DNA of 64,000 nucleotides from Membranipora membranacea (lineage: Eukaryota; Bryozoa; Gymnolaemata; Cheilostomatida; Membraniporidae): NCBI GenBank assembly GCA_914767715.1, contig OU612074.1, positions 22,184,062-22,248,061 of the forward strand, written 5' to 3'. The notes beneath the pieces are model-generated. The model did no database searches, had not been told where the DNA came from, and saw only the letters and a program-made list of their open reading frames with translations. Position numbers and translations under genes: made by a program. Positions 1 through 64,000 of this stretch are shown piece by piece (position 1 is the stretch's first letter; the number at the start of each line of letters is the position of its first letter).

Positions 1-389
1 AAAAAAACTCAACGACAAATTATTTAATCATGAGCTAATGCTTTCTCATGACCGTTTTAGTTTGTGGAGTGAGAATTGATATTGATTGATAATCAGACTA
101 GCCAAGAATGTATTGATAACACTGCCAATACACTGACCATAATAATCAAAACAGCATTTCACACTGCTTGCCCAGTTTAAAAAAAAACAAGCGGAAAGGC
201 TGCAAAACATGGTAGAACAACAACCTCGAAAAGCTTTGTAGCAATACCAGACCTTGCACTTTGATCAAAAATTGCCCTGGTCATACCATGTGACATCCAA
301 AATTGACAGAGCCTTGAAAAAGCTATGGTTATAGGGTTATGGGCTATAGGAATGAGATAAGGGCCTCGGACCCACCCAACTATTATGGG
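1..389. other. No gene recognised
   Basis: AT-rich sequence with only short chance reading frames. I see no splice-flanked coding segment, no RNA gene and no repeat here. Confidence 0.5.
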
Positions 390-826
390 TCTGGTCATGT
401 TCTGGTGGTGGTCCTTCCAGCCGATGAACCCTCATGTCCTGGTTGTGGTCCATCCAGCAGATGAACCCTCATGTCCTGGTTGTGGTCCTTCCAGCCGATG
501 AACCCTCATGTCCTGGTTGTGGTCCATCCAGCCGATGAACCCTCATGTCCTGGTTGTGGTCCATCCAGCCGATGAACCCTCATGTCCTGGTTGTGGTCCA
601 TCCAGCCGATGAACCCTCATGTCCCGGTTGTGGTCCATCCAGCCGATGAACCCTCATGTCCTGGTTGTGGTCCATCCAGCCGATGAGCCCTCATGTCCTG
701 GGTGTGGTCCATCCAGCCGATGAACCCTCATGTCCTGGTTGTGGTCCATCCAGCCGATGAACCCTCATGTCCTGGTTGTGGTCCATCAGGCCGATGAACC
801 CTCATGTCCTGGTTGTGGTCCAAACC
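390..826. repeat. 37-bp minisatellite, about 11-12 copies
   Basis: A 37-bp unit containing CCGATGAACCCTCATGTCC and TGGTTGTGGTCCAT is repeated head to tail with few substitutions. The short open frames across it (rich in Pro, His and Val) are a by-product of the repeat and have no family resemblance. Confidence 0.95.
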
Positions 827-1562
827 TGGATGACCATATTCACTTTGTTTACTATTGTCCCAAATACAATAGCATTAGACGTTTTCCAAAAACCAATCAC
901 TTTCTGGATAAACCAAAATAGGCATCGAGGTTCCAGATCTTGTTGTCTTCATTTGTCAGTCATGCAAATTTGATAACCATAAAATGTAAGAGCATACTTG
1001 CTTACCAGGGCCTCTGAGTACTATGTGTACCTGTACCTGTACTATGATAATACAATCATGTTGCATTATCCCTCATTGAAGACAAGACAATTTGTAGGTC
1101 ACAGGTTCCATTCAATCATATCACTACTAATGCCCATAATTATGATTTTATCGCTTTGAGTAACTTTCACTAACCTGTGGTGGTATTTTTGAGTATTTTA
1201 ATTTGAGATGTTAAAAAATTTCTTTTTCGAAATGTTTCAGAGAATCATATAGGATGTATTGTGGTTCAGCATAGAAAAGAAATAGCCACTGCATTGTGGT
1301 CTATATAATAGAAAAAAATATTAACAACATTACATCCTGTCATGTGTGTTAGCAATCTGGGTAATTACGGGTTATTCAGTCATTCTCATAGTCATGGCAT
1401 ATATAACAACACTATTAACATTATATTTTGTAGGAAACAATGTTCAATTCAACCATATTCCCACTAATGCCCATGACATGCATTAATCTCATAAGAGGTC
1501 AAAATAATTGGTGATGTGATGTGTGAGATTTACTATTAGAATGCATGCAGCTTAAGCCCCAG
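827..1562. other. No gene recognised
   Basis: AT-rich non-coding sequence between the minisatellite and the GATT array. If the ROCO gene downstream has upstream LRR exons they should lie here or beyond the window, but I could not recognise any. Confidence 0.45.
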
Positions 1563-1619
1563 CCTAGCATAGGATTGATTGATTGATTGTTGGACTGATC
1601 GATCGATCGATCGACCGAT

Positions 1620-1711
<92 letters not shown>

Positions 1712-1735
1712 GATTGATTGATTGATTGATTGGTC
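1563..1735. repeat. (GATT)n microsatellite with GATC-rich core
   Basis: A run of the tetranucleotide GATT, interrupted near 1598-1622 by GATCGATC and GACCGATC variants. The minus-strand Asn-Gln-Ser-Ile frames across it are repeat artefacts. It lies about 190 bp upstream of the first recognised ROCO exon, so probably inside its upstream intron. Confidence 0.95.
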
Positions 1736-1926
1736 CCAACCACATAGCATTTGGCATGTCGTGAGTTCAGCAAGTGACTTCTGATCACTCAGGCTTCATA
1801 TAGCAACAGCCTATCAGGACAAATCTCCCATTCTCCCTGCTTACATTAAGAGATTCTTCACTCTGTGCAAAGATTATCAAAACTTAAAACAAGTATATTA
1901 TTATATGAACACTTTCTGTTCTTCAG

Positions 1927-4900
1927 TCTGTCTGGATTGTCGAAGCTAGAGGAACTCGCCATCTCATACAATAAAAAGATCATCAGACTTCCAGCTCAGC
2001 TACACAGACTTAACAAACTGATAGAACTGGAACTTTCAGGATGTAAATCTCTAACATTCCCACCACCTGAAGTGATTGAACAGGGTCTGCCAGCAATACG
2101 AAAATTTCTGACTGATCTTGACAACGGTATTGGAGTTAAATTCATGCCTGTGACTGTGATCGGTGAGGCTATGGCAGGGAAAACAAGCCTCGTTAAATCT
2201 ATACAGACTGGTAAAAGACAGCTAACATACAGGTCGACCATAAGTGAACTAGATGAGGCTACCAAAATATTCAAAGTCTGCGAGGCTGCTGCTGACCCTC
2301 AAACCAAATTGGTATTTCATGATTTTGGCGGCCAGAAGATCTATCAGTTTGGTTATCAGCTGTCCACCAGGTCTCAGTTTGTACCACTTCTCGTCATAGA
2401 CATAGCAGAGTTCAATAGACAAGTAAAAAAAAGTGGTGCGGAGACAGCGTGTCAGACGCTTTGTTTCGACTGGCTGTCTCATCTCTATCTTGCATGTCCG
2501 CAAGCAGGCCCTCCCCTTGTAGTGCTGACTCACTGCGATGAATTACAAGACATAGAGGCGGTTAAAGAAAACTTGGAGCTATTGGATGAGTTTACAGAGA
2601 CATTGCGTCAGAGAATAATCACAGAGGAGAATGCTATGGCCCCGTCGTCGAGTCCATTATCAGCGATGAAAAGCTTTAGTGATACATCAGAACCTCTTCT
2701 CACAAAACATAGACCCATGACAGTTCACACACTATCAAAAAATGAGATATTCACTGAACTTATAACTGCTTTGATCTCCATTGGTTCGTCACTACTAAGA
2801 GAAATTCCGGAAAGCTGGTACAACCTGATGTATCGTATCGTAGAGAGGACTGATCTGCCCTGCCTGACACTCAAGGAACTAGATGATATGTTTCCAGATG
2901 ACAAAGAGCGTTTTGTTTTACAATACCTTCATGACATAGGAAAGGTAATGTGGTACAGAAACAGGCCCAAACTATCTGATATAGTGTTCCATCGCATTGA
3001 GGTGCTCACAGAGCTAGTGGTGTTGATCTTTGATCACTCTAGCCATGAAGTCTGGTCTAAACGCATCAAGTCATTTGTACCTTTTTCACATGATGGCAAA
3101 GGGGTCAACAAAAAGAGATATGAAGAAATGGTAAACGACTTCCTGAGCACAGGAAAGATGAACTCAGCCCTATTGTTCAATCTTATTGAACAAGAGTCCG
3201 AACTATCCCCTGACACAGCAGTTGAGGTTCTTAGAGTGTTTCATCTGGTGTGTGGTCCGATCCTGAATGATGATGAAAGCCATTATATCATCCCCTACTT
3301 TAGTCCGAAAGTAATCAATCTAATGGAGAAGGAGAACTATATCCCCATGAAGGTCGAACTGTGTTTTAATGGACTCGGCATTCCAAGTTACGCGTACTTC
3401 CTCCTGACAGCGTTTTACATTGACCTCAATATCAATGACTTTAACCACATAGATGTTGGTCGTAATGGCGCCCGAGTTATGGATACAGATGGTACAATAA
3501 AGTACATTATCCACAGCAACTCTGATAGGATGGTCCACCTTATTGTGTTCACTCGAGCGGATACTATAGCTGCTTCCTGGAAGGATCTGCTAACCACTTT
3601 GCATCGCCTAACATCAGAAGTTGACAAAGTGTGGGAGGGAGCTCACTATGAGACAGTGTTTTACTGTTCACACTGCCTACTGTCCAAACAAGATATGCCA
3701 ACTTCTCAAGTGGACCCAAACTGGTATAGGAAATACCAGCCTTCTCGGAATGACCAACATATCTCTTATACTGGGAAGGAAGTGCGTGTATGCAGCCAAA
3801 ACAGACAATCTTCAGATCCGTTATCAGTACCATACCCACTACAAACTCCATGTAAGTCTAACACAAAGTGATGCGATGTGTATTGGAAGATTATTTATTA
3901 TCATAAACATATTTTTACTGATAGAAAATTTAAAATAGCTGCATTGATACACATAGATGAGACCAATGAAGGTTAACATGTTTTGGCTACTCAAATTTAT
4001 ACTCTTGTTGATTGCATTAATTCATCTCATATTCCAGGCAGCTCAATCACGGCGGAGGGTGTCAAGGCTCTTGATTCATACTTATCAGCTCTTCAATCAG
4101 AACAGGTTACAGCAGGTTCGTCCACATTGTCATTCAGATACACTCAGCTATAACTTACAGTCTATGGTTAATTCAATTTTTTGGAAATCTTGTGAACTAG
4201 TGGTGGGCAGAGTTTGTGTGCATCGCCAAAATTCTTTTTTGGGTTTCTCTATCCACATGATCAATGAAGCCTAACCCATGCCAACCATGACCTTCAGTTC
4301 AATCACAAAAGATTGAAAATGTTTTGCATGAATACTGTGAGCACATCAGGTCCAATGGTAAGACATAGGGCATACTAAACCTGCCAAAAATATCTTCTCA
4401 GATTGGACTCCTTGCACTAAAATTTAAGCTTGCCCTTGTCATAATATTATACATTAAAGTTGTCATTGTTTATGTTCAAGTCACGAACTGTGAAATGTAG
4501 CAAGGCAATCTTAAAAAACAAAGACTATCTAGCCTAACAAGTTTAAATTGTTTCTGTTTTTACAATTTATTATTTATTATTTTCTCTCTCCGAGGGGGCT
4601 TTTTATCTCGATGTAAACATCTTTGGACAAAGAGTATAAATTAAACAAACAAACAAACAAACAAGTATGAATATCACCATGACATTGCGAACAACAATCC
4701 GCTTACCTTAAATGGTGGAAGGATGTAATTAATGGAATCAATAAAAATAGCTAAGAGGATTCAAGTCCATCAACTCAGCACTATCAAAACTTTCTTATCT
4801 GATTCTAACTATTACCAATATGCCTGACATTAGTCTTCTGAGATAGAAATAATTTAATCTTTAATCAACTTCTTTTATTTTGTAGATATGTCCTCATCCT

Positions 4901-7900
4901 CTTCACAGTCTCACGAGGCAGCAATGCTAACGGATATTGCTGATGTTGTTAACTCACAGAAAGGGCTGATTATCCTAGAGCCAATCACACGTGATAATAA
5001 TGAGTCTACCAAGGTATAGCAGGCAGAATGATTATTCAGTGCTTTCCCAAACATAATAATCTATTTCAATAAGCCTCACTGGTTACTGTGCTTTTGATGC
5101 TTATATGAAACAAGACCTTGCACTCTGCAGATCATTAACCAAAGTGCAAACATAAGAGCGACACTCTTTGAGGACATCAACAGAACTATATATTGCTTAC
5201 ACGACATTCACCAGTTACATTTTGTCAAAGCAATTCTGCTAGGCACTATATTGTTAGAATTGTTTTCTGCCCACATCCCTATTGCAGATCTCTGTACAGT
5301 CAAATTCTATCACCAAATTTCAGTTTCTCTTGCCAACTTGCTCAAGATTATTGCAATTTACAGATCACAGGAGCAAGTGGAACAGTGAATGAGGTGTATG
5401 TTTGTGATTCACGACGAATTGGGCTGATCCTTTATAATCCACATGATCGTGAAGGTTCCAAGGAGGAAGCTGACAATTTAAACGTTGGTTTAGAAGCTGC
5501 AGGCTGTGACATCACTAAAAAGGAATGGTCATCTAAGGCAGATATCCGAAAACTCATCGACGAAGGAGTTGATTCATCTGCCGGCTGCAGTTTGCTCATT
5601 ACCTGCATCATGTCACATGGTTGTGCGGGAAAGCTTAAGACCTCGGATGGTGAAATTGTCATAAATGATATCCTGGTCCAGATCAATAAGAAACTGGATA
5701 AGAAGACACCAATGGTAAGCAAGTCCCTTGATTGATGGCTTACGTTTAATTTTGTAATATAAATCAATTGATCAGTTGATTTCGTTTGTCAACATTATCA
5801 TTGTTAGTTAGAGATTCTGTAGTTGAACACAATACAACACATAACATATATCTCCAGTCGTGCTTATTGTAGCAACATTATAACCAGCATAGAAATTATA
5901 ATTGTAATTTAGATTGTGGTGGTACAGGCATGTCAACATCACATTCAGAGCTATGACGCCTGGAAGACCTCTACAGAGAACACTACTAATATCATCTTAG
6001 ATAGAGCACATACTGTGCTTCTTCTGTCCACGATGAGACATGGGTATGCCAAGCGTGGTGCTTATACTGGTGCATTATCGGAGCAGTTCAAAAAGGCCAA
6101 CAACAAAACGGACATACATGAGATGCACAACAACGCTGTCGCAGAAATGACAAAGAAATTTGGAGATGAGCAATGCCCTGAAATCCGTTCTACATTGAAA
6201 AAGAAACTTGTGCTTCCTGGCAGAGCAGCTGCTCAGGTGGTGAGTTATTATTCTTTAAATTGAACCCAGTCACAGTTCAGGTGAATGTTCCCAGTATTAT
6301 TTAGTTCCTTGACCAGCCAACAACCTCATCATTTGAACCACGAAAATGACGCATATTGATGAGGTTTGGTCAACAAAAGAGCAGTTAAAGAGTTAATGAA
6401 TCAAGAAAAATATTTTCTCTAGGAAACATATCCAATGTCTAAGTCCCCTGGAAGAGCGCTCATTATATCCAACACCTACCACAACACAACACAAGGAGCT
6501 TATCATGATTATGGAAACATTGAAAGGATGCTGGATAGTTTTGGATTCATCACCAATGGAGGTCATAGGGGCTACACTGCCAAGGTAAGACAAATGAAGT
6601 ACTTTGTCTGTGTCAAATTTACTAAATCACAGACATCAATAGTAACATCAACAAGTTACATCCAACCTTTGCAATGGAGTAGGTGGTTATCTTAAATGAT
6701 TGTTGACATGAGTCACCTCCAAATCCAAGAATGAAGTTTATGAATGAGTATCATAATCTTCCTTTCAGTGATCAACATACACTGAACCAAACTATAATGC
6801 AGAATAGGAATACTTGGTTTTCTTATTTTGTGCAGTTAATCGCAAGACAGCATATTAATTTATGACATTTCAATGAGCAAATGTGAGAGGTGCACCTCAA
6901 CCAGATCCATGTGATTCCACTCGATGCAGCAACAACTCAGATGGTTTTTACATATATATTTTTCCTTAAACAGTCATGCCTCGACACAAAACATATTGGA
7001 CTGCAATGGCAACAGAAAACCATAAGTGATGAAATAGTTCTGATATTTCATTTGTCAACATCAGTGCCTTTGTATAAAAACAGTCCTACCTGTGGCAGAC
7101 CTCAGATTATGTACAATCACTCAGATCCCTCAATCGCTTGAACTTGACTAAAAAATGGTCACTCTTTTGTTGAACAGGAAATGATTGAGGAGATCCGTAA
7201 AGAGACACAGCTACTGGATAGCCAGACAGGGGAATCAGTACACACACATCTCAACTCATTCATATTAGTGGTTATATCTACGGGTACAGAAAACACAGTT
7301 ATTGGGTCTGATGATAAACATATCAACATATCAGATATACTGGATTTACTGTCCCCTAAGAACTTCTGTGTTATGAGAGGAAATCCAAAACTAGTTCTTA
7401 TTCAAAGCGTAGAAGGCAGTAAGTTAGACTAAATGAGTGTCATCCTCAAGGAACGTCATTATCTGTGTCATGCATAGTTATATACATGATTGGTATAAAA
7501 TACTGCCCCAATCAAATTGCATTCATCAAGTTCTTAAGGATGATATTCTGGATCATTTCTTTAGGATTTGAAAATATGCTATTGAAACCCAAATGTTGTT
7601 TAAGCTAATCATATTGATAACTACAACGTCCATAAATGTCTAAGTCTGTTTTAGTTAGAGGAAGAAATGATGTCCTGCACACTGCCTCTGCTACTCAGGC
7701 TGATGTTAATCAGGATATCCCTGGAGGAGATCATCAGCCTCAGCCAAAGGTGTCTGACTCACAAACTGATACACCTGAAGCCGACAGCACATCTGACCTC
7801 ATCATCATCCAATCAGGATTTGAATGTGAGCTATCAATGGAAACCAAATTGAGAATATATTGAATCATGAGTATAATTATTCTTTTTTGGTTCATTCAAG

Positions 7901-8868
7901 TAAGGGAAGCACATGTCAACATGTCAAGTCAACCACTTTTGTAGTTATCATTTATATCTGCATGTGGGTTTGCAAAGCTATAGCAGTTTCCCCAGACAGA
8001 ATTCAACCCTCCATTATACTCCTATGTGTTATGTTTTGCCAAGAAGAATATTTTCTCCTTTATACTTTCCCAGCCATTGTTATTGACAGATTACTCGCTA
8101 CTTTAATTTAACTTTAATTTAATTCGCAAGAGCTCGTTTTGATGGCCGAACCCTTTTAATTGTGTCATGGGTTACGAAGACAGCTGCAAAGTACAATGAA
8201 ACATTGCGATATGCTGAGTTGTATGATTGTATCACACTAAATACTAAATTTCCTTTTCAGCCTTTACCTCACCTCGCCGATCTACCTTTGGCTCACTGTT
8301 TATCAGATCACTGGTGTCAGTATTTTATAAGTATGCTCATCGATATCATGTTGAAGAACTCTCGGAAATGGTAAGTTTTGATTACAATCAATAAGAAGTT
8401 ACTAACCATATGATATTTGTCTGCTTCTTGTATCTCAAAATTAATTAGGCGTTTCATATCAATGATTTAAACATAAAAAAGACATCTCAGAGCAGTTCAT
8501 TATTGTCATATCAGTCATCAATGTCTCTATTAACATGTTATTGTCTTCAGATCATCAAATTTCTATCAAAGATAGATCAAGTAGATACACCAGTGCATTA
8601 TCTTGAATACCTCAAATATTGGCTTTTTTAGACCAGGAAAGTTATGAAATTCATAGGAGAACAAAGAACAGATTACCTACTGAGACCAAGAAGATACAGA
8701 GTAAGTCATGAAGCAGCTCACATTCCTTCAATACTTCAGTCCCAATGTCGGTTCACAGGAAAGAAGCTCTACTTACAGCACAGAGATAATGTAACATCAG
8801 GGGATCCAAACAAAGGTCAGACAACTCCTGTCCTGCCGGATCCACCAACTTCTAGCGTTGCACAATAG
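1927..8868 (+). CDS. ROCO protein (LRR-Roc-COR) with tandem caspase and pseudocaspase domains
   Basis: Probable GTP-regulated scaffold protease, about 1,250 residues visible; the 5' end is missing. Proposed exons: 1927-3851, 4038-4115, 4886-5013, 5364-5714, 5913-6239, 6423-6584, 7178-7418, 7655-7825, 8261-8370, 8551-8580, 8632-8868. All joins use GT-AG and keep frame (phases 1,1,0,0,0,0,1,1,0,0). Exon 1 encodes LRR residues, then a Roc GTPase with P-loop GEAMAGKTS (2162-2188), switch DFGGQ (2321-2335) and THCD (2528-2539, in place of NKxD). A COR domain and a YCSHC motif follow. A Ser-rich linker (exon 3) leads to two caspase folds. MFHAS1-like ROCO proteins share the first half; the caspase half is unusual. 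Stop codon TAG at 8866-8868. Seen: motifs, splice sites and open frames. Inferred: that all exons form one transcript. Confidence 0.85.
5364..6239 (+). other. Caspase domain 1 of the ROCO gene, catalytic dyad present
   Basis: Exons 5364-5714 and 5913-6239. The p20 part has RIGLILYN, then DREGSKEEAD, which keeps the Arg that binds the P1 Asp side chain in caspases. The catalytic His is in SHG (His codon 5616-5618). The catalytic Cys is in QACQ (Cys codon 5931-5933); most caspases have QACRG or QACQG. The p10 part follows in the same exon (LLLSTMRHGYAKRGAYTGAL). The intron falls just before the Cys-bearing strand. I see no clear Asp processing site between p20 and p10. Confidence 0.85.
6423..8868 (+). 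other. Caspase domain 2 of the ROCO gene, catalytic residues lost
   Basis: Exons 6423-6584, 7178-7418, 7655-7825, 8261-8370, 8551-8580 and 8632-8868. The start (YPMSKSPGRALIISN, then DYGNIERMLDSFGF) matches the beginning of a caspase p20. Where the His should be the sequence reads STG (Thr codon 7280-7282 for His). Where QACRG should be it reads QSVEG (Val codon 7409-7411 for Cys). A p10-like piece follows (FGSLFIRSLVSVF, then GKKLYLQ near the end). The fold looks kept while activity is lost, as in cFLIP. Inference: it acts as a dimer partner for domain 1. Confidence 0.75.
8581..8631 (+). other. 51-bp in-frame mini-intron candidate
   Basis: Begins GTAGAT and ends TTTTTTAG, with a pyrimidine tract. 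It is 51 bp, so retention would keep frame, but the acceptor TAG itself (8629-8631) is an in-frame stop. Removing it joins FLSKIDQ to TRKVMKF and continues to a plausible p10 end. The donor is weak. Confidence 0.5.
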
Positions 8869-9276
8869 ACCTGTGAGTTTATCTTATTCTAATCGTGATT
8901 AAAACAGGGATTTAAAATTTGATTATTTTTATTAAAGCTCGTAAACTTACTTACTATTTGATGCTGTAGATTCTGATTCATGCTTGTTATCTTACTCTGC
9001 TGAATCACAGTAGCTATGTAACACATTGATATACTCTTTTTTTTTTCTTAGACGAGATACACAACACAAGTACGAGAGGATGGGCACAAAGAGAGTAAAG
9101 ATATTTATTAAAAGTGGTTTGGACGATACAGTGAAAGAGTGATAAGTGAAAAACTAGGATGCTCTGAATAGTTTGTTTTCTGTTTATTATACCCTGATAG
9201 ATACGCTAGCATACTAGCTTTGCATGATCAAAGTATTTTATTTTCTGTTCACTATTAAAACTCATAAAATTAGCAA

Positions 9277-9282
9277 AATAAA
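9277..9282 (+). promoter_or_regulatory. Candidate polyadenylation signal of the ROCO gene
   Basis: AATAAA about 410 bp after the ROCO stop codon. The 3' UTR may itself be spliced: GTGAGT just after the stop (about 8873) and a long T-rich acceptor near 9050 are present. Confidence 0.35.
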
Positions 9283-9361
9283 CTTAAAAGCTGCTCTGTA
9301 GAGTTTATATAACCGTTATAAGTGGTCTATATTTACTGAACTGATAATTCTGTTCCCTCAG

Positions 9362-9427
9362 AGTCTGTTGGTCAGTTTGAATAACAATGAACTATCAACC
9401 TCATGTTCACTGAAAGAGCTACTTCAG
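9362..9427 (+). CDS. Isolated leucine-rich-repeat exon
   Basis: Flanked by TTCCCTCAG and by GTATTT, 66 bp, phase 0 at both ends. It reads SLLVSLNNNELSTS and then LKELLQ, which fits one LRR unit (LxxLxLxxNxL). It could be the start of a second LRR gene downstream of the ROCO gene, an alternative 3' exon, or a leftover of an ancestral duplication. No neighbouring LRR exons were recognised. Confidence 0.4.
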
Positions 9428-9660
9428 GTATTTGAAATTTATTGAATGTATTTAAACTACGTCTTGCGGTATCACTTGGCTATTAATCTTTCTTTCTGCC
9501 TTCATTTTACTTGATATCTCAGAAATTGGCAAGTTGGTCATACCACGGGTCCATCCGGAGGCCTGCATCTGATCAATAGACTGATTGGGTGAATGAGGAT
9601 GGGTGCTGAGGACATGTTCTGTTGACTGTGCTGTCCACATCTTTGACCCACTAACATTTT

Positions 9661-9933
9661 TTAAGGAGTTTTAGCTTTCGGTTGCTTAGTATGCAATTTC
9701 CTTTTTGAACCTTTACCCTGTATGGAAAAAAGAAGATATTTATCGTGTTTTAATGAAGCATTAATGATACCTTCAACTGACAAAACTTTTTTATGGGCGT
9801 GGCAAACGCTGAAAGTATCTCTGACAAAAATCTTCTTTTCCTGATTTACACGGAATACTGAAAGAGTGCCTCGTCTCAAATTCACCTTGCCATCTTCGAG
9901 TGTCTTGACAAGTTCGTTCCGTTTCTTCTTCAT
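9661..9933 (-). CDS. Unrecognised basic 90-residue reading frame
   Basis: Open from MKKKRNELVKTLEDGK to a stop at 9661, rich in Lys and Arg. An overlapping frame starts upstream at 9994. I do not recognise a family. The upstream side abuts a 110-bp direct repeat, so it may belong to a transposon rather than a host gene. Confidence 0.25.
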   Translation of the reverse strand: MKKKRNELVKTLEDGKVNLRRGTLSVFRVNQEKKIFVRDTFSVCHAHKKVLSVEGIINASLKHDKYLLFSIQGKGSKRKLHTKQPKAKTP

Positions 9934-9982
9934 ATCGAGTCCAATTTAAAACTTCCAGCCACTGCTTTTTTGTTGACGCTAC

Positions 9983-10279
9983 GCCACTTCTCATGCAGTC
10001 TAATTATAGATTAGTGAATGGAGAGACATGTAGTTGGAGCTATCTCCCCCGTATTTAATTTTAGGTCGACGTTCTAGCAGAATCAATATTGGACGCATAG
10101 AAAGTCATTGGACTTTAACCAAATTCCCTTTTAAACATTGCTAGCCCATTTAAAACTACTAAAACTACTCCACTTCTCATGCAGTCTAATTATAGATTAT
10201 TGAATGGAGAGACATGTAGGGGAGTTGTTTCCCCCAAATGTAATTTGAGGTCGGAGTTCCAGCAGAATCATTATTGGAA
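9983..10279. repeat. Direct repeat pair of about 110 bp
   Basis: Copies at about 9983-10094 and 10170-10279 share CCACTTCTCATGCAGTCTAA and end AGCAGAATCA(A/T)TATTGGA. About 75 bp separates them. Most differences are substitutions. They could be terminal repeats of a small deleted element or a local duplication. Confidence 0.8.
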
Positions 10280-10591
10280 TGTCTGTACTCAGCCTGATGA
10301 TGTGTTGTTAACTCTATGTCACCTGTCCAATTAATTACTTATTGATTAATTAATCAATTACGCGGCAAATGGAAAAACACACCTGGCGAAGGTAAGTATG
10401 ACGTAACGTAAAAAGCCAAAAGTTTACCGTTAAACTTTCCTTTACAACCTTACTGTGATATTTGTGCAACTCTGTGATATTTACATTCCTCCTATTTATT
10501 CTCCTTATAGACGCTTATTTATTCCCTATTTATTGCCTATTTATTTGCTATTAATTCGCCTTCACTGCTGCTCTGTTACTGCTTATACATC

Positions 10592-10960
10592 ATGGGTAGA
10601 CGTCGAGGAAGAACCGGTGAGTTTTATTGTTATACTTTGTATTCACTGTGTGCTAATCTTATTGTCATAAAAATGCGGTGCTTTTGCATGCAACGAAGGT
10701 GCACTTGTGGGCTGAGAGGGCACCGAAATAGTAAGTTGATTCTTTCAGTACTATGTTGAATGCAAATCTGTGAATTTGATGAGTGCACGTGGAGCTTTTA
10801 AGTTGCTGGTGTTAATGATGTTCAATGCATGTGAGTTTTAGGAGCTGTTTCATCGTCATCAGGAGCCTGGGGAAGACAGACTCAGTCCCAAGAGACTACA
10901 CAAGAACAAGCCATTCCATCCAGATCCAGTACGCCCATAGATGAGCTCGTGGTGCGTCTC
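10592..10960 (+). CDS. Possible first exons of an unknown gene
   Basis: ATG at 10592 opens MGRRRGRT, followed by a good donor (CCG then GTGAGT, 10617). A TTTTAG acceptor at 10841 joins in frame to a Ser/Gln/Thr-rich segment containing SRSSTPIDELVVRLQRY. The next possible donor is a GTATCA near 10965, exactly where the opposite-strand gag relic ends. No family recognised. It could be a host gene start disrupted by the retroelement, or chance. Confidence 0.25.
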
Positions 10961-10964
10961 CAGA

Positions 10965-13900
10965 GGTATCAAAGCACTGTTTCTTCTTTCCAGGGTTCTT
11001 CAAAGCTTTGGTGAGACCATCTATAGAGGTAGTATTGCTGGTAGCTAGGAAGGCTTCTTTCTTGACAAAGGCTGCATACTCATGGAAGTTTGGATGGCGT
11101 TTATGATCATAGCGTAGGCTTCAAGCTTGCCTTGACCATTCGCTCATTAAACCAGTGGAGAGAGTGGTAGGAAAACATTTCATCTCATGAGGATAGCTCA
11201 GCTTCTGAAGTTCTGATACCGCAGACATTGTTATGATGCATTGTTCAAGAAAGTTGGAATATTTCTGTAGGCCTTGACTATCACTGCTAGAGAGTTGAGG
11301 CCATGATTCCAGTCGATCTCGGAATGCTTCTGTAAGATCAAACGGGTTGCCGTACTTCTCATCTAATCTCTGTTTGGCCTGGCTATAGGCATGAGCTGTA
11401 TTTGAACATTGAATATCGAACATACACCTTTCACCAGGTCTAATGCTTCACCTGTCAAATAGTCTTCTAGGTAGACTAACTTTCGGCGAGATTTGCTTTC
11501 AACAAGTAAATCAAATATTGATTGCCACTTGGGATAGTCGATTATATCCCCTGAGAATTTGATATGCTTGGCGGGTGGTAGGCTGTTGATGTCTACCGAC
11601 TGTTTCACTAGGTGCAACATTGAAGAGTGGGCTTCTGATGAGTTGAGAGAGAACTATGAAACCTCTTCAGGAGGACAGGTGAGCCTATGGTGATAAGTCC
11701 GGATCTCGTCCTTAGCTTTGAGTATCTTCAACTCCATTTCTAAAGCTTTAAGCTCTGAGTGATGACCAAGTTGAGACTGAGGATTTACTGCTGATGAAGC
11801 GTAGGTAGTCCGATGATCTAGCCTTGTAGACGCCAGATCTGGTACAATAGCACTGAGTGTAGGCAGGCTGTTGCCTTGAGTGAGCACTTGGGTCTGAGTA
11901 GTGTGAGCGTGTATGTTGGAGACCGATGAAAACATAGGATTGTCCCGTACGTCTGATCGATGAAGCCAAATACAGAGTTGTTTTGGAAGACATGGGGATG
12001 TGTGTTTATCCCCTTAGTACCACCAGAGTTAACATATGAGTTAGGTGGCTGACTGGCAGTAGGTAAATGAGTGGGATTTATCCCTGGATGGTAGCTGAGA
12101 GGATCCAGGTTTGAATACACCGAGTTAGGTCAAGACTCAGAACCAATGCGATAGCCAGTAGAGTGTGGGTGTGAAGCCTAATGAATACCAATTGAGTACG
12201 AGTTGGGAGTTATCCTGGTATCATGAGAGGCAACACCTGAGCGTGGGTTTTGTATCCTGTGTGCACCAGGTGGCGCATCACTATTGTAAGTGACCAGGTG
12301 CGGGTTACTGGGCTGAGATTCAGAATGTATACCAGTTGAGTACAAATTAGGAGTTATCCCAGTACCATGAGAGGCAACACCTGAGTGGGGTTATGAATCC
12401 TATGTGTACCAGGTGGCACATCACTATTGTAAGTGATTGGGTTTGGGTTACTGGGCTGAGAAACAGAACATATACCAGTTGAGTACAAATTAGGAGTTAT
12501 CCCAGTATCATGAGAGGCAGCAACTGAGTGGGGTTATGAATCCTATGTGTACCAGGTGGCGCATCACTATTGTAGGTGACTAGGTGCGGGTTACTGGGCT
12601 GAGAAACAGAATGTATACCAGTTGAGGACAAATTAGGAGTTATCCCAGTATCATGAGAGGCAACACCTGAGTGGGGTTATATCCTATGTGTACCAGGTGG
12701 CACATCACTATTGTAAGTGATTGGGTTCGGGTTACTGGGCTGAGAAACAGAATGTTTACCAGTTGAGTACAAGTTGGGAGTTATCCCAGACCCATGAGAT
12801 GCACTAGTGACTGAATTATGAGTACCATCTATATAAGCGGGTTCACCACTAGTGTAGGCAGCAGGGCGAGAGAGGCCTGGTTGAGGCACTGAATGATCAC
12901 CATGAAGATAGGGATAAGGAGTTGTCCCAAAACCATGATTGGCGACCCTTAGAACTGACTGATGAGCGGCATGTACATCATGGTGCACTGACACTGGAGG
13001 CAGCAGAGTATGGGTTGGTCGATTGAGGTACCGAATTTACGACAGAGGGATAGAGATTAGGAGTTGCCCCAAAACCATGATGGGCAATACCAGGCATTGA
13101 TGGATCCCTACTACCAATAGATTGAGTAACAACTGAGGACCGACGGCCCAGATAGGGCTGAGTTGTCTCCCTCTACTGCTGATTATACCCCGATATGGTT
13201 GAGAACTGAGGAGTTGTCCCCCATGACCAATGAAGGAGGTTGGGTATGTGTATTTACCTCCCCTGTCTGTGTCAAAGGAAAGTGTTGGGTTTGTAGGTTT
13301 GTAGTTGTCCCCCCTGCCTGATGTGACCATAATTGAGGTAATGGTGGAGGTGGGAGCTGGGCAGTTGTCCCACCTGTGTGATGTTGAGACCCGGGTTGGG
13401 ATATGATTGGACTGGTTGTCCCCCTTGACCCTTGATCTAACCATGGTTGGGGATTAGCCTGACTAGTTATCCCCCTGGACTGATAATGACCTCCCAAGGG
13501 CTGTACCGGGACATTTGGGCCAGGGTAAGGATCCCTATGGGCTTGACTAACCTGGGAATAAGTGGACTGATAATTGCCTACTGAGGTTGGCATAGGCGTT
13601 ATGCGCTGCAGTTTGATTGCAGCTGGAGGAGACACAAATGCAGATGGTGTGACACTGAAGAGTACCGTTGAAGCAGTTTGTGTTGTAGGTTGGGGTGTTG
13701 CAACTGCAGTAAGTAGAGGGGAAAATATTTCAAGTGAAGGATTGTCTTCTCTTTTTGCGAGTGGTCGAGCTGGGGTGGTGTCAATCATTGAGCTAGAATC
13801 TTCCCCCCTGTTGGCTGTGGTGTGGTCAACATTGTGAAGTTAAGTTTGCTGACCTAGGGAGCCAGTAGTGGTGTCCAGAGTAGAAGAAGCAGCAGCTTGA

Positions 13901-14114
13901 AGTTGTCTGAGCTCACCCGTATTGACGTCTGTGATTGGCTGTGATGGGGTGGCTCGCTGGAGATCAGGATCGTTCTCATTGTAGTAGGACTGCAACCGTA
14001 GAACAAGTTGAGGTTTGCTGGCACTGTAGGGTTGGTCGAGCCAACTAGCTCCTCCTTCAGCATCGGGAAGTTCCATCGGGTGAGACTATCTAGGAATCGC
14101 TGTTGTAGTGACAT
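10965..14114 (-). pseudogene. Decayed BEL/Pao-like gag (DUF1759-type) with SAP-like N terminus
   Basis: Reading from 14114 down, the start MSLQQRFLDSLTRW plus the out-of-frame KPQLVLRLQSYY looks like a SAP domain with a single-base frameshift. A long Pro/Gln/Thr/Gly-rich region (13.8-11.7 kb) follows, partly built of 140-bp tandem repeats. The end resembles the DUF1759 gag domain of BEL/Pao elements: KFSGDIIDYPKWQSIFD, GEALDLVKG, DEKYGNPFDLTEAFRDRL and EYAAFVKKEAFLA. These pieces lie in different frames (breaks near 11.42 and 11.12 kb), so it is not functional as read. No protease, reverse transcriptase or LTR is visible beside it. A domesticated gag-like gene that later decayed is also possible. 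Confidence 0.65.
12160..12800. repeat. About 140-bp tandem repeat, 4-5 copies, inside the gag relic
   Basis: Each unit contains TTAGGAGTTATCCCAGTA, TGAGAGGCA and GTACCAGGTGG; anchors recur near 12204, 12350, 12493, 12633 and 12777. The coding strand would be the minus strand, giving repeats with SHDTGITPNLYS-like text. Because the unit is not a multiple of 3 in all copies, frame is lost between copies. Confidence 0.85.
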
Positions 14115-15023
14115 GATTGGTTTGGTAGCGTGAATGCTGATACTGAGAAGTGACGGAGTTTAAACCGCTTATTTGAGAGACAAAATCCACTTTTACGCAG
14201 GGGCAAGGTACACGGTGTATAGCATTGACAATTACAGTGATGAGGGTTTGTGGTAACAATAGCAATAAAACCACAAATGAATAATGTGTTATAATGTACA
14301 CAGGCAAAATAGGTCTATCTATATTTTTTTATATTACGTAATAATGGGTTTTTTCTGAGTCAACAATGGTTTTCAATTATTCTCTTTTTTATTTTTTATA
14401 AATTCAACTGCTAATCTATTAAGCTTTTCTCAGGCTTTCATTCAATACCAAACTTGTGTGGATCAGAAAAGGCACTTGCGCATAACGTGCAAAAAACGAA
14501 ATACCCCCAAAGTTACAAGCGAGAATGGTCTATCTGCATGCAAATAGACCTTTTTGCCAACATAGCAGCTGGCCAGAATTGACAAACAAAAACGGTCTAT
14601 GTGTCATTTTTTTGCAGCAACACACCACCTTGTCCATTTATGCCAACCTCATCAATCTTTTATCAACTCATAACCATCCCGCACAGGGGAGACAATCCCA
14701 AAGGTGCAATTACCAGATCTATTTACTTGTTCTGAGTAAAACCACAGTCAGAAATACTACACAATGTTTGAGGTAAGGGTGTCATTTTCCATTTTATTTA
14801 TCTTTCAAATGGAAATTTTAACATAACGAAAAAAATAATCGTTATCAATAAAAATGCAACTACTTGTGATGCTAGTACACAGGCTACTGTACACAATGAA
14901 CTTTGGTTCCGTCAATTCCATATACTCTTCCAGAACCAGGGGCTAGGATGACATCAGATGTCATCCTCCTGAGTCTGCTCTGCCACAGCAGGATACAGGC
15001 GCTCCTGGTCCCTGACAAGCCCC
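14115..15023. other. No gene recognised
   Basis: AT-rich spacer between the two minus-strand relics. Short open frames near 14.1-14.8 kb show no motif or family resemblance. Confidence 0.4.
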
Positions 15024-17439
15024 TCAAAGAACTGCTACAAGATGATTAGCAAGCTTGTCAACGAGCTCCAGGCAGTCTTTGAGCTTCAACCTTGACACAC
15101 GCTGCGGCTTATCACAGGCAGCATTAATCAGTTGAAGGTTGGCTGGTGCCCCAACCCTCCTCCAGCTGACCTGTCTCAGATCCACCTCGTAGTTCTTACT
15201 GACAGCCATAGAAATGGCTCTCCCAGCCTTTACGAGTCGGATCGCATGCCACTGCGATATACCAAACACGCAGGTTTCACCGATTGCCCTTTCAGAGAGC
15301 TCTCTGAAATTTAGGAAATTTGTGAAATCCATCATCTTCACGGTATATTTAGGTGGCTTGACTTTCTGGAAGAGCGTGTAGTAGCTGTCTGGAGTGACAA
15401 GCTCAACACCTCTCCCTGCTCTTTCAATGAGACCATGCATGCCATCGGCCTCCATCATGCTATGGCCTGTCTCAAAGTACTTGATGGCAATGCTGATCTC
15501 ACCATCAAGAGCAGGTCGAGTGGAGACGGCAGCTAGCAGAGCATCTACAACCATCTGGTTTTTGTTTTTCCCACGCAACCGTCTGACCACAGAATGATGT
15601 TTTTTTCTCTGATCAGGGACGGTACATGCCTTCCACTTCCGTCTAGGTGTAACAGTAACCATGTGTACTGGCATCACTTAGAGTTGCATGAAAACAAAGG
15701 TTAAAAAGTGTCAAATTACGTTTGTAAAAAGCAGACCCCGCTGCCAAGCGCGGCACCTGCATGATCTGCTGGAGATCGAAGCTTGCGTTGTTGGTATTCG
15801 ACTTGATTCGATCTCCAGCTTTCTCGATCTTACTCAGCTCTTTTCTATCTTTATGGATCAGATGGGCTGCCGCGTCACCCCCTATCCGCTCGTACTGGAT
15901 ACATCGGTCACAGCTAAAACAAAAACAAGGTTGGATTATGCCACTTTGCTCAAGAGCATTGATAACTGAATAGCATACAATCAATTGAAGCGCATGATAC
16001 AGACTCTATCTCAGTTAACCATAAATCTACAGTGGAATGGACTACTTACAGATCTGATTTGGGTATAAAGAACCCGATGTTGGTGTTTGTGTTAAGCCAC
16101 TCTCGTTACCAGCTGATAGATGGAGGAATGGCTTGGCAGTGGCCCCGGAAATCCTTGTATAGGATACGAATGTTGAGTCCATGCTCGAGATAAAACTTTT
16201 TTGTCTTGGCTCGGCAGTAGTGAGGTGGTATCCTGGGGAAATAAAAACAGAACCGATGGTAAGCGCAAGCTTCACATAAATCATGAACAAGCTACAGCTA
16301 CTGAACTGATGTACCAGCTGTATCCACCAATGAGTCAATTGCTTCTAACTTTCAATGGATAGACTTAAAGACTTGGTTTGAGGCTGCTCTTTTGTATCAC
16401 AACTTATTCTCCATATTTTATTCTATCATGTGAGTAAATTCCAGCTCAAGAATCCAAATATTGAGGAAGTTATGGCCTCTCAAACTTTTCTAAGGTGACG
16501 GCAATTAATCGGCAGTAAGAATCAGCCGGCAATCCCTATGGTACGTCACAACCATCTTACTAATTACGATACGCTAATAAATATGTAGATGATCAAAATG
16601 TTCAGTTAAGTAACGGTCTCGAACCCAGGTCCAATTGGCTTTGCAGGCAACGCCGCTAAAGCTGAGATATATTGTCTGCAGGCTCATCTAGTTGGTCCAA
16701 GTGACACGATGGTAGCGTCGTTGCTTAGAGGTTTGTGGACCCGGGTTCGATTCCCACCCAGGTCTGAATTTTGATCATCATCTTGTCTGCGTGATTATTA
16801 GTGTATTACCTCATAGTCATGTCTATGTCTATGTCTATGGTCTATGTCTATGGTCTATTGATTGAAGGCAATCACCCTTGAAGTTTGATTCTTGCTGCCC
16901 ATAAATTGCCGTCACCTTGGAAGTTTGAGAGGCCATAACTTCCTCAATATTTGGATTCTAAAGCTGAAAATCGCTCACATGATAGAATAAAATATGGAGA
17001 ATAAGATGTGATACAAAAGAGCAGCCCCAAACTAAGTCTGTAATTACCTGTTCAAAGTCTCGAGACGTTCCTTGGCAAGCCGTATAGTGATCTCAGGAAC
17101 TTTGATGGCTGGTGTGTGAGAGATGGGTGGCGTCCGGATATTACTGACGCACACCTTCTTAGTTCTTGCCGCGTGAAAGAGACAAGGGAAGAGTTACAAA
17201 GGCTGTTAGTGGAGAAGCTAATTAACAGCAGCTCTGACTTTATTCAAAGACACAGTTACCCATAATTCATAGCTCATTCCCAACAGAAACTATCGAAGGC
17301 ACAAACCTTGTGAATACGACATGTCAAGTGTACAGTTGTAGAACTCTTTAAAAACCCGTCTCTGCGTGTTGTCTGCCATTGTGATGTAATACTGGTTGGA
17401 GACGGACTTTCTCCCACATGTTACACGTCCAGGAGCACT
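15024..17439 (-). pseudogene. Decayed multi-exon transposon gene (DUF7869-like)
   Basis: Exons recognised, 5' to 3' on the minus strand: 17307-17439 (RRVFKEFYNCTLDMS), one ending at 17048 (LAKERLETLNR), 16050-16232 (IPPHYCRAKTKKFYLEHGL, then NIGFFIPKSD) and 15913 down to 15024. The last starts with CDRC and holds SFDLQQIMQVPRL, FYKRNLTLFN, GKNKNQMVVDAL and FETGHSMMEADGMHGLIER. These match a family of eukaryotic transposon-derived proteins I know as DUF7869, with an RNase H-like catalytic core. Stops include TAG at 15643-15645, TGA at 15613-15615 and a TAA in the 16050-16232 exon, plus a frame change near 15.6 kb. The family name is from memory; the conserved blocks are seen. Confidence 0.7.
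16369..17039. mobile_element. MITE-like foldback with about 140-bp terminal inverted repeats, copy 1
   Basis: Left arm AGACTTGGTTTGAGGCTGCT and right arm ending AAACTAAGTCT pair over about 140 bp, including TATGGCCTCTCAAACTT and its complement. The element lies within an intron of the decayed transposon gene (exon edges 16232 and 17048). Its core contains tRNA-promoter-like boxes: GATGGTAGCGTCGTTGC and GGGTTCGATTCCCACC (about 16708-16762). No transposase is encoded. Confidence 0.85.
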
Positions 17440-18224
17440 CTGAAAGAGAACAGTCACAACATTAAGAGGCAGTTGATTTGGAGTAAAAGTGGTACATACA
17501 AACAGGTTTGGGAAAACAAAAGCAAACATACTGGTAGTGATAAGATTGTAACAGTAGGAACGTATTAAAGTAATATTTTTCACACATTTGTAACGGTAAG
17601 AACTTGTGATCAACAAGATGTGATGATATATAGGTGCGATTCTGGGGGCGGCCCTGCCAGCATTGTACATATTAGGACCATAAATACAGGAAGTCAACAC
17701 AGTTCAGAGATCCTCCTCTGCCACTTCAACAATAGAGTAGCCGGGGAAGACAGGCAAGGGTTTAGGTTATCTACCCACACAAGCCACCTCTGCCTAAGGG
17801 GGGCCCGTTAAACAGGGTGCTCAGATGGAAGATTATGACCACCGAAACTTCACTCCAGTTTAAGTTTGTGCCAGAAAGATCAACATTAATATTTGTTTAC
17901 CCACATTTGAGGTAACTGTATCATTTCATGAAGTAGTGATAATCAATTATATTGCCCAAATATAGCTGAAAATTGATCGTAACACTCAAGCGTGAAAAAA
18001 AGACAGTGCTGTCAATATACACAAATTGACTTTAAAAACCAAAATAACCTGTGAAATATGATCAGCACAGATTATTGGGAAAATATTGATTAAAAATTCA
18101 AGTTTTGTACCTTTTAGTATTTGTGTATTAAATAACTGATGTTTGTGACCTCATTCATTCATTTGATTTCTGGATGTACAGCATGTGTCAAAATTTTATC
18201 TTATTTTAATTTGATTTTTTTAAG
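17440..18224. other. No gene recognised
   Basis: Spacer between the transposon relic and the lectin relic. The lectin should have an upstream signal-peptide exon here; I could not identify one. Confidence 0.4.
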
Positions 18225-19312
18225 TTACCCCTTGTGATGATCACTGGGTATGGAATCCCTTCCGGAATACTTGTGTAATGGCAGACGCTACTAATGTTGA
18301 TTACACGACAGCTCAAGACACATGCAGAGAGTTGAATGGCTAGCTGGTTATACTGGACAGTGATGAGTCAGTACTTTGGATGAAAACACTCAGAAATAAT
18401 AATGCAGGTAGGTAGAGGTGCGTTTATATACTGAGAAAACGAACACTCTCTGTGTATTTAGTACGTCATCACATTTGGACTAACATTGAGAATAAAAGTA
18501 ACTTACTTTTTCGGTGCCTGTTCAATGAAAAAGTTTCTCTGAGATATGGCAATAAAAAGAACACGGGCCAAGCAATGAAATTGTTTTCCCTGTATAAGAA
18601 CCTTTCTTTTGTATTAGGTTTCTGCACTAACTAAATGACAAATTGAACAACTTATTTCAAAAATGATAAAAGGATGCAGTGGTGTGGCCTATCAGTCAAC
18701 GCATGACAGCCAAAACTAGAGTGGTTACCACCCAATCAAAGAAAGGTTTGCCAGACAACTTGAAAAACCCAAACCACCAAAGCCACCTACCCACCATCCT
18801 CCCACAAGGCCCCCGCCAGCTAGTCAACAGTGACCTTTGAAAAATGGTTGACGATTGTGTTTTTTTCATTTTTTTGGGATTTCCGACTAATTTCCCTCTC
18901 ATGAATTAAGAAATAAAGGTTCTGCCAATGGTTCCTGAATATCCACTTTGGCAGACAACATTTTTTACATTTTACGTCTTAATCAACTCAATCGAAAATA
19001 GAATTTGAAAATTAAGTCAAGGAGTTCGAATAGCAAGAAACAGGTAGAAAACAGAAGCTGAAAACTTAAATATGCTGATATTGAACTTTAGGCTGGATGG
19101 CTGAAGATGTGATGAGAGTGGGAGCTAAAGAGACAAGTCCAGGTGTATGGACGTGGGATAATGGTGAAACCGCTGCACTCGGTCTCGATAAGTTCGCTGA
19201 TGGTGAGCCGAATAACACTGGTGATGTCATACAGATGTACCGAGATGGCACATGGGATGATGTTAACTACCATGATACCTATGGCTTCATATGTGAGCGT
19301 AGTATCAGATAG
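18225..19312 (+). pseudogene. C-type lectin domain, two exons, with internal stop and lost inner disulfide
   Basis: Exons 18225-18407 and 19092-19312 join in frame (GCA G / GC TGG). The first encodes CDDHWVWNPFRNTCV and AQDTCRELNG, the start of a long-form C-type lectin domain. TAG at 18341-18343 follows immediately, where members normally read G-x-LV-x-I. The second encodes WTWDNGE, DGEPNNTGD, DGTWDDV and GFICE, then TAG. The EPN carbohydrate-selectivity motif is kept and WND reads WDD. The two inner cysteines are both absent: V in GDVIQM and Y in VNYHD. The first and last cysteines remain. Without the TAG it would be a secreted or surface lectin; as read it is a pseudogene, or the TAG is a sequencing or allelic variant. 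Confidence 0.8.
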
Positions 19313-20305
19313 ATTTCCTTAGCTTGAGACCTTGTTTAATAAGCATACTAAGCATAACCTACAAGTGTCAATGTGTAAATTAATCTCAAAACTATTCTTA
19401 GACTATTTTTTTTATTGTTGTTACAAAGTTCTTATGTCACTTTTATTTAGCATTAGATACTGTTATTTTACAAGAAAAATATCTTGTGTTCGTTATTATT
19501 AATGTCCAATATGCAAAAAGGTATTGAATAACCATGTATGGTCAAACACATTGTTTATTGACGATATAGATTACAGCATTGCGAGCTGATAATGGCCTGG
19601 TCGTTATCCCCATATGCAAATACCTAAGAGGAAACATCCAACTGTTATGGTTATGGTATAACAATATCTAGGTTACAAAAGAAGGTTTCAAGACGGTATT
19701 TTGAAAAATATGATAGAGGAGGCAAATCCCATTTAGGACCAAAGAAGCTTTTTAAGGCATATCAATAGCAAACTGAAGTCTCTATAAACCTGATCTTGAC
19801 ATGGAAAATCCAGTTATAGTGTTTTTGTTGCATTATCTAGCAGTCTGCCTTGCTTTCCTTTGAACTAACAGGCTTGCTTTTTCATTGGCTCATGAGTCCA
19901 TCATCAATAATTGTGCATTATACAGCCTGGCTTCTGAAAATCAATAATTTACAGAGAGCAACATTATATATATATACACTTTTATTGTCAGCAACAATTC
20001 ATTATTTCTAATGTTTTTCATGATGTGACATAAACGGCAAAAAAGAAAAATGATACAAACAAAGATTCAACAAAAAATAAGACTATGCCAATAAACTGAA
20101 AAAATGTTGCATGAGCCTTTTCTTAAACATATTCAAAGTAAGAGTGCTTCTCAATGAAGAGGGTAAAATACTAAAGTTTGTTGCTATTTTGTGGTTTAAG
20201 TTGTCTAATGGAGGTTTAAGTAAGTGTGTATCTCTTCTTGGAAATCGGTGTGGTGTGGTAACAAAAAAATCAGAGATGTATGGAGGTGATAAATTATTCA
20301 GAGCC
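19313..20305. other. No gene recognised; possible 3' end of the neighbouring LINE relic
   Basis: AT-rich. The part from about 19.98 kb is next to the 3' side of the minus-strand reverse-transcriptase relic and may be its untranslated tail. No other feature seen. Confidence 0.4.
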
Positions 20306-21000
20306 TTAAATCCCGTAATTAATGCAAGTAAAATAATTGCTCAGTATTGGAAGGGGTAAAATTTTAAGTGATGTACATAGGTCATTAGTAGGTGACAAAT
20401 AAAAAGGTATATGTTGAACATTGGCCACAATTCTCAAGGCTCTTTTTTGCTGAGTGAAAATAGGGTTTGTGATATTTGATGCACAAGTTGTAATATATAT
20501 ATGGATACCATAAATGAGATAACAGTGAATAAATTGAAAATAAAATTGTTTAGCAGAATGCGTGGTCAAGTAGGGTCTGCATAGCTTAAGTAGGTTTGTA
20601 TTTTTTGACACCTTATCCAAAACAGTCTCACAATGGCCATTCAATGAAAATGAGTCAGATATCTTAAAGCCAAGAAGTTCAGTTTCATGCCTTTGAAATA
20701 TTTGGTTATTGTCAATTTTTAAATTTAATGATGAATCCTCCCCAAAAGAACTTAAAACGTGTGATTTTTTATAATTTATTGTCATGTGATTATTTTTGCA
20801 CCACTTGTTGATTGAAACCAAATCTTGATTACAAATTTGAACTAACGTAGAGGGAACAGAATGGCTTGCTACAAAGACAGTGTCATCAGCATATGCATAA
20901 GAGTTTGAGGAGAGAGGTAGATTTAGTAGGTCATTTATATAAATCTGAAAATAAAGTTGGTGCCAGTATTGAGCCTTGCATTAGAGAGTTTCATAAACAA
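20306..21000 (-). pseudogene. Non-LTR retrotransposon reverse-transcriptase relic
   Basis: Reading down from 21000: QGSILAPTLFS, then in another frame YINDLLNLPLSS, then YAYADDTVF carrying the YADD active site, then INKWCKNNHMTINYKKSH, LLGFKISD and QQKRALRIV. This is the palm and thumb part of a Jockey/CR1-type reverse transcriptase. A frameshift separates the QGSILAP block from the YADD block, and no endonuclease lies upstream, so this is a dead fragment. Confidence 0.85.
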
Positions 21001-21420
21001 ATCTGTGTAAAAAAAAGGGATAAGTGAGGCTTATGCTAGTCCTGCAATACAGAGCTCTGTTTAAAGGATGATCTTCTCAGGGCGGTTACATTAATCCTAA
21101 TCTGCTCGAGATCAAAAACTGAAAACTCACCCATTCATGCGATGGGGAAGAAGTTGATTCAAATGGTCAGATGTAAATATGTCAATCAGGCCACTTCAAT
21201 ATGGTGCAGAGAGGTCAATATAGTTCCAAGTCGTTCTGCAGGAAACATGGTTGAATAGCTGTGTGCTCTGTGATGGTAAATAGCATTCTGTTATTGATCT
21301 GCTTGTGACGAAGTTGGGTTCTATACAAGGAAGGCAAGTTTTAAGGCAGTCCACTCACCATGAAAGGCAATAGGCTAGTGCACATGTGTAGTATCTTCAA
21401 GGTCAGGGTCAAGTCAGGTC

Positions 21421-22000
21421 AGGGTAACTTGTAAACCTGAACTCTGTAATTCTTCTTTGTGATCGCCTCTGTCACTGTGTCTTCAAACTTGTAATCCTGA
21501 ACTCTGTAATTCTTCTTTGTGATCGCCTCTGTCACTGGTTCTTCAAACATGTAATCCTGAACTCTGTAATTCTTCTTTGTGATCGCCTCTGTCACTGTGT
21601 CTTCCAACTTGTAAACCTAAACTCTGTAACTCTTCTTTGTGATCACCTCTGTCACTGTGTCTTCAAACTTGTAATCCTGAACTCTGTAATTCTTCTTTGT
21701 GATCGCCTCTGTCACTGTGTCTTCAAACTTGTAATCCTGAACTCTGTAACTCTTCTTTGTGATCACCTCTGTCACTGTGTCTTCAAACTTGTAATCCTGA
21801 ACTCTGTAATTCTTCTTTGTGATCGCCTCTGTCACTGGTTCTTCAAACTTGTAATCCTGAACTCTGCAATTCTTCTTTGTGATCGCCTCTGTCACTGTGT
21901 CTTCAAACTTATAAACCTGAACTCTGTAACTCATCTTTGTGGTCGCCTCTGTCACTGTGTCTTCAAACTTGTAATCCTGAACTCTGTATTTCACCTTGGT
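21421..22000. repeat. 60-bp tandem repeat, about 9-10 copies
   Basis: Exact 60-bp period with few substitutions. On the minus strand it is open as a 20-residue repeat (YRVQDYKFEDTVTEAITKKN), interrupted by one stop near 21.61 kb. Differences between copies change amino acids as often as not (DT/EP, A/V, N/S, D/V), giving no sign of protein-level selection. No start context or flanking exon is evident. Confidence 0.95.
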
Positions 22001-22027
22001 AAATCCTTGCTACCAAAGTCTAAAATT

Positions 22028-22066
22028 ACGCATTATGCATTATGCATTATGCATTATGCATTATTG
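22028..22066. repeat. 7-bp microsatellite (GCATTAT)n
   Basis: Five to six consecutive copies of GCATTAT. Confidence 0.9.
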
Positions 22067-23568
22067 GTTGTCGTAGGGGTTGTTGTAGTAATTAGTCATC
22101 GTACACATGCAGTGTTAGTAGTGGCTGCTCTCACATATTCTCCACATTCAGTAAAATATTAACACATAATCATCTTCTATCACTCATACTATTTTTTATT
22201 TATTTGGGAGGGGAGATTCTTTGATGGATCATACAGAGTAGGTAATTCCATATACAAAACTTTCTTTTTTGTCTAGACCATACTATTTAATTTTGTTGCC
22301 CTGGGTACGATTGCCAGCTGTAGAAGATTATGATTGAGTAACTGGGTATCGCATGCAATGGTGAGAATTCTGGGATATTTTTGGCAATGGTGAGAATGCC
22401 ACGATATTTTTTGTTTATATATTGGTCAGCCTTAGGAGCTGCCTTCAGGGCTGATTGTGGCTATCTTTCCAAATATTTTGTGGACCTATGTGCGCATGCA
22501 AGGTCGAAGAGTGGTCTTGATAAAAGTAATGATTTAACTCTCCTGAAATACTCTGTTCCATCTGTGATATGGTGCCTTGTTGTCTTCTGGCGTTGACTAG
22601 ACTGGTACTGCTCATAGGTTACTGACCCCCTGTATTGTTCAGCTCAAATTTGTTTGTATCACTTGATTATACACAATCAATGATCTGATACAAAGGCATT
22701 TAGCACCTGTTGCATACATGATATTAAATCGTGTATTTTGAAAGATTGATTTCCATCCTTTTATCTATGCTGCTCCAACAAAACTGGCAAAACTGGCTGA
22801 TGACTGAAATTCATTTATCGGATCTATCGGATAAAAGTAATCATCAATAACGCCTGAGACAGTAATCTTTAGAAGAAAAAAATGAGAGACATCCTGCAGC
22901 CACCGATCACTACAGCAATTGATGTGTTTTATTACTCTCTGTGTTTTTGTTTCCACTATATAGATATATTCACACATATTATACAGGGAAGGTAATTATC
23001 TTATTTTCAAATCAATAAATATTATTTTATTTTTAACCATAATTTAGTAGGTATCATTTATCTTGCATGAACTTTTTTAATAGTCTCCACTTTTTTAACC
23101 TCATGTCCACATTAACCATGTTGTGTCACATGACTCGACAACTCCAATGTCACGAATCAGTCAGAATCATGATCATTTATTTCTCTTTAATAGGTCAAAT
23201 ACGAGTATCCTGTTCTGTAATTGACCAATCATTAGCATAAACATATCTGCGATGTATCATATGTCAGGGCTTCTCTACGGCATCTGAGCGCAAACATTCG
23301 ACTATTCGACGGTGAACTACTAATATAATAGATACCTTAGACACTGAACAGTCAACAGCTATAATCTTGCACAGCACTCAACATCTGAACTAAAACCCTA
23401 AACAGCTACCACTTTCAAAATTCTTGAGTCAGAGAGCAGATAGCAACTGCGACAACCCCTTTTTAGCAGGTAGTTTGGCACAAACGCCCTGATTTCAGGA
23501 TGTTATGACTGATAAACAGGAGTTATCTTCCTAGCACAGACGAGAAGATAATCTACCTAAAAAGTAGT
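22067..23568. other. No gene recognised
   Basis: AT-rich spacer. A weak inverted pair around GAGTTATCTTC and GAAGATAATC at about 23520-23555 resembles the hairpin at 31.3 kb. Confidence 0.4.
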
Positions 23569-23743
23569 GAGTAGTGAACTATGGCACGAGAGGCGGGTGC
23601 CTTGACAATTAGCGATGTTGTGCCGATGAGTTGATGGAAAGCAAACCTCCCTGCACTGGTTTAGCTTAGAGTATAAGCATGAGAGTGATGGGGCGAACAT
23701 TGTTACACTGAAACAATGACGAGTTGGCAGCCTCCCTGGTTGT
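23569..23743 (+). repeat. Dispersed repeat, family R1 copy 1
   Basis: About 175 bp starting GAGTAGTGAACTATGGCACG and ending CAGCCTCCCTGGTTG. A second copy in the same orientation lies at 28476-28649. Confidence 0.85.
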
Positions 23744-23803
23744 GCAACAGCGTAAACACACCAATTATGTCAAACCACCGAACCTTACAAAATGCACTGA
23801 GGG

Positions 23804-23970
23804 ATCGATGAGATTGATTGAGATGCTCATCAACACACAGGGGTGGCTTCATGCTGCTGGGGCATGAGGAGGTTGTACTAGAGAAGGCCTCGAAACAGCG
23901 CATGACTCATGGTTTCTAGCTGAAGACCTGTGTGTTGTGCAATGGTACGCGCACCACTGTATGTTGTATC
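23804..23970 (+). repeat. Dispersed repeat, family R2 copy 1
   Basis: About 165 bp containing GGGGTGGCTTCATGCTGCTG and GAAGGCCTCGAAACAGCGC and ending ATGTTGTATC. An inverted copy lies at 37702-37868. It abuts the last cysteine codon of the somatomedin B exon on the other strand. R1 and R2 may be two halves of one element. Confidence 0.85.
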
Positions 23971-25305
23971 ATGCACAGTACATGGTATTCTTTACAACAG
24001 TTGCCAAAGACAACACAAAGGCCGTTACACTGGCATGGCCTCTCTCCTTCAGAGTAAACATCACATTTGTCTCTGCAGGATTCCTCAGCTGTAATAGTAA
24101 TGTAGACCAAAGTGTAGAAGTAGAATGGATTTCTCAAACATTTCCTGTATCCTTATAATCTAATCAGGTGTGACAGCCTATCTCAATCTGTGGTAGGGCT
24201 TCTTTAATAACAAACTTGTGCTGAACTCCTCAACAGTCCATGATCCATTGATTTTTATTTATTTGCATGTCTCGGAAAACTGATGCTTCTAGCAAAGTGT
24301 TTCACCAATTATTATTTTAATATTTACATTACTTTTTTTTTAGGATGATGGGGACTGTATCATGCTAATGGTTGATAAATTTGAACATCATGATTTCTTT
24401 ATGCAGACAATAAATCCCAGGACAGTTCTAATGAATCAATTAAAGTTGATTTTGTTCACACAAAAAAAGATAAAGGTGTTGGCCAAATGTTTTTTTGAGA
24501 ACGAAAACGGTGCTCAAAAATTTTGTTGTTGGCATTAAACTATCAGTTTAATTGCCCCAGTGATTACTGCTGTCAAAAGGTTCTTAGAAAGAGCTAAGCA
24601 ATGAAATTGTAATGATAGAAAATAAATATTTGGAAGCTTGAAGATCAATACCAATGAACTCAACTTCTTCAATATTACTGACATATTCTCGGATCTATAC
24701 ACACTCTAAATTCATTCCAAAACCTTTCTTGCTGCCAGTTGAACCGTCAAACCTTATATACAAAGCACAAAGCATAAACTGTTTATTTATTTCCAATGAT
24801 ATGTGTGATTTATTGCCTAAAAAAAGAGACTCAACTAACAGTGATTTGTATTTTATACACCATATTGTTTAGGAGGGGAGGATGTAAGCTTGCCATTAAG
24901 ATTGCCGATCCTGACAGGAAGATAGTCATCACAGCAGTTCCTAGTTTTACCACATTTAGAGTCACACTGACATGAGAGAGTAGAGTTATCTATCCTCACA
25001 TCTCTCTACACAGCTGTTATCTGCTGAATCACACAATAATTATCATATTATTCCAAATACACACAAGTATACATAGAAATTCTATTGCACCCATTGCTTT
25101 TGAAGGGTCATTCAATCCTTCACAATATGTAAATGAAATTATCACTGATATCTTTTCAAAGTTGTGAAATTACTACTTTTCCTATATATCGCACAGAAAA
25201 GAAACTGTATACTTCCGAGAACAATTACTTCTTACCTTGACCTTCGATCTCAGAGATCAGAGCAGACACCACAAGCAGATAAATGCCCCATCCACTGATT
25301 GTCAT
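23971..25305 (-). pseudogene. Secreted somatomedin B domain protein, three exons, damaged
   Basis: Exon 1 (25236-25305) is a signal peptide: MTISGWGIYLLVVSALIS, ending phase 1 at a strong GTAAGA donor. Exon 2 (25020 down to about 24890) starts in the matching phase with SCVERCEDR. It then needs a one-base shift (past an in-frame TAA) to give LSCQCDSKCGKTRNCCDDY, the cysteine pattern of a somatomedin B domain; the eighth cysteine is missing. Exon 3 (24088 to about 23973) has all eight cysteines (SCRDKC, PCQCNGLC, NCCKEYHVLC) in one frame and also begins in phase. Somatomedin B domains are disulfide knots found in extracellular proteins. The frameshift in exon 2 and repeat R2 at the end of exon 3 argue for a pseudogene, or for a gene where exon 2 is skipped. 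Confidence 0.7.
24089..24889. other. Intron between the two somatomedin B exons; nothing else seen
   Basis: AT-rich, no further cysteine-rich exon recognised on either strand. Confidence 0.4.
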
Positions 25306-25855
25306 CCTAAGTTTTAACTTTGGTGATTAGTACACTTTTTACAAGACCTGTTTGCTCGGTGTTGAGGCACACAGTGATCGCCAGCACAAACATAAATACC
25401 ACATCTGGAGTTTGTGAAACATCTAACATCAAAGAGAAATAACAAAACTTGAAAGGGAGTTGACTATTTTGAAAATTGGTCACTAAATGTTCTGACATCA
25501 AAGGCAAAAGACATAAATTATCAGGGTGCCCTGCAATCTGTAACAGCTAGATTTTAATATTGGAAAAAAACAGATATTATAAAGGTACTGTATATAGTAT
25601 TGATGGTGTTTTCCGGTGATGACACATGAGCAACTTATAGACACATCAATCTAAAAATATTGCCCTTAGTGTGAATTGATATAAAACTGACAACAATAAT
25701 GTAATTCATCGGAAAAATTTGATAGCTTAAACTGTTTTGCTAGAAAAACAAGTTGAACTTAAAAATTGACATCGATGTTGTGTTTGTATGAATATCAGAT
25801 CATTGTCTCAGATATTTTGATATTTGATATTAATAGCTAAGCATCCCGTTCGCCA
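25306..25855. other. No gene recognised
   Basis: AT-rich sequence upstream of the somatomedin B gene, so it should include that gene's promoter, but no core motif stands out. Confidence 0.35.
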
Positions 25856-25920
25856 AGCCACACCAAGCTACACCAACCCATACCAACCCATACCAACCCA
25901 TACCAACCCATACCAATAAA
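25856..25920. repeat. 10-bp tandem repeat (CCATACCAAC)n
   Basis: Four perfect units plus degenerate flanking ones (CCACACCAAG, CTACACCAAC). Confidence 0.9.
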
Positions 25921-26004
25921 CACTGGCACATACTGGCCAACTTCAAACCTACACCAACCCATATCAGCACACTTTGTCAAAGTTGACATTCATCTAAAAA
26001 CACG

Positions 26005-26115
26005 TAGGAACCGGCCGGGGCTTTCTTTGTAGGAACCGGCGGGCGGGGGCTTTCTTTGTAGGAACCGGCAGGGCGGGGGCTTTCTTTGTAGGAACCGGCG
26101 GGGGCGTTCTTTGAC
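26005..26115. repeat. GC-rich tandem repeat of 25-33 bp, four copies
   Basis: Units share TTTGTAGGAACCGGC and GGGGGCTTTC. It is a strikingly GC-rich island in AT-rich surroundings. The minus-strand Pro/Ala/Gly/Ser frame is a by-product. Confidence 0.85.
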
Positions 26116-26805
26116 AGGTATTTTGGAAGTTCTCTTTGGTAGTGAGTATTACAGATAGCCAATGTTAGAGATTATGAGATATAATGCTACATTTATCGCT
26201 GCATAATTTATCACCTACACACAATTATAAACACTACAGATTTTGTTCGCACGCACAAGGGTTTGTTTGTAAGAGTTATCTTCCCATATTGCTATAGAAT
26301 TCATTCCATTGACTGTTAGGATAAATAGGGCTGTACCAACAATATAAGATAACAGTTTTAGCAATTGCTAACAATCAACACTCTCATTGTTATCATGTGC
26401 TATTGTTCAATACTATCCCTTTCAACCAACTTGACAAGGTGTTTATGTTGTCTCAATGGCCATGAATTGAGACCACGCAACATTGACACTGCAGACTAAT
26501 GACACCCAAACAAAAATCGGCAGCAGTTGGCTGAAGGGGATCAAATCCAAAAATATTTGCTTGGCGATTACCCTGCACTCTATCATAGATTGGTGCAGGA
26601 TCAAAAATTACTCACAAGTAAGCACTCTCTAGCACAGGTTCAGTCTGAGCTCAGAATTTTGGTATTGAGGTTTGAAGTGTGAAGTTTGTTTATTGCTTTA
26701 TTATTATCCATCCATCCTATAATAGGTTGATAGCATCCAATGTATGGCACATAAATAAAATAAAAATGAGTCTGAGCTGCAACGGTTGAAAAATCGAATC
26801 CGCCC
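26116..26805. other. No gene recognised
   Basis: AT-rich spacer. GAGTTATCTTCCC at about 26273 echoes the motif seen near 23520 and 31290. Confidence 0.35.
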
Positions 26806-27115
26806 CATTTTCCCAATGTCATTTTCCCACCTCCTGTTATCCCACTCTGCTGTTTTCCCACCGGGACATTTTCCCACATAGCCATTATCCCACGTGGTTG
26901 ATTTCCCACTGTGCCATTTTCCCACCTGGATGTTTTCCCACCAATCTAGTTTCCCACCTGGTTGTTTTCCAACCAATCCATATTTCCACCTAGATATTTT
27001 CTCAACAAGCCATTTTCCCACCAGACCGTTTTCCCACCAAACAATTTTCCCAACAGGACAATTTACCACAGTGCTGTTTTCCCACCACAAAAATTTTTCA
27101 CCTCACAATTTTCCT
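26806..27115. repeat. 16-bp periodic array, half constant and half variable, about 19 units
   Basis: Every unit is about 16 bp: a near-constant block (A/G)TTTTCCCAC(C) followed by six variable bases such as CGGGAC, ATAGCC, GTGGTT, CTGGAT, CAATCT. Period is kept with hardly any indels while the variable half differs between almost all units. Both strands have long open frames, rich in Trp/Gly/Lys or Phe/Pro/His, because the constant block lacks stops. Confidence 0.9.
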
Positions 27116-28475
27116 TTTTTCAGGCTAAGCCGTTCACATTGCACAAATATGTTATCAATGTTCACATCCAGCCAACGCAGGAGAAAGTAGCTTTGGAAAT
27201 GGAGATGTGACTTTATCAGTAGCAGGTTGCTTTTGATATGAGTTTTTAATTGCACAAGTTAGTCCAAGTGGTTGATTTCATCAAAATTGCATCCTTGTTA
27301 TAAACTACTTTTTGCGACAAAACAAATCAATGGTGCCTATGCCAACTCTCAATAGAGCCATTTGAGCCATTTAATTATCGCCCGAGCTGAAGAGATTATC
27401 AAATTAACGCTTTCATCATATGTTATCCGCCACATGGCTTTTGGTAAAGATTGTTTTACTGGTCTACCAGCTCAATCAACCACCAAACAATGTAAAAAAA
27501 ATTCTCACTCTATGTATATTCACACACATGATCCTTTCTGAGATGAAAATAAATATTATTCAAGTTACAACAATTATTTGCTTTGATCAGAGACCCTTCC
27601 TGCTTTTACCAGGGAGGGTGGGACCTGCTTTTACCATATCAACAGTTTGAAGCGTTAGAATTGTTTCCACTTGTAAAATGAAGAGACAACTACCTGCAAT
27701 ACTAAATTCAATTGGTGATGATCAATAAGCGTGAACAATTGAACGTATTTGATTGCATTGAAGAATCTATGCTGATAAATAAGGGTTGCCATTTTAAGCA
27801 GACAAGGCATAGATGATATTTGGTGAATTATACTTGTAAACCAAAGACTGAGCTTTTGTAACCATATCTATACACAATTTGGTTGTATGCTCTGTCTACA
27901 TTATCTGATCAATTAAAATATTGTTAAAATTATGGGCATACTATTTATTTGTTTCATGTTGAAGGTTTCTACTCAGTGAAATTTCTATTGAGTACGGAAA
28001 TATAATATGAAAATACGACTAACAAAGTTATGGATTGAGTAAAAACTTTAAAATTTATAATAAAACGTCAACCTGTGCCCCTTCTTTGCAACCTGCAAAG
28101 GGATCTAAGGCAAATATGAACACCGAAAATGTGATAATTTTCAAAACATTCCAAAGAAAATGATTAGCTCTTCATGTTAACCCTGACTCAGGACTTGGAG
28201 GGGTTCTAGTATTGTATATCGAAGCATTCTGAAAACCAAAACCGTCACCGCGTGACAAGGCTATTGTCGTTCAACTTAAGGTATTTTCTGTTTATTTTTT
28301 TTAGGTTGACAAACTTGAGAAATACAAAGCTTAAAAATTAGGTAACTGAGAAAATTCCATTTGCAAAATCTTGTAATTATAGCACTGCTTTTTACCTCCA
28401 GCTTTTAAAAAATAGTTAAAGGGAACCCCATCTTCAAACAGGGGACAAATTCTATTGAAACAATGTGGTGAATTT
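27116..28475. other. No gene recognised
   Basis: AT-rich, with no splice-flanked coding segment recognised. Confidence 0.4.
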
Positions 28476-28649
28476 GAGTAGTGAACTATGGCACGAGGGG
28501 CGTGTGCCTTGACGATAGTGACTTTGCACCGATGAGCTGATGGAAAGCAAACCTCCCTGCACTGGTTTGGCTTAGAGTATAAGCATGAAAGTGATTGGGC
28601 GAACATTGTTGCACTGAAACAATGAAGAGTTGGCAGCCTCCCTGGTTGC
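28476..28649 (+). repeat. Dispersed repeat, family R1 copy 2
   Basis: Matches 23569-23743 over its full length with scattered substitutions. A 162-residue minus-strand open frame (28331-28819) runs through it and is therefore not counted as a gene. Confidence 0.85.
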
Positions 28650-29471
28650 ACTTCGCCAGGTTTACTGCAGGATTTAGATATGGGTCTTCCTGCTCTCCGC
28701 TCGTACTCACTCCTTGTTGGTGACTTAATATCGATTGAATGCAGAATAGTATTGAGTCTTCTCTTCAGAAGACTAAAGCGATTTGATTGAAAACCAATAA
28801 TTTTAACAATTTCATCCAATCCCCAACAAGAAATTGCAAAAAAAAAAAATATTTGAGATCAAATTCTTGTTAAAAATACAAATTCGCACATCAGGTCAAT
28901 GCACCCTAGAATCATATCATATGCTGGTGTGTGCAGGGGATTGGAATGAACGTCCGCTTGAATGAACGCCGACGGGACTGAAATTAGCACAAATGAATGT
29001 AGACTGGTATGAAAGTCGAAAATCCTGAAATGAACGCAGAGGAAGTGCTGAATTGAACATCGACTGCATTAGTATATAGAATCAACGCAAGAGCAACTCC
29101 CCAAAACCATTGTGTGAATTAATGATGATCATCAACAAAGGCACTCGCATCTGTTTATGATGATGGTTACTAAATTTCTGATGGCTAGATGGAATCAAGC
29201 AGGAATTTGGTAAAAAAACTGAAATGGTAATGAAATGCTGAAAGAGAAACAGTGACCCTTTGTATATTTCATCAGCAAAACAATGGTAAAGCATTAAAGA
29301 AATCAGGTGAAACTAATGAATTGTAGAAGTTTACACCTTGGTTCACTGTTATCTGTGAACATTCATTTTTTTGTAACTTGGTAATCGTGACAGTGTACAT
29401 TGTTCTCCCTGCACGCTGTCCACCAGTCGTCATTTATCGAATTTTTTTTAAAAGTTTTTACAAACCTTTGT
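28650..29471. other. No gene recognised
   Basis: AT-rich spacer. Around 28945-29060 there is a loose series of GAATGAACG-like words, too irregular to call a repeat. Confidence 0.35.
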
Positions 29472-29956
29472 CTTAAAGACTTAGTTTGAGGCTGCTATTT
29501 TGTATCACATTTTATTCTCCATATTTTATTCTATCATGTGAGCAATTTTCAGCTTTAGAATCCAAATGATGAGGATGTTATGGCCTCTCAAACTTCCAGG
29601 GTGATAACCTTCAATTGCCATTGGGATTCATACCAGCAGGCAACGCCGCTACCATCGCACTACTAGGTTCAGCGTTAGCGGCGTTGCCTGCATGGCCATT
29701 TTGACCAGGGTTCGAGATCCTCTATCTCCCTGAACATTTTGATCATCATCCTGTCTATTAGTATATGATAAAAAGTATGACGCGTTGTGACGTCCAACAA
29801 GGTGTGCCAGCTGATTCTCTATGCCAATAGACTGCCGTCACTTTGGAAGTTTGAGAGGCCATAACTTCCTCAGAATTTGGATTCTAAAGCTGGAATTTGC
29901 TCACATGATAGAATAAAATATGGAGAGTAAAATGTGATACAAAATAGCAGCCTCTT
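29472..29956. mobile_element. MITE-like foldback, copy 2
   Basis: Same terminal inverted repeats as 16369-17039 (CTTAAAGACTTAGTTTGAGG and, at the far end, AATATGGAGAGTAAAATGTG). It is shorter, about 485 bp. The core has GCAGGCAACGCCGCTA and its exact reverse complement about 25 bp further on (29637-29692), and a GGGTTCGAGATCC box. Confidence 0.85.
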
Positions 29957-30104
29957 AGGGTGCAAATAAATTTGCATGTAGGAAACACAGGAGCACTAAG
30001 GACGCCTGTGTATTTTTGGATCTCTTTTTACGATCGCATTTAGAGTAACAAATTTGTATGCTAGAGTGCGTTTTGAGGATTCTTCATCAGTTTTTAACTC
30101 ATAA

Positions 30105-30410
30105 AAATGCTGGCGCTGTAGCCATTACAGAAAAAGTCCTGTTCCGTATGTTCTGTAGAGTGTTCTTTGATGCAGCCGATGTTGCATGCTAAAACATATG
30201 TAAGGTAGACATGTGGCAGTTGATGTATGGGACATGTCTTACGGCACTCATGCCACCCCACAGTAGAAACAATAATGCTTTATGGGCCCCAAGTGCCGTA
30301 AGACATACCCAATGCAGCAACTGCCACACATCTGACAACACCTGTTGCCAGCAACGGTTTTATTGCCCATTCGGAACAGCAAAAATTAATGTAATGGCTG
30401 TATTTAATAT
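30105..30410. mobile_element. Foldback element of about 300 bp
   Basis: Nested inverted repeats. The inner arms (30209-30248 and 30290-30331) contain GTCTTACGGCACT and AGTGCCGTAAGAC and ATGTGGCAGTTG and CAACTGCCACA. The outer arms contain AGCCATTACA with CTGTTCCG and CGGAACAG with TGTAATGGCT. No coding capacity; the plus-strand 67-residue frame inside is incidental. Confidence 0.75.
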
Positions 30411-31644
30411 TTGATTCCATAATTCCAGATAAATGACAAGCTAGAGATCACTGTTTGTGTTTATGCTGAGTTGAAAGGCGTGTAGTAAGAACAATTGCCA
30501 CCACAGTTAGATCTAAAGATGACACTCATTGGTCGGGGAGTGTTTTTTGCCGTTCTTCATCTACTCGCAATCGGAGTTGCTTGTTGGCACTATAACGTAT
30601 ACAAGTTATAAACGGCTGTTATCACACTTCTTCTGTAATTCAAGTCTACACCACTAAACTCACAATTTAGCAGTTATGTTCTTAATATTATTGATTCGTG
30701 TCTAAATTGGCTATTTTGATACCAGAATGCACCTTCCAGTCACACTTCCTCTGAGAAGTGCATGATGTGGTCAAGACATATTTGCTTCGAGATTGCCTGG
30801 TATGCCTTGGGGAAACTAAAACAGATACATGCTGGTTTATGTCTGTCACTTGTTCTTGTGCCAGATATTAATGTGCTATATCACTTATTGGAATTTTCAA
30901 TATTATTTTGAATATCCTGTTTAATAACATTTAGTAAATTCAACCACTTACTGGACATTGAACATAATGTGATTGTGATCTACTTTCAGAGAAACCAGCA
31001 ATATATCACATTATTTGGATAACGATGTTTTATTTAAGCTGTTATACTTAAAACAAGAGTCGTCTCCTCATGTGGTAAGCACATAAAGATAAAGAGGATA
31101 AACATTGTTAGGTCCTTATTTATGGCTGCTGCAGGAATCCTTTAGAATTCATTGTCTTTCCTCCTCGATCACAAGTAATCCATTTTACTCAACAAAGCAC
31201 CAAACTTTTCCAACTCATATTCAATTGAAACAAACTCTATTATTTATATTCCTGTAATTAGAACTAGGAAGGTGACACATTTGAAGGTAAGTTATCTTCT
31301 CATGTGTGGTGAGAAGATAACTCTTAGTGAAGAGTGTCAACCTATTAGTCCGGCAGCTTGTAATTGTATCAAGGCCAAATGTTATGCAAAACAAAGGTAT
31401 TAACAACCCGTGGTATTTTCAGGAAGTAGCAACCAATTATAAGCCGCCTATAGTACTCCGGAAACTCTCAGATTTATTTTACTCTGCCGTACAACATTTC
31501 GCCAGAGAAAAGCCATTAAGTAATGGGGATAATATCAGGTTTACTGGGATTTATAATTAGTAAATATATGAAGATAAACCAACTAGTCGTATAAACAATA
31601 AAGACATAATGTGTTTGGAACAACTCAAAGTTCTATAAGCACCA
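30411..31644. other. No gene recognised; one hairpin
   Basis: Contains a perfect 13-bp hairpin at 31290-31322 (AGTTATCTTCTCA, 7-base loop, TGAGAAGATAACT). Otherwise AT-rich and featureless. Confidence 0.5.
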
Positions 31645-32195
31645 CATATACTAAAGCTATCACATACTAAAGCTATCACATACTAAAGCTATCACATACT
31701 AAAGCTATCACACACTAAAGCTATCACATACTAAAGCTATCACACACTAAAGCTATCACATACTAAAGCTATCACACACTAAAGCTATCACATACTAAAG
31801 CTATCACACACTAAAGCTATCACACACTAAAGCTATCACATACTAAAGCTATCACACACTAAAGCTATCACATACTAAAGCTATCACACACTAAAGCTAT
31901 CACATACTAAAGCTATCACACACTAAAGCTATCACACACTAAAGCTATCACACACTAAAGCTATCACACACTAAAGCTATCACACACTAAAGCTATCACA
32001 CACTAAAGCTATCACACACTAAAGCTATCACACACTAAAGCTATCACACACTAAAGCTATCACACACTAAAGCTATCACATACTAAAGCTATCACACACT
32101 AAAGCTATCACACACTAAAGCTATCACACACTAAAGCTATCACACACTAAAGCTATCACACACTAAAGCTATCACACACTAAAGCTATCACATAC
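31645..32195. repeat. 16-bp satellite, about 34 copies, two variants
   Basis: Unit CACACTAAAGCTATCA with a single variable site (CACAC or CATAC). In the first half the two variants largely alternate; in the second half almost all units are CACAC. Confidence 0.95.
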
Positions 32196-32929
32196 ATCAC
32201 AAATGCATCAAAAGGCCATCGGTCGAAAACAAACATAAGCAAGGAAGTAAGGATCACAGGAGAAGGATATAAAAAACACATATAGCTCCAGACCTGCTGA
32301 CAATGTGTGAATTGATACGCCGATTTCAGCACAATAAAAGTTTTAGAGTTACAAAGACATGATAGTGTACACTGAACACTGATGTGGGAACTTGACAGTA
32401 AAGTTATAGTATTAATAAGCTGATTAATGATGTATCAGATTGTTACTTAAATCAGAAAATATCATATCTGTCGACCAGGTCAAAGAGAGGTACAAAAATT
32501 AACAACAACAACAATACTTTATATCGGTCATGATTATTAGCTGATATCAAATAAGGAATTAACAACAATTAATAACTTCTCTACGATATAATGTATAATA
32601 AGAAGTATAAAAAGAAAGTTCAGATCTTAACTTCCGATATCTATACAACCTTCCGTAAAAACAAAAATAAAAAATATCTTCTCCAAGTCACAGATAGTTC
32701 CAACTTTTTATCTAACAAAGATTTTCCTACATTTAGACTTATTTATAATTACGTGTTTTCCTAGATGTTAGACTAAGCCTTGTCACATACAGTGATAGTG
32801 AGGGTGAAGCTAGTAATGTGTCCAACCTACTGGAACAATAGCCCTAGCTCAAGTCAGATCTCAGGCTAAGTGAGCACATTTCAGCAGAGACTTCTTCCAC
32901 AATGAAAAAATAGTCATGGTTCCATCACC
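32196..32929. other. No gene recognised; probable 3' UTR of the Shisa-like gene at its right side
   Basis: AT-rich. It lies just downstream of a minus-strand stop codon. No unambiguous polyadenylation signal was chosen. Confidence 0.35.
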
Positions 32930-35051
32930 TTAACTAGATTGTGTGAGGGGCGTATCAGAAGCAGCCTCAGTATGCCCTTCTGCTGCTTGATTAGTGTTCA
33001 TATTCACTTGCGATGATGAGATAGCGTCAATTCTCTCTTGAGAAGCGAAGGGATAACTTCTGATATAATCATTATAAGTGGGTAACTGATTGGCTGTTAG
33101 CTCAGGGGGAGGCTGTACATACTGAAACAAATTAATTGAAATGGTGAGTCTGAGAGATCTGCAAGGATAACCCTCTAGGGCAAAAGTCCCCCTGACAAAT
33201 ATTCAGACAGAGTGGGCCGGCATTAGACACCAGTATATAGGCTAAGTATACACAAGTGACAAGTGTGCATATCCGGTACTAGTATGACACCCGTTTGAAT
33301 GATATTATAGATGATGCAGGATCACAAAAATAGTTAATGCAGTACGTAAGACCATATCCTTTAAACTGACATCATTACTTAGTGTACACAAACACTTCCC
33401 TGCCATGACATGAACAGTTTGGAGTTGTCTGGACATTTTCAAAGAGAAGATAGCTTACTTGTTAAGTAAGAGGAAAGGGATACACTTATAAGAATCATTA
33501 TTATTATAACACACCTCCGAGTTCTCCACAGCCTGATCGTATGAAGGTGGTGGAGGCCTACTGTCACTGTAAGTTGCTGGACCTGGTACTAGGCCTGGTG
33601 CTGATGGAGCTGTAGGTGACCCAGGGTACACAGAGATAGTTGGATTTTGTTCAGGAGGGTAAGCTGGATATCCCGCCTCTAGAGGAGCTCTAAAAGTCGA
33701 TAAAAAGTTGAAGGTTTGAGAAACACCTTATAAATACTGCAAAATTTGAAATGGAAACCAAAACATCCCATCTCAATATTGATGGTCAGTGGTAAACCAT
33801 TAATTTTTATGAAACTTACTGGAAGTGACGTAACTGATACATGGGTGGCAAACATCAATCACATCATCTAAATGTTAAGTTGACCTCAATGGCTGTTGAG
33901 TAGATTTACTTATAATAGTGACTAAGGAGATTTAGCCCAAAACAAAAAGGCTCCTAAGGAAAGGCTAAGGCATATACAGGCTCTTATTCCTGTGGAGTAT
34001 ACTGACCACGCTGTCGCTCCTGATGTAGTGGTGGTATTAAGAGGCTGACCTGCGGGGAATACCTGGTGTGTCCTCACTGTCCACCCGTCAGCTGTGGTCA
34101 CTGTGGTGGAATAAGAGGCAGGCTGTCCCTCTCCTGAATAAATAAATACTTCATGGATAAAAAGTTTAGCCAAAGGAAAAAAGGAAGGGTAAGCCAATAT
34201 ACTGGTAATACCCCTGGCTGTAAAAGTGTCATTCAGTTGGCTTCACAAGGCACAAGTAATATTGTTATCGAAGCCTAGGCCACAGCGTCAGCATAAATTT
34301 AATTGTGACAATGTGACCCAGTCAACCACTAGCTTTCTTTATCAGACAGACGAGTTTTCTACATATTTTCTCAGAACAAAGATGTGATGACATTTCTTCA
34401 TGCCAGGCTACTTCTCAATGTTTTGCTGACACATTTAACAAAATAACAGCTTGAGATTAATAATGCATGGCGAGTAAAAGGGGGGTCATAATGAAAAACA
34501 TTCGCTCGGTGCACTAAACTAGCATGATTTACATAAATAAATGCTAAACCAAAGCACCCAACTCCAAACTCGTAACTATGAGTACACAAGAAATTAATTA
34601 ATAACTTACCTACGGGGATGGTAGTTGCGCCTTGAGCATTGTTTTCCTGATTTGACTTTTTACTACAACAGAACGCTTTACAGCATCCGATACAACAGCA
34701 TAAGGCGAAGCAGCCTGCCACGATGCCAACTGCACCCGTTGTAGAAAGTCCCTCTGGTGGAATAAAACAAGAAAATTAGATGAATTTAAAAATTAGAATA
34801 ACATTCATAACCAGACTTGACCAACTGTATATTTTATACACTCAACAAGAGATCTGCTATTCATGCGGGGAGGTTAACTTCAATTAAAGGCAATGCAGCT
34901 AATTCTAGTTGACAACATATTGGCTCTGATTGGCTGCATATTGATGGTGGGGACGGGGGCTTTCAAACCACACAGTTAGAGCTACAGATTCATTTTACCT
35001 GTTTCAACTGGGCAAAATGGCTCTGCTACACAACCGTAGAGACAGGATGAA
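32930..35051 (-). CDS. Shisa-like single-pass membrane protein with PPxY tail, 5' end missing
   Basis: Exons on the minus strand: 34999-35051 (SCLYGCVAEPFCPVET), 34610-34753 (GAVGIVAGCFALCCCIGCC, a membrane span running into a Cys cluster), 34010-34133, 33515-33689 and 32930-33121, ending TAA. Phases agree at each join. The donor after the third exon must be GTGGTC; the neighbouring GTCAGT would create a stop. The cytoplasmic tail is Pro/Tyr/Ser-rich, with PPPPSYDQAV and QPPPEL and TYNDYI. PPxY motifs bind WW domains of NEDD4-type ligases. Shisa/WBP1-type proteins have this order: Cys-rich ectodomain, membrane span, palmitoylatable Cys cluster, PPxY tail. The signal-peptide exon was not found. 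Function is inferred from architecture only. Confidence 0.65.
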
Positions 35052-35473
35052 CTGAACACAACATTCAATCAGGCCTTACACTAAACTCCTTCTGACTTCC
35101 ACAGATGGGCTACACATTTACCATCAGCTAAACTATAATTAGTGAAGCTTCAGTTTGTTCAGTTTGACCACAATGGAATCATTAACAATATAATTTATAC
35201 ATATGGATTACCCTTTTCTTTATCTCAATTGAATTTTTTTCCCCATTTTTCTCAATGGCTGATTTTGAAGAACTCTCATAGAATGAAAGTTATGCCAATA
35301 AAGTTTAAAAGAAAAACAATTATCATATCATTACCGGATTCATATCTCTCAGTTGTATAACTGGTGTAAGCGTTCCAGTTATACCAGCTGTCTCAGTCCA
35401 GCCAGGTATTCCAGTTGTTCCAGTCATTCCAGGTCTCCCACTTGCTCCACTAATCATTATACCAAGCTTAACT

Positions 35474-36125
35474 TGACGTCGAGGTATGCTTAACGAACTG
35501 ACTAACAAGAAAGCTTGAGCAGCCCAATGTCCGGCGTATTAATCAAACTCTGTTACATGGTTATATCGACAGCATCTACAAGCAGACAATACAGTGATAC
35601 TGTAGAGTATGGTGTTGAAGGATATAACCACAGTCGCAAGAGTGTAGTGAAAGGAATTATTGGGATAAAAAAAGACAAATTGAAGAGTTGCTGCACAAAC
35701 ACGCTATAGTCAATTGGGGCATCAGTTTCTGTTTTTCTGTTCCAAAATGAAATGAAATTCTGGTCAAGTCAGCTATTACTGGCAATTGGCAAAAGTTATC
35801 ATGACAACAGAACATTGTTCTTGTTCATAAATATTTTGAGGGCAATTCTGAATGAATTCCATATGGTGCTGTTGAAGCCCTTTTAATAACCACACTCAAA
35901 ACAAAAAATTGAAGCTACTTGATGTTTCATTGTGACACTGAAAAAAATCATCTGGAAAGCCTCATAAGTAAGCCATATTGTAGTGACAAAACTTACAAAT
36001 ATCTATAATACCGACAGAAAACCAAGGATATGAGACTTGCCGCTGTATAAAGGATCATCTACCTACCTACAGACCAGCGATACTGGATATCCATAATGAT
36101 ATTATTATACAGAGCTAATTGAGAG
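35474..36125 (-). pseudogene. Third, degenerate copy of sphingomyelinase exon 4 and adjoining intron
   Basis: 35474-35574 matches exon 4 of the sphingomyelinase (GAGGTATGCTTAACGAACTG, GTCCGGCGTATTAATCAAAC) and carries the same TAA as the broken copy at 51.4 kb. The 3' part of the exon is replaced by unrelated sequence. 36058-36125 matches the start of intron 3 (CAGACCAGCGATACTGGATA, TTATACAGAGCTAA). Confidence 0.8.
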
Positions 36126-37701
36126 GTAATATCTCTTATAGAAGGGCAATTCTGATGGAATGACACATCCAGAAAAATTTTTCAAGTCATACATTTTCTG
36201 AAAGCTGAGAGTCTCAACCTATTGAAAATTCGCATTACAATCTGTTTGCTGCAAACTACAAAAAACAGTTAGCTGTTTAAAAAAATGTAAATTGATAATT
36301 TTATTGACTGACTGTATAGCAATTTTAATACAGGCCCATAACTTGGCTTGTAAGGATGTTATGGTATTGAAAATGAAATCTTTCAGTTCCCAGTAGATGT
36401 GATGAGGTATGAATTTAAAAACATTCAATTAATTTGGATATTTTTTTCTTCAGCACCCAAATAAAAAATAGGGTGGTGACTGAAAATCTGTTACAATAAG
36501 AGATACAAAAGATTTTGCTGCGTTTTTAATTTTGAAGCTATAAACCTCAACCTACGTAAACCTGGGTTTCCAACCATGCTGAATGTTACTGGGGTATCAC
36601 AAATAGAAAAACTATTTTTTTCATCATTTTTTTTGCATAACAGAATTACATTGTGACTGAATTGCAACTTTTTGTTACGGAATTACGATAGGAATATATT
36701 GTGTACTGAGTTAATAACTTACAGACCAACTATTCATGGATGGCACCAGCGTATTCTGCTAGCTACAACCAATTCGAGTAGAAGAGTTAATTATAAGGAG
36801 AGAGTTTGTGACACAATAGTCTCACTCAAATTAAATACGACTAATTAACTCATAAGCCTTCATTGGAGCCGAGTTTATTTAAGAAACTTCAGTAGGAATG
36901 TATAGCGTGCTGAGTTAATATTAAAATCAGAGTTTACTCCAATTCACGGCCCCATACTATATCCCTGCACTATCTATAGTAGGGGGACGGGGACTGTCAA
37001 ACAAACTGTGTATAATGACTGTGGAGTCCTAGGGAACAGGGTTAGGGATCAGTCAGAATTTGCGGCGTTGGCTGATGAAAAGTTGAGGGGTACATGGGTG
37101 ATAACAATGGGGGAAATTTGAGATTGTATTTTATGAATTGTCACCAATCTGCAACATAAAAACTTCACATATTTTTTCAGGGCAGAAAATCAGAATTGAC
37201 CTTGACGGCTCTCCTCCTCAATCATATCACCTATAAACCTAAGGCTATTCATAGATTTAACTGAGTAGTAACTCATTTAGAAAAATTCTATCCCAAATTG
37301 CTCACTCAGAATGAATATAGTTCCATCAATGACTGAGCGATTTAAAAGCAAGAGCCTAGCAAGTATCGCTCACTCACTGAGCGATCAGATTGCGATTTGC
37401 GCTGTTTCTAATTGAAAAAGCCCCCCTCCCCTGGGCCAACTGAGTGATGCATTTTTCAACAGTGAGAAAGATAGAACTTTATACATAATCTAAAACATTA
37501 CTGCAAAATCACTTAAACTAGAATTACATTCCCACTCGAAAATCTGTTACAGTTTGTCGGTAAATCTGTTACACTCTTTTTTTCGATTTTTTTCACTGAA
37601 CAACATGTTACAGAAAATTATTTTTCGATCATTCTACAAGACAGACATCATAGGCTCTACTTAGGTAACACTTTTCAAGTGAAATCTCATTAATTGCTCA
37701 G
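36126..37701. other. No gene recognised
   Basis: AT-rich. GCTCACTCA and GAGCGAT words recur around 37300-37400 and again near 40410-40460, without clear element boundaries. Confidence 0.35.
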
Positions 37702-37868
37702 ATACAACATGCAGTGGTGCGCGTACCACTGCACAACACACAGGTCTACAGCTAGAAACCATGAGTCAAGCGCTGTTTCGAGGCCTTCTCTAGTACAACC
37801 CCTCATTGCCGGCCCCAGCAGCATGAAGCCACCCCTGTGTGTTGCTGAGCATCTCAATCAATCTCATC
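37702..37868 (-). repeat. Dispersed repeat, family R2 copy 2 (inverted)
   Basis: Reverse complement of 23804-23970 with a few substitutions and small indels. Confidence 0.85.
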
Positions 37869-37994
37869 TTATCAGAACTTTCAATTCAATTTTTTTAAAT
37901 AATAATATTTTCGTTGATAATTTTTTCAACCGCAATTGTGAGATTAGTGAGGCTGGTTTACTGTAACATTGCTCCCCTAACCAGATAAGCCTAC

Positions 37995-38615
37995 CTTATG
38001 ATAGGTGAATCCCTCATCCCAAACAGGGTTCAGATTGTTCTTGATAACTCCAGTTTTGTGCTTCATCCTCTCTGGCATCAACAAACTGGGATTAAAAAAT
38101 AGATAATAACAACTCGTGAAACGGGTCCTGGGGTTACTCAATTTTGTATCGCAGTCAAGCCATTGCAGACATTGCTTTATCAAATATTGCTTTGCAGAAC
38201 ATCGAATGTGTGATACAACTTATAGGTAGGCCGGGATAAACAATCCTTCTCAAAGAAGTAACTTTCTTTAAATTTCGCAAGCAAATCTGCTCTCGGCTTT
38301 GATTGAAAGAGTTGATAAGCTTTGTACACACCTCCATGAACACAACTGAAGCTTGTCCATACCATGGTAGTCAACTTTCTCCCATCAATGTGAGGCAGCT
38401 AATATTAATGAAAGTTTGCTTAGTATCTAGTATTAGTTCACTCACCATTTGACATAGGGATCATATACACCCGACTTCTTGGTGGGTAGATACTGAGCAG
38501 ATTTGACCTTGACATGAAGGTCACCTCCTGTCTGCTTACTAGCCTTAGAACCTTTAGCTGGAGCTGTATCTGCAGCGATCAGTGGGGGTGGGGTGTACTT
38601 TACCGCAATCTTGTG
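37995..38615 (-). CDS. C2 domain, two exons of a larger gene
   Basis: Exon 38446-38615 (start at 38609 or 38615) reads KIAVKYTPPPLI, a low-complexity stretch, then GGDLHVKVKSAQYLP and SGVYDPYVK. It ends phase 2 at a good GTGAGT donor. Exon 37995-38085 continues in frame: LLMPERMKHKTGVIKNNLNP, then VWDEGFTYHK, with donor GTAGGC. This is the first half to two thirds of a type I C2 domain as in synaptotagmin-like proteins. The Asp of YDPYVK, a calcium ligand in many C2 domains, is kept. No exon for the remaining strands was recognised. It lies downstream of the sphingomyelinase on the same strand and could be a separate gene or part of the same transcript. Confidence 0.7.
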
Positions 38616-40580
38616 CTCAGGAGAGATTATGGAAAGTTGAAATTTTGTTATTTGAAATACAGGAAACTCTATGGTACAGAGTTTCTCCAACGAGTTGATG
38701 ATATATTTAAATAGTGAGTTATTCAAATGGATGAGACAAAATTAACTTAGTAATATAGTATGATGAAAAATAACTTCACAGAGTCCTTTAACAAGGGAGG
38801 TTTCAATGTATGGTCCAGCTTCAAAAATTTACTGAGGTAAGTAGTGAATATTTCAACCTTTTGAGGTATTTTAGTCGTTAGTTAATTAAGGCAAAAGCGC
38901 AACTTAAAGTATTTCAGTTAGTAGATGAGTTGTGTTAAAAGTGATGCTGTTTTAAAATCATCATTATACAGCAAGATTTAATGGTAACTATTCTCAGTTA
39001 CGATTCTCGTTTATACAATTAGTAGGTATGATTGAAGTACTAATACAATGAAATGGAAAACTTCCTGAGATGTAAGAAGACTTTGATGCAAACAGAATGG
39101 CAATCATCAATATTAGTCACTGCTAGCAACCAGAAAAGGTAAAGTTTAATTTATTCCAAGGATGAGCAATGTTGTCCTCTTGCATAAAATATTGATTCCT
39201 ACTATTTTCCATTAATAAGAAGTTTTCTCTTTCGAAATTATAAGAGGACAACTTTGCAATTAGATTTATGCATGGAATTCAATCAAGTGAAGGCAATGCA
39301 AAGTAAAGTTATCTGCTGCACAGGTAGAATCTAGCGAACTATACAAAGTGATCAGGCTGCATTAAAGCACTCAGCAAAACAAAGGAGGGAATGGTAAGCT
39401 TTGGATTCATAACTACACTCATATCTATGGGATCAACTAGTAGCTAGTTATGTTTCAAAGGTTTTTGACATACAAAGAAATGAGCTTATTCAAACGAGTT
39501 GGCATATTAGTGCTGTGATGTTGATTTCCATAAAATGAGTGAAGTAAGAAAGCGATGTATGTAAGAGATATAGACGCGTACAAGCTCTGATGTTTGACTA
39601 AACCCGATGACCGCTGACCGATGACCGCTGTGAACGGCCCATTCCACAGAGCGGAAGGCTAAAACTAAGAATAAATCCAATTCAATAAAGATAGCAGATA
39701 GCAGCTACAGCAATTAGTAATTGGATGGATGCAATCATTGAAGATAATCTACAGCTCGATTTTGCATACTCAATTAAAAATGCTTTGTTCAAAAAAACAC
39801 CCACATTTCACACAAAACTAATCTAAGCAAAATGGAGAAGAAAAAGATATTTACACGCACAATGATATCATTGGATGATGTAAGCGATTTCAAAGGGTGT
39901 ATAAGGGTCAAGAGTAATCACCCCTGTTACAGGTCAATACTAAAATATCTTTGATTAGGCTACCTTTGACCTTGTATAGCCTAGGTTTTTGCACTTTGAA
40001 ATAGGTTACATCATTCAACAACGCTTGTGTGGGATTAATTTTAGTTTTTTGTTCATTGCTATGGGAAAACTTTGATATGAACAATGGTTGTTTTTTGCTT
40101 CCCTTAACACTTACGTAGGAGTGAGTCTATCTCACACTGAAAGTTAGCAGGATTTTAAATTGTCTTAAAATTTGTGGTGAGACAACCACTACATCTCGAT
40201 ACAGGGCTTTACGAAGCATATTGAGAGATGTGGCAACTTAATGGGCAGACAACTTCCAAATATGAACCTAAACCGATAGAAGATGATTTGTAATCTTGCC
40301 CTCAGATTGAGGATTTTGTGTTCAGTAATAGAATGCAACTAGTAACAAACTCACAGCTATACTTAGGAGAGGTTGTGAATAAGAACTGATTTAATATCTG
40401 ATTGCTCATAGCTGAGTGAGCGAGACCTTTTAGGGGTCTTGTCAATAATTGCTCACTCATTAATGTGATTGTAAACATTTATGCCCCTCGGGATGTGGCG
40501 TGTGAAAAACCAACTGATTTTAATCAAACTTTTAATCTAAGTGAACAAATTTATTGAATTGAAATACTAAATGAGCAAGG
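38616..40580. other. No gene recognised
   Basis: AT-rich. The sphingomyelinase exon 6 ends in a splice donor, so at least one more exon should lie here or beyond, but I found none with the expected hydrophobic C-terminal segments. Confidence 0.35.
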
Positions 40581-42830
40581 AATGAGCACAGGGACAGCGA
40601 TAATTTTGTTCACAAAGCTTCGCTCATTTTAAGAGTACCCCCCCCCTCTCTGAGTAACTTACCTGTAATATTCTTTTTGATGACCATCTTAGCCTGCACA
40701 CTGAAATGATCAGATAGATGTGTATCTGTACCTGGTATCTTATCTTTAACTACACTACATTCATCTAACCGAATATCACTCACTGCAAACAGACAGACAT
40801 AGAAAGTCACTACAAACATTTACAATCAAAGAGAGATTCAGCACTATACGAGGTGGTTTGACAGATATACTGAAATGGAGAGCTGCTCATTCCGTATAGT
40901 ATATATATTTATCTGGGTCTAACGACGTATTACTTTCATCAAACCAAATTTTGAGAAACTGCTTATGAGAATTTTTTATATATTATGTGATGTACACTTT
41001 ATTGCTATTCAGTGCCCCTTTCGGGGCCAATGAGAATAATGCTTACATTAATGATTTAGATCAACTCATCTTTTTAACTCGTACAAGGTAAGGGTGGGCA
41101 AGCTAGGATTATGTATGAAAAGCTCACCTCAATTAGAAGCATGGGTTGTGACTAAGATTCGAACCTGCAACTCTCACATTGAGAAGCTCGAATCCTAACC
41201 ACTACACCACCCTGCCAATCCATCCACAAATAGCAACAATCTGAGGTAGGGGATAGAATTTCGTAAACTTGTGCTAACTCCATAGCTGGCAGCATGACAA
41301 ATGGTAGAAAACTAGCCGCGGGCAACACCAAACAGTGAACGAGAAAATGTAGGTTCTATAAAATTAGAATCACATCCCTCCTGATTGATGATTTATTTCA
41401 CATAATGTGAGCAAGACTTCACTCGATTGAGTCTACTTTGGGTTGTGGTGAGGGTAAAAAAAAAGGAGAAGTTAGAAGGGAGAAAATTTCGCCTTAGTGG
41501 GGATTCATCCCCTCAACATCCTTAGTCAAATCTCCTCCAAACGTTCGGGTTGCTATGTATAGGTCTAATGTACACAGTTTCCTTAGGAAAGGTAGGTTAT
41601 AAGTAAGTGTGTGCACAACTTAGTAATAAGGACGATTGTACATACAGTCATTAGCTCTGTAGAATATATAATCTATCCCCTGTCCGTGTGGTAACTGCTG
41701 TGTTACTGAGGCTGGTGTGAAGCAGTTATCTGGTGTATCACATGTATATCCACCCTCACTGCTACCCTCAGCATTCTGCAACACAAGATATATAACTAAA
41801 ACTCTCACAAAGGCTACCCCTACCCATCTAAAGAGCCATGAAAATTATGCCCATTTCAGACCTAAACTGAGAGAGGATTTTTGGTCACTTGACTTTTGTA
41901 GTATTCCCAGTCTAACATTGAGATGTCCCTGAATATCGTTGTATGGTCAGAGAGCATGATTACTGATAACGGGACAGATAACAAAATACTGTCACTGATG
42001 TGAGTATCTGTGAGATGATGTCTATGTAACAGCCTAAGAGTATACTGGTATATCGTGCACATAACTGCTAGTAATTTTTAATTTCATGGATGACTGGACT
42101 GCAGACAGAATGCAGAAGGGGCCTGCATCCTGTATCCGGCCAAAGTGGGATGATTGTCATAAGCTAAAACACGCTAGCTCAGCTCATTCAGATCTTTTAA
42201 TATAATTAGCAACTACAATCTACTGCACTTTCTAAATTGTATCATTTCTTATCAGAAAAAGGCAGATCTCGATCCCACAGCCACTGAGCACTCACTTTGA
42301 CCAGCCAGGCGTCGTTGACGACAGCGTTACTGCGGATAACTCTATAAGCCAGCTCTGTAGGTGTAGAGTTAAAGTCCCCCGTGATGATCACACCGTCACA
42401 TGATGTTGAGGTATGCTTAACGAACTGACTAAGAGAGAAGGCCTGAGCTGCTCTATGTCCGGCGTATTCATCAAACTCTGTTATGTGGTTATATAGAGCG
42501 TGCATCTACAAGAAGGCAAAATATATCGATAATGTTGGGTATGGATAGTTTTGAAGGTCATGATTCGCAGTCATAAGATTGTGGTAAAAAGCAAGATCGG
42601 GCTAAATAACAATGAGCATTATCAAACTGTAACCTGATGAGCACTAGATGCAGTGACAATACAGTCAGAGAATATCTACGGTAACGAAATAATCAGTATA
42701 CTAGATCTGACCTTTGGTATAGAGCTTATGGTTGCACATTACTTACATTACCTACCTACCTACAGACCAGCGTTACTGGATATCCATACATTATTATACA
42801 GAGCTAACTGAGGGCTGCACACTTACACGG
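40580..42830. repeat. Segmental duplication, block A
   Basis: Matches 49595-52190 (block B) over exons 4-6, their introns and an embedded SINE. Contains the intact exon 4. Its left side continues into unrelated sequence; its right side runs into the 52-bp satellite. Confidence 0.9.
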
Positions 42831-45800
42831 GTAGTATAGAGATTATTATACAGAGCTAACTAAGAGCTGCACACTTACATGTGTAGTATAGAGATTATTA
42901 TACAGAGCTAACTGAGGGCTGCACACTTACATATGTAGTATAGAGATTATTATACAGAGCTAACTAAGGGCTGCACACTTACATGTGTAGTATAGAGATT
43001 ATTATACAGAGCTAACTAAGAGCTGCACACTTACATTTGTAGTATAGAGAATATTATACAGAGCTAACTGAGGGCTGCACACTTACATGTGTAGTGTAGA
43101 GATTATTACACAGAGCTAACTGAGGGATGATCACTTACATGTGTAATATAGAGAGTATTATACAGAGCTAACTAAGAGCTGCACACTTAAATGTGTAGTA
43201 CAGAGATTATTATACAGAGCTAACTGAGGGCTGCACACTTACATGTGTAGTGTAGAGATTATTACACAGAGCTAACTGAGGGATGATCACTTACATGTGT
43301 AACATAGAGAGTATTATACAGAGCTAACTAAGAGCTGCACACTTACATGTGTAGTATAGAGAATATTATACAGAGCTAACTGAGGGCTGCACACTTACAT
43401 GTGTAGTATAGAGATTATTATACAGAGCTAACTGAGGGCTGCACACTTACATGTGTAGTATAGAGATTATTATACAGAGCTAACTGAGGGCTGCACACTT
43501 ACATGTGTAGTGTAGAGATTATTACACAGAGCTAACTGAGGGATGATCACTTACATGTGTAATATAGAGAGTATTATACAGAGCTAACTAAGAGCTGCAC
43601 ACTTAAATGTGTAGTACAGAGATTATTATACAGAGCTAACTGAGGGCTGCACACTTACATGTGTAGTATAGAGATTATTATACAGAGCTAACTGAGGGCT
43701 GCACACTTACATGTGTAGTATAGAGATTATTATACAGAGCTAACTAAGGGCTGCACACTTACATGTGTAGTATAGAGATTATTATACAGAGCTAACTGAG
43801 GGCTGATCACTTACATGTGTAGTATAGAGATTATTATACAGAGCTAACTGAGGGCTGCACACTTACATGTGTAGTGTAGAGATTATTATACAGAGCTAAC
43901 TGAGGGCTGCACACTTACATGTGTAGTATAGAGATTATTATACAGAGCTAACTAAGGGCTGCACACTCACATGTGTAGTATAGAGATTATTATACAGAGC
44001 TAACTGAGGGCTGATCACTTACATGTGTAGTATAGAGGTTATTATACAGAGCTAACTAAGGGCTGCACACTCACATGTGTAATATAGAGATTATTATACA
44101 GAGCTAACTGAGGGCTGATCACTTACATGTGTAGTATAGAGATTATTATACAGAGCTAACTAAGGGCTGCACACTTACATGTGTAGTATAGAGATTATTA
44201 TACAGAGCTAACTGAGGGCTGCACACATACAGTGTAGTATAGAGATTATTATACAGAGCTAACTGAGGGCTGATCACTTACATGTGTAGTATAGAGATTA
44301 TTATACAGAGCTACCTAAGGGCTGCACACTTACATGTGTAGTATAGAGATTATTATACAGAGCTAACTAAGAGCTGCACACTTACGTGTGTAGTATAGAG
44401 ATTATTAAACAGAGCTAACTGAGGGCTGCACACTTACATGTATAGTATAGAGAGTATTATGCAGAGCTAACTAAGGGCTGCACACTTACATGTGTAGTAT
44501 AGAGAGTATTATGCAGAGCTAACAAAGGGCTGCACACTCACATGTGTAGTATAGAGAGTATTATGCAGAGCTAACTAAGGGCTGTACACTTACATGTGTA
44601 CTACAGAGATTATTATACAGAGCTAACTGAGCGCTGCACACTTACATGTGTAGTATAGAGATTATTATACAGAGCTAACTAAGGGCTGCACACTTACATG
44701 TGTAGTATAGAGATTATTATACAGAGCTAACTGAGGGCTGCACACATACAGTGTAGTATAGAGATTATTATACAGAGCTAACTGAGGGCTGATCACTTAC
44801 ATGTGTAGTATAGAGATGATTATACAGAGCTACCTAAGGGCTGCACACTTACATGTGTAGTATAGAGATTATTATACAGAGCTAACTAAGAGCTGCACAC
44901 TTACGTGTGTAGTATAGAGATTATTAAACAGAGCTAACTGAGGGCTGCACACTTACATGTGTAGTACAGAGATTATTATACAGAGCTAACTGAGGGCTGC
45001 ACACATACAGTGTAGTATAGAGATTATTATACAGAGCTAACTGAGGGCTGATCACTTACATGTGTAGTATAGAGATGATTATACAGAGCTACCTAAGGGC
45101 TGCACACTTACATGTGTAGTATAGAGATTATTATACAGAGCTAACTAAGAGCTGCACACTTACGTGTGTAGTATAGAGATTATTAAACAGAGCTAACTAA
45201 GGGCTGCACACTTACATGTATAGTATAGAGAGTATTATGCAGAGCTAACTAAGGGCTGCACACTTACATGTGTAGTATAGAGAGTATTATGCAGAGCTAA
45301 CAAAGGGCTGCACACTCACATGTGTGGTATAGAGAGTATTATGCAGAGCTAACTAAGGGCTGCACACTTACATGTGTAGTATAGAGATTATTATACAGGG
45401 CTAACTAAGAGCTGCACACTTACATGTGTAGTATAGAGATTATTATACAGAGCTAACTGAGCGCTGCACACTTACATGTGTAGTACAGAGATTATTATAC
45501 AGAGCTAACTGAGGGCTGCACACTTACATGTGTAGTATAGAGATTATTATACAGAGCTAACTAAGAGCTGCACACTTACATGTGTAGTATAGAGGTTATT
45601 ATACAGAGCTAACTAAGAGCTGCACACTTACGTGTGTAGTATAGAGATTATTAAACAGAGCTAACTGAGGGCTGCACACTTACATGTGTAGTATAGAGAG
45701 TATTATGCAGAGCTAACTAAGGGCTGCACACTTACATGTGTAGTATAGAGAGTATTATGCAGAGCTAACTAAGGGCTGCACACTTACATGTGTAGTATAG

Positions 45801-48800
45801 AGATTATTAAACAGAGCTAACTGAGGGCTGATCACTTACATGTGTAGTACAGAGATTATTATACAGAGCTAACTGAGCGCTGCACACTTACATGTGTAGT
45901 ATAGAGATTATTATACAGAGCTAACTGAGGGCTGCACACTTACATGTGTAGTATAGAGAGTATTATGCAGAGCTAACTAAGGGCTGCACACTTACATGTG
46001 TAGTATAGAGATTATTATACAGAGCTAACTGAGCGCAGCACACTTACATGTGTAGTACAGAGATTATTATACAGAGCTAACTGAGCGCTGCACACTTACA
46101 TGTGTAGTATAGAGATTATTATACAGAGCTAACTGAGGGCTGCACACTTACATGTGTAGTATAGAGATTATTATACAGAGCTAACTAAGGGCTGCACACT
46201 TACATGTGTAGTGTAGAGATTATTATACAGAGCTAACTAAGGGCTGCACACCTACATGTGTAGTGTAGAGATTATTATACAGAGCTAACTAAGGGCTGTA
46301 CACTTACATGTGTAGTATAGAGATTATTATACACAGCTAACTAAGAGCTGCACACTTACATGTGTAGTATAGAGATTATTATACAGAGCTAACTAAGGGC
46401 TGCACACTTACATGTGTAGTATAGAGAGTATTATGCAGAGCTAACTGAGGGCTGCACACTTACATGTGTAGTATAGAGATTATTATACAGAGCTAACTGA
46501 GGGCTGTACACTTACATGTGTAGTATAGAGATTATTATACAGAGCTAACTGAGGGCTGCACACTTACATGTGTAGTATAGAGATTATTATACAGAGCTAA
46601 CTGAGGGCTGCACACTTACATGTGTAGTATAGAGATTATTATACAGAGCTAACTGAGGGCTGTACACTTACATGTGTAGTATAGAGATCATTATACAGAG
46701 CTAACTGAGGGCTGATCACTTACATGTGTAGTATAGAGATTATTATACAGAGCTAACTAAGGGCTGCACACTTACATGTGTAGTGTAGAGATTATTATAC
46801 AGAGCTAACTAAGGGCTGCACACCTACATGTGTAGTGTAGAGATTATTATACAGAGCTAACTAAGGGCTGTACACTTACATGTGTAGTATAGAGATTATT
46901 ATACAGAGCTAACTGAGGGCTGCACACTTACATGTGTAGTATAGAGATTATTATACAGAGCTAACTGAGGGCTGCACACTTACATGTGTAGTATAGAGAG
47001 TATTATGCAGAGCTAACTAAGGGCTGCACACTTACATGTGTAGTGTAGAGATTATTATACAGAGCTAACTAAGGGCTGTACACTTACATGTGTAGTATAG
47101 AGATTATTATACAGAGCTAACTAAGGGCTGTACACTTACATGTGTACTACAGAGATTATTATACAGAGCTAACTGAGCGCTGCACACTTACATGTGTAGT
47201 ATAGAGATTATTATACAGAGCTAACTAAGGGCTGCACACTTACATGTGTAGTATAGAGATTATTATACAGAGCTAACTGAGGGCTGCACACATACAGTGT
47301 AGTATAGAGATTATTATACAGAGCTAACTGAGGGCTGATCACTTACATGTGTAGTATAGAGATGATTATACAGAGCTACCTAAGGGCTGCACACTTACAT
47401 GTGTAGTATAGAGATTATTATACAGAGCTAACTAAGAGCTGCACACTTACGTGTGTAGTATAGAGATTATTAAACAGAGCTAACTGAGGGCTGCACACTT
47501 ACATGTATAGTATAGAGAGTATTATGCAGAGCTAACTAAGGGCTGCACACTTACATGTGTAGTATAGAGAGTATTATGCAGAGCTAACAAAGGGCTGCAC
47601 ACTCACATGTGTAGTATAGAGAGTATTATGCAGAGCTAACTAAGGGCTGCACACTTACATGTGTAGTATAGAGATTATTATACAGGGCTAACTAAGAGCT
47701 GCACACTTACATGTGTAGTAGAGAGATTATTATACAGAGCTAACTGAGCGCTGCACACTTACATGTGTAGTACAGAGATTATTATACAGAGCTAACTGAG
47801 GGCTGCACACTTACATGTGTAGTATAGAGATTATTATACAGAGCTAACTAAGAGCTGCACACTTACATGTGTAGTATAGAGGTTATTATACAGAGCTAAC
47901 TAAGAGCTGCACACTTACGTGTGTAGTATAGAGATTATTAAACAGAGCTAACTGAGGGCTGCACACTTACATGTGTAGTATAGAGAGTATTATGCAGAGC
48001 TAACTAAGGGCTGCACACTTACATGTGTAGTATAGAGATTATTAAACAGAGCTAACTGAGGGCTGCACACTCACATGTGTAGTATAGAGAGTATTATGCA
48101 GAGCTAGCTAAGGGCTGCACACTTACATGTGTAGTATAGAGATTATTATACAGAGCTAACTGAGCGCAGCACACTTACATGTGTAGTACAGAGATTATTA
48201 TACAGAGCTAACTGAGCGCTGCACACTTACATGTGTAGTATAGAGATTATTATACAGAGCTAACTGAGGGCTGCACACTTACATGTGTAGTATAGAGAGT
48301 ATTATGCAGAGCTAACTAAGAGCTGCACACTTACATGTGTAGTGTAGAGATTATTATACAGAGCTAACTAAGGGCTGTACACTTACATGTGTAGTATAGA
48401 GATCATTATACAGAGCTAACTGAGGGCTGATCACTTACATGTGTAGTATAGAGATTATTATACAGAGCTAACTAAGAGCTGCACACTTACATGTGGAGTA
48501 TAGAGATTATTATACAGAGCTAACTAAGGGCTGCACACTTACATGTGTAGTGTAGAGATTATTACACAGAGCTAACTAAGGGCTGCACACTTACATGTGT
48601 AGTGTAGAGATTATTATACAGAGCTAACTAAGGGCTGCACACTTACATGTGTAGTGTAGAGATTATTACACAGAGCTAACTAAGGGCTGCACACTTACAT
48701 GTGTAGTATAGAGATTATTATACAGAGCTAACTGAGGGCTGCACACTTACATGTGTAGTATAGAGATTATTATACAGAGCTAACTGAGGGCTGCACACTT

Positions 48801-51800
48801 ACATGTGTAGTATAGAGATTATTATACAGAGCTAACTAAGGGCTGCACACTTACATGTGTAGTGTAGAGATTATTACACAGAGCTAACTAAGGGCTGCAC
48901 ACTTACATGTGTAGTGTAGAGATTATTATACAGAGCTAACTAAGGGCTGTACACTTACATGTGTAGTATAGAGATTATTATACAGAGCTAACTGAGGGCT
49001 GCACACTTACATGTGTAGTATAGAGATTATTATACAGAGCTAACTGAGGGCTGCACACTTACATGTGTAGTGTAGAGATTATTATACAGAGCTAACTAAG
49101 GGCTGTACACTTACATGTGTAGTATAGAGATTATTATACAGAGCTAACTAAGGGCTGTACACTTACATGTGTACTACAGAGATTATTATACAGAGCTAAC
49201 TGAGCGCTGCACACTTACATGTGTAGTATAGAGATTATTATACAGAGCTAACTGAGGGCTGCGCACTTACATGTGTAGTATAGAGAGTATTATGCAGAGC
49301 TAACTAAGGGCTGCACACTTACATGTGTAGTGTAGAGATTATTATACAGAGCTAACTAAGAGCTGCACACTTACATGTGTAGTATAGAGGTTATTATACA
49401 CAGCTAACTGAGGGCTGCACACATACATGTGTAGTATAGAAATTATTATACAGAGCTAACTAAGAGCTGCACACTTACATGTGTAGTTATAGAGATTATT
49501 ATACAGAGCTAACTGAGGGCTGCACACTTACATGTGTAGTTATAGACATTATTTATTGTATTGAAAGATCAGCTGATCAAGAATTTTGAGAAAAGTGACA
49601 GCAGTAACTTCGTTCACGAAGCATAGCTCATTCTAAGAGCACCCCCACCCCTCTCTGAGTAACTTACCAGTAATATTCTTCTTGATGACCATTTTAGCCT
49701 GCACACCGAAGTGATCAGATAGATGTGTATCTGTACCTGGTATCTTATCTTTGACTACACTGCATTCATCTAACCAAATATCACTCACTGCAATCAGACA
49801 GGGAGGAAGTCTATACAAACATTTACAATCAAAGAGAGATTCAGCACTATACGAGGTGGTTTGACAGATATACTGAAATGGAAAGTTGCTCACTTCATGT
49901 AGTATATCTATTTATCTGGGTCCAACGACGTATTACTTTCATCAAACCAAGTTTTGAGACACTGCTTATGAGATTATTTTATTTGACAAATGTATGTATT
50001 TATGTATTATATAATGTAGGCCTACACTTTATTACTATTCAGTGTCCCTTTCGGCGCCAATGAGAATAATGGTTACATAAATGATTAAGATCAACTCATC
50101 TTTTTAGCGCACCCTCGAACAAGGTAAGGGTGGGGTTATGTATGACGAGCTCACCTCCATTAGCAGCATGGGTAGTGACTGGGATTTGAACCTGCAACTC
50201 TCAGATTGAGAAGCTCGAATCCTAACCACTACACCATCCTGCCACCCATCTACAAATGGCAACAATCTGAGAGGGGGAAGGGAATTTCATGAACTAGTGC
50301 TAACTCCATGGCTGGCAGCAACATAACAACAGCCAACACAAACCGGCGAATGAGGAAAAGTAAGTCTGAAAAATTAGAATCACACCCCCCTGAACGGTGA
50401 TGATTTTTTCCACAAAATATAAGCAAGATTTTACTGAAGTTGAGTCTACCTGCAACCTAAAGCTTTGTTTTGTGGTGAGGGTAGGGAGAAAGGAGAAGTT
50501 AAAAGGGAACATGTTTCACCTTAGTGAGGATTTATCCCCTCAATATTCTTAGTCAAATCTCCTCCAAACGTTCGGGTTGCTATGTATAGGTCTAATGTAC
50601 ATATTTTCTTTAGGAAAGGTAGGTTATATGTAAGTGTGTGCACAACTTAGTAATAAGGACGATTGTACATACAGCGATTAGCTCTGTAGAATATATAATC
50701 TATCCTCTGTCCGTGTGGCAACTTCTGTGTTACTGAGGCTGGTGTGAAGCAGTTATCTGGTGTATCACATGTATATCCACCCTCACTGCTACCCTCAGCA
50801 TTCTACAACACAAGATATATAACTAAAGCTCTCACAAAGGCTACCCCTACTCATCTGAAGAGCCATGAAAAATATGACCTATTTCAGACCTAAACTGAGA
50901 GAGGATTTTTGTCACTTGGCTATTTTAGTATGCCCAGTCTAACATTGAGATGTCCCTGAATATCATTGTATGGTCAGATAGCATGATTACTGATAACAAG
51001 ACTTTGAGTGTCTTTGAGTGCCCATTGATACAAAAAGCTGAGTAGTATCTATGAGATGATGTCTATGTAACAGCCTAAGAGTATACTGGTATATTGTGCA
51101 CATACCTGCTAGTAATTAGAAATTTTTAATTTCATGGATGACTGGACTGCAAAAAGAATGTTGCAGGGCCCTGCATCCTGTATCCGGCCAATGTGGGATG
51201 ATTTTGACATGCTAGATTAGCTCATCCACATAATTTAATATAATCAGCAACTACAATCTACTGCATTTTTAAATTGTATCTCATCTTATCAGAAAAAAGC
51301 AGATTTCGATCCCACAGCCACTGAGCGATCACCTTGACTCTATAAGCCAGCTCTGTAGGTGTAGAGTTAAAGTCCCCCGTGATGATCACACCGTCACATG
51401 ATGTTGAGGTATGCTTAACGAACTGACTAAGAGAGAAGGCCTGAGCTGCTCTATGTCCGGCGTATTAATCAAACTCTGTAACGTGGTTATAACGAGCGTG
51501 CATCTACAAGCAGACAATACAGTGATATTGTTGAGTATGGTGCTGAATAACGACTGGAAAATGAAAAGTTGCACCACAAAACACTATAGTCAAAAGGCAT
51601 AAATTTCAGTATTTCTTTTTATAAAATGAAATGTAATTCCGGCCAAGCTAACACTAGAACGTCCGCTGGACCTCATAAAAATTTGTTTAGGATTCAGCTA
51701 TTATTTGTAGTTGGCAAGAGTTATCTTGTCAACAGGACATGGTTCATCAAAGCGCAGTGTGACAATCTGACTAGATTTCATATGGCGCTGTAGCTGCCTT

Positions 51801-53531
51801 TTCAATTGCCGCAATTGAAATTGTTTCAAATTATTAATTGCAAGCCACTTGATGCCCAGATGACCAGTCGACCACAGTGGCCCCATGGCCAAATTGAGTC
51901 GCCTTTGACCAAAGTCGACACACTATAGAGCAGTTATCACCCCATGGAACCTAACTAATTGTGACGCTGAACAAAATCATCTGGACAATCTCATCAGTGT
52001 GCCTTATTAAATTGAAACCTGATGAGCATTAAATGCAGCAACTAAGCTCCCAAAGAGTATATATTCATTTTGTTTAAAGGATCACCTACCTTCCTACAGA
52101 CCAGCAGTGCTGGATATCCATACCTGCATTATAACACAGAGCTAACTGAGGGCTGATCACTTACATGTGTAGTATAGAGATTCACAGTGAGGTCCTTAAC
52201 TTTCAGTATTAGAAGTCCACATGACTTGTTACCGTAGAAATCACCATGGAAGATCTTCTGTGGATGTCCGTTAAGAGGAAATCTATTCTCCATGGTCTCT
52301 AGTATGGGATAGCGTGAGAACACACAAACACCCGCACCGATAAAACCCCTACAATAACAAACACCCGCCCCTATAAACACAGTCTACAAGACACAAACAC
52401 AGTCTACATATTACAACTACCCTCTACAAATTCTGATCGGCTTCGAAATAAGTAAAATACCCAACTTTAGTGAGAAACTGGACTTCAAATAGTTTGATAA
52501 CTCATAAGAAATTCAGTATAGAATATATATGAGGGTAGAAGTGGCATCATCAATTCCCTTTGTCGGCATGTTTAAGAGGCTATGAAGGGTGTATTTTACA
52601 AGCAGTGGAACGGTCTATTGTTGTTCAAACACTATGGGAATTGACGAAGAACTGTAAATGACACTTATACATGGTATGGTGTCATAGTGTTTCTATTAGG
52701 GGAGGGGTGGGGGGGTTGGTGGTTCGCTCTCGTTCTGTGGTTAAACAATCCAATTAACCCTTTATGTTACACCCAGATATCAAACTCTGCCTCTTACCCG
52801 TTAATGTAGTGAGTATGAGGCATCTTGTCAAGGATCTTCACGCTGAGCTTCAAATAGTCGGCGTGACTCCAAACCTGTAATATAATATATCCATAATCAA
52901 AGAGAGTTAGAGCAGACATTTTTATGAGTATTTCTATCAAGAGAGGGAATAAAAATCTAAAGAAGTAATTTATTGCTGACCAATTTATTCTTAATGTTTG
53001 TGGGTTCGCGGTTCGTAACAGAAATACAAATCAAACAAAAAACAGTAAGGGTATAAAAAATTGAAATTAATTGAGAATTTATTATTTTTCTTAAAATTTT
53101 TCCATGTGTAATAGAGACTCAAACAATGAACTCCCTCTTCCTTGAGGAAGAGGGAGTTCATTGACTCAAATAAGTATTCAATTTGTTGATGCATGAGGCT
53201 AAAGCTAAGATCATGTGAACACTACATATCAGTCTTATCAGTACATTTCCTGGTTTTCATAGCTCTACATATCTATAATATACATATCGATGCTTTTGAG
53301 GAACATGGTATTGACATCATATTCCATTCTGTAATCCTTATTGCTCAGACCGATTGAAAGGTGGGTGATTGGCAGTGATCCTAACAACCTGACATCTAGA
53401 AATCATAAGAACCCCAGCTACTAACCTCTTGGAAGACAACAAAATCATAGTTTTTACTGCTCACAGAGTCTGCTATGGCAGCCATCCGCTCTGTTACCAC
53501 TGCTGATCCAAATACTGGTATACGAAGACCC
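40663..53531 (-). CDS. Neutral sphingomyelinase, SMPD2-type, six recognised exons
   Basis: Magnesium-dependent hydrolysis of sphingomyelin to ceramide and phosphocholine is the family reaction. Exons: 53426-53531 (IPVFGSAVVTERMAAIAD, VVFQE), 52798-52874 (VWSHADYLKLSVKIL), 52165-52348 (GFIGAGVCVFSRYPI, HGDFYGNKSCGLLIL, NLYTTH), 42296-42505 (AGHRAAQAFSLSQFV, ITGDFNSTP), 41646-41775 (IDYIFYRA) and 40663-40782 (TDTHLSDHFSVQAKM). Phases agree at each join. The metal-binding Glu (FQE), Asp/Asn (GDFN) and catalytic His (SDH) of the DNase I-like fold are present, in the order and spacing of mammalian SMPD2. The first exon and the C-terminal membrane exons are missing. Intron 3 would be 9.7 kb and contains a duplicate of exons 4-6 and a satellite. 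Exon 5 here has GQGIDY where the family and the other copy have an Arg before IDY. Confidence 0.75.
41145..41220 (-). mobile_element. tRNA-Glu-derived SINE head, copy in block A
   Basis: On the minus strand it reads TGTAGTGGTTAGGATTCGAG (A-box region nearly identical to tRNA-Glu) followed by GCAGGTTCGAATCTTAG (B box). No intact tRNA fold. Confidence 0.75.
42790..49552. repeat. 52-bp satellite, about 130 monomers, derived from a splice-donor junction
   Basis: Monomer contains ACAGAGCTAACTGAGGGCTG then CACACTTACATGTGTAGTAT then AGAGATTATT. On the minus strand each unit is the last 18 bases of sphingomyelinase exon 3 (codons for NLYTTH), then GTAAGTG, then about 30 bases of intron 3. Common variants: GATCAC for GCACAC (the former is the parental exon 3 state), TATGCAG for TATACAG, and TTACGTG. 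Larger blocks repeat: a marker unit with CACACATACAGTGTAG occurs near 44222, 44740, 45000 and 47287, each followed by the same series of variant units. At its low end the array runs into intron 3 sequence of block A, at its high end into the end of block B. Confidence 0.95.
49668..49787 (-). CDS. Duplicate of sphingomyelinase exon 6
   Basis: 120 bp, same splice sites and phase as 40663-40782. It is open and keeps TDTHLSDHFGVQAKM, with the catalytic His. It differs from the other copy at a few residues (IWLDE for IRLDE, FGV for FSV). Confidence 0.7.
50165..50245 (-). mobile_element. tRNA-Glu-derived SINE head, copy in block B
   Basis: Same position within the duplicated block and same boxes as 41145-41220, so it was inserted before the duplication. 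Confidence 0.75.
50673..50802 (-). CDS. Duplicate of sphingomyelinase exon 5
   Basis: 130 bp, same splice sites and phase as 41646-41775 and fully open. It reads LPHGQRIDYIFYRAN, keeping the Arg before IDY that the family has and the other copy lacks. Confidence 0.7.
51333..51503 (-). pseudogene. Broken duplicate of sphingomyelinase exon 4
   Basis: Has a TAA at 51465-51467 where the intact copy has GAA (FDEYAGH), and a 39-bp in-frame deletion removing the segment before the donor. The donor is changed from GTGAGT to GTGATC. Confidence 0.9.
53124..53163. repeat. Perfect 18-bp hairpin with 4-base loop
   Basis: CAATGAACTCCCTCTTCC (53124-53141), loop TTGA, then its exact reverse complement (53146-53163). 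GACTCAAA flanks both sides directly. It lies in the intron between the first two recognised sphingomyelinase exons. Confidence 0.95.
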
Positions 53532-55012
53532 CTGATAGAAACAAAATAGAGTTACCTTATCCATATAGTAAGGTTATATACCCCTGATAGGAACAAAATA
53601 GAGTTATCTTTTAGATGAAGTTTGGTAAAACTGAGACCTCATTAGTATAAGAATTCCCTTAGGCCTATAGCAACAAACCAAAGTTGGGTATACAAATTAC
53701 CCCTGATATACGCAGAAAAAAGTCATTTAATGTTTGAAATAAGGTTCAACTGAGGGCTCATCCAGTTCAGAGATCGTTAGTGAGCAATATATAGAGAAGA
53801 AATTTGCCTAACAAGCCTACCCTACCCTTATCGGGGGGATCGGCTCTTTGGTATGGGAGAGCCGACGCCAAGAATATTGTACTTTCCGGACAGCAATTGT
53901 TGACAACAGTGTTTCATGTGTTGTTTCGTTACAAACGCAGTTCATGCACTATTTCTATTAAACTTGCTCTCAAAAATCAATGGATTTTCAAAGTGGTATC
54001 ATACAAACATCACTCTGAAAATTAGATAAGGTTTGTACTGACGGTATGAGCCTTCTTTACCTACTGAGTGTAGTGGTTTTGTATGGACCCTATCAGTATC
54101 AGCCCCACTGTCTTACAGGCTTTACATTAGGGTTCAATACATTTTCATAAATTGACTCGTACTCCACTCACTACAATAAATCATAGCAGCATTCTTTCTT
54201 CAGTCCCCTCCCCATTTACTTTATGGCCATACATGCATATGAAATTACCACAAAGAAACTGATTAGAACCACTTAGCAGCAATTGAGTGTCAATACCTTC
54301 AGTGAAGCCTCCATGATATAGACAGGTAGCAACAGATAGTTATGAGAAAAGACGAACTAAGCCTGATGAAATTCTTACAACTCACTTATCTTTTTTCCTT
54401 CTTAATTGCAACCTTGATTCTGACCCTTGCCTCAAACCATGATTTAGGAATATAGGCTATATTTTTAATGATCCCTTCTCAATAGGCAAGACAACTGTTG
54501 AGTTTAGAAGAGTTGTCTTCCCTCGGAATAAAGGGGCACAACTCCAAGAACCATGCAATGGCTCATTAGGCTAATCAGGGCTAATTGGGCCATGGCGGTG
54601 GTGTGCACGGGGTATGACAACCATGCCTCCTGGCAGTTATTTCCCTTGAACCAAACTCTTCATCAACAGGTGGCCCTGTGCTCCAACAGAAAGACCGGAA
54701 ACAACCATCACCGAGCTGACAGCGCTGCCAACGGGTATAATTGGACGGCATGAACTTTTTGGGATATATAATAATTGAGATACGGAGCTAGTGACGACGG
54801 CCATCTAGATAGGTTTAAGCCTTCCTGTGTTGGCGGCAGGCGCTACCAGTAAGCTGATCACCGCACTCTGAGTATGTTCTTGGATTGTGACTTGCTAGCC
54901 AGCAGCTTAATACAGGCAATCCGACCAGCGCAGAACAGTTGCTATACCACCTTCGGAAGTGGCTGATACATTGTATCACTTATAGCAGACCTTCTCAGCA
55001 GCAGGTCCCGGG
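53532..55012. other. No gene recognised
   Basis: Upstream side of the sphingomyelinase. A first exon ending with one or two bases before the GLRIPVFG exon is expected here or beyond; none was convincing. Confidence 0.35.
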
Positions 55013-55225
55013 TTAAAGTAGTAAGTAGGTGACCAGGTTAAATCCTGAGGTAAGAGACCGGGTTTTATCCCGAGGTAGGCGACCAGGTTTAGGCCTGAAG
55101 TTCTGGGTTTAGGCCCGAGGTAGGAGACCAGGTTAAATCCTGAGGTAGGAGACCAGGTTAAATCCTGAGGTAGGAGACCGGGTTTAATCCTGAAGTACCT
55201 CACTGGGTTCAATCCCGAGGTAACA
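55013..55225. repeat. 25-26-bp tandem repeat, about 8 copies
   Basis: Units share GAGGTAGGAGACCAGGTT and AAATCCT with moderate divergence. The minus-strand frame rich in Gly, Leu, Pro and Trp is a by-product. Confidence 0.85.
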
Positions 55226-55684
55226 GAAGAATACAATTTAGAAGTTGCCTCCCTGGAGGCGAAGAGAAGATAACTCACCATCATTGAAGCAGTTGAGATC
55301 TTAGTCCTTTGACTTTACAAGCTGGAATCACTGTACTTATATCATATGCATATAACCAAGTCGAGTCCTATTTGTAATCAAGGTTTGCTTCTCTTTTGCA
55401 GCTAAAGAAGGGTAAAGACCGAAGAACCAGCACAGATAAAGAAAGACAGCACAGACACCAAATAAGACACATGAATACGTTGTATCATTTTATTTGTGAA
55501 CAGTAATAAAAAGTCTTATTACGAAAAACACATCCGGTTTCTGTTTGTTCTCCAGCATCTGAAAAAGAAAATGAACTGCAATTGGCCTCAAACAAAATCT
55601 AACAGTATTTAGCAAAGCCTCGGGGGCAGCCCCGAGCCGAACCACAAGCTCGATCTGAATAGTAACGTTTGAACTTATAGCAGT
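55226..55684. other. Spacer, possible remnant of a 5' LTR
   Basis: Immediately upstream of the gypsy gag. I found no matching sequence after the pol end, so an LTR cannot be confirmed. Confidence 0.3.
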
Positions 55685-55703
55685 TGGCGACTCCGGTGGG
55701 ACT
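55685..55703 (+). promoter_or_regulatory. Candidate primer-binding site of the gypsy element
   Basis: Reads TTGGCGACTCCGGTGGGAC, starting TGGCGAC as expected for pairing with a tRNA 3' end. It lies about 45 bp before the gag start and two bases after a CA. Confidence 0.35.
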
Positions 55704-55745
55704 ATTTCTTAAAATATATATTTTTTGGAATTACCCGTCTAAACA

Positions 55746-58700
55746 ATGCCGGGAAAGGCTGAAAGAAGACGACGACAGAAAGCACGGGAATCGGAGCTTA
55801 ATGCGCAAGAAATGCAGAGACAGGCTGTTGCAAAGGCTGCGGCCCCAGCGGCGGTTTCCCGCCGCAGAGTATTGCCGCCAGCACCACATGAAACCCAGCT
55901 AATAGAGACAATCAGGCTCCTCAACGACCAGTTACATGATATGAGACTAGAGATGAATGAGTTAAGAGAGCAAAACAGACAGAATGAAGAGAGAGAGGTC
56001 CAACGGTATAGGCAATATATCAAAGCCAGGAATGGCGGCCCAAGTGGTAACCGAGGACCAGTATGTAAACATGTAAGGAGGATCACCCTTCCTTCATCGT
56101 AGACCATGTAGACATTGTCAAGGGCCCCATTATGATAACCAGTGTCCGGAAAGAAACGGGTTGGGAAACTCTCGACCCATTTCTTAAACCCGGTCAATGG
56201 AAATGGGAAAGTTGACGAACCGGAATTCTCAACTAAACAGTACTGACCTTAAGTGAGGGTGAGCAGAGTATGCTTCCCTCAAGCACTAGTGTCTGTACAA
56301 GAAGAGTTTGTACCCCTTGCAGCAGCAGTTACTACCCAACCAATCGACCTACATCAGATCCAGCCTTACGCTGTAAGAAAGTAAAATATGATTCATGCAT
56401 TGTTAACCGAATTCGGAGTTATGCTCCGTGTATACTTATCTCAAGGAGAGAACAACTCCCTGTAGCTTTATCAGAAGTTGATTGTAAGGCCCAATATGGT
56501 GCAATCGAGATTAAGGTACAGCGAGTGGCTGATAATTGTTCAACTGATATCTTATACAGTTGCGAGGTTCACACAGAGTCAGCAGACAAAAACATATATG
56601 AAGTGGATAAGATGGAAGGTCGAACATCTGAGGTTGAAGGTACATAACCTGCAGATGTAGATAACTGCTCAGCTATTGCAGATAGTGGCTCAAACGCTCC
56701 CTGTGCTGGTGTCCACGTTGATGACACACCACCGTGGGATCCTGGTGAAAGGGGTGAAAAGGGCGATGCCAGAGTAACTCTCCAGGGTATCCCTCTAAAA
56801 GGTACGGGAGTTAAAGACAGAAAGTGTATGAGAGGTATAGCCACCTATGTATGAGTGGTAGTAAATGGATATGTTTCATTATTTCAGTTGGATACAGGCT
56901 GTAGTTCAACGGTCATCAGCGAGCACTTTGCCCAGTTTATTGGCCTCATCTCACTAGAAGACAAACAAGACCCAAAGTGATAAACAGGGTTGCTGACGGG
57001 GCCAATATACCGAGCTACGGCTTTAAACTGGTTGAGGTCGAGATTAATGGTATTAAACTACTGGGTAAGATGATGGTCAGCCAAGTGAGTGAGAATGGAT
57101 TTCTAAGGATGGATCTGCTGTCCCAAGCCGGCGCTATCATCAATTTTGATGAAATGTACATACAGCTGTATGAGCAAAAGATACCATTGCTAAACAAAGA
57201 AGGAAAGAGAATAGTCAACAGCCTGATCACTAGAGAATCAGTTTGCTTACCTAAGTATAGCCAGAATATTGTCGGCTTAGATCTGAGGAGAGGTAGCTCT
57301 ATGATTGGTCTGGTTGAGCCCCGTACCTCGGTTTTGGACCATTACCAGGTCATAGGAGGGCAAAACCTGGGAAACGCAGCTAATCTCAGAATGAAGGTAA
57401 ACAATCCTTCGCCACATGATGTGATCATACCGTCGGGTACATCTATCGCGTACTATGTTTCTGAATCAGCTCTGCAGTTACCCAGGAAAGAAGAACCAGA
57501 GAGTTGTGTGAACAATACATCAGTAGAGAAGGTCGATGAGAATACGGCCTTACCAGTGCATGTACAATGCCTCTATGGCCAGATCCCAGATGATATTTCT
57601 GCAGAGACTAGGCAACTAGTAAGGGGCTTGTTAATTCGATATGCTTCTGTATTCTCTAAAGATGAAAATGACGTTGGGTATTGTGACTGGATTAAACATG
57701 AAATCAGGTTGCTTCCAGGAACAAAACCTATCCGTCAGCCCCCATACAGGGTGGGACATCATGAAAGTACAGATATACAGAATCATGTCACCAAGTTGTT
57801 AAAAAGCGGGATGCTTGAAAGGGTTGTCTCCCATGGAGCTCCCCAGTTCTAACAGTGATGAAGAAAAATGGGAAAACCAGGTTTGTGCAAGATTACAGGA
57901 AGTTAAATACATGCACCGAACAGGAATCCTATCCGCTACCCAGACAAGATGATGCTTTAGAAGCGCTTAGTGGTTCTAAGTATTTTACTACGGCAGATCT
58001 CACTTCTGGGTATTATCAGATTCCCTCAGTGAAGAAGCGACTAAGATAAGTTCCTTTGTGACAAAAACCGGTACTTACGGCTTTAAAAGGCTGCCTATGG
58101 GGTTATCGTCTAGCAGTCACTGTTTTGAACGCCTCATGGAAACCGTGCTCCGTGGCTTACAATATGAAGAGCTACTTGTCTACATGGATGATGTGATAGT
58201 GTTTTCAGCTACCCAAAGCCAGCATGTGGAGCGTCTCAGCAAGATGTTGAGCAGGCTTCATGACGCTGGTCTGAAAATAAAACCATCAAAGACGTTCGTG
58301 TTCCAGAGGCAAGTTGAATATTTGGGCCACATTGTTAATGAGCAGGGTATACATACAGACCCGAAAAGAGTCAAAGCCATGGCCGATATATCAAGCCCAG
58401 CCGAAGTTATTCAACTGAGGAGTTTGCTGGGGCTTGCAGGATATTATCGCAAATTTATTCCTAACTATGGCGGAGTTACCCAGTCTTTGTGTAGGTTGCT
58501 CAAGAAGAAGATCAAGTATGTATGGGACGAGGAGTGTGAAAAAGCATTTTTATGCTTAAAACAGTTGCTATGCGACCATACCGTATTGGCCTACCCGGAC
58601 TATCAGAAACCATTCATACTGGACACTGATGCCAGTTACATGGCTTGTGGGGCTGTGATAGGCCAGCTGGATGATAATGGAGATGAGCAACCAATAGCTT

Positions 58701-60532
58701 ACTTTAGCTTCGCTTCAAAGGACTCACAAAAAAAGTATGGAGTTACAAAATTGGAGATGTTGGGACTGGTCAGTGGCATCAGACATCTCAAGACGTATTT
58801 GTATGGCGCGAAATTTGTCTGCCGCACAGATCACCACAGCCTTATTTGGCTTAAGAATATGAATCATCCCCAGGGCATATTAGCCAGATGGCTTGAGACA
58901 TTATCGCATTATGATTTCACAGTGCACCACCGTGCTGGGCAGCTACATGCCAATGCCAACACTTTGAGCAGGCTGCCATATAATATTCAAGGTGAAGATA
59001 CACATTTTGCCCAGAGTATAGAAAATCATGGATCAAGCTTTGCCATCAGAAGGAATAGCTGGGGACGACATTGAGCTCACCAGTGTGGCTATCAGCCAAG
59101 ATGAAATAAGGGATGCTCAGAAAGCTGACCCGGATGTGAGTCGAATCCGTGAATGGATAAGTAATGATGTTTATCCGCCAAACAAAGAGCTGAAAAAGCT
59201 AACTCGTTGCATAAGGTTCTACCTTGGCAAAAGAGATTCGCTCGAATTGAAGGACGAGCTACTGGTTGAAAATTCTACAATGGTCAACCGGGTGGTAATT
59301 CCTCACTCAATTCAGGGCAATCGCTAGCTTCCATCATGATGACCACGCCGGCATCGAACGTACCTACAAAAGAATAAATACAGATTACATATGGCATCTT
59401 ATGCACTCACAGATAAGAGATTATATACAGCTATGTCATAGCTGCCAGTTGCATAAAGCCGCCAGGAATCCATCCAGACCCCGCAGCTTAGCTAACGGGG
59501 CAATAATGGATCAGGTCAGCCTGGACATTGTTGGCAGTTTCAGAGCCACAAATAATGATAACACAGTGATCCTAGTGGCCATCGAACACTTCTCAAGGTG
59601 GGCTGAGGCTTACCCCCTTCCGCCTGCCACTGCGGAGAGTTGTGCACAGGCATTATATAATGGTATATTCGCTAAATTTGGGTTTAGCAGAATCATCCAT
59701 ATGGACAGGGCTGCCTAATTTATGTCAGAATTAGTGGCTGAGCTGGCGCGGGAACAGTAAAAATACGTTCTCATGCAGGTACCACCCTGAGGGTTACAGC
59801 ATGGTGGAACGGATGAATGGGACACTAATAAATAGCCTGCGTACCTCTTTTGGGGCCGATGCCAACCGAGAGTGGGATGAAGTGCTGGAGACAGTGATGG
59901 TAGCCTACCGGGCAATGCCTCATCCAGCTACAGGCTTCACACCAAACAGAATAATGCTCGGTAGGGAAACCAGGCTATGCCAGGTAATGTGCCCAGAATC
60001 TGATCCGAAGCCTGTAACAGAATATATAAAAGCACTGGATAATACTCTCTATGAGGTATACAACAGATAGAGGAATTTATTGGCTGAAGAGTGCCATTTT
60101 GATGGGACTATCCATGCACCCTTCAGCGAGGGTGACAGGGTGCTCATTAAAAAGAAGAAATCCGAGCTGAACTAGCCGGGCAAACTAGAGATTCGGTACT
60201 ATGGGCCATTTACCATCAAGAAACGGATGGACTTTGACTCATACGTGTTAAGTGAGGGTGATAGACATGTGATTGAACATCATTCTCGCCTCAAATTGTA
60301 CCATGAAGACGGCGACTCATCGGCCGATGGTATGGAGTTACCGCTACCGGGTGGAGAGCTACCCGCTAGCCCCGATGACAATAGCCAGGATAGCGCAGGC
60401 CCTAATATGGAACATAATGGGGCTGAAACCAGTTTGGTCGATGAGAATAGTGACGAGTTTGTCACAATGGTCCGCCCGAATAAGAACCGACCAATCAGGT
60501 TTGACGACTTCCTGATGGGCTCGCCCGAGTAA
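55746..60532 (+). pseudogene. Decayed Ty3/gypsy retrotransposon (gag-pol)
   Basis: Gag starts MPGKAERRRRQK with a coiled-coil stretch and then, in another frame, a zinc knuckle (CRHCQGPHYDNQC). The protease has LDTGCSSTVIS near 56886. The reverse transcriptase has LPMGLSSSSHCFERLM and YMDD (58177-58200). The RNase H has LDTDAS. The integrase has HHDDHAGIERTY, CHSCQLHK, LDIVG, HMDRAA and MVERMN, and a C-terminal YYGPFTI module. Stops or frame breaks occur near 56.1, 56.86, 56.97, 57.85, 58.05, 59.32, 59.72, 59.76, 60.07 and 60.17 kb, so it cannot encode a full polyprotein. LTRs were not recognised. Confidence 0.9.
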
Positions 60533-60660
60533 AGACAATATGCTGCATACAGGTGGGGGCAACGCCATGGTTTGGTAGCCCCGCCTCCATTAAAGATTAT
60601 ATAATCACACGCGCCGCGGCTTAGCGGTCAACTACGCGATACCAAAATAATCTAGGAAAA

Positions 60661-61110
60661 ATGGGTAAACATTTTTAGTGTAAAAATTGTGACTATGAAT
60701 GCCGTGTATTGTCAGACATGGTAACACACTATGCGGAATGTCAGGAAGAGATGGACCAGGAATCTGGGCCGGAGGTTGACATCGATGGGGCTTCCAACGC
60801 TGTGAACGTTGACCTAGAGGATGTAAGAGACTCACCTGGAAAAGAAAAAGCCGATCTCTCCAGTAAAGCCGCCGAAAGAGGTATGTAGAGAGTTGTTATG
60901 GTTACACTCCCAAACCCTGAGGTCAAATTGCTGAAAGAGGAAAATCGCATATAATTATATTATCATCTAGTCTAGTCTAGGCAGCTGTTATTTATTGCTC
61001 CCTGTTGCTGTTGACAAAATATATATTGGATTTTTATTGTTACAGACCATGAGACCAGCGATCAAATCGGGCCAGCCACCATCCAGAACAGAGGCCATCT
61101 TGATCCCTAG
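60661..61110 (+). CDS. Small C2HC zinc-finger reading frame, two exons, with an early stop
   Basis: ATG at 60661 reads MGKHF, a TAG, then CKNCDYECRVLSDMVTHYAE and a Cys: a C-x2-C-x12-H-x4-C zinc finger. An acidic stretch follows to a GTATGT donor near 60892. A TTACAG acceptor before 61046 joins to a short tail with a stop near 61110; another frame there reads KGRGGRGKGRAK. It directly follows the gypsy element and may be an accessory reading frame or a host gene remnant. The TAG argues against function. Confidence 0.35.
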
Positions 61111-61213
61111 GGAGGAGGCCCCTCTGCCGCCAAAGGGAAGAGGAGGAAGAGGTAAAGGAAGAGCCAAGCTAACTGGCATCGCAAAAAGGATTGCCAACTC
61201 CTACAAAAATACC

Positions 61214-61371
61214 AAGAAACCTACACCTGCCAAAAATGTGCCCACGCCATACAAGGCCCTTGGATGGCGTGGGCACCATTTTGGTAGGTCTAGGTTTCTT
61301 TGCACTTCTACAGTGGCTGTCCCTGGCGTTACCTGAGGTAACGCCAGGGACAGCCATTGTAGAAGTGCAAA
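61214..61371. repeat. Two adjacent near-perfect hairpins
   Basis: Hairpin 1: arms 61214-61250 and 61264-61300, including GTGCCCACGCCAT and ATGGCGTGGGCAC, loop of 13 bases, few mismatches. Hairpin 2: arms 61299-61334 and 61336-61371, including GTCCCTGGCGTTACCT and AGGTAACGCCAGGGAC, loop of one base, a single mismatch over 36 bp. Confidence 0.95.
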
Positions 61372-61559
61372 GTATCAAACAAGAGTGCAGACACGAGGCT
61401 ATAGACACGACCGTAACAGTGCAAGGCGAGCCAGGCCAGGGGGATGCAGGGCGGTATGCCCAGCTCTCTATTCGCCTCCACGTATTCCACCATTATGATA
61501 GACAAAACACAGATGGAGGGAGACCCTCAATGGCGGATACCACGCACCGATCCAGGACC

Positions 61560-61605
61560 GGACGCGGCTCGAACCCAGGATACTAACTAGCTAGACCACA
61601 GACAG
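61560..61605 (-). mobile_element. tRNA-derived SINE head fragment
   Basis: On the minus strand it reads TGGTCTAGCTAGTTAG (A-box like) and CTGGGTTCGAGCCGCG (B-box like), about 25 bases apart. Too degenerate to be a tRNA. Confidence 0.5.
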
Positions 61606-61739
61606 ATCTTACAGAATTGATTATTCTTTACGCTTAACATGTCCTCTATTTATGGTTTAAATACAAAAAAATACGTATCACAAATAAATACATACATGCA
61701 ACCGTATTATTAATCAAATTTGAAATACAGGTCTAATAT

Positions 61740-64000
61740 ATCATAAACCTGTCTAAAGATTTGTTTGTGTACTTGGGCAGGTCATTGATGTAGAGTAGGA
61801 ACAACAGTGGCCCAAGTACACTCCCCTGTGGAACACCTGAGGACACTTCACTTCTACCGGAGCTCACACCATCGACCACGACTTCCTGGGTACGGTTTGG
61901 GAGAATGATGTAATCCAGCTATGTACCTGAGGACTGATACCATATCTTTGTAGCTTGGCTAGGAGAAGGTGATGAGGTACCCTGTCAAAGGCTTTAGAAA
62001 AGTCTAAGAGTATCACATCACATTGGCCCCTGTCTTCAATAGTGCTGACAAAGCCGGTAATTGTTGAGACTAGTTGAGTCTCACAAGAACGCCTCTATCT
62101 AAAACCGTGTTGTTCACTGCATAATATGCCATACCTCTCGAGATGTCGGTTTATTTGACTTGAGATAATATGTTCCATCACTTCGCAGACTATTGAGGTT
62201 AAGGAAACTGGTCGATAGTTTTCCGCCTTTTCTTTATCTCCTTTCTTAAATATTGGACTCACATTGGCATGGCGCCAGTCATCAGGTACCTGACCCTGAC
62301 TCCTTTCATAGATGAGTTTCAGAGTTGGTGCAATCTCAGATGCTACCGATTGCAAGAGTTTAGGTGTCAGACCAACAGGACCAGGGGCTTTGTTCATTTT
62401 CAGGTTACGGAGTAGTTTCCTTACTCCCTCTATGGTGATGGTGAATTGAGTCATTGGATTTTGCGGCATTTCTTGTACTGGTGTGGTGTTCTTCCTAGCG
62501 AATACTGATGTAAACTGGGCATTTAGCAGGGAAGCTTTCTCTTTGCCATCGGTCACGGCATTCCCAACGCGATCCTTGAGAGTACCTATACCAACATTCT
62601 CTGATAGTCTGCTTTTAATATAGGACCAGAACCTCTTATTAAAGATCTGCGGGTGGTCACCACTTTCGTCGGTCATCAGTTCAATCAGGAACTGATTATA
62701 ATGTTTGCTTGGCTAACAGCCTCGTTTTCTGTTTTACAGCCTTGTAGGTTTCCCAATCTGATGGTTTATTGGTTTGGCGAGCTCTTCGGAAGGTCTTTTT
62801 CTTGGTACGAGAGAGAGCCGCATAATAGATGTAGTGATCCATGGCTGGTGGTGTTTTACCAATGCTGTTTTGCTAGGTACACATCTGTCCTGAACGGCTT
62901 TGATTTCTCTAAGGAAGTAGTTCCAGATGCTATTGATATTAGTATCTTCTGGAAACTTTTCTTATCATCTTGTGCTTTAGTTCTTCTGTTTCTTTTTTGA
63001 GCTCTCTTCCATAATTATATTTTCCTAGGAAGAGGCTTTCGGCGTTGAGCTATAAGACGGTTTTCAGTCATGACTCTATGGACTCTATCACCGAAACCGG
63101 GCTCAATGTGGCATTTAATCATCAATGCTGGTCTGTTGGTGAAAAAGAGGTCAAGGATATTTTGCTCTCTGGTAGGTGAATCAACCATTTGAGACAGTCC
63201 GCAGGTGTGCATCATATCGAGATACCTTTGATTTAGTTCTGTTGGATATTGATGGCCTGTGATTGTCCCGGTCCGCCAGCATATATCGGGGAGTTTGAAA
63301 TCTCCTCCTAACCATACACTAGCCTTCTTTCGTCTCCTCTGTATCTTTTCAATAGTAGTACATAGTGATGTTGGGTAGTTGATATCTCTGTTTGTTGGGC
63401 GGTAAACTGAGCCTACAATTAAAGCTGGTTTACCCTTCTGAGTGTTTACTTTGATGAATACTGCTTCAACGTCTTTGCTAGTCTCCAGCTGTTCACAGGT
63501 GAACTCTGTCTTTATTGCAATCAGGGCCCCACCATGACTACTACCTATTCTGTCAGATCGATAGACATTATAATCTGATGGAAAAATCTCAGAGGAGGAG
63601 ATAGAGCTATTTAACCAAGTTTCACAGCCAGCAATTATATCAGGCTTCTCTGCATCAATGAAGTTCAGTAAATCTGCCTTCTTATTGTTGATACTTTGAA
63701 AATTGGCTATGTGAAAGGTCACCGGTCGTCTGTAGTGTCTCTTCTGTTTATTTTCAGACTGGTCTCTCTTCGGAGAAGAGCAGCATCTTGGGTTCGGTTG
63801 GAAATTCACAAGATCGACTTGCTCACTCTCTGCTGATGTCAAGTTGTTTAGTGAATTGAATCTTGTCTGATGGCAATCCAAGGACAGGTCTAAGAAGGCT
63901 GTTACGTTTGGTAAGGCACAGTTCAGGCAGTGCCATGACGAGTTACCAAGGCTTAGGAAAATATCCTTTCTCACGCCCAGACATCTGCGGTGGTACCAGA
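61740..64000 (-). pseudogene. CR1/L2-type LINE, endonuclease plus reverse transcriptase, truncated and frameshifted
   Basis: Runs off the right edge. From 64000 down: a PHD-like zinc motif (WYHRRCLGV, SSWHCLNCALPN), an endonuclease frame 63974-63015 (NFQSINNKKADLLNFI, CETWLNSSI, SVYRPTNRD, WLGGDFKLPD), a degenerate linker (62.7-63.0 kb) and reverse transcriptase 62676-62095 (LKMNKAPGPVGLTPKLL, NYRPVSLTS, EQHGFR). After a TAG it continues with LLDFSKAFDRVPHHLLL and [20 protein letters not shown], then stops matching near 61740, before the YADD site. The usual GDFN of the endonuclease reads GDFK. It is not functional as read. Confidence 0.9.

Follow-up and report, generated by a model that had tools for sequence, protein, structure and literature searches.

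The 64-kb window analysed here (the whole stretch of DNA, 64,000 nucleotides) lies on chromosome 10 of Membranipora membranacea and carries on its forward strand a gene modelled as 11 exons (1927..8868; Table 1). Spliced in a single phase-consistent frame, these encode 1251 amino acids, the 5' end being open. A phase-continuous model of 11 exons had been proposed in the preliminary description and was confirmed: all 11 acceptors are AG and all 10 donors are GT, the phase is unbroken and there is no internal stop. The spliced protein contains, in this order, the end of an LRR domain, a Roc GTPase, a COR match below the Pfam cut-off, a caspase and a second caspase fold in which only one of four key residues survives. 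Position 1927, previously taken as the start of the gene, is not its beginning, as exon 1 opens in phase 2 inside the LRR domain and 24 phase-2 LRR exons lie further upstream. The end of exon 5, first placed at 6239, may equally be at 6236, with an effect of one residue. Exons 2 and 3 have weak-looking donors. Exons 4 and 5 are each phase 0-0 and could thus be skipped without breaking the frame. An Rfam scan gave no match at gathering scores. Separately, COX1 made best sense, by eye, when AGR was translated as Ser and ATA as Met, and a sponge or cnidarian source was rejected; a tRNA scan of the COX1 locus found none.

Table 1. Features of the modelled ROCO-caspase gene (positions in the window).
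Feature	Position	Strand	Basis
Exon 1: end of LRR domain, Roc GTPase and COR; starts in phase 2	1927..3851	+	spliced model; Pfam
P-loop of Roc, GEAMAGKTS	2162..2188	+	sequence reading
G3 motif of Roc, DFGGQ	2321..2335	+	sequence reading
Exon 2: linker behind COR, common to sibling genes	4038..4115	+	spliced model; sibling comparison
Exon 3: linker exon	4886..5013	+	spliced model; paralog similarity by eye
Exon 4: large subunit of caspase domain 1 (type B), phase 0-0	5364..5714	+	model; Pfam
Domain 1 Arg codon, aligned with caspase-8 substrate-pocket Arg	5448..5450	+	alignment
Domain 1 catalytic His codon (SHG)	5616..5618	+	caspase-8 alignment
Exon 5: catalytic Cys and small subunit of domain 1, phase 0-0	5913..6236 (or 6239)	+	model; Pfam
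Domain 1 catalytic Cys codon (QACQ)	5931..5933	+	caspase-8 alignment
Exon 6: start of caspase domain 2 (type A, pseudocaspase)	6423..6584	+	model; alignment
Domain 2 Thr in place of substrate-pocket Arg	6489-6491	+	caspase-4 alignment
Exon 7: large subunit of domain 2	7178..7418	+	model; alignment
Domain 2 Thr in place of His	7280-7282	+	CED-3 alignment
Domain 2 Val in place of Cys	7409-7411	+	CED-3 alignment
Exon 8: domain 2 linker, large to small subunit	7655..7825	+	model
Exon 9: domain 2 small subunit (SPRR...FIRSLVSVFYKYAH), Arg retained	8261..8370	+	model; alignment
Exon 10: domain 2 small subunit, 30 bp	8551..8580	+	model
Exon 11: end of domain 2 and stop codon	8632..8868	+	model; whole-protein query search

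Both Roc and COR had been named at the outset. Roc passed the Pfam check (E 1.5e-7, over the cut-off), and the first Gly, AGK and Ser of its P-loop, together with DFGG of its G3 motif, were invariant in all 30 aligned ROCO exons (the window's included). COR is a tentative assignment: the COR-A match (E 6.9e-5) sits where expected, directly after Roc, but is below the cut-off, as is that of LRR_8 (E 0.0048), and COR-B had no Pfam match in the window protein or the 30 exons. Roc was matched in 30 of these exons and COR-A in 20 at E<=0.01. The closest solved relative of exon 1 is the Roco protein of C. tepidum, CtRoco (PDB 3dpu, 6hlu, 8r4b); the best match, to 3dpu (E 8e-13), covers mainly the LRR end and Roc, a second stretch being insignificant. 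The names of these records, unlike the window gene, include no caspase. A structure prediction for exon 1 alone had a mean pLDDT of 33 and was set aside.

Peptidase_C14 was matched over two stretches of the spliced protein (Pfam E 1.3e-41, above the cut-off). Scanned apart, domain 1 (5379-6236) scored 73.2 bits (3.3e-20) and domain 2 (6423-8868) 78.8 bits (6.5e-22) against a cut-off of 21.4, and the order and kind of the two domains, caspase then pseudocaspase, had been described correctly. In an alignment with caspase-8 that is itself weak (E 0.0056), domain 1 keeps the large-subunit Arg, the His, the Cys and the small-subunit Arg; we take these positions, and their counterparts in domain 2, to be catalytic and substrate-pocket residues. 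The pocket Arg residues of domain 1 are placed by alignment only, and Asp-specific cleavage would be a possibility. In domain 2, Arg, His and Cys are replaced by Thr, Thr and Val, and the last Arg is retained (caspase-4 alignment for the first Arg, CED-3 alignment for the other three). Because the catalytic His and Cys have been replaced, we class this domain as a pseudocaspase rather than an active caspase; both residues are kept in all 11 paralog copies of exon 7 (tblastn). The dN/dS of domain 2 was 0.11-0.24 against eight active paralogs, compared with 0.08-0.13 for active-active pairs (four pairs). No stop was observed in its 316 codons, whereas neutral change of 0.1 per site would give a mean of 4.0 stops (P(0)=0.012). 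By these measures domain 2, although decayed as a caspase, is held open and constrained, which makes the role of a regulatory partner plausible. No DED was found by Pfam in the modelled part of the protein; domain 2 would therefore be cFLIP-like in its working at most, and is not a member of cFLIP.

We then turn to the genome as a whole, where the best 71 of 258 candidate ROCO exons were scored, all of them matching. All genome-search counts given here come from the best candidates (in one search, 150 of 155 matches were used) and are lower bounds. A caspase match on the same strand was present within 4 kb downstream of 66 of the 71 scored exons, against 0.23 expected from random placement, and thus the ROCO-then-caspase order is not due to chance. 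No caspase match was found upstream or antisense within 10 kb of any of the 71, and five had none at all within that distance. With regard to caspase type, 37 loci matched PF00656 only (type A), 28 were domain-1-like only (type B), one matched both and five neither. The window is the sole scored locus matching both types, a status that is provisional, since the PF00656 search missed the window's own domain 2 and dead type-A domains behind other type-B caspases may have been overlooked. At least 66 ROCO exons adjoin a caspase exon, and the window gene is an unusual member of this large predicted family.

The LRR exons of the window-gene array are 141 bp long and encode two LRRs each; all 24 upstream of the window are open, with lengths that are multiples of three. 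In the one array measured, LRR exon diversity was 0.106 and intron diversity 0.033, pN/pS had a point estimate of 1.39 and variation was clustered at certain positions. Synonymous diversity in the LRR exons (0.081) likewise exceeded that of introns, so part of the exon excess may reflect intron homogenisation. At least 12 ROCO loci are preceded, within 40 kb and on their own strand, by LRR exons. Among the matches listed, 13-23 upstream LRR exons each were found for five C10 loci: the window gene, three siblings and a gene at C10:22.046 Mb. When 150 LRR matches were placed, 113 fell within 40 kb upstream of a scored ROCO exon on the same strand and 37 elsewhere. LRR exons 1.5-2.4 kb upstream of paralog ROCO exons were present in only 2 of 32 flanks, the arrays lying farther off. 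The genome holds many paralogs with diversified sensor exons, as a variable repertoire would, the diversity being taken from one array.

The tail of the window gene appears to be composite. In type-A loci L041-L050 (ten loci, eleven genes), the caspase behind ROCO is a homologue of domain 2, and a whole-protein query gave no match to domain 1 in any of the ten at E<=0.01. At L053, the only type-B locus followed this far, the caspase is of the domain-1 type, retains His and Cys and is succeeded by a stop; window aside, 10 of the 37 type-A loci and 1 of the 28 type-B loci were read through into the caspase. Close DNA similarity to each of three siblings stops at 4121. In trees, the head of the window gene groups with L042-L044 (100/100) but the tail does not, and in the tail tree no branch is longer than that of domain 2 (0.53; end-branch median 0.21). 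Linker peptides resembling those of exons 2-3 were seen by eye between COR and caspase in paralogs, for exon 3 in L042, L046 and L049. A Pfam scan of the linker returned Anamorsin_N alone, sub-threshold, which was taken as chance. The window gene looks like a chimera, in which a putative type-B caspase with catalytic residues has the linker in front of it and the type-A caspase native to the family behind it.

It had been claimed that no protein with this order was described. In print, bacterial LRR-APGTPase(Roc)-COR conflict systems share the LRR, Roc, COR order followed by a variable C-terminal effector, drawn from at least 24 domains including caspase (PMC8195603, in the sections available). 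Here, by contrast, the genes are animal and many-exon, with LRR exon arrays and two caspase folds, one of them dead. The caspase-pseudocaspase pair was not found in the literature searched, and neither was an animal LRR-Roc-COR-caspase protein; forty animal ROCO combinations have been counted, and ROCO-caspase may be among them (PMC11378527, in part). The brown-algal LRR-ROCO genes likewise form a large ROCO family with phase-2 tandem LRR exons and variation concentrated in LRR positions, but their exons are 72 bp with one LRR, and the accessible part of that paper names no caspase, one three-member group having a peptidase domain (IPR009003) (PMC11378527). In amphioxus, LRR-caspase and TNFR-caspase hybrids also couple a sensor domain straight to a caspase within a single animal protein; the active-site motif is retained in all of them, and Roc, COR and GTPase are absent from the main-text wording (PMC2575513, in part). 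Caspase-8 and cFLIP-L likewise combine an active caspase with an inactive caspase-like partner, although these are two genes paired in trans, whereas here one chain is carried on a Roc-COR scaffold (PMC11121540, in part). With regard to bryozoans, caspases or ROCOs were the topic of no title among the matches listed for bryozoans with either term, and none of the words caspase, ROCO and immune is used in the main text of the paper on the Flustra genome.

The sequence alone shows the ROCO head, its joining in one frame to caspase exons, the repeated architecture and, in the one array measured, position-clustered LRR variation. The family resembles a repertoire of receptors for immunity or self-recognition, and the "self-contained death switch" of the preliminary description was an understatement in view of its size and of the LRR arrays at five genes. 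We consider it probable that these are intracellular ROCO-caspase receptors, with the LRR sensor acting on caspases through Roc-COR, and that in the window gene the dead domain pairs in cis with the live one, setting activation threshold and substrate range. The tandem LRR exons would encode a variable horseshoe that binds ligand, and binding would shift Roc-COR in its nucleotide state and in its balance between monomer and dimer, by analogy with CtRoco. The latter is reported to be largely a monomer in the presence of GTP and a dimer when nucleotide-free (PMC6337361; PMC11052575), and thus the "GTP-switched dimerising scaffold" proposed earlier may have its sense reversed. Such a shift might bring the caspase domains at the C terminus into position to be activated and carry out proteolysis, and a cell that is infected or mismatched would then undergo death or inflammation. 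Domain 2 would most likely pair with domain 1 in cis, as cFLIP-L does with caspase-8 in trans.

The model was read from genomic sequence, and exon 3 contains an in-frame ATG (read in the model translation), so two neighbouring genes, one for ROCO and one further downstream for the caspase, might have been wrongly merged. Nevertheless, phases agree at all ten joints, linker peptides recur between COR and caspase in paralogs, and a co-oriented caspase match follows within 4 kb at 66 of the 71 scored ROCO exons, with none antisense or upstream. Because of these pairing statistics the two-gene reading was rejected as highly improbable, and the ROCO and caspase exons, first described as a single gene, are supported as parts of one predicted gene; public RNA-seq for Membranipora membranacea (accession given in PMC10290214) puts the question of a single transcript within reach now. 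It also seems quite improbable that the locus is decaying, the double tail being a by-product of recombination, domain 2 dying and the product useless. The long branch of domain 2, its loss of three key residues and a dN/dS about twice that of active pairs would all fit such decay, but all 11 exons are open, domain 1 retains four key residues, and domain 2 combines a dN/dS well below 1 with the absence of stops.

The same architecture would also fit a pseudocaspase that acts as a brake or decoy on the dimer surface of domain 1, lowering death signalling instead of activating its partner. Precedents exist both ways, as caspase-8 is blocked by cFLIP-S but enters an active heterodimer with cFLIP-L (PMC11121540, in part). 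No result here discriminates between brake and activator, but a constrained full-length fold is closer to cFLIP-L than to a truncated blocker, and a brake appears doubtful. Finally, ROCO-caspases might serve developmental or colony-regression cell death, with family size due to duplication only; retroelement sequence in the big intron and in the window is in line with this, whereas variation at few LRR positions, higher in exons than in introns (one array), speaks against it and makes a non-immune role improbable.

Returning to a receptor repertoire, we tentatively suggest, as a possibility somewhat short of probable, that this colonial animal uses ROCO-caspases with shufflable or alternatively spliced equal-phase LRR exons as adaptor-free, single-molecule receptors for pathogens or self/non-self that lead from recognition to proteolysis, and that in the window gene a caspase and its pseudocaspase regulator were fused in cis by an effector-tail swap between receptor subfamilies. 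Animal death receptors mostly reach caspases via adaptors such as CARD, DED or death domains. The window gene would be a natural cis counterpart of caspase-8/cFLIP, in which to study how a dead caspase tunes a live one. If true, a large family combining sensor, GTPase and caspase in one chain would represent an adaptor-free route, parallel to the bacterial LRR-ROCO-effector systems and the brown-algal ROCO receptors.

The window gene on the forward strand (1927-8868) could be read as a single open frame across 11 exons. The splice dinucleotides were all standard and the spliced model was free of internal stop codons, which bears out the phase continuity claimed in the preliminary description. 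The modelled product of 1251 amino acids matched Roc and Peptidase_C14 above the Pfam cut-offs, whereas the COR-A and LRR matches, also expected from that description, fell below them. Among 30 aligned ROCO exons of this genome, including that of the window, Roc was matched in all and COR-A in 20 (E<=0.01), and the top solved structure for their profile was C. tepidum Roco. The gene extends beyond the window: exon 1 begins inside an LRR in phase 2, and 24 LRR exons lie upstream. Other features of the window are listed in the table.

Retroelement pieces and repeats in the window
Feature	Position	Strand	Remark
RT + RNase H	57980-59071	+	within retroelement piece 56905-60070
RT	20309-20980	-	within retroelement piece 20306-20980
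DUF1759, below cut-off	11124-11447	-	within retroelement piece 11121-11447
RT-like	62095-62712	-	by eye only
37-bp tandem repeat, 11.6 copies	395-822		just ahead of exon 1; common to siblings L042 and L044
GATT repeat, 40 copies	1573-1732		just ahead of exon 1

The tandem LRR exons (C10:22166909-22173350, or 2821-9396 of the upstream stretch L040; period about 274 bp) lie about 10.7 to 17.2 kb ahead of the window start and end 12.6 kb before exon 1. All 24 were open with phase 2 at both ends and measured 141 bp, apart from one of 159 bp and one of 135 bp. They had 24 AG acceptors, 23 GT donors and one GC donor, and encoded 20 distinct peptides. Diversity was 0.106 in the 22 equal-length exons versus 0.033 in 21 equal-length introns, a contrast to be viewed with caution since synonymous diversity (0.081) likewise exceeded the intron value; the point estimate of pN/pS for the 22 exons was 1.39. 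The most variable peptide positions were 14, 15, 25, 39 and 41, which we take from LRR structure to be mostly on or adjacent to the concave face. Our guess is that two open stretches at L040 913 and 1612, ahead of the array, may hold the start of the gene. The stretch at 913-1122 encodes MGTVLGRIARRF, a possible N terminus whose Gly-2 could be lipid-modified. Gypsy-like retroelement frames were seen by eye in the intron between array and exon 1 (about 5016-8480 of L039, another upstream stretch).

The 339-Mb assembly (18 contigs; 339,339,785 bases), in which the window occupies C10:22184062-22248061, was searched with exon 1, and the best 71 of 258 candidates were scored, all of which matched. 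They were compared with at least 145 PF00656 matches and 150 of at least 155 matches to the first caspase domain (domain 1, exons 4-5). A same-strand caspase match was located within 4 kb downstream of 66 of the 71, versus a mean of 0.23 and a maximum of 3 in 1000 random placements, and none was found upstream or antisense within 10 kb. PF00656 only was matched at 37 (type A), domain-1-like sequence only at 28 (type B), both at one and neither at five; ten type-A loci and one type-B locus were read into the caspase. The window's own PF00656 match was exon 5, and the second domain (domain 2, exons 6-11) was not listed in that exon-by-exon search, so dead caspase domains at other loci could escape it. 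Same-strand LRR exons were present within 40 kb upstream of 12 of the 71 loci; five of these loci on C10, among them the window's, have 13 to 23 apiece. At one type-A locus (L045), two ROCO-caspase genes stand head to tail within 10 kb, the L045 stretch taking in only part of the second ROCO exon. LRR exons unlinked to any scored ROCO exon occur at C5:29.55-29.78, 28.20 and 24.28 Mb and C3:21.8-22.5 Mb, with PF00656 matches close to the C5 groups at 29.55-29.78 and 28.20 Mb.

Sequence comparison suggests that the window gene is a chimera. Exon 1 shared 91.5-93.0% identity over 600 residues with three sibling loci (L042-L044) and clustered with them with support of 100/100, whereas the tail (exons 6, 7 and 9; 170 residues) was only 56.5-57.1% identical. 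In the tree of tails it had the longest branch and stood apart from the group that the siblings form at 100/100, its finer position being tentative. Close DNA similarity to each sibling ended at 4121, past which the sole DNA match was 7202-7404 (69%). Exons 4-5, a 0-0 pair, had no counterpart in the ten type-A loci; they resemble type-B caspases such as that of L053, where His and Cys are present and the gene then ends. The caspase pair might reflect insertion of exons 4-5 or an old tandem lost elsewhere; recombination is favoured, because the head is nested among the siblings and the tail stands alone. Among the matches listed, the best-scoring relatives of domain 1 were near 24.7 Mb on C3 (57%), and single exons reached 59%. 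The C3 relatives belong to a cluster of domain-1-type caspase exons at C3:24.57-24.79 Mb that has no close neighbour among the 71 ROCO exons scored.

The proposed tandem of caspase and pseudocaspase was confirmed. Each domain scanned separately exceeded the Peptidase_C14 cut-off. Domain 1 had Arg, His, Cys and Arg all present when aligned to caspase-8, the alignment itself being a weak match. Domain 2 carries Thr, Thr and Val in place of Arg, His and Cys and retains the last Arg; His and Cys were present in all 11 paralog copies of exon 7. Domain 2 had no stops and a dN/dS of 0.11-0.24 against eight paralogs, compared with 0.08-0.13 for four active-active pairs, all rough ratios with synonymous sites close to saturation. 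Judging from these values, domain 2 is under constraint.

The suggestion that no described protein is known with this domain order was not supported as far as LRR, GTPase, COR and caspase are concerned: bacterial LRR-APGTPase-COR proteins with caspase among their effectors have been published (PMC8195603). Other reports describe LRR-ROCO exon arrays in brown algae (PMC11378527), LRR-caspase in amphioxus (PMC2575513) and the caspase-8/cFLIP-L pair (PMC11121540). Among the titles and abstract openings of the literature hits, in most searches the top-ranked ones, none concerned a ROCO-caspase of an animal, with or without a cis pseudocaspase. PMC11378527 refers to a figure with up to forty domain arrangements of animal ROCO proteins, and an animal ROCO-caspase may already be among them.

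In the mechanism that we propose, the LRR array would be the sensor, Roc-COR the switch and the caspase the effector; we infer both the step from ligand to switch and that from switch to protease. According to two reports (PMC6337361; PMC11052575), CtRoco is mainly a monomer when GTP is bound and a dimer in the nucleotide-free state, and caspase pairing might therefore come after GTP hydrolysis and not after GTP binding. In the window gene a short link joins the live to the dead domain, and the two may pair inside one chain.
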